Assembly (NCBI GenBank): GCA_013297985.1
Contig: JAAFIY010000012.1
Location: 1 to 48,855 of the forward strand
Reading direction: 5' to 3'
Length of the DNA stretch: 48,855 nt
Source: Comamonadaceae bacterium
GTDB taxonomy: Bacteria; Pseudomonadota; Gammaproteobacteria; Burkholderiales; Burkholderiaceae_C
Shown piece after piece: positions 1 to 48,855 of this stretch. The notes beneath the pieces were generated by a model. It was not told the origin of the DNA, made no database searches, and was given only the letters and a program-made list of their open reading frames with translations. Numbering within the stretch: the stretch's first letter is position 1; every line of letters begins with the position of its first letter. Position numbers and translations under genes: made by a program.

Positions 1-1
1 T

Positions 2-1306
2 TGGCGCGGGCAGTTTGAGGTGCACGGCGTGGCCCACCAGTTTGTGGTGGCGGGTGCGCCCGAGCACTTTGACGGCGCTCGGCTGCTGGCCGACACCCGT
101 CGCATTTGCCAAGCCGCCATCGCTCTGTGGCACGGCCCGCGGCCCAAGCGCGGCAGCTTGCCGCATGCGCCGCGCTATGTGTTCATGCTCAATGCGGTAG
201 ACGATGGCTATGGTGGGTTGGAACACCGCCACAGCACCGCGCTGATTTGCGCCCGCCGTGACTTGCCCCGCCTGGGCGACCCCGCTGAGACACGCCAGAT
301 GCGCGAGGGCTATCACACCCTGCTGGGGCTGATCAGCCACGAGTACTTTCACACCTGGTGCGTCAAGCGCTTGCGCCCGGCAGAACTGGCGCAGTACGAA
401 CTGCAAGGCCCGCAGTACACCCCCTTGCTGTGGTTGTTTGAAGGCTTCACCAGCTACTTTGACGACCTGTTGCTGGTGCGCGCCGGGCTCATTGACCCCG
501 CCACTTACCTGAAGCTGCTGGGCAAGACCATCAACCAGGTGCTGCAAACGCCGGGTCGCCGAGTGCAAAGCTTGTCAGCGGCCAGCTTTGACGCCTGGAC
601 CAAGTACTACCGGCCCGACGAGCAAATGCCCAACCTCACCCAGAGCTACTACAGCGGCGGTGCGCTGGTGGCGCTGGCGCTTGATTTGTCACTGCGCCAA
701 GAAGCGGGGCACACCTTGGATGACTTCATGCGCGCCTTATGGGCTTGGCGCCCCACTACGGCCGCAGACACGACGCCAGCAGACCCGTTTGGGCAGCCCA
801 TCAGCCAATCGCAGGTGTTTGCGGTGCTGCAAGAGCTGGCGGGCCCAGCGCTTGCGCGCAAGTTGCGCACCTGGGTGCACAGCACCACTCAACAAGCGGC
901 GGACACCGCCTTGCGCGGCCTGCTCAAAGCGCATGGTGTGGCCGTGAGCGATGAGCCCGCGCCGTTGGCGCAGCGCTTGGGGCTGCGCGTGCAAGAAAGC
1001 CACGCGGTGCAGATCAAAACTGTGCTGGCGGGCAGCCCCGCCGAAGCGGCGGGTTTCTCTGCGGGTGACGAATGGTGGGCGGTAGAGCACGGCAGCCGCC
1101 GCTTTCGCATCAGCCGCCTAGAAGACCTGGCCCACGACGTCAATCTGAACCAAACCCAAAGCCTCGTAGCCTGGGTTGCACGTGACCGCCAAGTGCTGCC
1201 GCTCACGCTGCGCTTGCCTGGCCCCAAAGCCCCGGGTGCCGCGCAGGTCTGGCGCTTGAAGGCGCAAGATGATGCACAGCTAAGCGCTTGGCTCACCCGC
1301 CACTAG
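2..1306 (+). CDS. M61-family metallopeptidase with C-terminal PDZ domain (5' truncated by window)
   Basis: The reading frame is open from base 2, so the gene begins before the window and only its C-terminal part is present. A zinc-protease motif HEYFH is encoded at 338-352, followed by the KRLRP stretch and, about 30 residues on, an EGFTSYFDD segment whose Glu is the expected third zinc ligand. This arrangement is the signature of the M61 (glycyl aminopeptidase) family. The last 100 or so residues look like a PDZ domain, which in this family binds peptide ends. The N-terminal beta-rich domain of the family is missing only because of the window edge. The stop is at 1304-1306 and the next gene follows in the same direction 26 bases later, so the two may be co-transcribed. 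The family assignment is firm; substrate and physiological role are not known. Confidence 0.9.
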   Translation, partial: WRGQFEVHGVAHQFVVAGAPEHFDGARLLADTRRICQAAIALWHGPRPKRGSLPHAPRYVFMLNAVDDGYGGLEHRHSTALICARRDLPRLGDPAETRQMREGYHTLLGLISHEYFHTWCVKRLRPAELAQYELQGPQYTPLLWLFEGFTSYFDDLLLVRAGLIDPATYLKLLGKTINQVLQTPGRRVQSLSAASFDAWTKYYRPDEQMPNLTQSYYSGGALVALALDLSLRQEAGHTLDDFMRALWAWRPTTAADTTPADPFGQPISQSQVFAVLQELAGPALARKLRTWVHSTTQQAADTALRGLLKAHGVAVSDEPAPLAQRLGLRVQESHAVQIKTVLAGSPAEAAGFSAGDEWWAVEHGSRRFRISRLEDLAHDVNLNQTQSLVAWVARDRQVLPLTLRLPGPKAPGAAQVWRLKAQDDAQLSAWLTRH

Positions 1307-1332
1307 CGCGCACGCCTCACCGGAGCCGCCCC

Positions 1333-2172
1333 ATGCCTGCACCACACGCCTTGGCCGCACCCTTGGCCGCACGCAAACACTTTCGCCAACTGCATGAAAG
1401 CGGCTGCTTTGTGCTGCCCAACCCCTGGGATGCGGGCAGCGCCAAGTGGCTGCAGGGGCTGGGTTTCAAGGCCCTGGCCAGCACCAGCTCGGGCATGGCC
1501 TGGTCGCGCGGGCAGGCCGACAACCACGTCACACGCCCAGCCGTGCTGCAACACCTGGCCGACCTGGTCGAGGCCACTGATTTACCGATCAACGCCGATT
1601 TTGAAAACGGTTTCGGCCGCGATGCCGACGAAGTGGCGGTCAGTGTGCGCTTGGCCCTGGCCACCGGCGTGGCGGGCTTGTCGATTGAAGACTCCACCGG
1701 CGACGCCCAGCGCCCCTTGTTTGACTTGGCCGAGGCCGTGGAGCGTATGGCTGCCGCGCGCCGCGCCATCGACGCCGATGGCACTGGTGCGGTGTTGGTG
1801 GGCCGTGCAGAGTGTTTTTTGGTGGGCCGCCCCGACCTGGCCGAGACCATCACGCGCCTGCAAGCCTATGCCCAAGCCGGTGCCGATTGCCTGTACGCAC
1901 CCGGTCTGCGCACCCGCGAGCAAATCACCCAAGTCGTGCAAGCGCTGGCGCCCAAGCCGGTGAACGTCCTGATTGGCTGGGCCACAGACCTGACCGTGGC
2001 CGATCTTGCGGCGCTGGGCGTGCGGCGCATCAGTGTGGGTGGTGCCTTGGCGCGAGCGGCTTGGGCGGGCTTTCAGCAAGCGGCCGCCGGCCTGGCGGCG
2101 GGGCACTTTGAAGGTTTTGCGGGGGCGGCTTCGGGGGCCGACCTCAATGCCGCCATGAGCCGCAAGCCCTAG
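1333..2172 (+). CDS. Isocitrate lyase/PEP mutase family protein
   Basis: This is a 279-residue TIM-barrel enzyme of the isocitrate lyase/phosphoenolpyruvate mutase superfamily, whose members cleave or form C-C or P-C bonds in oxo-acids using Mg2+. The NPWDAGSAKWL stretch near the N-terminus, the STSSGMAWSRG segment and the metal-binding acidic motif ADFENGFG are visible. The Cys-containing KKCGH loop of true isocitrate lyase is absent, so glyoxylate-cycle activity is unlikely. Oxaloacetate decarboxylase or 2-methylisocitrate lyase-like chemistry are the usual alternatives, but sequence alone does not decide. I chose ATG 1333 because it has a GGAG sequence about seven bases upstream and lies outside the preceding gene; an in-frame upstream start at 1288 would overlap the peptidase gene. 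Confidence 0.85.
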   Translation: MPAPHALAAPLAARKHFRQLHESGCFVLPNPWDAGSAKWLQGLGFKALASTSSGMAWSRGQADNHVTRPAVLQHLADLVEATDLPINADFENGFGRDADEVAVSVRLALATGVAGLSIEDSTGDAQRPLFDLAEAVERMAAARRAIDADGTGAVLVGRAECFLVGRPDLAETITRLQAYAQAGADCLYAPGLRTREQITQVVQALAPKPVNVLIGWATDLTVADLAALGVRRISVGGALARAAWAGFQQAAAGLAAGHFEGFAGAASGADLNAAMSRKP

Positions 2173-2213
2173 AGATCGCTTCTGGGGCGCCAAACAGCGC
2201 CAAGGGGGCCGCT

Positions 2214-2723
2214 CTAAGTAACGCGCCGGTTCTGCCAACGACTGGCCAGCGCCTGCGCGGCAGCAGACCCACGAGCTTGGCCCACGATCTGCAAGGCGCG
2301 CTGTTGGGCGGCCAGCAAATCGGCTGCGGTGCGGGCTTCTTCCAAGCGCACGCAAACCGTTTCGCCCATGGGGCCCAACACATCCGACACATCGCGGCTG
2401 GCCCGCATGCGGGCTTGGGCCAGGGTCAGGACCTCTGGCGCAGGCGCTACAACTTCTGTAGCTGCTTGGGGCAACTGCGCGGGCGCAACAGCCGCTTGGG
2501 GCAGGGGTGCCACTTCCAAAAAACCGCCTTGCGCCAGCGCGGTCAGTGCGGCGTTAGCATCACCCAGGGCAGCCCCCAGGGTGAGCAAGTCACTCAAGCG
2601 GCGCTTGCCGTCCACCATGATCAACATCGGCCGCAAGCGCGGTGACAAACCCAAGCTGCGGTCGGCCAAGGCCGCCTGCCCTTTGGCTGACTTGACCAAC
2701 ACGTCGGTGGGTTTCAGGTCCAT
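2214..2723 (-). CDS. Conserved hypothetical protein downstream of tetR
   Basis: This 169-residue protein is not one I can name. Its first 70 residues look folded, with a pattern of alternating helices (LVKSAKGQAAL, LRPMLIMVDGKRRLSDLL, ALTALAQGGFLEV) that would suit a small winged-helix-like domain; that is only a guess. A linker rich in Ala, Pro and Val follows, then a helical C-terminal part rich in Ala, Arg and Gln. There is no signal peptide and no membrane segment. The start ATG lies only nine bases after the stop of the TetR regulator gene, so the two are very likely one transcript, and control by that regulator is plausible. It is convergent with the isocitrate lyase-like gene. Function unknown. 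Confidence 0.7.
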   Translation of the reverse strand: MDLKPTDVLVKSAKGQAALADRSLGLSPRLRPMLIMVDGKRRLSDLLTLGAALGDANAALTALAQGGFLEVAPLPQAAVAPAQLPQAATEVVAPAPEVLTLAQARMRASRDVSDVLGPMGETVCVRLEEARTAADLLAAQQRALQIVGQARGSAAAQALASRWQNRRVT

Positions 2724-2732
2724 GGCTGGGGT

Positions 2733-3356
2733 TTAGGCTGGGTTGCGTTCGCACAACTGCGCGGCATGGCGCACGGCCAGCTTGAGCGCATTCAAATCAC
2801 CCTGCGCGGCCGACAGCATGCTGCCACCTTCAATCAACATCACCACCAGCGCGGCGGTGTCGCGCGCTTCGCGCAGTGGCCAGCCGTCGGCGCGCAACTG
2901 CTGCACCACCTGTTGGCAGACCTGCTCATAGGCCACGCGCACCGCCTCGGCCAAGGCGGGGGTTTGGCTGCGCTCTGCCGCAAAGGCCGCAAACAGCGCG
3001 CACAGCTCGTGCTGGGTGCGTTCAACAGCTGCCGTCAGTGCCGCGCCCATGCGTCGCACCGAATTGGCCGCACCCCCGCCGCCTGTGCGGTGCTGGGCCA
3101 TCATGTCCAAGAGGCCCTGGGTGATGTGCGCTACCACCGCCACACCAATGGCTTCTTTGCCGCCGGGAAAGTGGTGGTACATCGAGCCCTTGGGCGCCTG
3201 GGCCAGCGCCAGGATGTCGTTGATACCCACCCCGTGGTAGCCGTGTTTGCGAAACAAGCGCAGCGCGGCGCGCAAGATGCGTTCGCGCGTGTCCACCACC
3301 GCCGCGTCAGCGCTGTCGCTGCGCGGGCTTGAATCGACGGTCTCTACGGCGGGCAT
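2733..3356 (-). CDS. TetR/AcrR-family transcriptional regulator
   Basis: The protein (207 residues from the chosen start) begins its DNA-binding domain with TRERILRAALRLFRKHGYHGVGINDI, read here in two parts, and continues with the recognition helix region APKGSMYHHFPGGKEA, the classic TetR helix-turn-helix. The rest is an all-helical ligand-binding domain with no recognisable ligand specificity. I chose ATG 3356 because it gives the usual short N-terminal tail; longer in-frame starts at 3431 or 3467 would run into the palindromic operator. A divergent alpha/beta hydrolase gene begins at 3497 and the operator palindrome lies between them, so autoregulation together with repression of the hydrolase is the simplest reading. 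The inducer is unknown. Confidence 0.88.
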   Translation of the reverse strand: MPAVETVDSSPRSDSADAAVVDTRERILRAALRLFRKHGYHGVGINDILALAQAPKGSMYHHFPGGKEAIGVAVVAHITQGLLDMMAQHRTGGGGAANSVRRMGAALTAAVERTQHELCALFAAFAAERSQTPALAEAVRVAYEQVCQQVVQQLRADGWPLREARDTAALVVMLIEGGSMLSAAQGDLNALKLAVRHAAQLCERNPA

Positions 3357-3467
3357 AGCCAATGATAGGCACTCGCAGGCTGTGGCCCTGCATTTAGGGC
3401 TGTTACACCAGCAGAACCCAGGCTGACCCATAAGCGACAGCATCCGCCACCGAACGCCATCCAACAA

Positions 3468-3485
3468 CTAGACAGACCGGTCTAG
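3468..3485. promoter_or_regulatory. Putative TetR operator between tetR and the hydrolase gene
   Basis: The 18-base stretch CTAGACAGACCGGTCTAG contains a perfect 10-base palindrome AGACCGGTCT at 3474-3483. Its ACCGGT core is typical of operators used by TetR-family repressors. It ends 11 bases before the hydrolase start codon and sits about 110 bases upstream of the regulator start, where a dimer could block both promoters. Binding by the adjacent regulator is inferred from position and form. Confidence 0.65.
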
Positions 3486-3496
3486 CTTGATCTAGC

Positions 3497-4384
3497 ATGT
3501 CACCCATGCAAAACCAAGACATCACCCTGATCGCCGCCGACGGCTACAAACTGGCGGCCACCTTGTACCTGGCTGACGCGTCAGTGGCCACCGGCGACTG
3601 GATCGTGTTTGGCTCAGCCACCGCAGTGCCACGCCAGTTCTACCGGCGATTTGCTGAATTTGCCCAAACGCGGGGCTTGAATGTATTGACGGTGGACTAC
3701 CGCGGCATTGGTGGATCGAAACCCGCAGGCGGCCTGCGCGGCTTCGCACCGGACTATGTGGACTGGTCGCGGCTGGACTTGGCTTGCGCGGTGGACTTTT
3801 GTGCCGACCGCGGCCCCACCTATTTGGTGGGCCACAGCCTGGCGGGCCACGCCATCGGCCAGTTGCCCAATCACAAGCGCCTGCGGGCCGCCTTTGTGTG
3901 CGCAGCGGGTGCAGGCTGGCACGGCTGGATGCCCAAAAGTGAGCAGTTCAAAGTGTGGCTGTTGTGGAACGTCATCGGCCCGGTCTGCACCCGCCTGCTG
4001 GGCTACCAGCCCATGAAGGCCTTGGGCATGGGCGAAGACCTGCCCGCGTCCATCTACAAGCAGTGGGGCTACTGGTGCCGATTCCCGCACTACTTTTTTG
4101 ACGCGCCAGACGAACGCTCGCGCGAGCTGGTGAAGGCCTACCGCCAAGTTCAACTGCCCATTGCCGCATGCAACACCACGGACGACCTGTGGGCCATGCC
4201 TGCCAGCCGCGACGCCTTCTTTAAGGGCTACACCGCAGCGCCCATTGAGCCCATCACCTGTACCCCGCAAGAGCTGGGCGTGGGGCAAGTGGGCCACATG
4301 GGCTATTACCGCGAATCAGTGGGCCGCACGCTGTGGCCGCGCATGCTGCAGTGGCTGCAGGGCCACGGCCTGCGGGTGGCCTAG
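3497..4384 (+). CDS. Alpha/beta-fold hydrolase, TetR-controlled
   Basis: The protein is a 295-residue alpha/beta hydrolase. The nucleophile elbow GHSLAG places the catalytic Ser at about residue 114, and the preceding strand carries the VLTVDYRGIGGS oxyanion-region motif common in this fold. A late His in GQVGHMGYY would complete the triad, with an Asp in CNTTDD as the likely acid. There is no signal peptide, so it should be cytoplasmic. An alternative ATG at 3506 would remove three residues. It is transcribed away from a TetR repressor across a palindromic operator, so it is probably inducible by a small hydrophobic compound; the substrate cannot be told from the sequence. It ends ten bases before the convergent paaK stop codon. 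Confidence 0.85.
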   Translation: MSPMQNQDITLIAADGYKLAATLYLADASVATGDWIVFGSATAVPRQFYRRFAEFAQTRGLNVLTVDYRGIGGSKPAGGLRGFAPDYVDWSRLDLACAVDFCADRGPTYLVGHSLAGHAIGQLPNHKRLRAAFVCAAGAGWHGWMPKSEQFKVWLLWNVIGPVCTRLLGYQPMKALGMGEDLPASIYKQWGYWCRFPHYFFDAPDERSRELVKAYRQVQLPIAACNTTDDLWAMPASRDAFFKGYTAAPIEPITCTPQELGVGQVGHMGYYRESVGRTLWPRMLQWLQGHGLRVA

Positions 4385-4394
4385 GCGCCTGCCA

Positions 4395-5699
4395 TTAGGC
4401 AGGCGCGCGCCGCAAATCCACCACCCGTTTGGCTTTGCCCTGGCTGCGCTCTACGCCACCCACCGGGCGCAGTTCGACTTCGGCACTGGTGCCAATGTAG
4501 GCCTTGATGTCATGGGCCAAGCCATTCGCTGCAGATTGCGCGGCGGGCGCATCGGGCTCCAGCCCCACGCGCACTTCCACCGCCACCGTGAGGGCGTCCA
4601 GGGGGCCTTCTTTGCGCAAGATGCATTGGTAGTGCGCGGCCAATTCGGCGCGCTTCAAGATCAGCTCTTCAATCTGCGTGGGGAACACATTGACGCCACG
4701 CACGATCATCATGTCGTCGCTGCGGCCAGTGATTTTTTCCATGCGGCGCATGGTGCGCGCGGTGCCGGGCAGCAGGCGTGTGAGGTCACGGGTACGGTAG
4801 CGAATAATGGGCAGCGCCTCTTTGCTCAAGCTGGTCAGCACCAGTTCGCCAAACTCGCCGTCAGGCAGCACGCGGCCGGTGTCGGGGTCAATGATCTCGG
4901 GGTAGAAATGGTCTTCCCACAGCGTGGGGCCATCTTGGGTTTCGATGCATTCATTGGCCACGCCGGGGCCCATCACTTCGCTTAAGCCATAGATGTCCAC
5001 GGCGGTCAGGTTCAGCCGCTGCTGAATGGCCAGGCGCATGTCGTGCGTCCAGGGCTCGGCGCCGAAGATGCCCACCCGCAGGCTGCTGCTGCGTGGGTCT
5101 AGGCCCTGGCGCTCAAATTCGTCGGCAATGGCCAGCATGTAGCTGGGGGTGACCATGATCAGGTCGGGCTTGAAGTCGGTGATCAACTGCACCTGCCGCT
5201 CGGTCTGGCCGCCACCAAAGGGCACCACGGTGAGCCCCAAGCGCTCAGCCCCGTAGTGCGCGCCCAGCCCGCCAGTGAACAGGCCATAGCCATAGCTGAT
5301 GTGCACCAAATCACCGGGCCGCGCACCGCCTGCGCGGATGCTGCGGGCCATGAGATGCGCCCAGGTGTCAATGTCGCGCTGGGTGTAGCCCACCACCGTG
5401 GGCTTGCCGGTGGTGCCGCTGCTGGCGTGGATGCGCACGCATTGCTGGCGCGGCACCGCAAAGAAGCCAAACGGGTAGTGGTCGCGCAGATCGGTTTTGA
5501 CGGTGAAAGGAAAGCGCGCCAGGTCGTCCAGACTCGTCAAATCGGCGGCGTCCACGCCCGCTGCGCGGAACTTGGCGGTGTAGGCCGGTGAATGCGCCTG
5601 CGCATGCTGCAAAGTGCCGCGCAGGCGCTGCAATTGCAGGGCGCGCAACTCGTCCACGCTGGCCTTTTCAATCGGCTCTAGGGCGAAGGCTTTGGTCAC
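4395..5699 (-). CDS. paaK: Phenylacetate-CoA ligase
   Basis: This enzyme activates phenylacetate to phenylacetyl-CoA with ATP, the first step of the aerobic phenylacetyl-CoA pathway. The protein is 434 residues, the normal PaaK length, and carries the adenylation P-loop ASSGTTGKP at about residues 92-100, the YGLSEVMGPG motif and a C-terminal lid domain ending in SQGKAKRVVDLR. It is the last gene of a minus-strand cluster paaG-paaI-paaK, 15 bases behind paaI, all of which act on CoA esters of this pathway. The ring epoxidase genes paaABCDE and the later steps are not in the window. Expression is probably driven from the paaG promoter, where a TetR-type operator is visible. Confidence 0.95.
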   Translation of the reverse strand: MTKAFALEPIEKASVDELRALQLQRLRGTLQHAQAHSPAYTAKFRAAGVDAADLTSLDDLARFPFTVKTDLRDHYPFGFFAVPRQQCVRIHASSGTTGKPTVVGYTQRDIDTWAHLMARSIRAGGARPGDLVHISYGYGLFTGGLGAHYGAERLGLTVVPFGGGQTERQVQLITDFKPDLIMVTPSYMLAIADEFERQGLDPRSSSLRVGIFGAEPWTHDMRLAIQQRLNLTAVDIYGLSEVMGPGVANECIETQDGPTLWEDHFYPEIIDPDTGRVLPDGEFGELVLTSLSKEALPIIRYRTRDLTRLLPGTARTMRRMEKITGRSDDMMIVRGVNVFPTQIEELILKRAELAAHYQCILRKEGPLDALTVAVEVRVGLEPDAPAAQSAANGLAHDIKAYIGTSAEVELRPVGGVERSQGKAKRVVDLRRAPA

Positions 5700-5714
5700 T
5701 GGGTGGGCCCCTTC

Positions 5715-6152
5715 TTATTTAGGAATCACGTTGCCTTTGATCTGCGCGCTTTTGCCTCTGAACAGCGCCACCACTTCATCGCGCTGATTGCGCACCGCCA
5801 TGTCGTAGACGCCGTGGCGGCCTTGCAGCGTCTGCTCTTGGCCCACGCAGGTGAGCAGGTCGCCCAACTCACCCGGCTTCAAAAATTCAATGCTGGCGCC
5901 TGCGGCCACCGCCACCGCGTTGTAGCTGTTGCAGGCAAAGGCAAAAGTGGAATCGGCCAGGGTAAAGATGAAGCCGCCGTGGCAAATGCGGTGGCCGTTG
6001 AGGTGCGCCTCGGTCACCCGCATTTGCATCACCGCGCGGCCAGGCTCGCAGGCCAGCAGCTGCATGCCCATGGTGTCGCGGCTGGCGCGGTCGGCGGCAA
6101 ACATGGCTTGGCCCACGCGCTGGGCCAACTCCATTGCGGCGCTTGAGGCCAC
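5715..6152 (-). CDS. paaI: Phenylacetyl-CoA pathway hotdog thioesterase PaaI
   Basis: The 145-residue protein is a small hotdog-fold thioesterase. The CHGGFIFTLADSTFAFACN segment (about residues 57-75) carries the HGG turn and the active-site Asp of PaaI (Asp67 here), and the end FRGKSAQIKG matches the family. PaaI hydrolyses dead-end phenylacetyl-CoA pathway esters and so frees trapped CoA. The longest form uses a GTG start at 6152, one base from the paaG stop codon; an internal ATG at 6134 is an alternative that would shorten it by six residues. Placement between paaG and paaK supports the assignment over a generic acyl-CoA thioesterase. Confidence 0.92.
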   Translation of the reverse strand: MASSAAMELAQRVGQAMFAADRASRDTMGMQLLACEPGRAVMQMRVTEAHLNGHRICHGGFIFTLADSTFAFACNSYNAVAVAAGASIEFLKPGELGDLLTCVGQEQTLQGRHGVYDMAVRNQRDEVVALFRGKSAQIKGNVIPK

Positions 6153-6153
6153 C

Positions 6154-6972
6154 TTAGCGCCCCTTGAATTGCGCCGGGCGCTTTTGCAAAAAGGCGCTCA
6201 CACCTTCGATGTAGTCATGCGTACGGCCCATGGCGCTTTGGGCGTCGCGTTCGGCATCCAGCTGCTGGTGCAGGCTGCGGTTAAGCCCGGCTTGCAGCAG
6301 ATGGCGCGTGGCCACCAAGGCCGCCGTAGGCATGGCGGCCAGCTTGTGCGCGTAGGCTGTGGCGGCGGCCACGCAGGCCGGGCCGTCGCCGTCCACCACG
6401 TCCCAGATCAGGCCGAATTCTTTGGCTTGCGCCGCGCCCACTTTGTCGCCAGACATGGCCAGCGCCACGGCGCGTGCCATGCCCACGCGCTGGGGCAGCA
6501 GCCAACTGCTGCCCGCGTCAGGAATCAAGCCAATCTTGCTAAAGGCCTGAATAAAGCTGGCCCCGCTGGCGGCAAAGGCCACGTCACAGGTCATGGCCAG
6601 CGATGCACCCGCGCCGGCGGCCACACCGTTGACGGCAGCCACGGTGGGCATGCGCAGGCTCATGAAGCGCCGGGCAGTGACGTTGAAGGCCTGATCGATC
6701 ACCGGGCCGGGGTCGGCGCGGGCCACCAAGTCGTCGCCTTCGGCAAAGTCAAATTCGGCTAGATCAGCGCCCGCGCAGAAGCCGCGGCCGGCGCCGGTAA
6801 TGACCAGGGCGCGCACTTCGGGCGTGGCTTCGGCCTGGTCCAGCGCCGCCCACACTGCGCTGTGCATGGCCCGGGTAAAGCTGTTGAGCGCTTGCGGGCG
6901 GTTGAGCGTGAGGATGCCGATGTCGCCTTCGCGCTGATACAGCGCGGGCGCATCGGTGGCGGTGTGGGACAT
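6154..6972 (-). CDS. paaG: 2-(1,2-epoxy-1,2-dihydrophenyl)acetyl-CoA isomerase
   Basis: This is a 272-residue crotonase-fold enzyme. The oxyanion-hole segments GFCAGADLAEFD and GAGASLAMTCD are present, and the segment GLIPDAGSSWLLP with Asp152 is the hallmark that separates PaaG isomerases from ordinary enoyl-CoA hydratases, which have Glu there. PaaG converts the ring epoxide of phenylacetyl-CoA to the oxepin form. ATG 6972 is the start that fits the family N-terminus (a short tail before YQREGDIGILTLNRP); the frame is open further upstream only by chance. It is first in the paaG-paaI-paaK cluster. The upstream region holds a TetR-type inverted repeat shared with the divergent enoyl-CoA hydratase gene. 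Confidence 0.9.
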   Translation of the reverse strand: MSHTATDAPALYQREGDIGILTLNRPQALNSFTRAMHSAVWAALDQAEATPEVRALVITGAGRGFCAGADLAEFDFAEGDDLVARADPGPVIDQAFNVTARRFMSLRMPTVAAVNGVAAGAGASLAMTCDVAFAASGASFIQAFSKIGLIPDAGSSWLLPQRVGMARAVALAMSGDKVGAAQAKEFGLIWDVVDGDGPACVAAATAYAHKLAAMPTAALVATRHLLQAGLNRSLHQQLDAERDAQSAMGRTHDYIEGVSAFLQKRPAQFKGR

Positions 6973-7032
6973 GCGTGTTGTCTCCGTCTGGGCGGTGGGT
7001 GTGGACCGTACGGTAGCAGCTTCCAGCATTAA

Positions 7033-7048
7033 CCGACCGACTGGTCGG
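7033..7048. promoter_or_regulatory. Inverted repeat resembling a PaaR-type TetR operator
   Basis: CCGACCGACTGGTCGG has two perfect 6-base arms (CCGACC / GGTCGG) around a 4-base centre. It lies 60 bases upstream of paaG and 94 bases upstream of the divergent enoyl-CoA hydratase start. In betaproteobacteria, phenylacetate genes are commonly controlled by the TetR-family repressor PaaR, whose sites have this type of ACCGAC arm. No paaR gene is in the window; the regulator at 2733-3356 has a different predicted site. The assignment is by form and position only. Confidence 0.6.
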
Positions 7049-7142
7049 GCAATTCTGGCAGCATCACGGGGGCGGGGGTGGGCTCGTATAGTGCAGCGCC
7101 CATTCATCCAACCCTTGCACCCCCAGCGGAGACTTACTGCCC

Positions 7143-7925
7143 ATGGCCGACTATCAATTCATTCAAGTGCGCACCGAAGCCGACAAAGTGGGCATCGTGA
7201 CGCTGAACCGCCCCAAGCAGCTCAATGCACTCAATGGCGAGCTGATGGACGAACTGGGCGCCGCGCTGAAAGCCTTTGACGCTGACCCGGCCATCGGCTG
7301 CATGGTCATCATCGGCAGCGACAAGGCCTTTGCGGCAGGCGCTGACATTGGCGCCATGGCCAGCTACACCTTCGCCGATGTCTACAAGGGCGACTACATC
7401 ACCCGCAACTGGGAAACCATTCGCAGCATTCGCAAGCCGGTGATTGCCGCCGTGTCGGGTTTTGCGCTGGGCGGCGGCTGTGAGCTGGCCATGATGTGCG
7501 ACTTCATCATCGCCGCCGACAACGCCAAGTTTGGCCAGCCCGAAATCAAGCTCGGCATCATCCCTGGCGCAGGCGGCACTCAGCGCTTGCCCCGCGCAGT
7601 GGGCAAAGCCAAGGCCATGGACATGGCGCTGACCGGCCGCATGATGGACGCCACCGAAGCCGAACGCGCAGGCCTGGTCAGCCGCGTGGTGCCGCTAGAC
7701 AAATTGATGGACGAGGCGCTGGGTGCGGCGCTGGTCATCTGCGGCTTTTCGCAAGTGGCGGTGATGGCCGCCAAAGAAAGCACCAACCGCGCCTTTGAAT
7801 CGGGCCTGGCCGACGGCATCATGTTTGAGCGCCGCCTGTTCCACGCGCTGTTTGCCACCGCCGACCAAAAAGAAGGCATGGATGCGTTTGTGAACAAGCG
7901 CGCGGCGCAGTTCACCCACCAGTGA
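7143..7925 (+). CDS. paaF: Enoyl-CoA hydratase, likely PaaF
   Basis: The 260-residue crotonase carries both catalytic Glu residues of true enoyl-CoA hydratases: Glu114 in [11 protein letters not shown] and Glu134 in [19 protein letters not shown]. The [10 protein letters not shown] segment forms the oxyanion region. It would hydrate 2,3-dehydroacyl-CoA intermediates. Divergent placement from paaG across a shared operator suggests it serves the phenylacetate pathway as PaaF, but a general beta-oxidation EchA role fits the sequence equally well, so the symbol is tentative. The start ATG at 7143 is preceded by a GGAGA sequence about ten bases upstream. A tRNA gene follows 48 bases after its stop. 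Confidence 0.85.
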
Positions 7926-7956
7926 AGCCCGCGCCCCAGGGGGTTTTTCGAGCCGA

Positions 7957-7962
7957 TATAAT
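7957..7962 (+). promoter_or_regulatory. Consensus -10 box for the tRNA-Met gene
   Basis: A perfect TATAAT lies 11 bases before the mature tRNA 5' end, followed by a GC-rich discriminator (GAGGGCTCTCGG), as in stable-RNA promoters that respond to the stringent response. No good -35 hexamer is visible at the right distance. Confidence 0.65.
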
Positions 7963-7973
7963 CGAGGGCTCTC

Positions 7974-8050
7974 GGCGATATAGCTCAGTCGGTTAGAGCG
8001 CAGCATTCATAATGCTGATGTCGGTGGTTCGAGTCCACCTATCGCCACCA
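7974..8050 (+). tRNA. tRNA-Met (anticodon CAT), CCA encoded
   Basis: The 77-base sequence folds as a cloverleaf: acceptor stem GGCGATA / TATCGCC, D-arm with AGCTCAGTCGGTTAGAGC, anticodon stem CAGCA / TGCTG around the loop TTCATAA (anticodon CAT), T-arm GGTGG-TTCGAGT-CCACC, discriminator A and an encoded CCA end. The anticodon stem and the A-T closing pairs resemble elongator tRNA-Met. A lysidine-modified tRNA-Ile2 also carries CAT, but its usual features are less well matched. The initiator is excluded because the acceptor stem is fully paired at its first position and the three G-C pairs in the anticodon stem are missing. Confidence 0.93.
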
Positions 8051-8058
8051 CTTCCCTT

Positions 8059-8093
8059 AAAAGCCCCTGGCGAACTTGCTCGGGGCTTTTTTG
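8059..8093 (+). terminator. Intrinsic terminator after the tRNA gene
   Basis: AAAAGCCCC at 8059-8067 pairs with GGGGCTTTT at 8082-8090 around a 14-base loop, and the 3' arm runs into a T-rich stretch. It starts eight bases after the tRNA CCA end. Confidence 0.85.
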
Positions 8094-8128
8094 TTTGTCG
8101 TTTGCTTGCAGCCTTGTGGACACACACC

Positions 8129-8596
8129 ATGAACCGCTGTGCCTTAGCCCTCGCCTTCAGCCTGTGCGCCGCCGCTTGGAGCGCGCCGCCTGCGCTGGCT
8201 CAAGTCACCTTGCCTGCTGGCTTTGAGCCGGTGCCCAGGGTGTTTCCGCAAACCGCCCGGCGCGGCACGCTGGTGGTAGTGGCCCCACCTGAAATCACCC
8301 TGGACGGCCGTCCTGCGCGCTTGTCTCCCGGCGTGCGCATTCGCGACCCGAAGAACCGCTTGGTCTTGTCAGGCACCTTGATCGGCCAAGAAGTGCTGGT
8401 GAACTATGTGCGCGACCCGCTGGGCCTGGTGCATGAGGTCTGGATCATCACCGAGGCCGAAGCGCGCCTGCGCCGCCCAGGCGCTGAAACCACCAACGTC
8501 ACCGCAGAGTCTGACCAAAACACCGGCCCGCGCGACGACGGCCGCACGCCCTTCAATCAATTGCCGCGCTTTGGTCAGCCACAAGCACCACGCTGA
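8129..8596 (+). CDS. Exported protein of unknown function
   Basis: This 155-residue protein starts with a clear Sec signal peptide (MNRCALALAFSLCAAAW, then cleavage near PPALAQ-VT). The mature part of about 130 residues has a beta-rich look, with RGTLVVVAPPEITLDGRPARLSPGVRIRD followed by VLSGTLIGQEVLVNYVRD and an EVWIITEAEA strand, then a low-complexity tail with TNVTAESDQNTGP and Pro/Gln residues. I do not recognise a named family. ATG 8129 is chosen because it begins the signal peptide; the frame is open upstream through the tRNA, which cannot be coding. The gene sits between the tRNA terminator and miaB. Periplasmic location is a fair inference, function is not. Confidence 0.75.
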   Translation: MNRCALALAFSLCAAAWSAPPALAQVTLPAGFEPVPRVFPQTARRGTLVVVAPPEITLDGRPARLSPGVRIRDPKNRLVLSGTLIGQEVLVNYVRDPLGLVHEVWIITEAEARLRRPGAETTNVTAESDQNTGPRDDGRTPFNQLPRFGQPQAPR

Positions 8597-8621
8597 CGTC
8601 AGCGCTGAGGGCGTTTAAGCC

Positions 8622-8676
8622 CAATCGGCCTGTAGCGCCCATTTTTAGGGCGCAATCAGCTATCTAAAAGATAGCA
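8622..8676 (+). repeat. Two-hairpin dispersed repeat, copy R1
   Basis: The best-preserved copy of the family. Hairpin 1 is GCGCCC-ATTTTT-AGGGCGC (8635-8653) and hairpin 2 is GCTATCTAAAAGATAGC, a perfect 7-base stem with a 3-base loop. They are joined by AATCA and preceded by AATCGGCC. It lies between the exported protein gene and miaB. Confidence 0.8.
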
Positions 8677-8692
8677 ACCTGCTAGTTTTTTT
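8672..8692 (+). terminator. Small hairpin with T-run at the end of repeat R1
   Basis: TAGCA-ACC-TGCTA (8672-8684) is followed by G and seven T. The stem is short, but the T-run is good and the site lies between two genes, so this could be the terminator of the exported-protein gene. Its left arm reuses the right arm of repeat R1 hairpin 2, so the two structures are mutually exclusive. Confidence 0.5.
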
Positions 8693-8718
8693 CATGCCCA
8701 TCACACACCGGTGCACCC

Positions 8719-10125
8719 ATGAACTCCACGTCTGTTGAATCCATCACCACCAGCGAGCCAGCCGCCAAAAAGGTCTATATCAAAACCTTTGGCTGCCAGA
8801 TGAATGAATACGACTCCGACAAGATGGTCGATGTGCTGCACACCGCCCAGGGCTACCAGCAAACCGATGACCCTGAGCAGGCCGATTTGATTTTGTTTAA
8901 CACCTGCTCGGTGCGCGAAAAAGCGCAAGAAAAAGTCTTTAGCGACTTGGGCCGCGTGCAGCATTTGAAAGCCAAGGGCGTGCTGATTGGCGTGGGCGGC
9001 TGCGTGGCCAGCCAAGAGGGCGCGGCCATCGTCAAGCGTGCGCCCTATGTGGATGTGGTGTTTGGCCCCCAAACCCTGCACCGCCTGCCTGAGTTGCTGG
9101 ATGCACGCCGCGCCGAGCGCCGCGCGCAGGTGGACATTTCGTTTCCTGAGATCGAGAAGTTTGACCACCTGCCCCCTGCCCGGGTGCAAGGCGCCAGCGC
9201 CTTCGTCAGCATCATGGAAGGCTGCAGCAAATACTGCAGCTACTGCGTGGTGCCCTACACCCGCGGCGAAGAGGTGTCGCGCCCGCTAGACGACGTGCTG
9301 GCCGAAGTGGCGCACCTGGCCAGCCAGGGCGTAAAGGAAGTGACGCTGCTGGGCCAAAACGTCAACGGCTGGCGCGCGCCCTTCACCAAAGCCGCTGCAC
9401 TCAATGACACCGACCCACCGCTGGGCGACTTTGCCCTGCTGCTGGAACTGGTGGCCCAGGTGCCGGGCATTGAGCGCATTCGCTACACCACCAGCCACCC
9501 CAATGAATTCACCCAGCGGCTGATTGACGCCTATGGCCGCATCCCGCAGCTGGTCAGCCATGTGCACCTGCCGGTGCAGCACGGCAGCGACCGCATCTTG
9601 ATGGCCATGAAGCGCGGCTACACCGCCCTGCAATACAAATCCACCGTGCGCAAGCTGCGTGCAGTGCGGCCTGATTTGGCGCTGGCCAGTGATTTCATCG
9701 TGGGCTTTCCCGGTGAGACCGATGCCGACTTTGACGCCCTGATGCGCCTGGTGCATGACTGCCAGTTTGACCATTCCTTCAGCTTCATCTACAGCCCGCG
9801 CCCCGGCACACCGGCGGCTAATCTGGAAGACGAAACGCCGCAAGACGTCAAGCTCAAACGCCTGCAAACCCTGCAAGCGCAGTTAGAGGCCAATATGAAG
9901 CGCTTCAGCCAAGCGCTGGTGGGCACGCGCCAGCGGGTGCTGGTGGAAGGCCACGCCCGCAAGCCCGCGCATGAGCTGATGGGCCGAACCATGTGCAACC
10001 GCATCGTCAACTTTGAAGGTCCTCAGCGGCTGGCGGGCCAGTTTGTAGACGTGGCCATCACCCAGGCCTATGCACATTCGTTGCGGGGCGATGTGGTGCT
10101 TAGCGCTGAAGCGACTGCCGCCTGA
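8719..10125 (+). CDS. miaB: tRNA-2-methylthio-N6-dimethylallyladenosine synthase
   Basis: MiaB is a radical-SAM methylthiotransferase that adds the methylthio group to isopentenyl-adenosine 37 of tRNAs reading UNN codons. The 468-residue protein has the family's three parts. The N-terminal UPF0004 domain has Cys26, Cys63 and Cys95 for the auxiliary cluster ([34 protein letters not shown]). The radical-SAM motif is CSKYCSYC (Cys169, Cys173, Cys176). A C-terminal TRAM domain runs from about residue 395. All cluster ligands are present. The N-terminal tail before [11 protein letters not shown] is about 17 residues longer than minimal, but no better in-frame start is seen. Repeat R1 and a short hairpin lie just upstream. 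Confidence 0.97.
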
Positions 10126-10138
10126 CGGGCACTTTGAA

Positions 10139-11158
10139 ATGAATCGGGCTGCAGCGCCCTGTTTAATTGCCCAAGCAGCTATATTTTTAATAGCAAGCGC
10201 AGCGTGGGCACAAGGCAGTGCAGACCCGCGCACTGGCGCGCAACGCAATGTAGATGCGCTGCAATCAGCCTTTGGCACCCACGCCGCGCAACGCCGCGCC
10301 CACCCCAAAGGCATCTGCGCCACCGGCTCGTTTGTGGGCGATGTGGCCGTGCAGCGCCTGACCCGTGCCCACGCTTTTTTTAGCGGCCAGGCCTTGCCCG
10401 CCACGGTGCGTTTTTCAGTCGGCGGTGGCGATCCACGGGCAAGCGACACCATTCCCGGCGTGCGCGGCATGGCGGTGCACATCAGCGCCACTGGCCCCAG
10501 CGCACAGCCGCAACACTGGTTGATGGCGGGCATCAACTTGCCGGTGTTCAGCGTGGCGCAGCCAGAATTTTTTGCGGGCCTCACCGCCGCCCGTGCGCAG
10601 GGGCGCGACGCACTCGCCGCCTGGGTGCAGGCCCACCCGCAAGCCGGTGCGCAGGCGCAAATCGACGCCATCGCCCGCAACGGAGTGCCCGCCAGCTACG
10701 CCACCATCCCCTACTTTGGTGTGCACACTTTTTGGCTGGTGAATGCGCAAGGCCAGCGCCAGCCGATGCGCTGGCAGTGGATGCCGCAATCGGTGCCGCC
10801 GCAAATCCAGGCCGCACCCCATCAGCCCGATTTTTTAGCCGCGCGGTTGCGCGATCGCCTGGCCCAAGGCCCAGTGCGGTTTGAGCTGTGGCTGATGCAT
10901 CCGCAAGCCAGTGATGATTTGCTCAACCCCACCATCGCCTGGCCTTGGGACCGCCCCCACACCACCGCTGGCGTGTTGACCTTGCAGGCCATCGACGACG
11001 ACCCTCGATCACCCTGCGCGCGCCTGAGCTTTAACCCCCTGGTACTGCCCGACGGCATCGAGCCCAGCGCTGATCCGGTGCTGCAATCTCGCGCGGCGGC
11101 GTATGGGGTGTCACTGATGCGGCGCACCAGTGAACATTTGGGACTGGTGCCTAGGTGA
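10139..11158 (+). CDS. Exported catalase-like haem peroxidase (SrpA-type)
   Basis: This 339-residue protein belongs to the catalase superfamily, in the short single-domain peroxidase group, with the distal His55 in RRAHPKGICATGSF, the FSVGGGDPRASDTIPGVRGMA core (read in parts) and a proximal haem Tyr322 in RAAAYGVSLMRR. It would be a periplasmic, monofunctional haem peroxidase. The N-terminus is a plausible Sec signal peptide (hydrophobic AAIFLIASAAWA, cleavage near AWA-QG). Unusually, codons 2-21, which make up nearly all of that signal, coincide with a copy of the dispersed repeat (R2). ATG 10139 is 13 bases after the miaB stop. A short loss-of-signal version is possible if translation starts later, but no good later start is seen. 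Catalytic activity is inferred from the family. Confidence 0.85.
   Translation: MNRAAAPCLIAQAAIFLIASAAWAQGSADPRTGAQRNVDALQSAFGTHAAQRRAHPKGICATGSFVGDVAVQRLTRAHAFFSGQALPATVRFSVGGGDPRASDTIPGVRGMAVHISATGPSAQPQHWLMAGINLPVFSVAQPEFFAGLTAARAQGRDALAAWVQAHPQAGAQAQIDAIARNGVPASYATIPYFGVHTFWLVNAQGQRQPMRWQWMPQSVPPQIQAAPHQPDFLAARLRDRLAQGPVRFELWLMHPQASDDLLNPTIAWPWDRPHTTAGVLTLQAIDDDPRSPCARLSFNPLVLPDGIEPSADPVLQSRAAAYGVSLMRRTSEHLGLVPR
10142..10200 (+). repeat. Two-hairpin dispersed repeat, copy R2 (inside coding sequence)
   Basis: The copy begins AATCGGGCTGCAGCGCCC and ends with hairpin 2, GCTATATTTTTAATAGC, followed by AAGCGC. Order, spacing and A/T loops match R1 and R3. It is read in frame as residues 2-21 of the catalase-like protein. 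Confidence 0.75.
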
Positions 11159-11159
11159 A

Positions 11160-11214
11160 TTGGCCGCTAGCGCAATCAAATAGGGCGCAAGCAGCTATAT
11201 CTTTTGTAGCAAAC
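11160..11214 (+). repeat. Two-hairpin dispersed repeat, copy R3
   Basis: GCGCAATCAAATAGGGCGC forms a reduced first hairpin and GCTATATCTTTTGTAGC the second (one T-G pair). They are joined by AAGCA as in R2. The copy sits exactly between the convergent stop codons of the catalase-like gene and ffh, where it could act as a two-way transcript end. Confidence 0.78.
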
Positions 11215-11227
11215 GGTGGTGGCGCTC

Positions 11228-12664
11228 TCAGCGCCCCATACCCCCCATACCCCCACCCATGCCCGGCGGCAGCATGCCTTTCATGCCGGCTAAGCCGCCC
11301 GCGCCGCCCATGCGCTTCATCATCTTCATCAGGCCGCCGCCTTTCATTTTTTTCATCATCGTTTGCATTTGCTCGAACTCATTGAGCAAACGGTTCACGT
11401 CTTGCACCTGCACACCTGCACCGGCAGCAATGCGGCGCTTGCGGGTTGCTTTGAGCAGCTCGGGGCGGCGGCGCTCTTGGGGCGTCATGCTGCAAATGAT
11501 GCCTTCCTTGCGGCGCATGTCGCGCTCCGCGCGGTCCATGTCCACCTGGCCCGCTTGCGCGCCCAGGTTGCCGGGCAGTTTGTCGACAAAACTAGACAAG
11601 CCACCCATTTGCTTCATTTGGCGCAGCTGCATCAAAAAGTCTTGCAAGTCAAAGCCTTCGCCGCTTTTGACTTTGGCGGCCAGCTTTTGCGCCTCGGCCA
11701 CATCCACCCCGGCGCTCACCTGCTCCACCAGCGCCAAGATGTCGCCCATGCCCAAGATGCGGCCTGCGTGGCGTTCGGCGTCAAAGGCTTCCAGGCCGTC
11801 AATTTTTTCGGACACGCCCGCAAACTTGATGGGCGCGCCGGTAATTTGCCGCACCGATAGCGCCGCACCGCCGCGGCTGTCGCCGTCTAGCTTGGTGAGC
11901 ACGATGCCAGTCAGCGGCAAGGCTTCTTTGAAGGCGCGGGCGGTGTTCACCGCGTCTTGGCCCTGCATGGCGTCCACCACAAACAGGGTTTCGATGGGGT
12001 TGAGCGCGCCATGCAGGGCGCGAATTTCGGCCATCAGCGCTTCATCAATCGCCAAGCGGCCCGCCGTATCGACGATCAGCACGTCAAAGTAGTGGTTGCG
12101 CGCGTAGGCCAGCGCGGCGTGGGCAATGTCTAGCGGCTTTTGGTCTGCGGTGCTGGGAAACCACTCGGCACCGGCTTGCGCGGTCACGGTTTTGAGCTGT
12201 TCGATGGCAGCCGGGCGGTAGACGTCGCCCGACACCGTCAACACCTTTTTCTTACGCTTTTGAATCAGGTGGCGCGCCAGCTTGGCGGTGGTGGTGGTTT
12301 TGCCCGCACCTTGCAGGCCCGCCATCAAGATCACGGCGGGCGGTTGGGCAGCCAGGTTCAAGTCAGCCGCCGGCAGCGGCTGGCCCTTGTCATCCACACC
12401 CGCGGCCATAGTGGCCGTCAGCTCTTTGTGCACGATGCCCACCAGCGCCTGGCCGGGGGTGAGCGAGGCCATCACATCTGCGCCCAGGGCTTGCTCTTTC
12501 ACCCGGGCGATAAAGTCGCGCACCACGGGCAGGGCCACATCGGCCTCTAACAGCGCCATGCGCACTTCTCGCAGCATGTCGGCCACGTTGCCTTCGGTGA
12601 TGCGGGCCTGGCCGCGCATCTGCTTGACGATGCGCTGCAGCTTGTCTGAAAGAGCCGATGCCAT
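11228..12664 (-). CDS. ffh: Signal recognition particle protein Ffh (SRP54)
   Basis: Ffh binds signal peptides of nascent membrane proteins together with 4.5S RNA and delivers them to FtsY. The 478-residue protein has the N-terminal helical bundle, the GTPase P-loop GLQGAGKTTTTAKLA at about residue 116, the DTAGR and TKLDGDSRGG motifs, and a Met-rich M domain ending in a long Met/Gly tail (GGLMKMMKRMGGAGG, then PPGMGGGMGGMGR). It is slightly longer than the usual 450-460 residues because of this tail. ATG 12664 is the family start; the frame stays open upstream but that part is not conserved-looking and overlaps the divergent gene. The divergent ypjD gene starts 59 bases away. Confidence 0.97.
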   Translation of the reverse strand: MASALSDKLQRIVKQMRGQARITEGNVADMLREVRMALLEADVALPVVRDFIARVKEQALGADVMASLTPGQALVGIVHKELTATMAAGVDDKGQPLPAADLNLAAQPPAVILMAGLQGAGKTTTTAKLARHLIQKRKKKVLTVSGDVYRPAAIEQLKTVTAQAGAEWFPSTADQKPLDIAHAALAYARNHYFDVLIVDTAGRLAIDEALMAEIRALHGALNPIETLFVVDAMQGQDAVNTARAFKEALPLTGIVLTKLDGDSRGGAALSVRQITGAPIKFAGVSEKIDGLEAFDAERHAGRILGMGDILALVEQVSAGVDVAEAQKLAAKVKSGEGFDLQDFLMQLRQMKQMGGLSSFVDKLPGNLGAQAGQVDMDRAERDMRRKEGIICSMTPQERRRPELLKATRKRRIAAGAGVQVQDVNRLLNEFEQMQTMMKKMKGGGLMKMMKRMGGAGGLAGMKGMLPPGMGGGMGGMGR

Positions 12665-12723
12665 GGAAAACCTATGCAAAAAAGCGCCGTTACCACGCAC
12701 GCTTGAGCCGCTAAACTGAGCCG

Positions 12724-13593
12724 ATGATTCTAGGTGGCCCCCATCCTGCAGCCCTGGTGCTGACGGGCACCGCCGCGCTCTTGTACTTGGCGGCCGCCCG
12801 GGGCTTTCGCAAGGCCCGTGCGGATCCATCGGCAGCGGCGCCCTCCGCTCAGCCCCCCGCCTCGGCCCGACAAGCTTGGCCTACCTGGCCGATTTGGGCG
12901 CTGGTGGTGGCCTGGGCCATTCATGGCGCTTTGTTGGCATTCGGCGCAGGCCTCTTGACCAACCGGCCGGTACTGGGCTTTGGCCCTGCCTTGTCATTTA
13001 CCTGCTGGCTGGCCTTGGCGGTGTGCGCGCCAGAGGTGCGCCGCTACCCCCAATTGCCCCTGGCGCCCTGGCTGGCGGTGGCTGCTGGGGTGGGCCTGGT
13101 GGTGGCGTGGGCGTTTGCAGGGAGCCCCCTGCACGCGCCAGGCTCCATGTGGTTGGCGGTGCATGGCTTGCTGGGCTTGGCCTCTTATGGGCTGTTTGCC
13201 GCAGCGGTAGTGCATGCGGTGCTGCTGCGCCGGGCCGAAAAGCAACTGCGCCAACACACCGCGGCGCCCGCCCTGGGCGTGCCACTGCTCACGTTGGAAC
13301 GACTCACCTTTCGTTTTGTGGCCGCCGGATTCTGTGTCTTGACCGCCAGCTTGGCCGTTGGTGCGGTATACGGCCAGTGGTTTGACAACAACTTGGCGCG
13401 GCTGCGGGTAGACCACAAAACCGTCTTCTCTGTGCTGGCCTGGTTGACCTTTGCTGCTCTGCTGTGGGGCCGCTGGCGCTTGGGCTGGCGGGGTGCCCGG
13501 GCCACCCGCATGCTGTTTGGTGGCGCGGTGTTGCTGTTGCTGGCCTATGTGGGCTCGCGCTTTGTGTTGGAAGTGCTGTTGCACCGCGTTTAG
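12724..13593 (+). CDS. ypjD: Cytochrome c assembly-type inner membrane protein (YpjD/HemX-like)
   Basis: The 289-residue protein has about eight predicted membrane segments and the general plan of the CcsA/CcmC/HemX-type group. These include MWLAVHGLLGLASYGLFAAA and a C-terminal KTVFSVLAWLTFAALLWGR segment with conserved His and Trp. The family is linked to haem handling or cytochrome c maturation, but the YpjD branch next to ffh has no firmly established role. The location, divergent from ffh and upstream of a PP0621-type gene and pilSR, is the usual neighbourhood in Burkholderiales and is part of the support. The start ATG at 12724 begins directly with the first hydrophobic segment. Confidence 0.88.
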   Translation: MILGGPHPAALVLTGTAALLYLAAARGFRKARADPSAAAPSAQPPASARQAWPTWPIWALVVAWAIHGALLAFGAGLLTNRPVLGFGPALSFTCWLALAVCAPEVRRYPQLPLAPWLAVAAGVGLVVAWAFAGSPLHAPGSMWLAVHGLLGLASYGLFAAAVVHAVLLRRAEKQLRQHTAAPALGVPLLTLERLTFRFVAAGFCVLTASLAVGAVYGQWFDNNLARLRVDHKTVFSVLAWLTFAALLWGRWRLGWRGARATRMLFGGAVLLLLAYVGSRFVLEVLLHRV

Positions 13594-13659
13594 GCTCGCG
13601 CGCCTTTAGCGCTTTGCGCGCTGGCCTTTGGGCTCACCCCATTCTTTTGAGGTCTTGGC

Positions 13660-13920
13660 ATGCTGAAGTGGTTGTTGGTGGTGGTGATCGTGGTGGTGGC
13701 GTTTTATTTGTGGCGCTCTGCCCGTGAGCGCGACAGCGATCGCCCCGCCCCGGTGGCTAAGCCGCCGGCCAAAGCAAACACCTCGCCGCAGGAAATGGTG
13801 CGCTGCGCGCATTGCGGGGTGCACTTGCCGCGCCAAGATGCTTATCTGAACGGCCCCAACCTGTACTGCAGCACCGATCACCTGAAGCTGGGTCCGCAAA
13901 GCCGACCCGACGGCGACTAG
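13660..13920 (+). CDS. PP0621-family small membrane-anchored protein
   Basis: This 86-residue protein starts with one membrane segment (WLLVVVIVVVAFYLW), has a charged Pro/Ala linker, and ends in a small metal-binding-looking domain with CAHCGVHLP and a later CSTDH, so three Cys and nearby His could hold zinc. Length and arrangement match the PP0621-type proteins found next to pilS in many beta- and gammaproteobacteria. A role in type IV pilus control is suggested only by this neighbourhood. A GAGG sequence about ten bases upstream supports the ATG at 13660. The pilS gene follows 29 bases later. Confidence 0.85.
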   Translation: MLKWLLVVVIVVVAFYLWRSARERDSDRPAPVAKPPAKANTSPQEMVRCAHCGVHLPRQDAYLNGPNLYCSTDHLKLGPQSRPDGD

Positions 13921-13949
13921 CGGCGCTGTGCGGTTAAGAGCTCCCCCAA

Positions 13950-15704
13950 TTGACGCCTGCCACCGCCCTTTCTGAACCGGCCCACCCGCGCCCGGACGAC
14001 GAACGGCCCCTGCGCCTGTGGCGCGCGCTGCTCACCGGCCGTATTGCGCTGGCGGTGTTGCTGTGCACGGGCGTGTGGATTCAAGCGCTGACCGCCAACA
14101 CCTCGATCAGTTGGGACGCGAGCCTGCTGGGCTTTTATTTGGTGTGTGCCGTCGTCATGCGCTGGCTGCATGGGCGCGTGGTGCCGTCGGCCCGTGCAGG
14201 CCCACATTGGCTGGATTTGGTGGGCATCGATTTGCTCACTTTTAGCGCGCTGCAGTGGATGGACTTCAGCGCCTTGAGCTATGCGCCCTTGTTTGGCCTT
14301 CCGGTGCTGATGGCCGCTTTGTTTGGCAGTCGCCAGGTGGCGCTGGGCACCGCAGCGGGCGTGAGCTTGGCGCTGCTGGCACATGGCTGGTCGGCCAGCC
14401 TGGCGGCCGATTCCAATGCACGCTTGGTGCAAGCCGGGTTGGCCGGTTTAGGGTGGTTCTTGTTGGCTTTGCTACTGCACCAGATTGCGGTGCGTCTGGC
14501 CACCGAGAGCAGGTTGGCGCGGCTGGGCCAATCCCAAGCCCGCTTGCAACAACACGTCAACGCCTTGGTGATTGAGAACCTGCGCGACGGCGTGGTGGTG
14601 GTCGAGCGTGGCGGCACCCTGCGTGCGGCCAACCCGGCCGCTGTGCGCTTGCTGGGCGACGAAGCCGATCGACCACCCAGCACAGACACACCCGCCCACG
14701 CCAAGCCACCCCAGGTGCGCTCGGGCGCCTTGCTGGATTTGATCGAAACCAGCTTTGCGCAGCAGCTGCCGCAGTCGGCCGAGCTTGTCCTGGGCCAATT
14801 GGGCGACGCGGTACGGCGCGTGCAGGCCCATACCCGGCTGACCGATCCACAAGTGGCGGGCTCGTCGGCCGCGCAGCGTGACGAGGCCGATCCTGAACTG
14901 CAGCTGTGCGTGGTCTTCGTGCAAGACCTGCGCGAGGCCCAAGCCCGGCTGCGCACTGAAAAGCTAGCTGCTATGGGCCGCATGTCGGCCGCTGTGGCGC
15001 ATGAAATCCGCAATCCGCTGGCGGCCATCGTGCAGGCCAACGCCCTGCTGGCCGAAGACCTGCAGCGCCCTGAAGACCGGCGCTTGAGCGCCTTGATCGA
15101 CGCCAACGCCCAGCGCTTGGCGCGCATCGCAGAAGACGTGTTGAACATCTCCCGGGTGCAGCAGCAACTGCCCGTTCACACCACCGGCCAACGGGTGGGC
15201 CTAGACCCCGCTTTGGCCCGCATCGTGGCCGATTGGACGAGCGCCCACCCTGGGCGCCCGCTTTGGTCACACTTGCAATGCCCCGACCTCGATGTGGTGT
15301 TTGACTTGGAGCACCTGCGCCGCGTGGTGGTCAACCTGCTGGACAACGCCAAACGTTATGCCAGCGAGCAAGCCGACGCCATTCAGGTGCGCACCGAACA
15401 CCGCGACAACCGCTTTGCGGTGCTGAGTATTTGGAGCGACGGCGCACCCCTAGAACGCGGCGTGGAGCAACACCTGTTTGAGCCTTTCTTCTCGTCAGAA
15501 AGTCGTTCGACCGGGCTGGGTCTGTACATCTGCCGCGAGTTGTGCGAACGCCATGGCGCAGCGCTTCGCTATCAGCGGCGCCTGCGCATGTCGAGCGAGT
15601 CGAACTCGCGCGATGGCAATGAGTTCACCGTGGTGCTGCGGCGTCTGGGTGTGGGCGCCGCAGCCGAGCCCAATCCCGACGGCTTTGACACAATGCAGGC
15701 CTGA
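13950..15704 (+). CDS. pilS: Sensor histidine kinase PilS
   Basis: The 584-residue protein has about six membrane segments in the first 180 residues, a PAS-like region (ENLRDGVVVVERGGTLRAANPAAVRLLG) written here as part of residues 208-240, then the kinase core: H-box AVAHEIRNPLAAI with phosphoacceptor His351, N-box NLLDNAKRYAS and G-box STGLGLYICRELC. This is the PilS plan. PilS senses pilin levels in the inner membrane and phosphorylates PilR. The start is a TTG at 13950, chosen because no ATG or GTG is present before the first membrane segment. The spacing to pilR (83 bases) fits one operon. No pilin gene is in the window. Confidence 0.9.
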   Translation: MTPATALSEPAHPRPDDERPLRLWRALLTGRIALAVLLCTGVWIQALTANTSISWDASLLGFYLVCAVVMRWLHGRVVPSARAGPHWLDLVGIDLLTFSALQWMDFSALSYAPLFGLPVLMAALFGSRQVALGTAAGVSLALLAHGWSASLAADSNARLVQAGLAGLGWFLLALLLHQIAVRLATESRLARLGQSQARLQQHVNALVIENLRDGVVVVERGGTLRAANPAAVRLLGDEADRPPSTDTPAHAKPPQVRSGALLDLIETSFAQQLPQSAELVLGQLGDAVRRVQAHTRLTDPQVAGSSAAQRDEADPELQLCVVFVQDLREAQARLRTEKLAAMGRMSAAVAHEIRNPLAAIVQANALLAEDLQRPEDRRLSALIDANAQRLARIAEDVLNISRVQQQLPVHTTGQRVGLDPALARIVADWTSAHPGRPLWSHLQCPDLDVVFDLEHLRRVVVNLLDNAKRYASEQADAIQVRTEHRDNRFAVLSIWSDGAPLERGVEQHLFEPFFSSESRSTGLGLYICRELCERHGAALRYQRRLRMSSESNSRDGNEFTVVLRRLGVGAAAEPNPDGFDTMQA

Positions 15705-15787
15705 CGCTTAAGCGTCTCGCCAGGCTGCCGGATGCTGGGCGTCATAAGGGCCATTTCGCCGCAACTGTGTTTTGTAGTGCCACAACC

Positions 15788-17374
15788 ATGACCCCAGAAG
15801 CCGACCTTCAACGCGCCCCAAGCCCGCGTGGCTCAACGCGTGTGCTGGTGGTGGATGACGAGCCCGATTTGCGCACCCTCTATGAACTGACCCTGGTGCG
15901 TGAGGGCTATGTGGTGGACACCGCCGCCACCGTGGGAGAAGCGGGCGAGCGGCTGCAGCGCGGCAGTTTTGACGCCGTCATCACCGACATGCGCTTGCCC
16001 GATGGCACTGGCCTGGCGCTGTTGCAATGGATGCAAGCCCAGGGCCGCCGCGAGCGCAGCGTGGTCATCACCGCTCACGGCTCCACCGAGAACGCGGTGG
16101 AGGCGCTCAAAGCAGGCGCCTTTGACTACCTGACCAAGCCAGTGGACTTGCGGCAATTCCGCAGCGTCACCGCCGCTGCAGTGGCAGCGGCGCAGGGCCA
16201 AGCCCGCGCGGCCCCGGCGGCCCCAGCGGCCCCGGCGGCGGCGTCGCGCGCGCCCAGCGCCGATCTGTTTCGCGCTGGCACCGCGACATCTGCACTGCCG
16301 CAGCCGTCGCCCGCCTTGCAGGCATTGGTAGGCCAATCGCCCACCATGCTGGCGGTCAAGCAACGCATTACCCGAGTTGCGCCCAGCATGGCCCCAGTAC
16401 TGGTGCGCGGCGAATCAGGCACAGGCAAAGAACTCGTCGCGCGTGCCCTGCATGCGCTGAGCCACAGGGGAGACGCGGCCTGGGTGGCGGTGAACTGCAG
16501 CGCCATCCCCGACACCTTGCTGGAGGCCGAATTTTTTGGTGTGCGGCGCGGCGCCTACACCGGGGCCACCCAAGACCGGCCCGGTTTTTTCCAAGCTGCG
16601 GCGGGCGGCACCTTGTTTCTCGATGAAATCGGCGAACTGCCCCTGGCCATGCAGGCCAAGCTTCTGCGCGCCATCCAAGAGCGCCGTGTGCGCCCCCTAG
16701 GCTCGGCGCAGGAAGAGCTGGTAGATGTGCGCATCGTGAGCGCCACCCATCGTGACTTGGCGGCTGACGTGGCCGCCGGACGCTTTCGCCATGACCTGTA
16801 CTTTCGCTTGAATGTGATCGAAGTCTTCATTGCACCGCTGCGCGAGCGCCGCGAAGACCTCGACGCGCTGTGCGACGCGCTTTTGCAGCGCCTGTGCGAA
16901 GACTCGGGCCGTGCCGACACACCGCACCTTAGTGCCGCTGCAAGGCAGTTTTTGGCGATGCACCCCTTGCCTGGCAATGTGCGAGAACTCGAAAACCTGC
17001 TACACGGCGCGCTGGCCATGGCGCAGGGCCAAGAGCTGTTGCCCCAAGACTTTGAGTGCGCTGCGCGCTGGCCATCTCCAGTGCCTGAGCCTCAAACGCC
17101 CGCTATTGAAACAGTAGCAGTCCCCGCCCTTTCTATGGCCCCTTCCGAGCCTTCGATACCCGAAGAGCAGGACTTGCCCAAGGACCTGCAGGCCCATTTG
17201 GATGAGCAAGAGCGCCGTATTGTGCTGGCGGCCTTGCGCGAGGCAGATTTCAACCGCACGGCCGCCGCACAGCGCCTGGGGATGACCTTGCGCCAGATGC
17301 GATACCGCATCGATCGCTTGGGCATCGTGATTCCCAACGACGGCCATTGCGCTGAGCCCCCAAAACGCGCATGA
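15788..17374 (+). CDS. pilR: Sigma-54-dependent response regulator PilR
   Basis: The protein (528 residues) has a receiver domain with phospho-site Asp67 (VITDMRLPDGTG), an Ala/Pro linker, an AAA+ domain with Walker A GESGTGKE (about 208-215), and a Fis-type C-terminal helix-turn-helix (NRTAAAQRLGMTLRQMRYRI). The sigma-54 contact loop reads GAYTGA (255-260) instead of the common GAFTGA. PilR activates type IV pilin transcription with RpoN. ATG 15788 is preferred; a GTG at 15767 would add seven residues. The linker between AAA+ and HTH (about residues 430-460) is poorly conserved-looking and contains a possible remnant of the dispersed repeat. Its stop codon overlaps the ampD start. Confidence 0.92.
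   Translation: MTPEADLQRAPSPRGSTRVLVVDDEPDLRTLYELTLVREGYVVDTAATVGEAGERLQRGSFDAVITDMRLPDGTGLALLQWMQAQGRRERSVVITAHGSTENAVEALKAGAFDYLTKPVDLRQFRSVTAAAVAAAQGQARAAPAAPAAPAAASRAPSADLFRAGTATSALPQPSPALQALVGQSPTMLAVKQRITRVAPSMAPVLVRGESGTGKELVARALHALSHRGDAAWVAVNCSAIPDTLLEAEFFGVRRGAYTGATQDRPGFFQAAAGGTLFLDEIGELPLAMQAKLLRAIQERRVRPLGSAQEELVDVRIVSATHRDLAADVAAGRFRHDLYFRLNVIEVFIAPLRERREDLDALCDALLQRLCEDSGRADTPHLSAAARQFLAMHPLPGNVRELENLLHGALAMAQGQELLPQDFECAARWPSPVPEPQTPAIETVAVPALSMAPSEPSIPEEQDLPKDLQAHLDEQERRIVLAALREADFNRTAAAQRLGMTLRQMRYRIDRLGIVIPNDGHCAEPPKRA
17099..17122 (+). repeat. Possible remnant of the dispersed repeat inside pilR
   Basis: GCTATTGAAACAGTAGCAG resembles hairpin 2 of the family (R6 reads GCTATTGATTTTGTAGCAG) and keeps the GCTA / TAGC arms. 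It falls in the low-conservation linker of PilR, around residue 438. Only the second half of the element is present, so chance is possible. Confidence 0.4.
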
Positions 17375-17955
17375 CGCAACTGTTGGCTCAAACACAATCA
17401 GCGTGGGCAGGCGGTTGGTGGCCCAGCGCAGAACACCGCGTGAGCCCCCACCACAACCGGCGGCCCCCCGAAACAGCGATCGACCTCATCGTGGTGCACT
17501 CCATCAGCCTGCCACCGGGAGAGTTCGGCACCGATGACGTCGATGCTTTTTTTCGCGGGCGATTGAATTGGCAGGCGCATCCCTACTTTGAAGCGCTGCG
17601 AGGGGTGTCGGTGTCGTCTCACTTCCTTATCTTGCGCAACGGTTGGGTGCGCCAATATGTGGACGTGAACCGGCGAGCTTGGCACGCGGGTGTGTCGTCG
17701 CACCGGGGCAGGACGTCTTGCAACGACTATTCAGTGGGCATCGAGCTCGAGGGACTTGAAGGCGGCTTGTTTGAGCCACCCCAGTACACCGCCTTGGCCC
17801 AACTCAGCCATGCGCTGGCCGCACAGTGGCCGATTGAGCACGTGGCTGGCCACGAGCACGTGGCCCCAGGCCGAAAATCAGACCCGGGCCAGGGCTTCGA
17901 TTGGGGCCATCTGAAGGCGCTGTTGCGCTGGCCCGACCGGTGTTTTCCCGGTTGA
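17371..17955 (+). CDS. ampD: 1,6-anhydro-N-acetylmuramyl-L-alanine amidase AmpD
   Basis: AmpD is a cytoplasmic zinc amidase that removes the peptide from 1,6-anhydro-muropeptides during cell-wall recycling, which also keeps the beta-lactamase inducer low. The 194-residue protein has the zinc ligands His43 (VVHSISLPPG), His161 (GHEHVAPGRKSDPG) and Asp171, the WHAGVS segment and the acidic SVGIELEG strand. Length is normal and there is no signal peptide, which separates it from periplasmic AmiD-type enzymes. Its ATG overlaps the pilR stop (ATGA), so the two are translationally coupled despite unrelated roles; this order is common in Burkholderiales. Confidence 0.96.
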   Translation: MTQLLAQTQSAWAGGWWPSAEHRVSPHHNRRPPETAIDLIVVHSISLPPGEFGTDDVDAFFRGRLNWQAHPYFEALRGVSVSSHFLILRNGWVRQYVDVNRRAWHAGVSSHRGRTSCNDYSVGIELEGLEGGLFEPPQYTALAQLSHALAAQWPIEHVAGHEHVAPGRKSDPGQGFDWGHLKALLRWPDRCFPG

Positions 17956-18628
17956 TCGAAACGAATTGTGTATTTCGCCAGGGCCAGGCCAGGGGCGACT
18001 TGTGCGCCAGCGCCTAGGCGCGCCAAAACAATCCGCCGCCACGGGGGCCGACGCGACAGCCCAATCGAATTGCGGTGTTTCAGCCCAAATCGGCCGCTAA
18101 CCCGCATGGCTGCTGCTTGTTAGGCCGCGCGGGCTGATTCCACGGGCGTCATGCCCCGATCAGTGCCAGCGCCGATGTCGGGTGTGCGGGCCAGCGCGCG
18201 GCATCGGTCACACCGAAACGCCAACGCGGTTCAGGCCCTGCGAACGCCCGGCACCAGCGGTCGGCTTGCACAAAAACGAGCGCCTCAGCTGTACAGCGCG
18301 CTACACTAGGCGTAGTGATAAAACAGACTACAGACACTACCTGTAGGGTGTCAGCGACATCCGCGTTTCTTGCCTGCAGCCAACCATGGATGAGGTTTTC
18401 TGGTGCTTCGAACGATGCCCAATCGACCCACAGGGAGCTCACAAATGGTTCACAGGCCTTCCACAGCTTGCGTGTGTGAATGGGTATGCGTCTCCAAAGC
18501 GTCTAGCTCCGCTGCATCCCGGTGTGGCGTGGCCGCTCTCTGAATCTTCGGTAGTTGTGTGGCGCGGTTGACGGCCCGGGCCCAATCGCAGCCCTTTCTT
18601 GATCCAACGAACCCCTGACGGTGATTTC
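17956..18628. other. 673-base non-coding stretch upstream of nrdA
   Basis: This is the longest gap in the window. A tandem pair of NrdR-type boxes lies near 18303-18350. A 12-base perfect palindrome GCGCCTAGGCGC lies at 18010-18021, and a stretch AAATCGGCCGCTAACCC near 18083 resembles the left end of the dispersed repeat. Short open frames on both strands (for example minus strand 18149-18442, plus strand 18386-18571) lack family features or good ribosome sites, and the first overlaps the operator. I see no confident gene here; a small RNA cannot be excluded. Confidence 0.7.
18303..18349. promoter_or_regulatory. Tandem NrdR boxes of the nrdAB operon
   Basis: Two 16-base elements, ACACTAGGCGTAGTGA (18303-18318) and ACACTACCTGTAGGGT (18334-18349), both follow the pattern ACACTANNNNTAGNGN. 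Their starts are 31 bases apart, about three helical turns, which is the classic spacing of NrdR box pairs. NrdR is the ATP/dATP-sensing repressor of ribonucleotide reductase operons. The distance to the nrdA start is about 280 bases, so the leader is long. Confidence 0.8.
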
Positions 18629-21532
18629 ATGTACAGCTCGACCCTCTCTTCGTTGACCGACGCCTCTGCCGCACTGGCCCCACCGTCCTATGCGCCCACT
18701 GGCGCGCAGACCAGCGCACGTGCCGACAGCTCAGCGGCAGCTGGGCTGTCGCACTACCAGATCATTCGCCGCAATGGCGCGGTGGTGCCCTTTGAGCCCT
18801 CCAAGATTGCGGTGGCCCTGATGAAGGCTTTTCTGGCTGTGCACGGCGCCCAAGGCGCTGCATCGGCCAGTGTTCGTGAGACGGTGGATGTGCTCACCCA
18901 AAGCGTGGTGCGCGCGCTGATGCGCTCGCGGCCAGGGGGCGGCACTTTCCATATTGAAGACGTCCAAGACCATGTGGAACTGGGCTTGATGCGCGGCGGC
19001 CACCACGAAGTGGCCCGTGCCTATGTGCTCTACCGCGAGCGGCGGGCGCAAGAACGCGCTAAACAGGGCCAGCCCGAAGCCGCGGCAAGCCCCAAGCTGC
19101 AAGTGACCTTGGCAGACGGTCGCCGAGCCGAACTTGACTTGGCGGTGCTGCAAGACCGCGTGGAGCGCGCTTGCTCTGGCCTAGGTCGAGATGTGCGGGC
19201 CGACCCCATCGTGGCGGAAACCGTGCGCAACCTCTATGACGGCATTGCGCTGACCGAAGTCAACAAGGCGGCCATCTTGGCTGCGCGCACGCTGATCGAA
19301 AGCGATCCCGGCTACAGCAACGCCACCGCCCGCTTGCTGCTGCATTCAGTGGCCGCCGAAGTGCTGGGCCGTGACGTGACCTATGACGAATTGGCGCAGG
19401 CCTACCCCGACTATTTCGGCCAGTTCATCAAGAAAGGCGTGCAAGCCGAATTGCTCGACGAGCGGCTGCTGCAGTTTGACTTGGCTCGCCTGGGTAAGGC
19501 GCTCAAAGCCGAGCGCGACATGCAGTTTGACTACCTGGGCCTGCAGACCCTGTATGACCGCTACTTTCTGCATGTGCGCAAGGCCCGCATCGAATTGCCG
19601 CAGGCCTTCTTCATGCGAGTGGCCATGGGCTTGGCGCTCAATGAGATTGACCGCGAAGCGCGGGCCATTGAGTTCTACGAAGTGCTGTCTAGCTTTGATT
19701 TCATGAGCAGCACGCCCACGTTGTTCAACAGCGGCACCCGCCGCTCGCAGCTGTCGAGCTGCTACCTCACCACGGTGCCGGATGACCTGGATGGCATCTA
19801 CGAGGCCATCAAAGAAAACGCGCTGCTCAGCAAGTTTGCGGGCGGCTTGGGCAACGACTGGAGCCGTGTGCGGGCGCTGGGCAGCCACATCAAAGGCACC
19901 AACGGCGAATCACAAGGCGTGGTGCCCTTTTTGAAAGTGGTTAACGACACCGCAGTTGCCGTCAACCAGGGCGGCAAGCGCAAAGGCGCGGTGTGTACCT
20001 ATCTGGAAACCTGGCACCTGGACATTGAAGAGTTCTTGGAGCTGCGCAAGAACACCGGCGACGACCGCCGACGCACCCACGACATGAACACGGCCAACTG
20101 GATTCCTGACCTGTTCATGAAGCGGGTGATGGAAAAAGGCGAATGGACGCTGTTTTCCCCATCGAGCGCACCCGAGCTGCACGACCTGTTTGGCGCCGAC
20201 TTTGAGCGCGCTTACATCGCGCTAGAAGAACGCGCCAAGCGTGGCGAGGTGCAGCCGTTTAAGACGGTGGAGGCGCTGGACTTGTGGCGCAAGATGCTGT
20301 CGATGCTGTTTGAGACAGGGCATCCCTGGATCACCTTCAAAGACGCCTGCAACGTGCGTTCACCGCAGCAGCATGTGGGCGTGGTGCATTCGTCCAACCT
20401 GTGCACCGAGATCACCCTGAACACCAGCGATACCGAAATCGCGGTGTGCAATCTAGGCTCGGTCAACTTGGTGCGGCACCTCAAAGACGGGCAGATTGAT
20501 CACGACAAGCTCAAGCGCACGGTGCACGTGGCCATGCGCATGCTAGACAACGTGATCGATATCAACTACTACGCCGTCAAAAAGGCGCGCGACTCTAATC
20601 TGCGCCATCGGCCGGTGGGCTTGGGCATCATGGGTTTCCAAGACGCGTTGTATGAACTGCGCGTGCCCTATGCGTCTGAAGCGGCCTTGGACTTCGCCGA
20701 CCGGTCCATGGAGGCGGTGTGCTATCACGCCTATTGGGCATCCACTGAACTGGCCCGCGAGCGGGGTCGCTATTCCACTTACGGCGGGTCGCTGTGGGAA
20801 CAAGGCATCTTGCCGCTGGATTCACTTGATCTACTCAACAGTCAGCGCGGCGGCTGGGTCGAAGTCGATCGCTCGATGAGCTTGGACTGGGCAGCCCTGC
20901 GCGCCAAGATCGCAAGCGACGGCATGCGCAACTCCAACTGTGTCGCCATCGCGCCCACGGCCACCATCTCCAACATCATTGGAGTGGATGCGTCGATTGA
21001 GCCGAGCTTTGGCAACCTGTCGGTCAAGTCCAACTTGTCGGGCGAATTCACCGTCATCAACCACTATCTGGTGCAAGACCTCAAGCGCCTGGGTTTGTGG
21101 GACGAAGTCATGGTGATGGACCTTAAGCACTTTGATGGCTCACTGCGTCCGATTGACCGCGTGCCGCAAGAAGTGAAGGCGCTGTACGCCACCGCGTTTG
21201 AAATTGAACCGGTGTGGCTGGTGGAAGCTGCTGCCCGTCGGCAGAAGTGGATCGATCAAGCCCAGTCTTTGAACATCTACATGGCAGGTGCCTCGGGCAA
21301 GAAGCTCGATGACACCTACAAGCTGGCCTGGATGCGCGGCTTGAAGACCACCTACTACCTGCGCACCGTGGGCGCCACCCACGCTGAGAAGTCCACTGTG
21401 GGCAGCAGATCGCAACTCAATTCAGTCGCCAGCTCAGCCGCTGGCGGCGCGACGGTGGCGGCAGACAACACACCCGCTACCGACATGAAGTTTTGCGCCA
21501 TTGATGACCCCACTTGCGAGGCCTGTCAGTAA
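18629..21532 (+). CDS. nrdA: Class Ia ribonucleoside-diphosphate reductase, alpha subunit
   Basis: NrdA reduces ribonucleoside diphosphates to deoxy forms. The protein is 967 residues, longer than E. coli NrdA (about 760), because of an N-terminal extension. A full ATP-cone (YQIIRRNGAVVPFEPSKI onward, about 43-140) is followed by a second cone-like domain (about 156-250). The catalytic domain shows NLCTEITLNTSD, the active-site loop region GIMGFQDALYE, and the C-terminal redox pair Cys963/Cys966 in the final PTCEACQ. ATG 18629 follows a GGTGA sequence at a suitable distance; a TTG start 30 bases earlier is in frame but less likely. It heads the nrdA-nrdB operon behind NrdR boxes. Confidence 0.97.
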   Translation: MYSSTLSSLTDASAALAPPSYAPTGAQTSARADSSAAAGLSHYQIIRRNGAVVPFEPSKIAVALMKAFLAVHGAQGAASASVRETVDVLTQSVVRALMRSRPGGGTFHIEDVQDHVELGLMRGGHHEVARAYVLYRERRAQERAKQGQPEAAASPKLQVTLADGRRAELDLAVLQDRVERACSGLGRDVRADPIVAETVRNLYDGIALTEVNKAAILAARTLIESDPGYSNATARLLLHSVAAEVLGRDVTYDELAQAYPDYFGQFIKKGVQAELLDERLLQFDLARLGKALKAERDMQFDYLGLQTLYDRYFLHVRKARIELPQAFFMRVAMGLALNEIDREARAIEFYEVLSSFDFMSSTPTLFNSGTRRSQLSSCYLTTVPDDLDGIYEAIKENALLSKFAGGLGNDWSRVRALGSHIKGTNGESQGVVPFLKVVNDTAVAVNQGGKRKGAVCTYLETWHLDIEEFLELRKNTGDDRRRTHDMNTANWIPDLFMKRVMEKGEWTLFSPSSAPELHDLFGADFERAYIALEERAKRGEVQPFKTVEALDLWRKMLSMLFETGHPWITFKDACNVRSPQQHVGVVHSSNLCTEITLNTSDTEIAVCNLGSVNLVRHLKDGQIDHDKLKRTVHVAMRMLDNVIDINYYAVKKARDSNLRHRPVGLGIMGFQDALYELRVPYASEAALDFADRSMEAVCYHAYWASTELARERGRYSTYGGSLWEQGILPLDSLDLLNSQRGGWVEVDRSMSLDWAALRAKIASDGMRNSNCVAIAPTATISNIIGVDASIEPSFGNLSVKSNLSGEFTVINHYLVQDLKRLGLWDEVMVMDLKHFDGSLRPIDRVPQEVKALYATAFEIEPVWLVEAAARRQKWIDQAQSLNIYMAGASGKKLDDTYKLAWMRGLKTTYYLRTVGATHAEKSTVGSRSQLNSVASSAAGGATVAADNTPATDMKFCAIDDPTCEACQ

Positions 21533-21597
21533 AGGTTGAGTGCGGCGCGCGATGCCGCTTCACAACAAGGCGCACCCTTTGGCAGCGCTTGTGCTTT

Positions 21598-21623
21598 GAA
21601 TTTGTTGCTATTGATTTGATAAT
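21598..21623. repeat. Possible degenerate half-copy of the dispersed repeat (R8)
   Basis: TTTGTTGCTATTGATTTGATAA, in the 109-base gap between nrdA and nrdB, resembles the second-hairpin half of the family (compare GCTATTGATTTTGTAGC in R6), but the 3' arm is lost. It lies 19 bases before the nrdB start codon. Confidence 0.4.
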
Positions 21624-21641
21624 GTCGCAAAGAGAGATGCC

Positions 21642-22799
21642 ATGCTGAGTTGGGATACGGAATCAACTGCCCACACGCCACGTGTGAAGCCTGCCACTGC
21701 AGGCGTGGGCACAGCTGCCTCTGCGGTTTCGCAGCCAGCAGCGGCCGCCAGCAAGGCGGTGTCCACCAGCGCGGCAGACGATCGACGCGTGCGTGCCGCC
21801 GACAAGCGCATCATCAACGGCCAGACCGATGTCAATCAACTGGTGCCGTTCAAATACAAATGGGCTTGGGAAAAGTATCTCGCCACCTGCGCCAACCACT
21901 GGATGCCGCAAGAGGTGAACATGACGCAAGACATTGCGTTGTGGAAAGACCCCAACGGCCTGACTGAGGACGAGCGGCGCATCATCAAGCGCAACCTCGG
22001 CTTTTTTGTTACGGCAGACTCTTTGGCTGCCAACAACATCGTGCTGGGCACCTATCGCCACATCACTGCGCCCGAGTGCCGCCAGTTTTTGTTGCGCCAA
22101 GCTTTTGAAGAGGCAATCCACACCCACGCCTACCAGTACATCGTGGAGTCGCTCGGCTTAGATGAAGCCGAGATCTTTAACGCCTACCACGAAGTGCAGT
22201 CGATTCGGGACAAGGACGAGTTCCTGATTCCGTTCATCGACGCCATCATGGACCCGCATTTCCACACCGGCACGCCCGAGGCCGATCAGAAACTGCTGAA
22301 GAGCCTGATCGTTTTTGCCTGCTTGATGGAAGGCCTGTTCTTTTACGTTGGCTTCACCCAAATCTTGGCGTTGGGGCGCCAGAACAAGATGAAGGGTGCG
22401 TCTAACCAGTACCAGTACATCCTGCGTGACGAGTCGATGCACTGCAACTTTGGCATCGACCTGATCAATGCCATCAAGTTGGAGAACCCCCATCTGTGGA
22501 CGGCCGAATTCAAGGCCGAAATCAAAGGCCTTTTCCTCAAGGCCATTGAGCTTGAGTACCGCTACGCCGAAGACACCATGCCCCGTGGTGTGTTGGGCCT
22601 GAATGCCTCGATGTTCAAAAGCTACCTGCGCTACATCGCCACGCGCAGAGCGGTGCAGATTGGCCTGGAGCCGCTCTACCCGAACGAAGAAAACCCGTTC
22701 CCGTGGATGAGCGAAATGATTGACCTCAAAAAAGAACGCAACTTCTTTGAAGAGCGGGTCATTGAATATCAAAGTGGTGGAGCGCTGTCGTGGGACTGA
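21642..22799 (+). CDS. nrdB: Class Ia ribonucleoside-diphosphate reductase, beta subunit
   Basis: NrdB carries the di-iron centre and the stable tyrosyl radical used by NrdA. The 385-residue protein has metal ligands Asp126 (VTADSLAAN), Glu157 and His160 ([10 protein letters not shown]), a Glu in [12 protein letters not shown] and Glu/His in [10 protein letters not shown]. The radical residue equivalent to E. coli Tyr122 is Tyr164, so this is not the Phe-bearing class Ic type, although the surrounding sequence resembles that branch. The first 50 residues are an Ala/Thr/Val-rich tail not needed for the fold. The C-terminal end (SGGALSWD) would bind NrdA. An AGAGAG sequence precedes the ATG at 21642. 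Confidence 0.97.
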
Positions 22800-22867
22800 T
22801 GCTTTTTTCTAGCGCTCCGCCCCGTTCGTCCTCCGCAACCCGCTGAACCACGGTATGCGCGTTTATC

Positions 22868-22914
22868 AACCCTCCCTGACGACCGCCACAGAAGCGGCGC
22901 ACGTGGAGGGTTTT
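22868..22914 (+). terminator. Hairpin after nrdB, possible terminator
   Basis: AACCCTCC (22868-22875) pairs perfectly with GGAGGGTT (22905-22912) around a 29-base loop, followed by only four T. It lies between nrdB and the H1-like gene. Confidence 0.5.
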
Positions 22915-23013
22915 GGCATTCATGGCGCTGGGCATGAGCCCAACGCCATGAGTCGCTTTGGCCCACTCCTCGGGACCGAAGTGCTCGTTCTCACTTGATC
23001 AAGGAGAAACATC

Positions 23014-23454
23014 ATGGCAACTGCAAAAGCACCCGCCAAAAAGGCGGCACCGGCCAAGAAGGCCGCACCAGCGAAGAAAGCGGCGCCCGCTAAGAAAGCG
23101 GCACCGGCTAAGAAGGCTGCGCCCGCGAAGAAAGCGGCACCAGCCAAGAAGGCACCTGCGAAGAAAGCAGCGCCGGCCAAGAAGGCAGCGCCCGCGAAGA
23201 AAGCGGCACCTGCGAAGAAAGCGGCCCCGGCCAAGAAGGCAGCCGCTGCGAAGAAAGCGGCACCGGCCAAGAAAGCAGCGCCTGCAAAGAAAGCGGCTGC
23301 CAAGAAAGCCCCGGCCGTGAAGAAGCCCGCAGCGAAGAAAGCAGCCAAGAAGCCTGCCGCGAAGAAAGCCGCGGCCGCGCCCGCTGCCGCTGCGGCTCAG
23401 ACCACGCTGAACCCGCAGGCGGCCTGGCCTTTCCCGACTTCGGCCAAGCCCTAG
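23014..23454 (+). CDS. Histone H1-like Lys/Ala-rich DNA-binding protein
   Basis: The 146-residue protein is built almost wholly of the hexapeptide AAPAKK (13 exact copies with a few 4-6 residue variants), giving a very basic, unfolded chain like the C-terminal tail of eukaryotic H1. Such proteins bind DNA without sequence specificity and compact the nucleoid in betaproteobacteria. The last 17 residues, [17 protein letters not shown], are different in character: uncharged, with Trp and Phe. I recall closely similar tails in related H1-like proteins, which suggests a separate function. A strong AAGGAG ribosome site lies just upstream of ATG 23014, and a terminator follows the stop. Confidence 0.93.
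23029..23330 (+). repeat. Tandem 18-base repeat encoding AAPAKK units
   Basis: About 17 units of the form GCN-GC(N)-CCN-GCN-AAG-AAA encode AAPAKK or a near variant. Alternating AAGAAA/AAGAAG and third-base changes show some drift, so the repeats are not all recent copies, but unit number is expected to vary by slippage. Confidence 0.85.
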
Positions 23455-23469
23455 TCGAGCGAAAGACCA

Positions 23470-23530
23470 GTCCCGCTTTGTCGGGACCGTGGCGCCAAAC
23501 CCATCGGCCTCGCGGCCGGTGGGTTTTTTT
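23470..23530 (+). terminator. Strong intrinsic terminator of the H1-like gene
   Basis: A 13-base-pair stem with one wobble, AAACCCATCGGCC (23497-23509) with GGCCGGTGGGTTT, closes on a 4-base loop and is followed by seven T. A smaller perfect hairpin GTCCCG-CTTTGT-CGGGAC lies just before it at 23470-23487. Confidence 0.92.
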
Positions 23531-23555
23531 GTGCCCCTTGGACCGTCAGCTTGCT

Positions 23556-24473
23556 TCAGCCCTGATTCAACCAAGCCTCTCGTTGCGCCGGGTCAAGCGT
23601 GTAGTTTTGCGGGCCTTTGTGGGCAATTTTGAGTGCCCCGACCTGGTTGCCCAGTCGGGCACAGCGCTGCACGGACCAGCCGCGCTCCAAGCCGTAGAGA
23701 AGCGCGCCGCGCCATGCATCACCACACCCAGTGGGGTCGACCAGCTGCTTGGCCTGCACTGGCGCAATCAGCTCACGCACGCCTTGGGTCCACACCTCAC
23801 AGCCCTGCGCGCCCAGCGTGATCACCAACGCGTCCACACGCTGGCTGATGGCTGCCGCGTCCAAGCCGGTGCGTTCACACAGCATTTGCGCTTCGTAGTC
23901 ATTCACCGTGACCCAGGTCGCTTGATTGACGAAAGCCAGCAGCTCTTCACCGCCAAACATCGGCAGGCCCTGACCTGGATCAAACACAAAGGGGATACCT
24001 GCGGCCACCAATTGCTGCGCGTGTTCCATCATGGCTTGTCGGCCGTCTGGTGAAATGATCGCCACCTTCAGATTTGGGTCTGTTTCCACCCGGTTGAGGT
24101 GAGCCATCGACATGGCCCCAGGGTGGAAAGCCGTGATCTGGTTGTTGTCGCGGTCGGTCATGATCATGGCCTGCGCGGTGTAGTGGTCGTCAAGCACCTG
24201 CAGGTGCCGCACGTCGATGCCCATGGACTGAAAGCGTGCTTTGTATTCGGCGCCGTCGCGCCCCAACACGGCCATGGGCCGCGGTACGCCACCCAACTGC
24301 TGCAAGGCATAAGCAATGTTGCCCGCACAGCCGCCCAGTTCACGACGCAGACCGGGCACCAAGAAGGACACGTTCAGGATGTGCAGCTTGTCCGGCAAGA
24401 TCTGCTCAGCAAAGCGCCCCTCAAAATCCATGATGGTGTCAAACGCAAGCGAACCACATATCAAGGCAGGCAT
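23556..24473 (-). CDS. PfkB-family carbohydrate kinase (adenosine kinase-like)
   Basis: The 305-residue protein is a ribokinase-fold sugar or nucleoside kinase. Visible are the N-terminal [15 protein letters not shown] strand, the [18 protein letters not shown] substrate-binding glycines (about 46-62) and the PfkB signature [11 protein letters not shown] with catalytic base Asp252. Proteins of this subgroup in Burkholderiales are often annotated as adenosine kinase; the substrate cannot be fixed here. It is the last gene of the minus-strand run that includes accBC, prmA and the DUF3426 gene, 23 bases behind the latter, and convergent with the H1-like gene. Confidence 0.88.
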
Positions 24474-24496
24474 AAATCTCTTTCGATCTTCAGGGG

Positions 24497-25822
24497 TCAG
24501 GGATAAAAAGCCACGACACGATAGCCGCTGATGCGATCGGTGTTAAGGCCTGTGGTCTGCATACTGAGCTGGCCCAGCCATTCGGCTTGCGGCTCGAGCT
24601 GGGCGGGCGCCAAGAAATCCGCAGGCGCTAACACCCGGCGCACGACAACTTGGTTGGCTAGGTCGGTCAAAGTCAGCTCAAAGTGCGGCACTGCCAGGGG
24701 CGTGGTGGCGGTATTGCGCACAGTCAAAGTCAAGGTGTATTGCTGGTTGGCTGCGCGCTCAAAAGACGAGCCCTCAACCGCTACACGGTCAATGCGGCGC
24801 AGCGGCTCGATGGTGCAGCGGCGCACTTCGCAAATGGCCCGCAACGCGGGCCGAACAGCGGGCCAATGGGCAACAATCTCGTCGCGCCAACCCACAGCGA
24901 CTTGAACCGCCAGGGCAGTACCTAGCCCCATGCAAGCAGCGCCTACCGCAAGCCGTACCAGCGGCTTTCGCCAAATCGCTTGGCGACGCGCTTGGCGCAC
25001 GAAGGCTGGCTCGGCTTGCGCTGAAGCCGCAGCCGTAGCCTCTGGCGGAAAAAGCAGCGCCGCCTCACTAAGAGCTGGGGACACATCTGGTGTGAACACG
25101 GCCGCTGGGATAGCGCTCTCAGCTGGCGGTGGTACGGCGTCGCTTGACACCAAGGCTGGGGACGAATCCCCCGGCTGCACTGCCGCTTCGGCAGGTTCAG
25201 GGGTGGTGGCGTCGGGCACTGAGAGGGGTTCAATCTCAATGAGCAGATCCACATCCGCCGTGGCCTGTTGCGGTGGCTCGGCCTGCGCCACCAGTGCGTC
25301 AACAGCTTCGGTCGATTGCGTAGGCTCGTCGGGCCAAGTTACCGGTGACACCACCGGCTCACCTGCAGCAAAACCGGCATCAGGCCCTGGGCCGACATCG
25401 AACAATGTGGTGGGATCAACCGACACCAAGTCTTGCCCCAGCGAGTCTGGCGGCTCGACGGTGGATGTCGCGTGGTGATCTGTGGGGGCAGCCACCCGCT
25501 CTCCTGGCCAAGCCTGGGCGGCCAATGCAGGCCCGTCGCGCGACACATCGGTTGGGGCCTCAGCAGCCGCAGCGCCAAGCGCTTGCACGGAAGCTGCGGA
25601 CCCCTCCGTTTCCCGCTGGGCTTGGTGCGGCGCCTGATCGGGTTCGGGCGCCGTCAACGCGGCAGACGCGGGGGGGGAAACTTCTGCCTGCTGCAGATGT
25701 GCTTGCGCGTCAAACACATCGCCGCACTGGCCACACCGCACCCAACCGCCCGACACCCGGAGTTGATCAGGAACCACCTTGAACAAGGTGGTGCAGGCCG
25801 GGCACTGGGTGATCAAACTCAT
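24497..25822 (-). CDS. Zinc-ribbon and DUF3426 membrane protein
   Basis: The 441-residue protein starts with an MJ0042-type zinc ribbon (CPAC at 7-10 and CGQC at 30-33), followed by about 240 residues of low-complexity Ala/Pro/Glu/Asp/Val sequence, one membrane segment (about 288-310, VGAACMGLGTALAVQVAVGW) and a C-terminal DUF3426 domain that should lie in the periplasm. The function of this family is not established. ATG 25822 is chosen because it directly starts the zinc ribbon. The conserved position behind prmA is typical of Burkholderiales. Confidence 0.88.
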   Translation of the reverse strand: MSLITQCPACTTLFKVVPDQLRVSGGWVRCGQCGDVFDAQAHLQQAEVSPPASAALTAPEPDQAPHQAQRETEGSAASVQALGAAAAEAPTDVSRDGPALAAQAWPGERVAAPTDHHATSTVEPPDSLGQDLVSVDPTTLFDVGPGPDAGFAAGEPVVSPVTWPDEPTQSTEAVDALVAQAEPPQQATADVDLLIEIEPLSVPDATTPEPAEAAVQPGDSSPALVSSDAVPPPAESAIPAAVFTPDVSPALSEAALLFPPEATAAASAQAEPAFVRQARRQAIWRKPLVRLAVGAACMGLGTALAVQVAVGWRDEIVAHWPAVRPALRAICEVRRCTIEPLRRIDRVAVEGSSFERAANQQYTLTLTVRNTATTPLAVPHFELTLTDLANQVVVRRVLAPADFLAPAQLEPQAEWLGQLSMQTTGLNTDRISGYRVVAFYP

Positions 25823-25894
25823 GTGCCGCAAATTGTAGGGACGCCAGCCAGGGTCGCGCGCCAAGCCGTGGCGGCGCACGAAGCCCAAAAATTT

Positions 25895-26806
25895 TTACGA
25901 GCGGGTAGCCAGCAGCACCCAACCCTCTAAGGCATCGGCTTGGCGCAAGGCGCAGCCCACTTGGGCGTAGTGCGCAATCAGGTCATCGGCTTGGCGCTCA
26001 AGGATGCCGGCCAGCACCAAGTCGCCCCCCACCGCCATGCGCCCCACCAACAAGGGCGCGAGTACCTTCAGCGGGGTGGCCAAAATGTTGGCCAACACCA
26101 CCCGATGGGTGCCGGGTTCGGTATCAGGCAAGCCTGCAGACAACAACAATGCGTTGGCCTGGGCATTGGCCAGCGTGGCTTGTACCGCCACCGGGTCGAT
26201 ATCCACCGCATGCACTTGTGCAGCGCTCAGCTTGGCAGCTGCCATGGCAAGCACGCCCGAGCCGCAGCCGTAGTCCAACACACTGTCGCTGGCTTGCCAA
26301 GCCGGGGCGTGCCGAGCAATCCAGCGCAAGCACATCAGTGTGGTGGGATGTGTGCCAGTGCCAAATGCCATGCCTGGGTCAAGGCGCAGCACCTCTTGCG
26401 CCCCAAGCGGAGGCTGGTGCCAGGTGGGCACAATCCAAAACGCAGGCGTGACCTGAACCGGCGCAAACTGCGACTGTGTGATGCTCACCCAGTCTTGTTC
26501 GGCCAGGGGCGACACCCCCACCACTTCAGCGCCAGCGAAGAAATCCTGCGCATTCAGCAAGGCTGCTGCTTCGTTGGCAGCGCCTTGGTCGGCAAATAGC
26601 GCCATCACTTCCGAACGCAGCCACCCCGCAGGCTCTAGCGGCATGCCGGGCTCACCAAACAGGGCTTGCTCTGCGTCGGTGTTGGCATCGGCGTCTTGCA
26701 CCGAAACGCTGAGCGCCTCCAGCGCTTCCAGGGCATCCGAGACCGATTCCACCGCAGCCTGTGGCACCCGCAAGTGCAGCTCAAACACGCTGGGGCTCCA
26801 TCCCAT
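25895..26806 (-). CDS. prmA: Ribosomal protein L11 methyltransferase
   Basis: PrmA trimethylates several amino groups of ribosomal protein L11 with S-adenosylmethionine. The 303-residue protein has an N-terminal L11-recognition domain (FELHLRVPQAAVESVSDAL and following), the linker with DPGMAFGTGTHPTT, the SAM-binding motif VLDYGCGSGVLAMAAAKL, and the NILATPLKVLAPLL motif after it. All are standard for PrmA. It starts 16 bases after the accC stop codon, so it belongs to the accB-accC transcript. Cells lacking PrmA usually grow normally, so its operon place may be historic. Confidence 0.95.
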   Translation of the reverse strand: MGWSPSVFELHLRVPQAAVESVSDALEALEALSVSVQDADANTDAEQALFGEPGMPLEPAGWLRSEVMALFADQGAANEAAALLNAQDFFAGAEVVGVSPLAEQDWVSITQSQFAPVQVTPAFWIVPTWHQPPLGAQEVLRLDPGMAFGTGTHPTTLMCLRWIARHAPAWQASDSVLDYGCGSGVLAMAAAKLSAAQVHAVDIDPVAVQATLANAQANALLLSAGLPDTEPGTHRVVLANILATPLKVLAPLLVGRMAVGGDLVLAGILERQADDLIAHYAQVGCALRQADALEGWVLLATRS

Positions 26807-26821
26807 CAGGGGCGAGCACCC

Positions 26822-28171
26822 TCAGTGCCGATGCTGCGCCAGCCATTCTTCTAGATAGTGGATGTTGGTGCCACCCGCCATGAACTTGGCGTCCACCATC
26901 AGATCGCGGTGCAGCGGGATGTTGGTGTTGATGCCCTCCACCAGCGTTTCGGCTAAGGCTGTGCGCATGCGAGCCATGGCCATTTCGCGGGTGTCTCCGT
27001 GCACGATGAGCTTGCCGATCATTGAGTCATAGTTGGGTGGCACAAAGTAGTTGGTGTAGACATGCGAATCCACCCGAACGCCGGGGCCACCAGGCGGGTG
27101 CCACATAGTGATGCGGCCCGGTGAGGGCAAGAAGTTGTACGGGTCTTCGGCGTTGATCCGGCATTCAATGGCGTGGCCTCGAATGCCGATCTGGCGTTGG
27201 GTGAAGGGAAGCTTTTCGCCTGCGGCCACCATGATCTGCGTCTTGACGATATCCACCCCGGTAATCAGCTCTGTCACCGGATGCTCCACCTGCACCCGGG
27301 TGTTCATTTCGATGAAGTAGAACTCGCCGTTTTCATACAAGAACTCAAAGGTACCCGCGCCTCGGTAGCCCATCTTTTTGCAAGCTGCCACGCACCGGTC
27401 CCCAATGCGTTCGATCAACTTGCGCAAGATACCTGGGGCGGGTGCCTCTTCAATGATCTTTTGGTGGCGTCGCTGCATAGAGCAATCGCGCTCGCCCAAA
27501 TACACCGCATTGCGAAAGGTGTCGGCCATCACCTGAATTTCAATGTGCCGCGGGTTCTGCAGGAATTTCTCCATGTAGACCGCGCCATTGCCAAAGGCTG
27601 CCTGCGCCTCGGCCTTGGTGGTTTGCACCGCGTTGATCAACGCCGCTTCGGTGTGCACCACCCGCATGCCGCGTCCGCCACCGCCGCCGGCTGCCTTAAT
27701 GATGACGGGGTAGCCAATGGCGCGGGCCACTCGGCGCACCTCCACCGGGTTGTCGGGCAACTCACCCTCAGAGCCGGGTACGCACGGCACCCCCGCGCGG
27801 ATCATGGCTTGCTTGGCTGACACCTTGTCGCCCATCAGCCGGATGGATTCCGGACTTGGCCCTATGAAGGCAAAGCCGCTTTTTTCCACCCGCTCAGCAA
27901 AGTCGGCGTTTTCGCTCAAAAAGCCATAGCCTGGGTGAATGGCTTGTGAGTCGGTCACCTCAGCCGCCGAAATGATGGCGGGCATACTCAGATAGCTCTG
28001 GGCCGAAGGCGCTGGGCCAATGCACACCGCTTCGTCAGCGAGCTTGACGTACTTGGTTTCGCGGTCGGCTTCGGAATAGACCATCACCGCGCGGATGCCC
28101 ATCTCGCGGCAGGCCCGCTGGATACGCAGCGCAATTTCACCGCGATTGGCAATCAGGATTTTTTTGAACAT
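26822..28171 (-). CDS. accC: Acetyl-CoA carboxylase, biotin carboxylase subunit
   Basis: AccC carboxylates the biotin of AccB using ATP and bicarbonate, the first half of malonyl-CoA synthesis for fatty acids. The 449-residue protein has the N-terminal [14 protein letters not shown], the glycine-rich ATP-grasp loop [13 protein letters not shown], and the [14 protein letters not shown] active-site segment. Length and motifs are typical. It lies between accB (140 bases upstream) and prmA. The carboxyltransferase genes accA and accD are elsewhere, as usual in this group. Confidence 0.98.
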
Positions 28172-28311
28172 AGGGCGCTTTGCCTTGGCATCGGGTCAAT
28201 CGAGGAACTGGCGGCGCCGGCTCAGGCAGCGGCTGATCTGTGACAACCTGCACCTGAGCGGCGAGGACCAAGCGGCAATCGGAGCCGCGTGGACCAAAGG
28301 CCGGCGGGCAC

Positions 28312-28776
28312 TCACTCGATGATCAACAGGGGCTGGCCGTACTCGACGGCCTGCCCGTTCTCACACAAGATTTGCACGACTGTGCCAGCACGGTCGCACT
28401 CAATCTCATTGAGGATCTTCATGGCCTCGATGATGCAAATGGTGTCACCCTCCTTGACTGACTGCCCCACCTCGACGAAAGCCTTCGCGCCAGGACTGGC
28501 TGCCCGATAGAAGGTGCCCACCATCGGCGCCTTGACCGGGTGCCCAGTGGGCGCAGGCGGCTCAGCCGCAACTACAGGCGGGGCGACGATCGGCGCCGCC
28601 AAGGACGACGAACCGGGTGAGGTGGGGGCCGAAGAAGCCGCCAGGCCGTAAGTGCCTTGCGCCACCGGCGGCGCTTTCACAATGCGGACCTTGCCCTCTG
28701 CTTCGGTGATCTCAAGCTCCGAGACATTGGACTCAGAGACCAAATCGATCAGTGTTTTGAGTTTTCGTAAATCCAT
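28312..28776 (-). CDS. accB: Acetyl-CoA carboxylase, biotin carboxyl carrier protein
   Basis: AccB carries the biotin that shuttles CO2 between AccC and the carboxyltransferase. The 154-residue protein has an N-terminal helical region, a Pro/Ala/Ser linker (about 36-80) and the biotinyl domain, with biotin accepted by Lys120 in [12 protein letters not shown]. Normal length. It is first in the accB-accC-prmA run. The 221 bases upstream, to the stop of the thioredoxin-like gene, would hold its promoter; I do not see a convincing consensus pair. Confidence 0.97.
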
Positions 28777-28997
28777 GTGCTGGGAGACGTCGGAGAGGTT
28801 GAACCGAACTCCCGACTGTCCTTAAAAGCATGTAAGAGGCCGCAAATGTAGCTCAAATGCCCAGAAATTGGCCGTAAATGGCAATTGACCACATCTGGCG
28901 ATTGCTGTCACCCGGCCACCTGCCGGTCACCTAGAGGCGGGCGCAGAGCGGGGCACGCCGTGGTGGCTTGGCCGCCCGATGCACCGACGCGCCCGCC

Positions 28998-29603
28998 CTA
29001 TCCGCCCGCTGCTTGAAGCCAATGATCCAAGTCGACCTGACTCACCTGCCCCATTTTGCGCTGAATGACCGCCCCATCGCGACCAAACACCACGGTGTAC
29101 GGCAGACCGCCGCTTTGATTGCCAAGTTCGCGACCCAAGTCGGCGCCCGCCAAACCCGCCAGCCCGATCGGAAAAGTTACCGGCAGGCGCTGCAAAAAGG
29201 CCTGCACCGGCGCCTTTTGATCTACCGCCAAACCCACCACTTGCCACCCATTGGATGCATGTTGCTTAAAAAAAGCATCCAATAGCGGCATCTCTTCAAC
29301 ACAGGGTGGGCACCAAGTCGCCCAGAAGTTCAGCAGCAGTGGCCGACCCTTGAACGCAGCCATCTGCAGAGCCTGGGAGCCCTGTGGCTGATCAAACGAC
29401 ATGCCCCACACGCCATTGGCTGCGGCGGGTGCAATCGGGGTCAAGCGATAGCGCCAAGCGCCCCAGCCGAGACCGGCAGCGCCCGCGGCCACGGCGGCGC
29501 TGATCAGTAGGCGACGTTGAACCCGTCGAGGATCGGGCGCTTGCGCAGAAGCAGCTGCCCCTGTTTCAGCGCCCTCAGCAGCATGGTCGGTCGGCGTCTT
29601 CAT
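28998..29603 (-). CDS. TlpA/ResA-type membrane-anchored thioredoxin-like protein
   Basis: The 201-residue protein has an N-terminal charged tail, one membrane anchor (about 32-50, LLISAAVAAGAAGLGWGAW) and a periplasmic thioredoxin fold with redox motif WCPPC (Cys98, Cys101) and the cis-Pro segment GGLPYTVVFG. TlpA/ResA proteins reduce Cys pairs in exported proteins, often during cytochrome c maturation. The start chosen is the ATG whose ATGA overlaps the stop of the preceding gene; an in-frame start four codons earlier is possible. Partner proteins are not in the window, although the ypjD gene at 12.7 kb belongs to a haem-handling family. Confidence 0.88.
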   Translation of the reverse strand: MKTPTDHAAEGAETGAAASAQAPDPRRVQRRLLISAAVAAGAAGLGWGAWRYRLTPIAPAAANGVWGMSFDQPQGSQALQMAAFKGRPLLLNFWATWCPPCVEEMPLLDAFFKQHASNGWQVVGLAVDQKAPVQAFLQRLPVTFPIGLAGLAGADLGRELGNQSGGLPYTVVFGRDGAVIQRKMGQVSQVDLDHWLQAAGG

Positions 29604-30286
29604 GCCGCGCCCCAAACTTGCGAAACCTTCGCTGGCCCTTCGGTTGCTGCAGCCCCAGATCCTGCAGCTGTGCCGATTACAGAGCCAGCCACATCCTGAC
29701 GAGGCACGACCAGTTTTTCGACCGCTTGCAGGTGCCCGCGCATCGGCCGCCCTTTGACGTCGGCCAGCAGGCTGCCCCGTTGCTCAATGGGGTCTCGCAA
29801 GGTCAGGTGGATGGCCACATGGCGCTGCAGTGCGGCCACAGCCAAGTGCACGACCAAACGCGGAATGCGGTCACCCCGGTGATCGCTGGCATCTTGCGAA
29901 GAAAACGCCACGCCTTTGTTGATGAGGTCAATTTCCACCATCTTGCTGTCATCTGCAAACAAATCAATGTAAATGTCTGACAAGCGGGTGGCGGTGCCAC
30001 GCCAGACCGCCCCGGTCAGCAAAGGCTGATGGGGCTGCAGCCGCCGCATCCAGACCAAGGCAATTTCACGTAAGGCGGCCAGCTCGCGAGGCTGGGTGTC
30101 CGCGCAGAAAAGCTCCAAATGCTCCAGCACGGCATCTTCCAACGCTTCATTGGTGGGCAGCGCTACTTGGCCGGCCCAACCCAACAACTTGAGGGCACGC
30201 TTTTTGGCCGGGCCGTATTCCATGCCTTCATCCACCACCAGACGGGCTGCTGTGTGCAGCAGCTCTTGGGTCATCTCGCTTTGCAT
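29600..30286 (-). CDS. Conserved protein of unknown function (possible nucleotidyltransferase-like)
   Basis: The 228-residue protein starts with a helical region (ARLVVDEGMEYGPAKKRALKLLG) and has the segment WRGTATRLSDIYIDLFADDSKMVEI, written here across about residues 94-118. Its spaced acidic residues could suit a minimal nucleotidyltransferase, but this is only suggestive. I recall similar proteins next to TlpA-type genes in other Burkholderiales without a known role. No signal or membrane segment is seen. The stop overlaps the start of the thioredoxin-like gene by four bases, so their translation is coupled. A dispersed repeat (R4) lies 64 bases upstream. Confidence 0.75.
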   Translation of the reverse strand: MQSEMTQELLHTAARLVVDEGMEYGPAKKRALKLLGWAGQVALPTNEALEDAVLEHLELFCADTQPRELAALREIALVWMRRLQPHQPLLTGAVWRGTATRLSDIYIDLFADDSKMVEIDLINKGVAFSSQDASDHRGDRIPRLVVHLAVAALQRHVAIHLTLRDPIEQRGSLLADVKGRPMRGHLQAVEKLVVPRQDVAGSVIGTAAGSGAAATEGPAKVSQVWGAA

Positions 30287-30350
30287 GGCCGCATTGTGGA
30301 GCGTAGAGCCTAAGCTTTAAGGCCCAGGCCGTGACAGCGTTGGGTCAAGG

Positions 30351-30406
30351 GGGCTATTTGCTACGCTTTTAATAGCTGCTTAGGCAGGAAAATAGGCCGA
30401 TTGAGC
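30351..30406 (-). repeat. Two-hairpin dispersed repeat, copy R4
   Basis: Read on the minus strand: AATCGGCCTATTTTCCTGCC, then TAAGCA, then hairpin 2 GCTATTAAAAGCGTAGC. The first hairpin is weak. The copy lies in the 170-base gap between the divergent unknown gene (start 30286) and mpl (start 30457), so it is inside their promoter region. Confidence 0.75.
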
Positions 30407-30456
30407 TGTTTTTCGTACTCAACCAGAAGGAGATGCACGCTCTCTACAATCAGGTC

Positions 30457-31863
30457 ATGCATCTACACATCTTGGGCATCTGCGGAACCTTTATGGGCGG
30501 TCTGGCTGCCTTGGCCCGCCAAGCCGGTCACCAAGTGACGGGCTGCGACAGCGGCGTGTACCCTCCCATGAGCGATCAGTTAAGGGCCATGGGCATCGAT
30601 CTGATTGAGGGCTATGGGGCCGACCAACTTGCCCTCAAGCCCGACATATTCGTCGTGGGCAACGTCGTCAGCCGCGCCCGCGGCGCCGATGGCAGCCCCA
30701 AATTTCCGCTGATGGAGGCGGTTTTGGACAGTGGCGCGCGCTATAGCAGCGGCCCTCAGTGGCTGGCCGAGCATGTGCTGCAAGGTCGCCCGGTGTTGGC
30801 GGTGGCCGGCACCCATGGCAAGACCACCACCACATCGATGCTGGCTTGGATTTTGGAGTGCGCGGGCCTGGCCCCCGGTTTTTTGGTGGGCGGTGTGCCC
30901 CTGAACTTTGGCGTCTCGGCCCGCTTGGGCGCCCCCGGGAGCCCGTTCGTGATTGAGGCGGATGAATACGACACCGCTTTTTTTGACAAGCGCAGCAAGT
31001 TCGTGCACTACCGGCCTCGGCTGGCCTTGCTGAACAACTTGGAGTTTGATCATGCCGACATCTTTGACGATCTTGCCGCCATCGAGCGCCAATTTCATCA
31101 TTTGGTGCGGACAGTGCCCCCTTCGGGTACGGTGCTGACGCCGCAGGCGGATGCAGCCATTGGGCGTGTGCTGGCACAGGGCCTGTGGAGTCGGCATGCA
31201 CAGTTTGGCCTGCAGGCAGGCCCCGGGGTGTGGGCCCATGGCGAGCCCCACCGATTTGAATTGCGTACGGGCGCCGCGCCGGCGGTTGGCGCAACGCCCG
31301 CCACAGTGAACTGGGCCCTGAGCGGCCTACACAACCAACTCAACGCAGCCGCCGCCGCTGCGGCTGCGCTTACGCTGGGTGTGAATCTGCCGCAAAGCGC
31401 CGCTGCGCTGAACAGCTTCACCCACGTGAGAAGGCGCCAAGAACTGCGCGGCACCGTGCGGGGCGTGCATGTGTATGACGACTTTGCGCACCACCCGACA
31501 GCGATTGCAGCCACTTTGGACGGCATGCGCCGACGCATGGCACCAGGCGAACGCTTGTTGGCGGTGTTTGAACCCAGGTCCAACACCATGAAGCTCGGCA
31601 CCATGAAAGCCGCCTTGCCGCAAAGCCTGCAAGCGGCAGACCTAGCCTTTTGTCACACCGGTGGGCTTGACTGGGACGCCGCCTCTGCCTTGGCGCCCTT
31701 GGGCGAGCGCGCCGCTACGGCGGGTAGCGTGGAGGAACTCGTGCGCATCGTCGCCAAGCAAGCTCGCACGGGTGACCACATCGTGTGCATGAGCAACGGC
31801 GGCTTTGGCGGCATCCACGAGCGCCTGCTAGGCGCTCTGGCGGAAGCGGCTGCGCCGACATAG
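30457..31863 (+). CDS. mpl: UDP-N-acetylmuramate:L-alanyl-gamma-D-glutamyl-meso-diaminopimelate ligase
   Basis: Mpl reattaches recycled murein tripeptide to UDP-MurNAc, the step after AmpD in wall recycling. The 468-residue protein has the N-terminal MHLHILGICGTFMGGLA that is diagnostic for Mpl among Mur ligases, the ATP P-loop GTHGKTTTT (about 118-126) and the EADEYDTAFFDKRSKFVHY segment (in parts). ATG 30457 matches the family N-terminus. An upstream in-frame ATG at 30433 directly follows an AGAAGGAG sequence with no spacing, while that same sequence is about 24 bases from 30457; the true start should therefore be checked. It is convergent with dapB, with a gap of only 14 bases. Confidence 0.95.
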   Translation: MHLHILGICGTFMGGLAALARQAGHQVTGCDSGVYPPMSDQLRAMGIDLIEGYGADQLALKPDIFVVGNVVSRARGADGSPKFPLMEAVLDSGARYSSGPQWLAEHVLQGRPVLAVAGTHGKTTTTSMLAWILECAGLAPGFLVGGVPLNFGVSARLGAPGSPFVIEADEYDTAFFDKRSKFVHYRPRLALLNNLEFDHADIFDDLAAIERQFHHLVRTVPPSGTVLTPQADAAIGRVLAQGLWSRHAQFGLQAGPGVWAHGEPHRFELRTGAAPAVGATPATVNWALSGLHNQLNAAAAAAAALTLGVNLPQSAAALNSFTHVRRRQELRGTVRGVHVYDDFAHHPTAIAATLDGMRRRMAPGERLLAVFEPRSNTMKLGTMKAALPQSLQAADLAFCHTGGLDWDAASALAPLGERAATAGSVEELVRIVAKQARTGDHIVCMSNGGFGGIHERLLGALAEAAAPT

Positions 31864-31877
31864 CTCGGCCCGGCACA

Positions 31878-32708
31878 TCAGCCGTCCCGCAGACCCAGCA
31901 CGTCAAACATGTCAAACAGGCCGTGTGGCCGGCCTGCCAAAAAGCGCACCGCCCGCAAACTGCCCTGGGCGTAGCCCGCTCGGCTGCTGCTCTTGTGACT
32001 GATTTCAATGCGCTCGCCGGTGCCGGCAAACAGCACGGTGTGATCGCCCACGATGTCACCACCCCGAATCGTGGCAAAGCCGATGCTGGACGGGTCACGC
32101 TCACCGGTGACGCCTTCGCGGGCGTACACCGCGCAGTCCTTTAAGTCACGCCCCAGCGCGGAGGCCACCACTTCGCCCATCTTGAGTGCTGTGCCGGACG
32201 GCGCGTCCACCTTATGGCGGTGGTGCGCCTCAATGATTTCAATGTCGTAGCCGGTGGACATGGCCCGCGCTGCCATGTCCAAAAGCTTCAGCGTCACATT
32301 GACCCCGACGCTCATATTCGGTGCCACCACCATCGCCACCTGTTGGGCCGCTTGGGCCAACTGTGCTTGGTGCGCCGCCGTCAAACCGGTCGTGCCCACC
32401 ACCATCTGCACGCCCAGTTCGCGGCACACTTGCGCGTGCGCCAGCGTGCCCTCTGGGCGGGTGAAATCAATCAGCACGTCGCAGCCCTGCAGGGCGTGCG
32501 CCGCTTGGTCGCTGACGAGCACCTGGGTCGACAAACCTGCAAACGCACCCGCATCTGCGCCCAGCATGGCGCTGCCGGGCACATCCAGCGCCGCGACCAA
32601 TTGAAGGTCTGGGCTGCGCCAGACGGCCTCCACCAGCATTTGGCCCATGCGGCCACTGGCCCCCGCCACCGCGACACGGCGACGCTGCGTAAGAGTTGAG
32701 TCGGTCAT
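31878..32708 (-). CDS. dapB: 4-hydroxy-tetrahydrodipicolinate reductase
   Basis: DapB makes tetrahydrodipicolinate with NAD(P)H on the lysine/diaminopimelate route. The 276-residue protein has the nucleotide-binding GASGRMGQ (16-23), the VVGTTG loop, and the catalytic segment [16 protein letters not shown] with His162/His163 and Lys166. The start ATG 32708 is chosen because it begins the family N-terminus; an earlier in-frame ATG at 32741 adds 11 unlikely residues. bamE lies 85 bases upstream on the same strand, an order common in Burkholderiales (fur divergent, bamE, dapB). Confidence 0.97.
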
Positions 32709-32793
32709 AAAACTGGATACTGAAACGGGCCGCCCTGGCATCAGCGGCCAAAACCAGCCTCAGGCCCCGGGACTCCAGCGGCCGTCACTGTCT

Positions 32794-33417
32794 TTAGCGC
32801 GTGGGGGCTTCCAGCGGCGGGAAAGCCGCAGCGCCCGGCGCTGAAGGGGCTGAACCGGTGGGTGCAGGCATGCCAGCGGGGCCAGCACCCACCGGGGCTG
32901 CTGCGCTGGGAGCGGTCGGGGCCGAAGCTGTAGTAGGTGCAAAACGCTTCAGGCTTTCTTCAGACGCTTGCAGATTGGGCAGCGGGCCTCTGGGCTTGCT
33001 GGGGGCGATGCTGGCCACAAAGTCGGCCTCGGACGGGAGTTCGTCACCCTCAAACCGCACCAGAGCATCACCGTCAAAGAAGACGCTAAGGCGTCGGGTT
33101 TGTTCCGTCTGGCCGCGGCGCTTGAGTGCGAACACGTAGTCCCATCGGTCGGCATGGAACACGCTGGTTACCAGCGGCGTGCCCAGTACATCGCGCACCT
33201 GCAGGCGCGACATGCCCATCTGCAGCGCGGCCACTTGCTCACGTGAGACAAAGTTGCCCTGCACGACATCGGCGCGGTACGGCGTGATCAGCCCCGCAGC
33301 ACGCTGAGTAACACCGTCTAGGGCACCGCAGCCAGGCAAGCCCAACAACGCAGCCCCCAGCAGCGCAGCCGAACCCAGACGGGCGGCAAGAGAACACCTG
33401 GGCGATTTGCTAGACAT
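32794..33417 (-). CDS. bamE: Outer membrane protein assembly factor BamE
   Basis: BamE is a lipoprotein of the BAM complex that inserts beta-barrel proteins in the outer membrane. The 207-residue protein has a lipoprotein signal ending in LLGLPGC (acylated Cys30), the SmpA/OmlA core (VQGNFVSREQVAALQMGMSR, then VRDVLGTPLVTSVFHADRWDYVF, in parts), and then an unusual 70-residue Ala/Pro-rich tail (TASAPTAPSAAAPVG and following) not found in the short E. coli protein. ATG 33417 gives the best signal peptide; 33441 is a possible alternative. Divergent from fur with 96 bases between. Confidence 0.93.
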   Translation of the reverse strand: MSSKSPRCSLAARLGSAALLGAALLGLPGCGALDGVTQRAAGLITPYRADVVQGNFVSREQVAALQMGMSRLQVRDVLGTPLVTSVFHADRWDYVFALKRRGQTEQTRRLSVFFDGDALVRFEGDELPSEADFVASIAPSKPRGPLPNLQASEESLKRFAPTTASAPTAPSAAAPVGAGPAGMPAPTGSAPSAPGAAAFPPLEAPTR

Positions 33418-33513
33418 AGGCTGCACAGCGACGACTATCATCGCTTCATTGTACGTTTGGCCTGCATCCACCGTGGGTGCCCGCCCCCGAGCCCTCTCTA
33501 GCCGAGTTCGCCC

Positions 33514-33948
33514 ATGGCCAGCATCGACGAAATCAAAAGCAGTGGCCTCAAAGCCACCCTGCCCCGGCTGAAGATACTGGAAGTGTTTCAGCACACCCAG
33601 CAGCGACATTTGACGGCCGAAGACGTCTTTAAGGTGTTGCTGGACGAGCGCACGGACATCGGTCTGGCCACGGTGTACAGGGTGCTGACGCAGTTTGAAC
33701 AAGCGGGCTTACTCAGCCGCAGCCACTTTGAATCTGGCAAGGCGGTGTATGAGCTCAATGAGGGGCAGCACCACGACCATTTGGTCTGCCTCGACTGCGG
33801 CCGGGTAGAAGAGTTTTTTGACCCGGACATCGAAGCCCGCCAAAACGCCATCGCCACTGCCAAAGGCTTTGCGCTCGCCGACCACGCTCTGAGCCTTTAC
33901 GCCCACTGCCGCAAGACGGATTGCCCCCATCGACCCAGCAAGGCTTGA
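33514..33948 (+). CDS. fur: Ferric uptake regulator Fur
   Basis: Fur is the iron-responsive repressor of iron uptake genes. The 144-residue protein has the winged helix ([16 protein letters not shown]), the metal-binding HHDHLVC segment (86-92) and two Cys pairs, Cys92/Cys95 and Cys132/Cys137, for structural zinc. This is typical of Fur rather than Zur or PerR. It is divergent from bamE and convergent with hprK, 48 bases between the stops. I see only a weak partial Fur-box-like sequence in its upstream region. Confidence 0.96.
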
Positions 33949-33996
33949 GTAGCCCATGCGGGCAGCCGACAAGCAGATACAGCGTTTGCAGCCGCT

Positions 33997-34941
33997 TCAG
34001 CCGTCCATCGCCCGGCGCTGGCTATCCACAAACTGCTGATAGGTGTCAATTCCGCGCAACTGCAAAATCGTGTTGCGCACGGCAGCTTCCACCAACACGG
34101 CAATGTTGCGGCCCGCCACCACAGGGATCACCACTTTGCGCACCGAAATACCCAGCACTTCTTGCATGAGGGGTTCGTGCGGAATGCGTTCGTAGTCGCG
34201 CTCCATGGTGGTTGAGCGCACCAGATGCACGATGAGGCGCAAGCGCATCTTGCGGCGCACCGCCGTCTCGCCAAAGATGGCCCGAATATCCAGCAAGCCA
34301 ATGCCGCGCACCTCCAACAGGTTTTGCAGCAGCTCGGGGCAGCGGCCCTCAAGGGTGTTTTGGTTGATGCGGTCAAACTCGACCACGTCGTCGGCAATCA
34401 GGCCGTTGCCTCGGGTGATGAGTTCCAGGCCCAGCTCACTTTTGCCCAAGCCGGATTCGCCGGTGATGAGCACGCCCAGGCCCAAAATGTCCATGAATAC
34501 GCCGTGCATCACCGTGCGCTCGGCGAAATGCTTGGACAAATACGCCCGCAGTACATCAATGACGTAGGCCGATGATTCGCGGGTGGAAAACATCGGAATC
34601 TGCGCGCGTTCGCACATCGACACTAAGGCCTCGGGCGGCGTTTGCGCGTCACACAGCACTAAAGCGGGCGGCTCGAGCGTCACGATGCGCGCAATGCGCC
34701 GATCGCTGTCGGCCCCCACGCCCGATCGCAAATACGCCACCTCGCGCTCACCAATGATTTGCACGCGGTAGGGGTGGATGTAGTTGAGGTAACCCACCAA
34801 ATCAGCGCCTGAGCGCGCCGCCTTAACCGCTACCTCATCAAAGCGGCGTTCTGAGGCTCCAAGCCCGGCAATCCATTCCCAGCGAAAGGTGCTGCGAAAC
34901 TGCTCAAACAGCACGTCGGCGCTGATCACCGCGTGCTTCAT
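33997..34941 (-). CDS. hprK: HPr kinase/phosphorylase
   Basis: HprK phosphorylates and dephosphorylates a Ser of HPr-type phosphocarriers. The 314-residue protein has the N-terminal domain, the capping His in [15 protein letters not shown] (His146), the P-loop [10 protein letters not shown] (161-170) and the C-terminal signature near [15 protein letters not shown]. In proteobacteria it goes with an incomplete PTS that works in regulation rather than sugar uptake. It lies 46 bases behind ptsN on the same strand. No HPr or EI gene is in the window. Confidence 0.96.
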
Positions 34942-34987
34942 CTCAGGCGCTCGCTCGGCACAGGGGCTGCAAGTTCAACGGGGGCAT

Positions 34988-35458
34988 TCAGGCCACGGGC
35001 TGAGACGACTGCCAAGCGGCCACCAACTGGTGCAGCGCCGCCGCATCAGTGCAGGAGCGAACCCGCTCGCGCAGCGTGGCGTCTGACAGCATTTCAGCGA
35101 TCTCAGACAAGATTTCCAAATGACGCTGCGTGGCCGCCTCAGGCACCAACAAAAAGATGAGCAAGTTCACCGGCTGGTCGTCTGGCGCGTCAAAGCCAAT
35201 CGGTTCAGCCAGCTTGAAGATGGCGGCCAAAGGTGCCTTCAAGCCTTTGATGCGGCCGTGGGGAATGGCCACGCCATGCCCGAGGCCCGTTGAGCCCAGG
35301 CGCTCGCGGGCAAACAGGCTGTCGGTGACCAGCGCGCGGCCCAGCAGGTGCAGGTTTTCAAACAGCAAACCCGCTTCTTCAAACGCGCGTTTTTTGCTGG
35401 TGGCCTCCACCTGAACGCAAACCTGTTCGGGGGGCAAGATGGCAGCTAGTCGATTCAT
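34988..35458 (-). CDS. ptsN: Nitrogen-PTS EIIA protein PtsN
   Basis: The 156-residue EIIA-Ntr protein accepts phosphate on His67 (GVAIPHGRIKG) from NPr and regulates potassium uptake, nitrogen and stress responses by direct binding. Length and motif are normal. It sits between hpf and hprK. A hairpin terminator lies between hpf and ptsN, so ptsN may also have its own promoter in the short gap. Confidence 0.96.
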   Translation of the reverse strand: MNRLAAILPPEQVCVQVEATSKKRAFEEAGLLFENLHLLGRALVTDSLFARERLGSTGLGHGVAIPHGRIKGLKAPLAAIFKLAEPIGFDAPDDQPVNLLIFLLVPEAATQRHLEILSEIAEMLSDATLRERVRSCTDAAALHQLVAAWQSSQPVA

Positions 35459-35510
35459 GTCAGCAACGCAGTGGGCGCGGATTATGCACGCCCGTTACCC
35501 CAACAGCAGG

Positions 35511-35541
35511 GCACAAAAGAAACCCACCTCTAGGGTGGGTT
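35511..35541 (-). terminator. Intrinsic terminator between hpf and ptsN
   Basis: AACCCACC-TCTAG-GGTGGGTT at 35521-35541 (approximately) is a perfect 8-base stem with a 5-base loop. Read on the minus strand it is followed by TTTCTTTTG, a fair T-rich tail. It sits just after the hpf stop codon. Confidence 0.7.
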
Positions 35542-35565
35542 CTCGGTACAGCAACGGCGCAACGG

Positions 35566-35898
35566 CTATTGCAGATATCGCTTGACGGATGCGGCCTGGT
35601 GGTCTTGCAACCGGTCCTTGTGCCGCACCACCTGGCGATCGAGCTTGTCCACCAATTCGTCGACCGCAGCGTAAAGGTCTTCGTGGCTGCTTTCGGCGAA
35701 CAAGTCAGAGCCTTTGACGTGGATGTTGCATTCCGCTCGCTGTCGTCGATCTTTTTCTCGTTGCTTTTCAACGGTCAGTAGCACCTTGACGTCCACCACC
35801 TGATCAAAGTGCCGGGTAATCCGGTCGAGCTTGCCAGTCACGTAGCTGCGCAGCGCCGGGGTCACTTCAAGGTGATGTCCACTGATCGTCAAATTCAT
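35566..35898 (-). CDS. hpf: Ribosome hibernation-promoting factor HPF (short type)
   Basis: HPF binds the ribosome decoding site in stationary phase and promotes inactive 100S dimers. The 110-residue protein has the RaiA/HPF fold ([34 protein letters not shown]) with the basic patch, and lacks the long C-terminal dimer domain, so it is the short form. ATG 35898 is favoured over an upstream in-frame start at 35919 because a perfect AGGAGG lies seven bases before it. In many proteobacteria rpoN lies directly upstream; here it is an MFS gene, transcribed in the same direction. Confidence 0.95.
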
Positions 35899-35904
35899 AA
35901 AGAG

Positions 35905-35910
35905 CCTCCT
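35905..35910 (-). promoter_or_regulatory. Strong Shine-Dalgarno site of hpf
   Basis: A perfect AGGAGG on the minus strand, with six bases to ATG 35898, decides the start of hpf against the longer in-frame alternative at 35919. Confidence 0.85.
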
Positions 35911-36062
35911 GTTGCTCACGGGAAAAAGACCCGGGCCTGCACTAGCGCCGGGCCATGACGAAACCGTTTAACGCACAGACACTATGCGCCCGGCGTGGAC
36001 GCTTTGCAACCCATAACCTGTTGCCAGTGGTTGCGAAGCGGGGCCGGGTCGTCGCGGCGGCC

Positions 36063-37319
36063 TCAAGCTTGGGCGCCGGGCTTGATGGGCGTTGCGTCGC
36101 CGTGTAGGCGCAAATGGCGCACCGCAACAATGGCCAATACGGCCGCCGCACACGCCAGCAAGCCCGACATGCCGTAGTGCGTGACGTGCCCTGCCGCATC
36201 GCGCGCAATGAGGTGCCCACCGACAAAAGCTGCTGCGGCCATGGACGCTGATTGAACCGCCCCATTAAGCGACATGAAACTGCCGCGCATAGCCGGTTGC
36301 GCGGCGGCGCCGACGATGGCCATACCGGGAATCATTCGCCCGCTCAAGAACACAAAAAGCAAGGTGGTGACCACCAGCACCGCCCACAGCGGCCAACCGG
36401 TACCGCTAAATGTGAGCCCCAGCGTGGGCAGGCAAGTCAGCAACGCAAGCGCCACAAACATGCGCTGCTTGCCCACGCGGTCTGTCAGGCGCCCGATGAT
36501 CGGCGCACTGATCAGCGTGGCCAGCCCCCCGACCAGATACACCAGGAGTACCTGCGCCACGGTGACCCCGTGGTTGGCCTGAATCGCAATCGTGATGTAG
36601 GGGATCACCACAAAACCGGCAAACATCAGCAGCACGGTAAAACCCAAGGCTTTGAGATGGTTGCGGTCGGCCAACACCTCGGCCACGTTGGCCCAAGCCG
36701 AGCCCTGTCTTGGCGCCTGCAGATGGCCCCGCAGGGGCGGCAAGCTGAATAGCGCCAAGCCCCACACCAGCGCCGATACGGCGGCGATAAAGAAAAACGG
36801 CATGTGCCAGTCCCAGGTGGCGGCCAACCACAGGCCCAGCGGCACACCCGCCACGGTGGACAGCGAAAAGGCGCTCATCAAGGTGGCGGTGGCGCGGCCG
36901 CGCCGTTCAAACGGCACCACATCGGCCACGATGGTTTGCGCCAGGGCCGACAACACCCCGCCAAAGATGCCAGCCGCCACACGCGCAGCCAGCAGTTGCT
37001 CATGGGTCTGAGCCAAGCCGCAGGCCAGCGTAGCCAGCGCAAACAGGGCGTACAGCACCAGCAGCAAGCGCTTGCGACCCACCCGATCAATAAAGGCCAT
37101 GGCGGCCAGACCCGACACACCCGCGGCCAAGGTGTAGGCCGACACCAGTGCGCCGAACTGCGCATCTGAAATGGCAAACAGCCGGGTGAGCTGAGGGCCC
37201 AGCGGCATCATGATCATGAAGTCCAAAATGTGGGTGAACTGCACCCCCGCCAAGGCCAACAACAAGGTGCGTTCGCGCGCCGCAGACAAGGGCGCGCCCA
37301 GAGCAGAAAGAGTCGTCAT
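36063..37319 (-). CDS. MFS transporter (AraJ/DHA1-like)
   Basis: The protein (418 residues from ATG 37319) has about twelve membrane segments, the typical MFS loop motif DRVGRKRLLLVLYAL between segments 2 and 3, and a second-half repeat GRLTDRVGKQRMFVAL. This DHA1-type plan fits a drug, sugar or metabolite exporter, and the substrate cannot be told. A longer in-frame start at 37367 would add 16 residues. It is divergent from corA, with 78 bases between the starts. About 160 bases separate it from hpf. Confidence 0.87.
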   Translation of the reverse strand: MTTLSALGAPLSAARERTLLLALAGVQFTHILDFMIMMPLGPQLTRLFAISDAQFGALVSAYTLAAGVSGLAAMAFIDRVGRKRLLLVLYALFALATLACGLAQTHEQLLAARVAAGIFGGVLSALAQTIVADVVPFERRGRATATLMSAFSLSTVAGVPLGLWLAATWDWHMPFFFIAAVSALVWGLALFSLPPLRGHLQAPRQGSAWANVAEVLADRNHLKALGFTVLLMFAGFVVIPYITIAIQANHGVTVAQVLLVYLVGGLATLISAPIIGRLTDRVGKQRMFVALALLTCLPTLGLTFSGTGWPLWAVLVVTTLLFVFLSGRMIPGMAIVGAAAQPAMRGSFMSLNGAVQSASMAAAAFVGGHLIARDAAGHVTHYGMSGLLACAAAVLAIVAVRHLRLHGDATPIKPGAQA

Positions 37320-37397
37320 CTGCGCATCATCGCGCATGGGCCCCGCCAGCGCGGTCGGTGCCGTCACTCACGCATCGGCTGGCCTACACTTGGACGC

Positions 37398-38384
37398 ATG
37401 TTCAACGTGTTTTCTTTGGCCAACGGGCGGCTGTTCCAGGAAGAGATTGATTCCCTGGAAGACCTGTCTCGCTTCTCGCCAGTGTGGGTGGATTTGGAAG
37501 CCCCCACCCCGGAAGAAAAAGCCTGGGTGAAGCAGTACTACGGTCTGTCAATTCCCGATGACGCGATGGACGAAGACATCGAGGAATCGGCCCGTTTTTA
37601 TGAGCAAGACAACGGCGACTTGCACATTCGCAGTGACTTTCTGATCGCTGACGACGACGCGCCCCGCACCGTTCGGGTGGCCTTCATCCTGAACCTGCAA
37701 AACGCGGCTCTTAAAAGTCACGGGGTGCTGTTTTCGATACACGATGAAGACGTGCCCTCATTTCGGCTGTTGCGCCTGCGGGCGCGCCGCGCGCCGGGCT
37801 TGATTGAAGACTGCAAAGACGTCTTGCTCAAGCTGATGGACGCCGACGCCGAGTACTCAGCCGACACCCTCGAAGGCATCTACGACGAGCTTGAGCGGGT
37901 GAGCAAACAGGTGCTGTCGGGTGATGTGACCGATGAGCTGGCTAGCCAGGTGCTGGCTGACATTGCGCGCCAAGAAGACTTAAACGGCCGCATCCGCCGC
38001 AACGTCATGGACACCCGCCGCGCATTGAGCTTCATGATGCGTAGCCGCATGCTGGGCGCCGAGCAATTTGAAGAGGCCCGGCAGTTGCTGCGCGACATTG
38101 AATCGCTGGACAACCACACCGCCTTCTTGTTTGAGAAGATCAACTTCTTGATGGACGCCACGGTGGGTTTCATCAACATCAACCAAAACAAGATCATCAA
38201 GATCTTCTCGGTGGCCAGCGTGGCGCTGCTGCCGCCCACCTTGATTGCTAGCCTGTACGGCATGAACTTCAAGTTCATGCCCGAGTTGGATCAGCCCTGG
38301 GGCTACCCCTACGCCTTGGCGCTCATGGTGGCCAGCGCGCTAGTACCGATGTGGTACTTCCGCCGCCGGGGCTGGCTGAAGTAG
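37398..38384 (+). CDS. corA: CorA-type magnesium/cobalt transporter
   Basis: The 328-residue protein has a large N-terminal cytoplasmic domain, a long helix, and two C-terminal membrane segments with the pore signature YGMNF between them, the family hallmark. The end is positively charged (YFRRRGWLK), as expected for the cytoplasmic side. It would form a pentameric Mg2+ channel. ATG 37398 gives the usual CorA start (MFNVFSLANGRL); the frame is open upstream but overlaps the divergent MFS gene. It is convergent with mtnN and repeat R5 lies in the gap. Confidence 0.95.
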   Translation: MFNVFSLANGRLFQEEIDSLEDLSRFSPVWVDLEAPTPEEKAWVKQYYGLSIPDDAMDEDIEESARFYEQDNGDLHIRSDFLIADDDAPRTVRVAFILNLQNAALKSHGVLFSIHDEDVPSFRLLRLRARRAPGLIEDCKDVLLKLMDADAEYSADTLEGIYDELERVSKQVLSGDVTDELASQVLADIARQEDLNGRIRRNVMDTRRALSFMMRSRMLGAEQFEEARQLLRDIESLDNHTAFLFEKINFLMDATVGFININQNKIIKIFSVASVALLPPTLIASLYGMNFKFMPELDQPWGYPYALALMVASALVPMWYFRRRGWLK

Positions 38385-38408
38385 CCCGCCGCAGTTGTAG
38401 ACAAAGTT

Positions 38409-38456
38409 AGCCTCTTTCGCCCTATTTGATTGCCTTAGCAGCTACAAATGTTGTAT
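38409..38456 (+). repeat. Two-hairpin dispersed repeat, copy R5 (overlaps mtnN end)
   Basis: TCGCCCTATTTGATTGCC is the remains of hairpin 1, TTAGCA is the link, and GCTACAAATGTTGTA is hairpin 2, with a perfect TACAA / TTGTA stem. On the minus strand its last 15 bases are read as the final four codons and stop of mtnN. Confidence 0.7.
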
Positions 38457-39182
38457 CAGATGGCGAATCAAGCTCAGTGAGGCCGGGCGCGCCACCTGGG
38501 CCACAAACTGGGTGAAGTCGCCGTGCGCTGCGTCGTCGGCCCGATCTGAAATACATCGCACCATGGCCATGGGCACAGCATAGTCCGCACAGACTTGGGC
38601 CACGGCTGCACCTTCCATTTCAACCGCCAAGGCATCGGGCAGCGCAGCGCGCAAAGCGGCGCTCTCGGCGGCCGTGCTCACAAACCGGTCGCCACTGACC
38701 ACGAGGCCTTGATGCAGGCGCGCTGTAGGCGGCAGCGGGCCCGCAGCGGCACCTGCTGTTGGAGCCAGCGTGGCCCTGGCGGCCCACACCAACGCATCAC
38801 TCAAAGTGGTGTCGCACGGCCAGCGTGAAACGCCGGTGAGCGGCACCTCAAAGCGCGGAAACAGCGGAGACGCGTCCATGTCGTGTTGCAGCACCGCCGT
38901 AGCGACCACGACATCGCCCAGCCGCACACCATCGCCCACACCTCCGGCCACACCGGTCAAGACCACCGCGCGCACACCGAAATGCTCGATCAAGGTGGTT
39001 GCGGTGGTGGCTGCAGCCACTTTGCCCACCCGCGCCAGCACCGCCACCACGGCGTGGCCCCACAAGCGCCCGCAATAAAACACCCGGTTGGCCCGCGCCA
39101 CGATGCGCGCATCCACCATATCGGCCAGGACGGCGTCCAGCTCCTCCGGCAGGGCGGCCATCAAGCCCAGTGGGGCCCTCAT
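38442..39182 (-). CDS. mtnN: 5'-methylthioadenosine/S-adenosylhomocysteine nucleosidase
   Basis: MTAN (Pfs) cleaves methylthioadenosine and S-adenosylhomocysteine and so relieves inhibition of methylation and polyamine synthesis. The 246-residue protein has the N-terminal catalytic Glu segment [12 protein letters not shown], the [20 protein letters not shown] core, the substrate Glu in [12 protein letters not shown], and the catalytic Asp213 in [10 protein letters not shown]. The ATG start overlaps the stop of the upstream hybrid kinase (ATGA). The last codons IQHL and the TAG stop fall in repeat R5, so the C-terminus is probably a recent replacement. Confidence 0.93.
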
Positions 39183-42100
39183 GTGGGTGTGGCGCGCCGC
39201 AGCTCGGCCTGCAGAGCCTGATCCAGATCCCGCCATGCGGCCTCAAGTACCTGCAGGACACTGCGGCCGTCTAAGCCATCACCGGCACGCTCAATGGTCT
39301 CGCACAGATGGGCAAGCTCCATAGCGCCCACCGAGCGTGACGCCGACTTGATCTTGTGGGCCACCTGCATCGCCACTCGGGTGTCTTGCTCTCTAAGGGC
39401 CGCCAACAGTTGCTCAACCAGCGGACGCGCTGACTGGGCGTATTCGTGCACAAACTCGTTCACGGTGTCGTCGTCATCGCCCACCAGTTCGCGCAGTTTG
39501 GCGATGTCTAATACGGACTGTGCGTGTCGGGCTTCATCGGCTATCAGCAGCTGGCGTTTGCCGAAGCCCTGCAGGTCTTGTAGCGGCAGCAAGTCTTGCG
39601 GCGCTGGTAGACCGCCCACGGCACTGGTCGTGCTCAACGCCGCCGACTGCGACACCAGGGCGCTGAAGTCGGAGTCTTCAGCCTCACCCATAAGCGCATG
39701 GGTTGCCTTGCGCGGCATCCAGCGTCGCAACGCGCGCTTGAGCTCTTGCAACTGAATGGGCTTGGTCAGGTATTCGTCAATGCCCGCTTGCTGCGCCACC
39801 AGGGCCTCGCCCTTGAGCGCATTGGCCGTCAACGCCAACAGCGGCGTGCGCACAGTCGGTGTGCGCGCCGCTTCAGTCGCTCGAATGGCGCGGGCCAGCC
39901 CATAGCCGTCCAAACGTGGCATGTGCAGATCGGTGATCACCAATGCATATCCGCCTTGCTCCCACAAGGCCAAAGCTTCGGCACCGTCCACCGCCATTTC
40001 GGCGCTCTGCCCCAGCAAAGCCAGCTGGCGCTGCAGTACCTTGCGGTTGACGGGTTCGTCCTCAGCCACCAGGATCAACTGGCCAGCGGCTCGTGCATCG
40101 TCGGTCGTCATCGTGGCCGAGGGATTGGGCGGTGGCTCGGCCTCTTCGGCCGACACGCTGGTGGGTGGTGACGACCGTCCGCCCACCACGCTGGCAGCGC
40201 GCACCAGCGACTGCTGGCGGTAGCCTTCCAAGAGGCCCGTGTCGGGGCCGATCAGGCGCACGTTGGATCGGCGCCCGCCCAACACCAACAAATGCCGCAT
40301 GCCGAGTCGCTCGGGCCAATCGAGTCGCCAGCGTTCGTAGACATGGGCGGGGTCGCCGTGGAGCAAATGCAGCAACAAAGCGGGTTCGCGCTCTTCAGTG
40401 GGCTGCTGGCCCCACCAGGCTTTGGCCGCGGCCGGGCGCAGCAAATGCGTTTGGGCGCCAGCAGCGTTGAGCAGGGCCTGAACATCGACCGCCCGCGCAG
40501 CCTCAATGCCCGACCCAGCGCTTTGCACCACGCCAATGCGCTGTCCAAAAAGCGCCAGCTTGTCCGGCCACGCGGCCACCACTGGCGGCGCTGCGCGCAT
40601 GGGCACCACCAGGCTGAAGCGGGCGCCCTTGCCCACTTCGCTGTGCACCAAGATGTCACCGCCCATCTGCTGGGCAATGCGCCGCGAAATGGCTAGCCCC
40701 AGCCCCGTACCACCAAAGCGCCGGGTGGTAGAACGCTCCGCCTGAGTGAAGGGCTGAAACAACGTAGCCAGCACCTCAGGCGTCATGCCGATGCCTTCGT
40801 CGCTCACATGCACCGCCATCTGCCCAGGTGCCCCAGGGGCCAGTTGCACGGCCACGCGGCCCCAGCGGCCGGGTGTGCCTGCGCCAAACTTCACTGCGTT
40901 GCCCACCAAGTTGTTGAGCACCTGTCGCAGCCGGGTGGGGTCTGCCATGACCCGCGCGGGCATGGCCGGGTGCACATGCACATGCACCAACACATGGCGC
41001 TTGGCAGCGACGGGCACCAGTGTTTCAACCACGGCTTCGAGCGTGTCCACCAGATGCACGGGCACCATTTCCAGGTCCAGCCGCCCCGCTTCGATCTTGG
41101 AGAAGTCCAAGATGTCATCAATCAGGCTCAGCAGCGAAGAAGCCGAGTCGCGAATGGTGTTCACGGCGTCTGCCTGATCCGCAGCCAGACTGCTGTGGGC
41201 CAGCACTTCGGCCATCCCGAGCACGCCGTTCATGGGCGTACGTATTTCGTGGCTCATGGTGGCCAAAAAGGCCGACTTGGCGCGGCTGGCGGCCTCGGCC
41301 GCGTCTACCGCATCGCGCAAGGCTGCCTGCACCCCCTTTTGCGCCCCAATATCCACCGCCACGCCTACTAACCCCACGATACGGCCATCGGCATCCCGCA
41401 GGGGCGACTTGCGCATCAACAACGTGGAAGTCACTCCGTTGGATTCATGCACAAACTCGTACTCCACCGTTTCGCCGCTCGCGAGCACCCGCGTTTCCAT
41501 CTCGTGATGCAGCGCACGATCGTGCTCGGCAAAGTGTGCGGTGCGCCCAAGCACTTCGGCCTGCGTCTGCTGCATTTCGCGCAGCGCGGCTTGGTTGACT
41601 TTGGTATAGCGGCGCTCCAAGTCCTTGGTTATGACGGGCAGCGGGATGGTGTTGAACAAGGCATCAATCAAGGCCAGATTGCGGCGCACCTGCAGCTCCG
41701 CCTCCACCCGCTGGGTGACGTTTTGCCCGACCCCACGGTAGCCGAGGAACCGGCCATCAGGCGCAAAGCGCGGTGCCCCATCGATCTGCACCCATTTGGG
41801 CTCGGCTCCTGGGAAATAGGTGCGATAGATCACGCCCTTGAACTCTTCCCGGCGGTCCATCACCGCGTGGAGTGGCGTCCAGCCGCCTTCGGGTGGATCA
41901 AACCATTGCACCTCGTCACGCCGCTGGCCGACGATGAGCGGCAAGCGCTGGTTGGCGCTACCCCATTTGCCCACCTCGACATCTTCGTCAGAATACCGAT
42001 GCTGGTCGTCAGTGACCCAAAAGAAATCAGCCGCTAACCGTGCGAGCACTTCCCAGCGTTGCTCGCGCTCACGCTGTTCGGTGATGTCGATGAACAAGCT

Positions 42101-43543
42101 CACGAAATGCAAGGCGCGGCCTTGTGCGTCGCGTTCAGTGGCGCGCCCGCGCACCAGCATCCAGCGCCAAGAGCCATCTGCATGCCGAATGCGCAATTCC
42201 AGCGCGAGGGTACCAAGCTCACCCCTGAAATGGCTGCGAATGGCTGCGTCGGTGGGCTGCTGATCGTCAATGTGACAACGCGCCAACCACTTTTCTGACC
42301 GCACTTGGTCCCAATGCAGCGGCGGGTCGCCCAGCATGTGGGCAAATCGGGCGTTGCCCGTGAGGCGGCGCTCCTGCAGATTCCACTCAAGCACGCCCGT
42401 GTCAGAGCTGTCTATCACGCCTTGCAAACGGGCCTGTTGCCGCTGCAGCGCCAGCGTCATTTGCTGTGCTTGGCCCGTGGCGCGCAAGCGGCCGAGCAAG
42501 ATCAACCAGACCAGCGCAGCCACCACGCCCGTAATCAACAGCGCGCCCAGGCCATAGATCACGATGCGCAAACGGCTGACCTGGGGCGCATAGGCACGGG
42601 TAGCGCTTAGCACCAGCTCAAACTTGCGCTCGCCCACTTCGAACAACCAAGGCACCGGCGCCGGTTCTGGTGACCAGCGCTGCAGCCACACGGCCAGCGG
42701 GGCGAGGGGTGAGGTCAAGGCCCCTTGGCCAGAGAACAGCACCCGGGCTTGATCGGCCCGGTCTACATCAGACCATTGCAGGCTGACCTGATCGCTGAGC
42801 TGCGAGCGCTGCTCGCTCGCAACCGTCGCCATATCGAGCAGCGCAAACAAGGTGAACCAGTGTGCCGCCTCGCGTTCAGACTCGGTCCCTGTGGGCATGT
42901 CTGGGCGCAACACCGGCTGCAGCAACAACTTGGCCGTCAGCGCACGTCCGTTGTGCTGCATCTCAAATGAATGGCTCAGCGCGCTGCGGTCGCCGCGCAC
43001 GGCTTGCAGCAAAAGATCATGCACTGAAGCTTGCGAGGCCAGATCAAATCCCAGCACGGGGCTTGGCACCGATTTGGGTTCGAAGTACTTCACGACCCAA
43101 GCTGTCGGTCGGTCGCTGATGGGCGCGACAGCAAACGCGGGGGCACCCTCTGCGCGGCGTTTGTCCACCCAGGTGGGCAGTTGGTCCCGCGGCACCCGCT
43201 CCACCAGGCCAAACCCGAGCGCCCCGGGAAACTCGCGCGCCAGATCGCGCGAGGCGACATAGCGGCCGAACGATCTCGCATCAAATGCTCGTCCGTCCGT
43301 GAGCGCGACACCCCGAGCACCGTTTAAACCGTATCGGGCCACCTGGAGCTGCCACGTCAAGCTGCGAGTGACGCGCCGCGCATCTTCGATCAGATTGGCG
43401 TGCAGCTCGGCCTCAACCGCCTGTTGTGCCGCACGCACCGCCCACCAAGTGAGCGCTGATCCCAACAGCGCAATACCAAGGACCAAGCCGATGCTGATGC
43501 GCTTTAAGCGCGCGTCCAGCGGCAGCTTTGATTCAACCTTCAT
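39179..43543 (-). CDS. Hybrid sensor kinase: CHASE, PAS repeats, HisKA-HATPase, receiver, HPt
   Basis: This 1454-residue membrane sensor has, in order: membrane segment 1 (about 17-36), a periplasmic CHASE-type domain (about 75-300, with [11 protein letters not shown] and [15 protein letters not shown]), membrane segment 2 (about 326-350), three PAS regions (about 370-490, 495-615, 620-735), HisKA with His765 ([17 protein letters not shown]), HATPase with [10 protein letters not shown] and [19 protein letters not shown], a degenerate receiver-like stretch (about 995-1110), a receiver with Asp1205 ([14 protein letters not shown]) and a C-terminal HPt with His1396 ([17 protein letters not shown]). 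All phosphorelay residues are present, so phosphate could pass His-Asp-His to an outside regulator. No partner regulator is adjacent. Translationally coupled to mtnN by ATGA overlap. Confidence 0.92.
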
Positions 43544-43649
43544 GCCGCAATGATGTCAGATATCGTGCGGCAGAACGCTGCTGGACCGGATTGCCCGGGC
43601 CCCTCGCCCGCAGCATTCAATCTGCGCAGCCTGCGCCACCGAAAACGGC

Positions 43650-45332
43650 TTACTTCTTGTCGCGCAGCTCGCGCCGCAGGATTTTGCCCACCGGTGTTTT
43701 GGGCATTTCGGTGCGGAACTCCACCACCTTGGGCTGTTTGTAGCCGGTGAGGTTGGCGCGGCAAAACTCACGCACCTGCGCTTCAGTGAGCGCCGGGTCT
43801 TTCTTGACGATGACCAGCTTGACGGCTTCGCCCGATTTCTCATCGGGCACACCCACCACCGCGCATTCGAGCACGCCGTCGAGCTTGGCCACCACGTCTT
43901 CCACCTCGTTGGGGTAGACGTTGAAGCCGCTGACCAGCACCATGTCTTTTTTGCGGTCAACGATTTTGAAGTAGCCGTTTTCGTCCATCACGCCAACGTC
44001 GCCGGTGCGGAAGAATCCGTCGGGCGTCATCACCTTGGCGGTTTCATCGGGCCGCTGCCAATAGCCTGCCATCACCTGCGGGCCACGGATGCAGATTTCA
44101 CCCGGCTCGCCCATGGCCACATCACGGTCGTCGTCGTCGCGGATCACGACTTCGGTGTTGGACACCGGCAGGCCGATGGTGCCGGTGAACTCGGGCGTGT
44201 CAGGCCGGTTGCTCACGGCCACCGGCGAGGTCTCCGACAGCCCATAGCCTTCTGCGATGGGGCAGCCAGTTGCTTTCAACCACCGCTCGGCCACCGCACG
44301 CTGCACCGCCATGCCGCCGCCGTTGCTGATGACCAGCTTGGACCAATCCACAGTGCCAAAGTCAGGGTGCGCCATCAAGCCCGCATACAGCGTATTCACC
44401 GCCGGCATGATGTTGGGCACGAAGGTTTTCAGCTCTTTCAAAAAGCCCGGAATGTCGCGCGGGTTGGCGATCAGCAGGCAGTTCATACCCAGCCGCGTAC
44501 CCATCATGGCGCACACGGTAAAGGCAAAGATGTGATACAGCGGCAGCGCGGCCACGATGCGAATGGGCTCGTTACCCACCTTGGCCAAAGCTGGCCCTAC
44601 CCAGGCTTCGACCTGCAGCAAGTTGGCTACCAGGTTGCGATGCAGCAGCGTGGCGCCTTTGCTAACGCCAGTGGTGCCGCCGGTGTATTGCAGCACCGCC
44701 ACGTCGTCGGCCTTCAGGGCCGGCGTGGTCATGGGCTTGCCGGTGCCTGCAGCCACTGCGGCGTTGAACTTGACGTGCCCCGCCAAGGCGTAGGCAGGCA
44801 CCATCTTGCGTTTGTTGCGCACCACGTAGTTGACCAGCGTGCCCTTGACCAGGCCCAGCATGTCGCCCATGGCAGCCACCACCACGTGCTTGACTGGCGT
44901 TTGCGCCTGCACGGCTTCAAGTGTGGTGGCGAAGTTCTCCAAGATGACGATGGCCTTGGCGCCCGAATCCTTGAGCTGATGCTCTAGCTCACGCGGGGTG
45001 TACAAGGGGTTCACATTCACCAGCACCAAGCCCGCACGCAAGATGCCAGCCACCGCCACGGGGTACTGCGGCACGTTGGGCATCATCACTGCCACGCGGT
45101 CGCCTTTGGCCAAGCCCAGCGACTGCAAATAGCCCGCAAAGGCGCGCGATTGGCTGTCAATCTGCGCATAGCTCACCTGCTTGCCCATGAAGGTGTAGGC
45201 CACGCGGTCGGCGTACTTTTTGTAGCTCTCGTCGAGCATGGCCACCAAGTTGGGGTAGCGGTTGACATCGATGTCGGCAGGCACGCCGGGGCCATAGCTT
45301 TTGAGCCAGATGCGTTCGACGGGGGCGTTCAT
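43650..45332 (-). CDS. fadD: Long-chain acyl-CoA synthetase
   Basis: FadD activates fatty acids to acyl-CoA with ATP. The 560-residue protein has the adenylation P-loop YTGGTTGVSKGA, the GYGLSETSPV motif, the fatty-acid gate region DGFFRTGDVGVMDENGYF (in parts), and a C-terminal lid ending in TPVGKILRRELRDKK. Length is that of bacterial FadD. The ATG 45332 has AGGAG about 11 bases upstream, directly beside repeat R6. The gene is not in an obvious operon; 106 bases separate its stop from the hybrid kinase start, transcribed in the same direction. Substrate chain length is inferred from the family. Confidence 0.94.
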   Translation of the reverse strand: MNAPVERIWLKSYGPGVPADIDVNRYPNLVAMLDESYKKYADRVAYTFMGKQVSYAQIDSQSRAFAGYLQSLGLAKGDRVAVMMPNVPQYPVAVAGILRAGLVLVNVNPLYTPRELEHQLKDSGAKAIVILENFATTLEAVQAQTPVKHVVVAAMGDMLGLVKGTLVNYVVRNKRKMVPAYALAGHVKFNAAVAAGTGKPMTTPALKADDVAVLQYTGGTTGVSKGATLLHRNLVANLLQVEAWVGPALAKVGNEPIRIVAALPLYHIFAFTVCAMMGTRLGMNCLLIANPRDIPGFLKELKTFVPNIMPAVNTLYAGLMAHPDFGTVDWSKLVISNGGGMAVQRAVAERWLKATGCPIAEGYGLSETSPVAVSNRPDTPEFTGTIGLPVSNTEVVIRDDDDRDVAMGEPGEICIRGPQVMAGYWQRPDETAKVMTPDGFFRTGDVGVMDENGYFKIVDRKKDMVLVSGFNVYPNEVEDVVAKLDGVLECAVVGVPDEKSGEAVKLVIVKKDPALTEAQVREFCRANLTGYKQPKVVEFRTEMPKTPVGKILRRELRDKK

Positions 45333-45348
45333 GATGGGAAAGTCTCCT

Positions 45349-45405
45349 GCTACAAAATCAATAGCTGCTTAGGCAGATAAACAGGGCGTATACGCCCAAA
45401 TCGAT
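45349..45405 (-). repeat. Two-hairpin dispersed repeat, copy R6
   Basis: Read on the minus strand: GGGCGTATACGCCC (a perfect palindromic extra hairpin), TGTTTATCTGCC, TAAGCA, then GCTATTGATTTTGTAGC. It ends just before the AGGAG ribosome site of fadD, so it lies in the fadD leader. Confidence 0.78.
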
Positions 45406-45440
45406 CCACAGGCGGGCAATCGGCCAGGCCGTGGCTGCGC

Positions 45441-46868
45441 CTACTCCACGGCCTTGACCATGTCTTCGACCACCTTCTTGGCGTCGCCAAACACCATCAT
45501 GGTTTTGTCCATGTAGAAGAGCTCGTTGTCCAGCCCGGCGTAACCCGCAGCCATTGAGCGTTTGTTGACGATCACCGTCTTGGCCTTGTAGGCCTCCAAG
45601 ATCGGCATGCCGTAAATGGCGCTGCCTTTGATGAGCGCGGCCGGGTTCACAACGTCATTGGCGCCCAAGATGATGGCCACGTCGGCCTGACCAAACTCTG
45701 CGTTGATGTCTTCCATCTCAAACACCTGGTCGTAAGGCACTTCAGCCTCAGCCAGCAACACGTTCATGTGGCCCGGCATGCGGCCCGCCACGGGGTGAAT
45801 GGCGTATTTCACCGTGACGCCCTTGCTGTGCAGCTTGTGGGCGAGTTCTTTTACGGCGTGCTGGGCACGCGCCACCGCCAGGCCGTAGCCCGGCACGATG
45901 ATGACCGTCTCAGCATTACCCAAGATGAATGCCGCGTCGTCTGCGCTGCCGCTCTTGGCAGCGCGCTGCACCGCGCTGCCTGCAGCAGCCGCACCCGCGT
46001 CACCCCCAAAGCCACCCAAGATGACGTTGAAAAACGAGCGGTTCATGGCCTTGCACATGATGTAGCTCAGGATCGCGCCCGAGCTGCCCACCAAGCTGCC
46101 CGCAATGATCAGCATGCTGTTATTCAGGCTAAAGCCAATGCCCGCAGCCGCCCAGCCCGAGTAGCTGTTAAGCATGCTCACCACCACCGGCATATCGGCG
46201 CCGCCAATGGGGATGATGATGAGCACGCCCAGCACAAAGCTCAAAGCCAGCATCACAAAGAACGCCGTCCAGTTCTCAGTAACGGCAAAGGCAATGCCCA
46301 GCCCTAGCGTGGCCAAGCCCAGCACCAAATTAAGAATGTGCTGGCCACTGAAAGTGACCGGAGCGCCTTGAAACAAGCGGAACTTGTACTTGCCCGACAG
46401 CTTGCCAAATGCAATCACGCTGCCGCTAAAGGTGATGGCACCAATCGCCCCGCCCAGAAACAACTCAAACTTGTTACCAAAGGGGATGGGTGTGCCCTTG
46501 GTGGTGATGCCAAAGGCCCAGGGCTCGGCCACCACCGCCACCGCGATGAACACCGCCGCCAAGCCAATCATGCTGTGCATAAAAGCCACCAGCTCGGGCA
46601 TCTTGGTCATCTCGACCCGCTGCGCCATCAGCGTGCCCGCCGTGCCGCCCACCAACAGGCCACCCAGCACATAGGCCATGCCCAAGCCCGCGCCACCGCC
46701 GCTCAACTTAACGATGAGCGCAGCCGTGGTCAGCACGGCAATGGCCATGCCCACCATGCCAAACAAGTTGCCCCGAATGGAAGTGGTGGGGTGGCTTAAA
46801 CCTTTGAGCGCCTGAATAAAACAGACGCTGGCCACCAAATACAGCAGGGTGACGATGTTGAGCGACAT
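45441..46868 (-). CDS. pntB: NAD(P) transhydrogenase, beta subunit
   Basis: PntB is the membrane and NADP(H)-binding subunit of the proton-driven transhydrogenase, which makes NADPH from NADH. The 475-residue protein has about nine membrane segments in the first 270 residues and a C-terminal NADP domain with VIIVPGYGLAVARAQHAVKEL, AIHPVAGRMPGHMNVLLAEA (parts) and the GANDVVNPAA motif. Length is typical. The start overlaps the pntAB stop by one base (TGATG), so the two are translationally coupled. It is the last gene of the pntAA-pntAB-pntB operon. Confidence 0.97.
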   Translation of the reverse strand: MSLNIVTLLYLVASVCFIQALKGLSHPTTSIRGNLFGMVGMAIAVLTTAALIVKLSGGGAGLGMAYVLGGLLVGGTAGTLMAQRVEMTKMPELVAFMHSMIGLAAVFIAVAVVAEPWAFGITTKGTPIPFGNKFELFLGGAIGAITFSGSVIAFGKLSGKYKFRLFQGAPVTFSGQHILNLVLGLATLGLGIAFAVTENWTAFFVMLALSFVLGVLIIIPIGGADMPVVVSMLNSYSGWAAAGIGFSLNNSMLIIAGSLVGSSGAILSYIMCKAMNRSFFNVILGGFGGDAGAAAAGSAVQRAAKSGSADDAAFILGNAETVIIVPGYGLAVARAQHAVKELAHKLHSKGVTVKYAIHPVAGRMPGHMNVLLAEAEVPYDQVFEMEDINAEFGQADVAIILGANDVVNPAALIKGSAIYGMPILEAYKAKTVIVNKRSMAAGYAGLDNELFYMDKTMMVFGDAKKVVEDMVKAVE

Positions 46869-47197
46869 CAGTGCTTCTCCCCAGTGGCGTCAGCGGCTTT
46901 GGCGGGGCGTTCTTTTTTCTTGAACATCTCCAGCATGCGCCGCGTGACCAAGAAGCCACCGAACACATTGACGGCGCACAGCGCCACCGCCAAGACGCCC
47001 ATGGTTTTGCCCAGGCCGGTTTCGGTGAGCGCGGCGGCCAGCATGGCGCCCACAATCACGATGGCCGACACCGCATTGGTTACCGCCATCAGCGGCGTGT
47101 GCAAGGCGGGTGTAACCGTCCACACCACGTGGTAGCCCACGTAGATGGCCAGCACAAAAATGATCAGGTTGGTGATGGTGGGACTGACGATGTCCAT
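46868..47197 (-). CDS. pntAB: NAD(P) transhydrogenase, alpha subunit membrane part
   Basis: This 109-residue protein has three or four membrane helices (VDIV... TNLIIFVLAIYVGYHVVWTV, IVIVGAMLAAALTETGLGKTMGVLA, given in parts) and corresponds to the C-terminal membrane domain of the longer E. coli PntA. In this lineage the alpha subunit is split into pntAA and pntAB, as seen here. The gap to pntAA (97 bases) holds repeat R7, which is unusual inside an operon. Confidence 0.95.
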   Translation of the reverse strand: MDIVSPTITNLIIFVLAIYVGYHVVWTVTPALHTPLMAVTNAVSAIVIVGAMLAAALTETGLGKTMGVLAVALCAVNVFGGFLVTRRMLEMFKKKERPAKAADATGEKH

Positions 47198-47250
47198 AGC
47201 CGCTTGAATCCTTGGGTGTCAACGCGTGGGGTTTGCGTCGGCGTTGTCGA

Positions 47251-47298
47251 ACACTACAAATTTGATAGCTGCCCAGAGCCTAAAACAGGCCGCTTCAG
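47251..47298 (-). repeat. Two-hairpin dispersed repeat, copy R7 (inside the pnt operon)
   Basis: Read on the minus strand: GCGGCCTGTTTTAGGCTC (weak hairpin 1), TGGGCA, then GCTATCAAATTTGTAG. It begins right at the pntAA stop codon and ends 53 bases before pntAB, so it can affect read-through or RNA processing between them. Confidence 0.7.
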
Positions 47299-48440
47299 GC
47301 CTTTCGGGTGACTTGTCCGCCTTGGGTAACCAAGCAGGCCGCTACGATGTCGTCGTCCATGGGCACTTGCAAGGTGCCGTCTTTGGGCAGCACCAGCTTC
47401 AAAAAGTCCAGCACGTTGCGGGCGTACAGCGCCGAGCTGTCGCAGGGCACCAGCGCCGGGATGTTGGTTTCGCCCACCAGCGTGACACCCGCCACGCGGG
47501 CGACTTGGCCTGCCACCGTCAGCGGGCAGTTGCCGCCGGGGCCGCCGTGCGGACCCACCGCACCGCGGCCTGCAGCCATGTCCACAATGACCGAGCCCGC
47601 CTTCATGCTGTGCACCATGTCAGCCGTGATCAGCGTGGGCGCCGCGCGGCCCGGAATGAGGGCAGTGGAGATCACCACATCGGCCTGCGCCACGCGCTTG
47701 GCCACTTCCAGCTGTTGGCGTGCCAGCCAACTCGGCGGCATGGGGCGGGCATAGCCACCCACGCCCACGGCGGCCTCTTTTTCTTCGGCCGTCTCATAGG
47801 GCACATCAATGAATTTGCCGCCCAAGGATTCAATTTGTTCTTTCACGCTGGGGCGCACGTCAGATGCTTCGATCACCGCGCCCAGCCGCTTGGCCGTGGC
47901 AATGGCCTGCAGCCCGGCAACGCCCACGCCCAAGATCACCACCCGAGCGGCCTTGATGGTGCCTGCGGCCGTCATCAACATAGGAAACAGCTTGGGGTAG
48001 TAGTTGGCGGCCATCAGCACCGCCTTGTAGCCTGCAATGTTGGCTTGGCTTGACAACACGTCCATGCTCTGCGCACGGGTGGTGCGCGGCGCGGCCTCGA
48101 GCGCGAAGCCGGTGGCGCCGGTGGCTGCCAGCGCGGCCAGGCCTTCGGCATTGAAGGGCTCCAACATGCCCAGCACGGCGCTGCCTGGCTTGATATGCGG
48201 CAGTTCAGCCGCTTGCGGCGCGCGCACCTTGAGCACCAAGTCGCAGCCCCAGGCGCCTGCGGCGTCGGTGATTTCAGCGCCTGCAGCGGTGTAAGCCTCG
48301 TCGGTAAAACTGGCCTGCAGCCCAGCACCCGCCTGCACCCGCAGCGTGTGGCCTTGGGCTTTGAGTTTTTTGGTGGTCTCGGGGGTAAAAGCCACCCGGG
48401 TTTCGCCCGCTAGAGTCTCAGCAGGCACGCCGATCAGCAT
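47295..48440 (-). CDS. pntAA: NAD(P) transhydrogenase, alpha subunit NAD-binding part
   Basis: The 381-residue protein is the soluble NAD(H)-binding domain of the transhydrogenase, related to alanine dehydrogenase. Visible are the N-terminal GVPAETLAGETRVAFTPE, the Rossmann motif VVILGVGVAGLQAIATAKRLGA and the mobile-loop region near GYARPMPPSWLARQQ. The ATG at 48440 follows a GGGAG sequence about six bases upstream. It is first in the pntAA-pntAB-pntB operon. A divergent CAP-domain gene begins 84 bases upstream. Confidence 0.97.
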   Translation of the reverse strand: MLIGVPAETLAGETRVAFTPETTKKLKAQGHTLRVQAGAGLQASFTDEAYTAAGAEITDAAGAWGCDLVLKVRAPQAAELPHIKPGSAVLGMLEPFNAEGLAALAATGATGFALEAAPRTTRAQSMDVLSSQANIAGYKAVLMAANYYPKLFPMLMTAAGTIKAARVVILGVGVAGLQAIATAKRLGAVIEASDVRPSVKEQIESLGGKFIDVPYETAEEKEAAVGVGGYARPMPPSWLARQQLEVAKRVAQADVVISTALIPGRAAPTLITADMVHSMKAGSVIVDMAAGRGAVGPHGGPGGNCPLTVAGQVARVAGVTLVGETNIPALVPCDSSALYARNVLDFLKLVLPKDGTLQVPMDDDIVAACLVTQGGQVTRKA

Positions 48441-48524
48441 ATGGGCGCTCCCTTGTCGTGTATTTGTTGCAAACTGACGGGAAGCTTACCGGACATTCCA
48501 CCCACTTTTGCGGGGGCTTCACTT

Positions 48525-48855
48525 ATGGCTTTCCTTAAATCAATGCGCTGTCACTGGCGCGCGCTGGGTGCGGCCGCGCTGGCGGCTTTGTGCTTGACGA
48601 GCACCGGGGCGTATGCCGCGCCCGCCACCGACGCGGCATCGGTCGAAGCCGATGCGCTCACCATGGTCAACCTGCGCCGCGCCCAGGTCGGCCTGCCCGC
48701 TTGGGCATTCAATGCCCAGTTGCAAGCCGCGGCTCGGGGGCATTCCAACTACCTCGCGCTCAACAACCTGACCGGGCACGTTCAGAACCCCACGCAGTTT
48801 CCCAACGGCTTTACCGGCAGCAGCGTGGGCACGCGGGTCAACGCCAGCGGCTACC
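48525..48855 (+). CDS. Exported CAP/SCP-domain protein (3' truncated by window)
   Basis: From ATG 48525 the frame is open to the window end (110 codons), so the gene continues outside. It begins with a Sec signal peptide (LGAAALAALCLTSTGAYAA, cleavage near AYA-AP) and then a CAP domain start: MVNLRRAQVGLPAWAFNAQL and AARGHSNYLALNN, with the conserved His-containing segments and a following GTRVNASGY. CAP-domain proteins in bacteria are secreted and of mostly unknown function. It is transcribed divergently from pntAA. Confidence 0.8.
   Translation, partial: MAFLKSMRCHWRALGAAALAALCLTSTGAYAAPATDAASVEADALTMVNLRRAQVGLPAWAFNAQLQAAARGHSNYLALNNLTGHVQNPTQFPNGFTGSSVGTRVNASGY

Follow-up and report, generated by a model that had tools for sequence, protein, structure and literature searches.

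A dispersed palindromic repeat probably forms the signal-peptide core of a catalase-like protein and of other proteins in a Comamonadaceae bacterium

The origin of new signal peptides is hard to trace because of their fast divergence. REP elements are short palindromes that lie near gene ends in high copy number. Rickettsia palindromic elements (RPEs), in the available parts of the reports that describe them, are dispersed rickettsial repeats of ∼105–150 bp, located between genes and also in frame inside unrelated conserved proteins; 44 insertions are quoted for R. conorii, and coding palindromes are also reported in Wolbachia and an archaeon (PMC10969869, PMC2229807). In Yersinia, a fusion with the YPAL/RU-2 repeat was described for YPO1552, and similar proteins elsewhere have unrelated signals (Delihas 2007; PMC2759123). 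The accessible portion of that paper presents one strong case, the weaker YPO2495, and YE2643 with another repeat, and gives YPAL/RU-2, which is a different element from the one described here, as ∼168 bp. YPO1552 and the RPEs are existing precedents. BRE is a dispersed betaproteobacterial repeat that occurs in Comamonadaceae and sometimes lies within coding sequence (Hot et al. 2011; PMC3110155). The part of that report at hand describes it as 75–91 bp, about 69% GC, and often tandem. A full-text literature search, with subscription journals mostly outside its coverage, showed no such repeat or case in this bacterial group besides BRE among the reports listed. The available part of the Rhodoferax ferrireducens genome paper describes only CRISPR repeats (PMC2755013).

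The window (the whole 48.9-kb stretch of DNA analysed here) contains a gene for a catalase-family protein whose N-terminus is encoded by a copy of a dispersed repeat (Table 1). We consider it likely that this repeat was captured as the Sec-type signal core of the catalase and of other proteins. Eight copies were identified in the window with an iterated profile, along with one weak match that overlaps a copy. The window is contig C24 of a 3.76-Mb draft genome, the sole representative of its genus in the set compared. The copy number in this genome is at least 150, as 150/150 scored candidates matched in a profile search that scored 150 of 2,719 first-look candidates. Several hundred copies would be expected if 8 copies per 48.9 kb were extrapolated evenly. 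A BLAST-type search, in which 40/189 candidates were scored, gave 41 places with E≤1e-3. The copy in the catalase gene (R2) has the top score among the 150 scored genome copies.

The repeat consensus, ATCGGGCTGTAGCGCCCTATTTAATTGCCCAAGCAGCTATAAATTTTGTAGCA, is 53 nt with 43% GC (23/53), and the element is palindromic over about 53–65 nt. From BRE, which is known to us by description, it is set apart by length, composition and tandem layout. Two of the six frames of the repeat encode alanine-rich peptides, sense frame 1 (...APYLIAQAAxxxVA) and antisense frame 0 (...ATxxIAAxAIKxGATA). A long exact pattern of the repeat was found in 3/200 genomes of the family, namely this genome, G030 and G137. 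G030 belongs to another genus and has 26 exact matches. The DNA pattern for in-frame copies returned a single locus in the named genomes, L228, which was rejected as a hairpin between two open reading frames (ORFs).

Table 1. Repeat copies, genes and other features of the window.
Feature	Position	Strand	Basis
Repeat copy within ORF 2214-2723 (-), sense frame 1, AAVAPAQLPQAATEVVA	2446..2493	-	nhmmer E 8.8e-8
Repeat copy 3' of stop of ORF 8012-8596	8624..8676	+	nhmmer E 7e-12
miaB, upstream gene; stop 13 nt before ATG 10139	8719..10125	+	TIGR01574 E 1.9e-168
5' flank of R2, aligns to some other copies, contains ATG 10139	10134..10142	+	BLAST matches
Catalase-family protein, SrpA-like, 339 aa, signal core from repeat (probable)	10139..11158	+	PF00199 E 7e-25
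Repeat copy R2, profile core	10143..10195	+	nhmmer E 2.7e-17; residues 2-19 of catalase-like protein, sense frame 1
SAAWA, just past repeat core; proposed signal-peptidase I site A-W-A/Q	10196..10210	+	translation; cleavage predicted
Second repeat copy, directly 3' of catalase stop codon	11159..11211	+	nhmmer E 1.7e-9
ffh-like gene, convergent; adjoins miaB in some relatives	11228..12829	-	named by eye from sequence; tblastn 83-84% to L085, L088, L091
Repeat copy in divergent 30286/30433 intergenic region	30359..30406	-	iterated profile
Repeat copy between convergent genes 37398-38384 (+) and 38442-39182 (-), overlapping end of the latter	38409..38455	+	iterated profile
Repeat copy 3' of stop of 45441-46868 (-)	45348..45397	-	iterated profile
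Repeat copy at stop of 47295-48440 (-)	47254..47304	-	iterated profile

The first-pass annotation of this DNA had claimed that the repeat, placed at 10142–10200, forms the hydrophobic signal core of the catalase-like protein. Its span was correct to within a few bases of the profile core, and the core is indeed in frame from ATG 10139 as residues 2–19 (NRAAAPCLIAQAAIFLIA). Similarity to other copies extends back to about 10134. The BLAST matches to R2 start at query position 35, and the copy at L058:3187 (TCTGAAATGAATCGG) is an example of an aligned copy. The ATG of the catalase gene lies in the flank common to only some repeat copies. ATG is absent from the 12 commonest triplets at the start position across 153 copies, and so it does not belong to the repeat as a rule. 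Reading of the sequence revealed no in-frame ATG, GTG or TTG between 10139 and residue 66; translation of the protein from a codon of these kinds therefore traverses the repeat. The AWA site that had been proposed just 3' of the repeat is present within SAAWA as a predicted cleavage site, and is best read as supplied by the gene itself and not by the repeat. The pattern of a Sec signal (positive N-region, hydrophobic core, A-x-A) was recognized by eye only. The best 10-residue hydropathy of the protein, 2.58, is the fourth of the 43 called genes in the window.

The repeat might instead be only a 3' element of miaB, with the catalase starting at ATG 10091 or 10070 or its gene decaying. The Shine-Dalgarno match ahead of 10139 appears weak by eye, and the two in-frame ATGs overlap the 3' end of miaB, which would suit such an arrangement. 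Starts at 10070 or 10091 give a longer N-region but still translate the same repeat-encoded core. An intact frame of 339 codons, a positive coding score, and a match to the PF00199 family over residues 50–332 also speak against this explanation, and we regard it as improbable.

miaB was found in 378/399 genomes. The convergent genes miaB and ffh lie at most tens of bases apart, with no catalase gene between them, in 3/29 best-scoring foreign miaB loci (L085, L088 and L091). In 25 further loci of these 29 no close ffh was found within the ∼1.5 kb examined. The genome studied here has the catalase gene and two repeat copies between miaB and ffh. Since the two genes adjoin without it in L085, L088 and L091, the catalase gene is most simply a newcomer. 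In another genus, L097 has ∼0.75 kb between miaB and ffh, and at ∼2888–3485 this interval contains two small genes that by eye resemble a ParD/RelE-type toxin-antitoxin pair.

The newcomer may have arrived as a unit between the direct repeats at 10143 and 11159 through recombination, with the fusion as a by-product. Repeat copies in the same orientation at both ends of the catalase gene and the empty miaB-ffh junction of the three relatives are in keeping with this. At such a repeat density, however, many genes would be flanked by two copies by chance, and a donor and a fresh junction were not found. We think arrival in this form is rather unlikely, and it bears on the history of the gene, not on the working of the signal.

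The closest relative of the catalase is 46% identical (200 genomes). In the named genomes, 94 stretches match a peptide pattern of the catalase, none of which was confirmed as a relative. The N-termini of 29 foreign catalase-type loci, and that of the paralogue in the same genome, gave no match to the repeat profile. By eye, the foreign SrpA-like catalases have ordinary signal-like N-termini with unrelated sequences. A comparison with relatives had been proposed as a check in the first-pass annotation, and these N-termini count in its support. Two histories had been offered with it. A change of the protein's location in one step is not supported, as the relatives already look exported. Replacement of an older signal fares better; it is likelier than relocation because the relatives look exported with ordinary, repeat-free N-termini, and the repeat most likely replaced an older signal in the catalase. 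The paralogue (L040, G000 C101:26496–27443) is an SrpA-like catalase, 41% identical, with an ordinary N-terminus. An SrpA-like gene of another genus has a hairpin of the 17-nt form described below for deacetylases at L031:2599–2615, ∼70 nt ahead of its likely start and outside the signal.

The surroundings of 154 copies (profile E<1e-5) were examined, with genes called by codon-usage score. Because the copies come mostly from best-scoring lists, the fractions given here are not unbiased genome figures. Among copies with a 5' neighbour, 105/146 sit behind a gene on the same strand, with a median of 25 nt past its stop. R2, whose core begins 17 nt past the miaB stop, fits this common placement.

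A smaller group, 24/154 copies, lies in called ORFs (overlap ≥40 nt). Sense frame 1 is used by 12/24, the catalase included (typically APYLSAQAATKNVA), and antisense frame 0 by 10/24 (typically VATKKVAASAIKQGAAA), while the other 2/24 use other frames. In the 130 other copies, which include a short ComEA-like ORF missed by the gene calling and a deacetylase (L210) whose start was put downstream, the open frames are sense 2 in 79, antisense 1 in 47, sense 1 in 43 and antisense 0 in 20. The concentration of 22/24 copies in two frames has a binomial P of about 3e-9 against frame availability. Availability cannot explain the choice, since sense 2 and antisense 1 are open more often outside ORFs.

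The hosts of in-frame copies include FGAM synthase (PurL), RlmD, the fused isobutyryl-CoA mutase IcmF, isocitrate dehydrogenase, a NuoE/NuoF-like fusion, leucyl-tRNA synthetase (LeuS), urate oxidase and a topoisomerase. RlmD of this genome has 17 residues at the repeat columns, whereas among 19 relatives nine have 5, nine have 9 and one has 11. PurL has 18 residues there, compared with 9 or 10 in 18 relatives. Both sites are variable in length. The extra repeat residues of RlmD and PurL are also visible against PDB sequences. Alignments of IcmF and LeuS with solved structures showed no clean gap at the repeat, and for L186 no alignment covering its repeat was among the PDB matches listed. The reading first proposed, a non-coding repeat recruited as an export signal, is supported in part; it is incomplete in that the repeat, being in frame within many proteins, is not simply non-coding.

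Like RPEs, the repeat has copies in many unrelated loci, in frame inside conserved proteins, where it adds a tolerated peptide. It differs from RPEs, which have a long stem-loop and terminal inverted repeats, in its 53-nt core and short hairpins, in having more copies in one genome than the 44 of R. conorii, and in being translated in either orientation, with a different frame preferred in each. It thereby adds a high-copy coding palindromic repeat with a clear frame preference, in an apparently free-living Burkholderiales lineage. A Burkholderiales host is suggested by the 3.76-Mb genome, by a family sampled with 141 genera, and by one named DNA hit in a Burkholderiales MAG.

Hairpins were also observed in RlmD and PurL of other genomes. 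In 5/19 foreign RlmD loci (L230, L232, L233, L234 and L235) the 17-nt hairpin described below for deacetylases is in frame in a variable loop, for example as AATSFVARNLF, at the site of the repeat in this genome. Two genera share a site in PurL with a hairpin of this form (L252:4672–4688 and L253:428–444); it differs from the insertion site in this genome and is in another frame.

A search for further in-frame copies at protein N-termini had been suggested, and it revealed two more in this genome, in unrelated proteins and in both orientations, making three N-terminal cases among the 172 copies examined (154 plus 18 new). The first is at L043 (1272–1598, minus strand; profile E 2.3e-14 for that locus alone), where an ORF begins with an ATG 7 nt past the stop of the preceding gene, which is epimerase-like by eye. 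Its N-terminus, MKNRPLAPCWIAQAAIFLIANQACVAVAQ, continues into an HHH_3 protein (E 1.7e-10) that is ComEA-like; ComEA models match below their cut-offs. The orientation, the frame and the AIFLIA core are the same as in the catalase. The second is at L210 (2–694, minus strand; E 5.1e-14 for that locus alone), where MGRFATKLIAACALFLGATAVFASS, at the N-terminus of a polysaccharide deacetylase (PF01522, Polysacc_deac_1, E 8.6e-19), is encoded by the antisense repeat; the contig end cuts the gene off after 231 codons. ComEA and polysaccharide deacetylases are kinds of protein that are normally exported. In G030 two proteins have a signal-like N-terminal core encoded by the antisense repeat. One, at L226, is a 116-aa protein that starts MTHFTLKSSIFAILFIAAQAINAPATAQ (profile E 2.3e-8 for that locus alone) and matches nothing in Pfam or NCBIfam within the limits applied. 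The other is a deacetylase, L332, that starts MKCLKFAIFFIAIQAVNTSATAQ and has a weaker match (E 5.8e-5 for that locus alone).

Several candidates were set aside. L178 has a better signal-like stretch downstream of the repeat and a possible later start, as judged by eye. In L046, L149, L295, L220, L068 and L049 the frames are open over the repeat and there is no Pfam match; these were not counted. The domain of a glutathione synthetase (L219) begins past the repeat, and it was not counted as an N-terminal case. In other genera, the 17-nt hairpin also falls within the signal-like N-termini of two proteins, one of lytic-transglycosylase type (PF13406; L033:3660–3676) and a further one (L085:1099–1115).

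The likeness to a signal peptide could be an accident of the catalase alone, since any frame rich in Ala, Ile and Leu resembles a signal core. With a hydropathy of 2.58, the catalase copy ranks first among the 24 in-ORF copies and exceeds 43 others open in its frame, yet some that lie outside called ORFs come close to it (2.52, 2.47 and 2.40). The ComEA-like copy (2.11) is sixth of 43 open in the same frame, and the L210 copy (2.62) is tied first of 20 in the antisense frame. Because non-ORF copies come so close and the ComEA-like copy is only sixth, hydropathy is no proof of selection. The N-terminal copies fall near the hydrophobic limit of the family's coding range without exceeding it. Against an accident, two more proteins of this genome, of normally exported kinds, and two G030 proteins owe their N-terminal core to the repeat, which leaves an accident very improbable.

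Deacetylase matches were found in 86/141 genomes, each of a different genus, and the 60 best loci, including that of this genome, were used as a set. A 17-nt hairpin, GCTAY-N7-RTAGC, occurs within 135 nt before the domain in 18/60 loci; this strict form was chosen after a looser N4-9 form, which adds one among 56 loci, had been seen working. In all 18 the hairpin is read in frame and gives A-[IMT]-x-x-[IV]-A. Three synonymous null models gave fewer: with gene-body codon usage a mean of 0.5 and a maximum of 3 in 200 replicates (56 loci), with pooled N-terminal usage 2.0 and 7 in 500 (60 loci), and with a within-region shuffle 3.7 and 12 in 500 (60 loci). The 33 nt past the hairpin codons are 48.1% identical to the antisense consensus (47.2% without the copy of this genome), compared with 29.5% for codon-shuffled flanks (maximum 36.2% of 2000). 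The whole-repeat profile was applied to the N-termini of 19 foreign deacetylase loci, and only L276 gave a strong match (E 3.5e-6); L275 matched weakly (3.3e-4), and matches were weaker still in L284, L287, L285 and L270 (0.03–0.45). The long exact repeat pattern is absent from 16/18 genomes that keep the hairpin.

On a deacetylase tree of 56 rows, in which bootstrap values had not settled and from which 4/60 loci failing the motif search were left out, the hairpin is scattered, with 15 changes compared with a shuffled mean of 15.3, and at least 8 changes forced by starred branches. A single old recruitment therefore lacks support. Either the hairpin was gained many times, or it was present of old and decayed many times. 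The Yersinia report concerns a few fusions; the cases here comprise three proteins in a single genome, with the repeat in either orientation, and one gene across many genera.

The palindrome in 18/60 deacetylase loci, being beyond synonymous expectation, could also mean that the hairpin is kept for a role in DNA or RNA (5' mRNA structure, terminator or protein site) and that the peptide tolerates it. The placement of most copies shortly behind a same-strand gene agrees with such a role, as does the fold of the copy at 8605–8685, which is much better than its shuffles (z −3.69, 0/200 as good). However, the fold of the catalase copy does not surpass its shuffles (10126–10205, z 0.27) and that of 11156–11220 hardly does (z −0.70), so that an unusually good fold is seen in one of the three copies folded. 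The 5-bp hairpin stem has 9 two-sided cells, with covariation no greater than in shuffles (90/500 as high). A consensus RNA fold of 48 copies contains 3 pairs, and in none of them have both sides changed. The sequence past the hairpin also resembles the antisense repeat. Finally, a charged residue lies in the hairpin part of 17/21 internal copies in the two frames, whereas the catalase and ComEA-like copies have none and L210 has one lysine. On balance we judge a DNA or RNA role to be unlikely and retain use of the repeat as a signal core as the better explanation.

Rfam gave no match to the repeat, as only a tRNA was found in the window at gathering scores and only the same tRNA at E up to 1 in 8000–13000. 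The genome has one RAYT-like gene (PF01797; L227, C111:36561–36887). It was rejected as a mobiliser, as the surrounding 3.3 kb has no significant repeat copy (best profile match E 0.8). Like REP elements, the repeat consists of short palindromes near gene ends in many copies, but it differs from the REP/RAYT system in that the sole RAYT-like gene is without repeat copies around it.

With copies both in frame inside proteins and at N-termini, the repeat therefore seems to behave like RPEs, and it appears to have been taken up repeatedly as a Sec-type signal. We propose that it commonly settles behind stop codons and that two frames, sense 1 and antisense 0, would be tolerated inside proteins. 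Reading of the AT-rich hairpin as Ile, Phe and Leu, together with an ATG just upstream, could then produce a Sec-type signal core. At this locus the copy 17 nt behind the miaB stop would have become joined to the region of a catalase-family gene that encodes the mature protein; the hydrophobic core would then come from the repeat, most likely as a substitute for the older signal. In other proteins, too, the element may have become a signal core. Sec export, the cleavage site, the mobility of the repeat, the independence of its uptakes and the order of these events are what we infer from sequence.

More tentatively, and with somewhat less than even confidence, the element may be viewed as a dispersed, pre-adapted signal-peptide cassette, with a hydrophobic core in one frame per strand, that acts as a recurrent source of export signals across the bacterial family. 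If this is true, landing near a start codon can confer an export signal in one step. The antisense strand would also encode a predicted A-T-A cleavage site, and some signals would keep the palindromic DNA even where the rest of the genome now has few copies of the repeat or none. Capture of the repeat as the export tag of several unrelated proteins would itself illustrate how repeat DNA can furnish a ready-made protein-targeting signal. The source DNA can still be recognized, in either orientation, in a number of proteins unrelated to one another, and the birth of an export signal is therefore testable by fusions.

Elsewhere in the window, at 22992–23378, an 18-bp tandem array in coding sequence encodes a lysine- and alanine-rich tail of the PAKKA type, which by eye is histone H1-like.
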